Part shown: piece after piece, positions 1 through 8,151 of the stretch
Layout: each line of letters opens with the position of its first letter
Position numbering within the stretch: the first letter of the stretch is position 1
DNA from: Actinobacteria bacterium UBA5176
GTDB lineage: Bacteria > Actinomycetota > UBA4738
DNA: 8,151 bases
Assembly: GCA_002413305.1 (NCBI GenBank)
Contig: DHWS01000138.1
Coordinates: 1 to 8,151, forward strand
Direction of reading: 5' to 3'
The notes under the pieces: generated by a model
Databases searched by the model: none
Seen by the model: only the letters and a program-made list of their open reading frames with translations
What the model was told of the DNA's origin: nothing
Program-made: the position numbers and the translations under genes

Positions 1-272
1 TTCTTGATGTAGTCGGCGTGGCCCGGGCAGTCCACGTGCGCGTAGTGCCGGTTCTCGGTTTGGTATTCGACGTGGGCGATGGCGATGGTGATGCCGCGCT
101 CCCGCTCCTCGGGCGCCTTGTCGATCTGGTCGAACGGCGTGAAGTCGGCCAGGCCCTTGGCCGCCAGCACCTTCGTGATGGCCGCGGTCAAGGTGGTCTT
201 CCCGTGGTCGATGTGGCCGATCGTCCCGATGTTGACGTGCGGCTTGTTCCTCTGGAACTTCTCCTTCGGCAT
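1..272 (-). CDS. tuf: Elongation factor Tu, N-terminal part (cut by left window edge)
   Basis: EF-Tu is the GTPase that delivers aminoacyl-tRNA to the ribosomal A site in the cytoplasm. About 90 N-terminal residues of a roughly 400-residue protein are present; the rest lies left of position 1. Reading from ATG at 272, the start is [20 protein letters not shown], followed by the P-loop GHIDHGKT (residues 19-26), the switch I region around [11 protein letters not shown] (54-63) and the switch II motif DCPGHADY (81-88). This is unmistakable EF-Tu. The start is firm: AAGGAG at 279-284 sits 6 nt upstream, and the fusA stop lies only 26 nt before the ATG. It is the last visible gene of the str operon (rpsL-rpsG-fusA-tuf) and probably depends on the promoter upstream of rpsL, though a second promoter inside fusA cannot be excluded. 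The Ile in GHIDHGKT is a mild variant of the usual Val. A second tuf copy elsewhere is possible but cannot be judged here. Confidence 0.97.
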
Positions 273-298
273 CTCTCGCTCCTTCTCCTCGCCCGGGC

Positions 299-2470
<2,172 letters not shown>

Positions 2471-2493
2471 CTCAGACACCCCTTCCGCAAAAC

Positions 2494-2516
2494 GCCGGGC
2501 CCGCTCCGGACCCGGC
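2494..2516 (-). terminator. Terminator-like hairpin between rpsG and fusA
   Basis: On the minus strand GCCGGGTCC pairs with GGGCCCGGC (arms 2508-2516 and 2494-2502), giving 9 bp with one T-G wobble around the 5-nt loop GGAGC. The hairpin is followed at once by GTTTTG (T run at 2489-2492). It fills most of the gap between the rpsG stop (2537) and the fusA Shine-Dalgarno. By shape it resembles an intrinsic terminator with a short U-tract. Because fusA and tuf lie downstream in the same operon, it more likely acts as a partial terminator, an RNA-processing or stability element, or a protein-binding site. The structure is read from the sequence; the function is inferred. Confidence 0.45.
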
Positions 2517-2536
2517 CGACGTTTGCGTCTCGACGG

Positions 2537-3007
2537 TCACCATCGGTAGTGCGCGAACGCCTTGTTCGCCTCGGCCATCTTGTGCATGTCCTCCCGGCGC
2601 TTCACGGACGCCCCCTGGCCGTTCGCGGCGTCCATGAGCTCGCCGACCAGCCGTTCAGCCATGGAGTGCTCCTTGCGCTGGCGCGAGTAGTTCACCAGCC
2701 ACCGGAGGGCCAGTGTGGTCCCCCGGGGAGGCCGAACCTCGACCGGTACCTGATAGGAGGCGCCGCCGACCCGCCGGGAGCGCGTCTCGAGCAGGGGCCG
2801 GGCGTTCTCCACCGCCCGCTTGAGCGTGACCACCGGGTCGCCGGCCGTCCGTTCGCTGATCACCTCGAGCGCGCGGTACACGATCCGTTCGGACAGCGCC
2901 TTCTTGCCGTTCAGCAGGATCTTGTTGATGAGCTGGGTGACCAGGGCGTTCTGATAGATCGGGTCCGGTTCGATCACGCGCCGGGTGGCAGGTCCCTTCC
3001 GTGGCAT
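2537..3007 (-). CDS. rpsG: 30S ribosomal protein S7
   Basis: S7 is a primary binding protein of the 3' domain of 16S rRNA and sits in the 30S head near the E site. The 156-residue product is the normal length for the family and is recognisable from end to end: [18 protein letters not shown] at the start, the [19 protein letters not shown] helix region (about 29-47), the [18 protein letters not shown] beta-hairpin region (near 88-95), [10 protein letters not shown] (near 99-108), and the C-terminus NKAFAHYRW. The ATG at 3007 is supported by AGGGGG at 3017-3022, 9 nt upstream, which overlaps the TAG stop of rpsL (3021-3023). The two genes are 13 nt apart, so translational coupling is likely. 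In E. coli the rpsL-rpsG gap carries the S7 autoregulatory site; here 13 nt is too short to hold such a structure on its own, so any S7 feedback would need sequence inside the flanking genes or a different site. Confidence 0.98.
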
Positions 3008-3020
3008 CGCTCGGATCCCC

Positions 3021-3392
3021 CTACGCGCCGGCCTTCGCGCCGTAGCGCGAGCGGGCCTTCTTGCGGTCTCGGACGCCGGAGGTGTCGAGCGTGCCGCGGA
3101 CGATCTTGTAGCGAACGCCCGGGAGGTCCTTCACCCGGCCGCCGCGGACCAGCACGATCGAGTGTTCCTGCAGGTTATGGCCGATGCCGGGGATGTAGGC
3201 GGTGACCTCGATGCCCGTCGTCAGACGGACGCGGGCGACCTTGCGAAGCGCCGAGTTCGGCTTCTTGGGAGTGACGGTGTACACGCGCGTGCAGACGCCA
3301 CGCCGCTGCGGAGACGAACGGAGCGCGGGGCTCTTCGTCTTCGTTCGCGGGCGCTCACGCCCGTTCCTGACAAGCTGCTGTACCGTCGGCAT
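3021..3392 (-). CDS. rpsL: 30S ribosomal protein S12
   Basis: S12 lies at the decoding centre of the 30S subunit and influences translational accuracy; mutations in it cause streptomycin resistance in many bacteria. The 123-residue product starts [14 protein letters not shown] and contains [20 protein letters not shown] (38-57), [20 protein letters not shown] (71-90) and the tail [16 protein letters not shown]. The lysines at the classical streptomycin sites (43 and 88) are present, so the allele looks wild type. The Asp at 89, the residue methylthiolated by RimO in E. coli, is also present. The ATG at 3392 matches the family start exactly, and GGAG (3397-3400) lies 4 nt upstream within GGAGAG. 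This is the first gene of the str operon; the promoter at 3548-3577 and the hairpins in the leader are upstream. No rpoC lies directly upstream; the next gene that way is an antiporter. Confidence 0.98.
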
Positions 3393-3445
3393 GTCTCTCC
3401 AGTTCGCTTCAATCTCGTCTTCGCCCTGTCGAGGAATGACGAAAA

Positions 3446-3463
3446 CCCGGCCAGCCGGCCAGG
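3446..3463 (-). terminator. Terminator-like hairpin in the str operon leader
   Basis: On the minus strand CCTGGCC (3457-3463) pairs with GGCCGGG (3446-3452) across a GGCT loop: 7 bp with one T-G wobble, followed directly by TTTT (3442-3445) and then CGTC. It lies downstream of the predicted promoter (about 78 nt after the expected transcript start) and 54 nt upstream of the rpsL ATG, so it is inside the leader rather than at a gene end. Upstream of it in the same RNA are a 7-bp stem CGGCACG/CGTGCCG (arms 3532-3538 and 3516-3522) and two alternative pairings of one CTCCCTG segment, with CAGGGA or with GGGAG. The layout would suit attenuation, but only four U residues follow the stem, so termination efficiency is uncertain. 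Confidence 0.4.
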
Positions 3464-3547
3464 CCCAGGGAGCAGCACCAGCCGCACTCCCTTGTGGTCC
3501 CTGCTAGAGGCGTTACGGCACGCGCTACTTCCGTGCCGCGAACGAGA

Positions 3548-3577
3548 ATCCTACAAATGGAACGCCACTGCTGTCAA
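3548..3577 (-). promoter_or_regulatory. Predicted sigma70/SigA-type promoter of the str operon
   Basis: On the minus strand a perfect -35 hexamer TTGACA (3572-3577) is followed after 18 bp by TAGGAT (3548-3553), a 4/6 match to TATAAT, with TG directly preceding it. The expected transcript start is near 3541, giving a leader of about 150 nt before rpsL. It lies 60 nt after the antiporter stop codon, in the only sizeable non-coding gap upstream of the ribosomal genes, which is where a housekeeping promoter is expected. The element is seen directly; use and start point are inferred. Confidence 0.7.
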
Positions 3578-3610
3578 CGCGGCGACCTGCGCAAACGCGT
3601 TTCGGAGCCG

Positions 3611-3649
3611 GTGGGCGGGCGCCCGTCGGGCCGGCCTTCAGCCCGCCAC
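3611..3649 (-). terminator. GC-rich hairpin across the antiporter stop codon
   Basis: On the minus strand GTGGCGGGC (3641-3649) can pair with GCCCGCCCAC (3611-3620) with one bulged base; the TGA stop of the antiporter gene (3638-3640) lies in the loop. No T run follows. It could be a U-less terminator or a 3'-end stability hairpin separating the antiporter transcript from the str promoter about 35 nt further on. In DNA this GC-rich such pairings also arise by chance. Confidence 0.25.
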
Positions 3650-4945
3650 GACCTCCTCGCCTTCCCCCGGCCGCTCCACGCCGGTCGGTTCCTCGTCTTC
3701 CCGCTGGCGCCGGTCCCGGTTGATGCAGAAGCGCAGCAGCGGGGGGGCGGAGAGAGAAGTGAGCACGGCGATCACGACGATCGTCGAGTACATCGGGGGC
3801 GTCAGAACCCCGATCGACACCCCGATCGCGGCGATGACCAGCTCCATCGCGCCTCGAGCGTTCAGCCCGGCCCCCACTGCAAGCGCCTCCCACCGCGGGA
3901 TGCCACCGAGCCGGGCGCCGACCGATCCCCCGATCAACTTGCCGGCGAACGCGACGACCAGCGCGACCAGGGCCACGGGCAGCGCCGACCCCCGCAGCGT
4001 GGTGAGGTCGACCTTGATGCCCGTGTAGGCGAAGAAGAACGGTACGAAGAACGCCATCCCGACCCGGCGGATCGACTCGACCGCCTGGTGGTCGAGTGCC
4101 TCACGCGGGGTCCGGGCGATCAGGATGCCGGCCAGGAAGCAGCCGAGGACGAGGTGAACGTGGATCGCCTGAGTGGCCGCTCCACCCGCGAAGACGATCG
4201 CCAGGATCACGGTGGTCTGGGCGAACGGGACCCGCAGGCGCCGGCTCGCACGGAGCGCGAGGTTGACCAAGCGCTGACCGATGGTGAAGGAGAACGCCAC
4301 GAAGATCCCCGTGCCGAGCAGGGCGGTCGCCACGGACGTGGCGTCGACTCGATGGCTGAGGGCCAGCCCGGAAACCACGGCCAACACGATCCAGCCGACC
4401 GTATCATCGGCCACCGCGGTCGAGATTATCAACATCCCCACGCGGGATCCGAACAGGTCGAGATCCATGAGGATGCGGGCGATCACCGGAATGGCGGAGA
4501 TCGACATGGCGGTGGCCACGAACAGCGCGAACACGGGCCGCGCGATGTCCGGGCCGATGAGGTTCGACGGGATCAGCCAGCCCAGCCCGAACCCCATCGC
4601 GAACGGCAGGCCGAAGGCACCGATCCATCCGTAGAGGGCGGCCCGCCCGGCCCGCCGGAGCAGTTCGAGCCGGACCTCGAACCCGGACAGTACGACCAGA
4701 AATATCACCCCGATCCATCCCACCATCTCCAGGAACCCACGCCCGGCCGGGTCGGCCGGGAACAGCGCGAGGAACCCTCCCGGCCACAACTTGCCGAACA
4801 GCGACGGCCCCAGGCATATCCCGACCACCAGCTCGCCGACCACCTGAGCCACGCCTAGCCGGAGCGCGATCTCCCCTCCGACGCGGGCGGCAACCACCAG
4901 CAGCCCCACTTGGATTAGGAACAACAGGAGCTGGTGCTCGGTCAC
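3638..4945 (-). CDS. CPA2-family cation:proton antiporter (Na+/H+ or K+/H+ exchanger)
   Basis: This is an integral inner-membrane transporter expected to exchange H+ for Na+ or K+, serving pH and ion homeostasis. The 435 residues are almost wholly hydrophobic segments, about 12 to 13 predicted helices between residues 5 and 405, followed by a charged C-terminal tail of about 25 residues (RDRRQREDEEP...). Family hallmarks include GELVVGICLGPS (37-48), SISAIPVIARILMD (148-161), the ion-binding Asp pair in STAVADDTVGW (D180, D181), a conserved Lys in AFAGKLIGG (K336) and GLNARGAMELVIA (360-372). There is no TrkA-N nucleotide-binding domain, so it is a transport core only and differs from the full KefB/KefC layout. 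The GTG at 4945 is the first possible start, since an in-frame TGA lies two codons upstream; the Shine-Dalgarno is weak, at most CAGG about 9 nt before. The 198-nt upstream gap shows no convincing promoter. The substrate ion cannot be decided from sequence. It is co-directional with the sugar transferase upstream and the str operon downstream, with no obvious functional link to either. Confidence 0.92.
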   Translation of the reverse strand: MTEHQLLLFLIQVGLLVVAARVGGEIALRLGVAQVVGELVVGICLGPSLFGKLWPGGFLALFPADPAGRGFLEMVGWIGVIFLVVLSGFEVRLELLRRAGRAALYGWIGAFGLPFAMGFGLGWLIPSNLIGPDIARPVFALFVATAMSISAIPVIARILMDLDLFGSRVGMLIISTAVADDTVGWIVLAVVSGLALSHRVDATSVATALLGTGIFVAFSFTIGQRLVNLALRASRRLRVPFAQTTVILAIVFAGGAATQAIHVHLVLGCFLAGILIARTPREALDHQAVESIRRVGMAFFVPFFFAYTGIKVDLTTLRGSALPVALVALVVAFAGKLIGGSVGARLGGIPRWEALAVGAGLNARGAMELVIAAIGVSIGVLTPPMYSTIVVIAVLTSLSAPPLLRFCINRDRRQREDEEPTGVERPGEGEEVVAG

Positions 4946-5056
4946 GGTTCAGCCTGACACGGAACCACACAGGAGATCGGCATCTCGCGGAGTGTCCTTC
5001 GTCCTGCAGATCTTCGCTGTGCCCTGCCTCACAGTGGGCCGGTGTGGTCGGTCACG

Positions 5057-5075
5057 CCGGGCTCAGCGACCCCGG
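5057..5075 (-). terminator. Weak hairpin in the gap between sugar transferase and antiporter
   Basis: The 198-nt gap 4946-5143 carries little. The clearest structure is CCGGG (5071-5075) pairing with CCCGG (5057-5061) over a 9-nt loop on the minus strand, about 70 nt after the transferase stop and without a T run. I saw no strong -35/-10 pair for the antiporter in this gap, so that gene may be read through from the transferase or use a promoter I do not recognise. Confidence 0.2.
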
Positions 5076-5143
5076 TCGAGGACCGCTTCCTATCTTCCAC
5101 GAGTCAGAGTCTCCCACCACGAGCGGGACGGGAACCCGGACGT

Positions 5144-6619
5144 CTAGAAGGCACCCTTTCGGAACAGCACCGCAGGGATGGTCTTCACGAGGATGAAGAG
5201 ATCGTACGTGATGGTCCAGTTCTCGATGTAGAAGAGGTCGAGGCGGACGTAGTCGTCGAACGGCAGGTGGCTCCTGCCCTGCACCTGCCAGATACCGGTC
5301 ATCCCGGGCCGAACCTCGAGCCGGTCACGGTGCCAGTCCTCGTAGGTGGCGACCTCCCTGGGCAGCGCGGGCCGGGGACCGACCAGGCTCATCGTCCCGC
5401 CCAGGACGTTCACGAGCTGGGGCAGCTCGTCGAGGCTCCAGGCCCGGAGCCAGCGACCCACCTTCGTCACCCGCGGGTCGCTCCGCATCTTGAACAGCGG
5501 TCCGGAGGCTTCGTTCATGGAGGCGAGCTCCGGCAGCAGGAGGTCGGCGCTCCGGATCATCGTCCGGAACTTGAACATAGTGAACGGTTGACCCTGTCGG
5601 CCGATCCGCTCCGAGCGGTACAGCACCGGCCCCCGGGAGGTCAGCTTGATCAGGGCGGCCACGACCAGAAGTAGCGGCATGGCCACGGCCAGGGTGAGAG
5701 CGCCGACGACCACGTCGAACACGCGCTTGGCGATCGCCTGGAACCCGGACAGGCCCGCCGGGTGCAGCGAGAGCGCTAGCAGATTCCCCACGGGCTGGAC
5801 GGTGAGCCGCGAGGCCAGGATGTCCGACAGGTTCGCCGAGACCCGCACCTCCAGCTTGTTGCGACGCAGGACCTTGATGAGGACCTTCATCACGTCCGGT
5901 TCGATGGCGGTCGACGCGACGAAGACGCATTCGATCCCATGCTCCTGGACGAGCTCGCCGAGCCGGTCCAGCGATCCGAGGACACGGAGGTCGGGCCCGG
6001 CCATCCAGCTCGAGCCCGTGTGGACCGCGCCCACAGCGAGGAAACCTGAGGCCGGCCTCTTGAGCGCCTCCGCGATGTGCTCTGCCTCCTCATTGGCCCC
6101 CACGATCAGGGTTCGGAAACGCAATCGCCCGGCCGTCCGAAGCCGTCCCATCTGCTTGTGCCACAGCTGGCGGAAGACCAGGACGAGCCCGAGCGTGAGC
6201 AGCCAGGTCACCCCGAGCCACGCATGCGAGAGGAGTTGCTCCTGTGCGCGCCAGAAGAGGGGCAGGGCCAGCAGCCCGACACCGGCCGTCACGGCCGTCG
6301 CCGGGAGCAGCCGGCGGAACTCCTCGGCCGGCGTCAGCCGGCCGGCTGAATACAGATGGAACGCGGCGAACACGATCACGAAGACCACCGGCGCCACCAA
6401 CAGCAGGCCGATGAGGGCGTGTCCGAGGCTCAGCCCCTTGTTGTGCAGCACCCGAGTGACAAGGATGGCTGTTTCCAGCGCCAGGACGTCCGTTACCACA
6501 AAGCCGAAGCTGATCCTTCGATAGAGCGCCGACGTACTGGCCCACGGTATCGTCGGTACCTGCCCACGAAACACGGTAAGGGAGTCTTGCCGTGCTCTCC
6601 GGGTTTCGGGGTTGGCCAA
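5144..6619 (-). CDS. Polyprenyl-phosphate sugar-1-phosphate transferase (WbaP/WcaJ-type, exopolysaccharide initiation)
   Basis: The enzyme transfers a sugar-1-phosphate from a nucleotide sugar to undecaprenyl phosphate at the cytoplasmic face of the inner membrane, the first committed step of exopolysaccharide, capsule or O-unit assembly. The 491 residues match the large form of the family: about four N-terminal membrane helices (about 35-150), a Rossmann-like CoA-binding-type domain beginning RTLIVGANEEAEHIAEAL (169-186), then the catalytic bacterial sugar transferase domain (about 297-491). The latter starts with the membrane-associated KRVFDVVVGALTL (298-310) and includes SERIGRQGQPFTMFKFRTM (336-354), the Asp-Glu catalytic dyad in SLDELPQL (D397, E398), SLVGPRP (411-417) and RPGMTGIWQVQGRS (437-450). 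The start is TTG 6619, supported by GAAGGAG 5 nt upstream and a promoter at 6649-6677. Sugar specificity cannot be read from sequence. The gene is divergent from the flippase gene at 6709, which supports a Wzx/Wzy-type pathway. Confidence 0.94.
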   Translation of the reverse strand: MANPETRRARQDSLTVFRGQVPTIPWASTSALYRRISFGFVVTDVLALETAILVTRVLHNKGLSLGHALIGLLLVAPVVFVIVFAAFHLYSAGRLTPAEEFRRLLPATAVTAGVGLLALPLFWRAQEQLLSHAWLGVTWLLTLGLVLVFRQLWHKQMGRLRTAGRLRFRTLIVGANEEAEHIAEALKRPASGFLAVGAVHTGSSWMAGPDLRVLGSLDRLGELVQEHGIECVFVASTAIEPDVMKVLIKVLRRNKLEVRVSANLSDILASRLTVQPVGNLLALSLHPAGLSGFQAIAKRVFDVVVGALTLAVAMPLLLVVAALIKLTSRGPVLYRSERIGRQGQPFTMFKFRTMIRSADLLLPELASMNEASGPLFKMRSDPRVTKVGRWLRAWSLDELPQLVNVLGGTMSLVGPRPALPREVATYEDWHRDRLEVRPGMTGIWQVQGRSHLPFDDYVRLDLFYIENWTITYDLFILVKTIPAVLFRKGAF

Positions 6620-6648
6620 TACCGCTCCTTCGTGTGGCCGATAGCAGG

Positions 6649-6677
6649 AGGATAGAGGCTAATCACCTACGTGTCTA
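6649..6677 (-). promoter_or_regulatory. Predicted promoter of the sugar transferase gene
   Basis: On the minus strand TAGACA (6672-6677, 5/6 to TTGACA) is followed after 17 bp by TATCCT (6649-6654, 4/6 to TATAAT). The expected transcript start is near 6642, giving a leader of about 22 nt that contains the GAAGGAG ribosome-binding site of the TTG start at 6619. Spacing and position are all typical. A short direct repeat GATAG-CAGGAG-GATAG (plus strand 6640-6655) overlaps the -10. Confidence 0.6.
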
Positions 6678-6679
6678 GG
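6666..6679. promoter_or_regulatory. Candidate operator: CCTA-N6-TAGG inverted repeat over the -35
   Basis: CCTA (6666-6669) and TAGG (6676-6679) form a small inverted repeat around CGTGTC, lying on the -35 of the transferase promoter and about 20 bp upstream of the -10 of the divergent flippase promoter. A protein bound here could affect both genes. The arms are only 4 bp, so chance is a real alternative. Confidence 0.2.
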
Positions 6680-6695
6680 AAGCGGATGGGGCCGG

Positions 6696-6701
6696 TACAC
6701 T
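6696..6701 (+). promoter_or_regulatory. Predicted -10 element of the HTH-flippase gene (leaderless start)
   Basis: TACACT at 6696-6701 is a good -10 hexamer on the plus strand. Its last base is 8 nt before the A of ATG 6709, the usual distance to a transcript start, so the mRNA would begin at or next to the start codon. That fits the absence of a Shine-Dalgarno before this ATG; leaderless genes are common in Actinobacteria. The -35 region (TGTCTA or overlapping, near 6672-6678) is poor. Confidence 0.4.
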
Positions 6702-6708
6702 CCTTCCG

Positions 6709-8151
6709 ATGCCAGGAGGATCACGACGCGCTGACCACCGGGGCCGCCGGCTCGGTGGGGGCCACACCGCGTCTGGGGAAACCTCGTCCGGCGCATCGGA
6801 GACGCGCCGCTCCGCCCGAGGGGCCTCGGCTCGAGGTTCCTCGTCTCGAGGTTCCTCGGCTCGACCCCCGGCGCCTGGTCCTTCCGACGGACGGGGGGCC
6901 TCGGCTCGCCACGGCGGCGGTGCTGCCGGCCACACCAGCCGGCAGACCACTCCACCGTCCGGCGTGCCAGACCTGCTGACCCGCGAGGAAGCCGCGAAGA
7001 GGGCGGGGATCACCTACAACACCATCCTGTTGTGGGAGAAGGCCGGGCGGCTCAAGCCCGTCCCCCGCGGCGACGCCCGCGATGAGCATTTCTACATTTC
7101 CGAGAGGGAACTCGACCAGGTCCTCCAGCTCGAGGCGCAGCTCGACGCGGTCGGTATCTGGGGCGTGACCCCGCCTTCCGGCCTCACCGAGTCGCCGGCG
7201 GAGGCGATCTTCCCGGCCAGGGGGCGTCGCCGCAAGCGGACGGCGGACGGCGATCTCGCCAAGTTCGCCCAGGACACCGTGGTCAAGTTCGCCGGCGGGG
7301 CGGCCAACGGCCTGTTCGCGTTCCTCGGCGCCATCGTGATCACCAGGGGTTTGCACGCGAGCGAGGCGGGGGTGTTCTTCGAGGCTCTCGCCATCTACAC
7401 CATCGTGAGTAATACGATCGAACTCGGGGCCGACACCGGACTGATGCGGATGATCCCCCGCTACCGGGCACTGGGCAGGACGCAGGATGTCCGGCGGACC
7501 CTGAAGGTGGCCCTGTGGCCCATCGTCCCCATCGGGACGGTGGCCGCCGTGGCGATGTTCGTCTTCGCCCCGCAGCTCTCCCGGATCTTCACGGAGCACG
7601 CCCACCACGGGGCCGGGTCGATCGCGCTGATCCCGTATATCCGGGTCTTCGCGGTGGCCGTTCCTCTCACGTCCCTCACCACCGTCATCCTTGCCGGCAC
7701 GAGGGGCTTCGGCACGATGGTCCCCTCGGTGGCGATCAACAACGTGGCCGAGCCTGCCCTTCGCCCGGTTCTGGTCCTGGGAGTCCTGCTCGCCGGCCTG
7801 GGAAGCGTCGCGGTCGCCCTGGCATGGGTGGCGCCGGTCGCCCTCGGGATCCCCGTCGTGGTGCTGTGGCTGTACCGTCTGCTCCGCCGGGCCGAGCGGC
7901 GGGACCACACGGACCGGACCGCACCCCGCCCCAACAGCGACCTGGCATCGGAGTTCTGGCGCTTCTCATGGCCTCGGGGGCTGGCCGCGGTCTTCTCTGT
8001 AGTGGTCACCTGGCTCGACACCCTGCTCATCGGGGCGCTACGGACGACCCGGGAGGCCGGGATCTACACGGCGGCCACCCGCTATACCCTTGTCGGCGCC
8101 GCGCTGATCCAGGCCGTGGTGATCGTGATCTCCCCGTTGATCGCTTCCATG
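6709..8151 (+). CDS. HTH-domain / Wzx-like polysaccharide flippase fusion (cut by right window edge)
   Basis: The frame is open from ATG 6709 to the right edge (481 codons, no stop). Residues 1-85 are low-complexity and basic, rich in Arg, Ser and Gly, with SARGS-type repeats, probably disordered. Residues about 89-139 form a MerR/excisionase-like helix-turn-helix: LLTREEAAKRAGITYNTI (89-106), then LLWEKAGRLKPV, a short wing, and FYISERELDQVL. A linker (140-181) ends in the basic RGRRRKR. From about 183 onward is a polytopic membrane region with about 8 helices visible, including VVKFAGGAANGLFAFLGAIV, GADTGLMRMIPRYRALGR and WLDTLLIGALRTTREAGIYT, typical of the N-terminal half of Wzx/MVF-type lipid-linked oligosaccharide flippases. 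Such proteins normally start on the cytoplasmic side, so the HTH would face DNA. GTG 6964 is an alternative start just before the HTH; it has no Shine-Dalgarno. Third-position G/C preference is strong after 6964 and weaker before, so the first 85 residues are the least certain part. The HTH-to-flippase continuity does not depend on which start is right. Confidence 0.82.
   Translation, partial: MPGGSRRADHRGRRLGGGHTASGETSSGASETRRSARGASARGSSSRGSSARPPAPGPSDGRGASARHGGGAAGHTSRQTTPPSGVPDLLTREEAAKRAGITYNTILLWEKAGRLKPVPRGDARDEHFYISERELDQVLQLEAQLDAVGIWGVTPPSGLTESPAEAIFPARGRRRKRTADGDLAKFAQDTVVKFAGGAANGLFAFLGAIVITRGLHASEAGVFFEALAIYTIVSNTIELGADTGLMRMIPRYRALGRTQDVRRTLKVALWPIVPIGTVAAVAMFVFAPQLSRIFTEHAHHGAGSIALIPYIRVFAVAVPLTSLTTVILAGTRGFGTMVPSVAINNVAEPALRPVLVLGVLLAGLGSVAVALAWVAPVALGIPVVVLWLYRLLRRAERRDHTDRTAPRPNSDLASEFWRFSWPRGLAAVFSVVVTWLDTLLIGALRTTREAGIYTAATRYTLVGAALIQAVVIVISPLIASM
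6811..6864 (+). repeat. 15-bp imperfect tandem repeat encoding SARGS-type pentapeptides
   Basis: Units begin at 6811, 6826, 6841 and 6856 (the last partial). The two clearest are TCGGCTCGAGGTTCC and TCGTCTCGAGGTTCC, differing at one base in 15; the first unit is diverged. In the flippase frame they read SARGA, SARGS, SSRGS, SAR (residues 35-52). A further GASAR copy appears near residues 63-67. The period of 15 keeps the frame, so copy number could change without breaking the gene. Confidence 0.7.

Follow-up and report, generated by a model that had tools for sequence, protein, structure and literature searches.

A predicted winged helix-turn-helix domain fused in frame to a predicted polysaccharide flippase, beside a divergent initiating sugar transferase gene in Actinobacteria bacterium UBA5176

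Could a polysaccharide flippase take part in regulating the pathway to which it belongs? To our knowledge, the balance between the start of glycan synthesis and the export of lipid-linked intermediates is poorly understood. The question is raised by the gene at the end of the window, which is the whole stretch of 8,151 nucleotides of contig DHWS01000138.1 that was analysed, where a helix-turn-helix (HTH) domain had been noticed in one frame with a flippase. Joined in this way, the exporter would likely contribute to the control of its pathway's genes, and feedback between start and export could be tested in a single protein, the flippase with its regulator-type head. Should the HTH serve to dock a protein, the fusion would reveal how such flippases are placed in the cell.

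The frame from 6709 to 8151 (plus strand) is open throughout, as the initial annotation had read it. Pfam profiles place the HTH at residues 89–140 and the flippase core at residues 187–480 of the window protein, P0001 (both counted from the ATG at 6709), in agreement with the earlier limits of about 89–139 for the HTH and from about 183 for the flippase. The core (7255–8151, plus strand, holding its first 299 residues) was assigned to the MOP superfamily from its PF01943, PF13440 and MatE profile matches and from the modelled fold of the homologue P0002, and it passes the cut-offs of both PF01943 and PF13440. For PF01943 (Polysacc_synt), with a cut-off of 28.2 bits, the window protein scored 51.6 bits, P0002 49.2 and a second homologue, P0003, 30.8. 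The AlphaFold model of P0002 (mean pLDDT 88.1) has a MurJ/WzxE-type fold, with TMt values of 0.83 for 6nc6_A and 0.71 for WzxE (9g9n_A), and its many long helices mark the core as polytopic. The variable linker (7138–7254, plus strand) is mostly predicted to be disordered (P0002 residues 59–89, pLDDT < 50), and no coiled coil was predicted after the HTH in the P0002 model. Transport of undecaprenyl-linked sugar units is a putative function of the predicted flippase that would suit the gene neighbourhood.

The gene is truncated by the contig end, and the remaining 181 C-terminal residues, 178 of them identical to P0002, lie at the end of contig C89 (G000:C89:5703-6248, minus strand). The fused membrane protein has a size of about 610 residues. 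Beyond the flippase end, the frames on C89 read as a glycosyltransferase, a glycosidase, and an epimerase and a reductase acting on sugar nucleotides. The divergent neighbour is, as annotated, an initiating sugar transferase: a polyprenyl glycosylphosphotransferase (5144–6619, minus strand; PF02397, 218 bits; TIGR03025 above cut-off) that has a sigma-70-type promoter match and starts at a TTG codon preceded by GAAGGAG. From the continuation on C89, the flippase therefore lies between the initiating transferase and other glycan genes. At the opposite side of the window (1–6619), the glycan genes adjoin a ribosomal str-operon stretch (tuf, fusA, rpsG and rpsL, read from translations), with a CPA2-type antiporter between the two (best match TIGR00932, below cut-off).

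Is the fusion real? The same domain order was present in two of the best 120 of 296 homologues (E ≤ 0.001; 7992 scored). P0002 is 94% identical to the window protein and stands for a cluster of 11 sequences, and P0003 is about 55% identical and comes from another assembly, with contigs of up to 17,977 bases. The window is one contig (C160) in a draft assembly broken into 176 contigs, which favours an assembly join or frame error that fused two neighbouring genes; against this, the same join occurs in both homologues and the coding signal is unbroken across it. We rejected the artefact because the fusion recurs, its probability being next to negligible, and the sequencing indel that the initial annotation had allowed for is excluded by the same two proteins. 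The in-frame HTH–flippase fusion is thus real, and no assembly join produced it.

The fusion is rare and occurs in two diverged lineages. A flippase search of the window's own genome and 60 relatives matched 23 of the 61, and among the 30 loci taken, the HTH was present at the window locus only. P0003 as query matched 127 of 296 phylum genomes (up to three candidates scored per genome). A search of 396 phylum genomes with the HTH profile (up to 15 candidates scored in each) matched 11 at E ≤ 1e-5, and the window's genome was the sole one in which the HTH lay in a frame long enough for a flippase; the non-window frames, at 41–348 residues, are not this fusion because they are too short, the one of 41 being cut by a contig end. 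For 27 genomes of the order and class, all candidates were scored. The HTH was also sought in 80 loci (L002–L081), a set drawn from several searches and forming part of all matches. At E ≤ 2e-6 it was found at the window and in a stand-alone gene of genome G004, and three further loci, which had entered the set through the HTH profile, matched weakly (E 8e-5 to 0.04). Protein-region searches for further HTH fusions, which need shared five-residue words and which distant fusions may escape, returned only the query's own cluster. A scan of named genomes with P0001 gave no match, and a second scan gave 11 flippase loci, none with the HTH. At another locus, L086 (G001:C71:33884-34054), an HTH_17-type domain is fused to a longer C-terminal part that by eye resembles a molybdate-binding TOBE domain.

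Two genes with an intervening stop, the arrangement against which the initial annotation had set its reading, were sought in relatives, not found, and rejected. Separate adjacent HTH and flippase genes occurred at none of the 11 named flippase loci within flanks of up to 6 kb (only 61 bases upstream at L065), and no HTH was found within flanks of up to 1.5 kb at the 29 other flippase loci taken from the 61 genomes.

Where does the fused protein begin? The annotated start, ATG 6709, is doubtful from the sequence, and the true start is probably GTG 6964, because the in-frame extension between the two (6709–6963, plus strand) lacks coding character and P0002 begins at the matching codon, its first residue being the valine that corresponds to GTG 6964. 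The GC content by codon position in the extension is 0.73/0.87/0.67, compared with a third-position GC of 0.89–0.91 in the HTH, linker and core. Codon log-odds, from a model trained on the window's other five genes, are negative there in all six frames and positive downstream (HTH +0.30, linker +0.14, core +0.34). The third-position test is good, not absolute, given the relative L063, in which the stretch ahead of the core is also low (0.71 vs. 0.94 in the core) and possibly untranslated in part; at L068, the value for the stretch ahead of the core is high (0.91). A −10-like TACACT (6696–6701) lies seven bases 5′ of ATG 6709, an arrangement of leaderless genes, and ATG 6709 was considered as a leaderless start and rejected for want of a coding signal in 6709–6963. 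No clear ribosome site was seen 5′ of ATG 6709 or GTG 6964. From the likely GTG start, the fused gene spans 6964–8151 (plus strand, cut by the contig end), the extension is likely untranslated, and the window protein thus likely begins directly with its HTH. In P0003, up to 67 extra residues stand ahead of the HTH, where an N-terminal leader is possible. With this start, the intergenic region becomes 6620–6963, and the candidate target region of the HTH, given earlier as 6620–6708, should be widened to the same limits.

Is the N-terminal domain (6973–7128, plus strand) an HTH of the MerR/HTH_17 type? The window domain scores below the Pfam cut-offs (HTH_17, 20.6–24.6 vs. 27; MerR, 23.1–26.8 vs. 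28.2), and only the P0003 HTH reaches one (MerR_1, 21.7 vs. 21.6). A domain search thus secures the flippase, with PF01943 over its cut-off, and the HTH is backed by its predicted fold. The AlphaFold model shows a winged HTH whose closest folds are BldC, RacA, Xis and MerR, so that both annotated halves of the protein, this and the MurJ/WzxE-like core, reappear in structure prediction. The nearest listed folds are mostly DNA binders (RacA, BldC, Xis, GlnR, SoxR and BmrR). The RacA DNA-binding domain is the top Foldseek match, at 15% identity, and the BldC match (6ama_B) covers 52 aligned columns at an rmsd of 1.9 and 31% identity. A sequence search of solved structures returned no informative relative, the matches being designed repeat proteins and weak MerR hits. 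Between P0002 and P0003, the two HTH helices are identical at 24 of 30 positions, compared with 297/503 in the flippase core and 7/28 in the linker; conservation is low in the wing and third helix (6/23). Because its helices are better conserved than core or linker, the HTH is, on sequence grounds, more than a chance match. Between the window protein and P0002, there are 3 changes in the 55 residues of the HTH, 8 in the 27 of the linker and 14 in the 299 of the core. After the HTH stands Ile-Trp-Gly (7156–7164, plus strand), which is IWG in P0003 and VWG in the stand-alone G004 relative.

Could this domain bind DNA? According to passages of PMC5859096, BldC contacts bases through Lys26 and Arg30 and uses His46-Arg47-Arg48 as wing contacts, and RacA employs an arginine that corresponds to Arg30 of BldC. 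The net charge of the HTH is −2 in the window protein, −1 in P0002 and −1 in P0003, compared with +1 in the stand-alone G004 relative. By comparison, 13 other HTH_17/MerR domains of the window's genome (17 rows minus 2 window rows and 2 duplicates) have a median of +3 and run from −1 to +6; some of the 55-residue stretches begin inside the domain. In a tentative by-eye pairing with the BldC sequence, the Arg30, Lys26 and wing positions hold Leu, Asn and Glu-His-Phe in the window protein and Leu, Asn and Gly-Thr-Ile in P0003, so that one His in the window's wing is the sole counterpart of a BldC contact. At the position after Thr-Ile, P0003 has the MerR-type arginine and the window protein has Leu. 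By eye, several MerR domains of the window's own genome also lack the Arg at the Arg30 position, and thus this loss alone is not decisive on DNA binding.

The origin of the fusion was approached with a tree, for which 121 proteins were reduced to 50 aligned and then 49 cores, leaving out the truncated window protein. P0002–P0006 form a five-member clade (support 100/99) in which P0003 pairs with P0006 (93/59), and P0004, P0005 and P0006 are without the HTH. This branching would fit either two HTH gains or one gain and two losses; we infer that a single gain is favoured, because IWG is common to both fused forms and the HTH holds the same position. The stand-alone HTH of 81 residues in G004, a genome of the same family (L079; G004:C28:6865-7110), has VWG near its end and shares 62% identity with the window HTH over 29 residues and 50% with the P0003 HTH over 54 residues. 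Its gene lies between frames read as groES and tsaD, overlapping the tsaD end by 15 bases, and it is on contig C28, with the G004 flippase matches on C68. It is a likely model of the fusion's donor.

The divergent region offers candidate sites for a regulator. The promoter scan found one sigma-70-type match for the transferase, TAGACA-17-TATCCT (6649–6677, minus strand; shuffles, mean 0.0, sd 0.2). The two copies of a 16-nt direct repeat agree at 14 of 16 positions: copy 1 (6638–6653) lies across the −10 match of the transferase and the bases that immediately follow it, and copy 2 (6706–6721) lies just after the TACACT noted above, a −10-like element seen by eye and absent from the promoter-scan list. 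A repeat this good arose in 0 of 100 shuffles of 6620–6740 and in none of 108 stretches in the rest of the window, and elsewhere in the genome in 18 of 836 overlapping or 8 of 418 non-overlapping 121-base windows (about 2%); the repeat is from one genome only, and its width was chosen after it had been seen. Genome-wide, the exact 16-nt motif occurs at these two places only, and with up to two mismatches it has 16 sites compared with 5 for the reversed control. The likely untranslated stretch before the GTG also holds a 15-bp tandem repeat of 2.7 copies with CTCGAG cores (6824–6864), a 24-nt piece of which has no other genome site within three mismatches. Largely from this tandem repeat, the 346-base region 6620–6965 gave nine repeat matches, and at least one match appeared in 1 of 30 shuffles.

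What might the fused HTH do? The likeliest single mechanism, which we put forward tentatively, is that of a membrane-tethered regulator of the divergent promoter region. The HTH on the flippase would bind this region beside the gene, with the 16-nt repeat acting as operator. Lipid-linked sugar units loading the flippase would change the reach or pairing of the HTH, and expression of the initiating transferase would thus follow the state of the flippase. In its most far-reaching form, which we consider rather unlikely, the flippase would be transporter, sensor and transcription factor together, its transport cycle reporting the supply of lipid-linked sugars to the built-in winged HTH and so switching the promoter of the pathway-starting enzyme, with no separate sensor or regulator. 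A regulatory role is supported by the recurrence of the fusion, the conserved HTH helices, the DNA-binding folds, and the divergent transferase with its sigma-70 match and repeat. It is weakened by the acidity of the HTH and the loss of most BldC DNA contacts, and the HTH-less sisters P0004, P0005 and P0006 count against it since the flippase can evidently do without the domain. The repeat carries less weight because it comes from one genome, had its width set post hoc, and is equalled in about 2% of the genome's own windows.

On the other hand, the HTH may be a protein-docking domain that takes the flippase to a cytoplasmic partner, as the N-terminal HTH of RodZ binds MreB in the passages of PMC3599482, or as MerR-like CbpM pairs with a J-domain. 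The main support for docking comes from the tails of HTH-less flippases. The initial annotation had held that such flippases normally start at the first membrane helix, and this holds only in part, since among 95 HTH-less homologues with a definable N-terminal tail, 45 carry tails of at least 30 and up to 270 residues. Among the 121 proteins, 98 had a definable tail, and removing 3 HTH forms and 42 short tails left 53 tails of at least 25 residues. In these, D-[ILV]-W occurs 13 times, in 8 tails (P0007, P0008, P0009, P0022, P0028, P0040, P0046 and P0054), compared with a mean of 0.46 and a highest count of 4 in 500 shuffles; P0022/P0040 and P0046/P0054 are near copies, so the 8 tails amount to about 6 independent ones. 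The motif lies on the cytoplasmic side, frequently has G, A, T or S as its next residue, and may be a docking motif. The HTH forms have IWG without the Asp, and the L068 tail has a looser form, SRIWSS. Against docking, the listed fold neighbours are for the most part DNA-binding, the HTH of RodZ, a protein with one membrane helix, is of a different family, and no partner is known; we regard docking as somewhat unlikely, though not far short of the regulator in probability. That the HTH is a passenger of little present function, joined by chance and being lost again, is improbable. Its rarity among the best 120 of 296 homologues, its absence from three of five members of its own clade and the Pfam scores below cut-off would suit a passenger, whereas the helices outconserve the flippase core between P0002 and P0003 and, at 94% identity, the HTH has few changes relative to the linker. 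That the HTH tethers DNA to membrane sites of glycan export, in the manner of RacA and with no control of transcription, is suggested by the top Foldseek match; however, that match has 15% identity, the equivalent of Arg30 is Leu here (in the by-eye pairing with the BldC sequence), and a coiled coil is not predicted after the HTH, so we judge it very improbable.

How does the tethered regulator, our preferred reading, compare with known systems? With the MOP flippases (Wzx/WzxE, MurJ), the protein shares Pfam families, fold and glycan-gene setting, and it differs by a winged HTH, predicted at the N-terminus, and by a disordered linker, additions that 118 of the best 120 of 296 homologues are without. 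Its predicted HTH fold is like that of BldC and other MerR-like domains and of CbpM (complex 3ucs); BldC, however, is a stand-alone winged HTH of about 68 residues, whereas the window HTH is fused to a flippase, is net acidic, and lacks Lys26, Arg30 and most of the basic wing (in the same by-eye pairing). RodZ also has an N-terminal HTH on a membrane protein, although the core here is polytopic and RodZ has a single helix. Literature searches, covering titles and abstract openings of mostly non-subscription papers, found no HTH–flippase or transporter-fused DNA-binding domain, and no membrane-tethered regulator comprising an entire transporter turned up in the titles, abstract openings and passages searched. 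The one-component regulators ToxR, CadC and BcrR, in the passages of PMC5936718, PMC10269533 and PMC3968067, join an HTH to membrane segments, and BcrR is there a transmembrane regulator separate from the BcrAB transporter that it controls. With these and TcpP, the fused protein has in common a cytoplasmic HTH and a membrane region in one chain, as predicted here. Passages of PMC5936718 describe CadC as a winged HTH tied to a membrane helix through a disordered linker of about 50 residues and binding DNA from the membrane. The layout of N-terminal winged HTH, flexible linker and membrane part is the same, with a transporter core in place of the periplasmic sensor. The fusion is thus a variant of the tethered-HTH kind that has an entire transporter, as predicted, for its membrane part.
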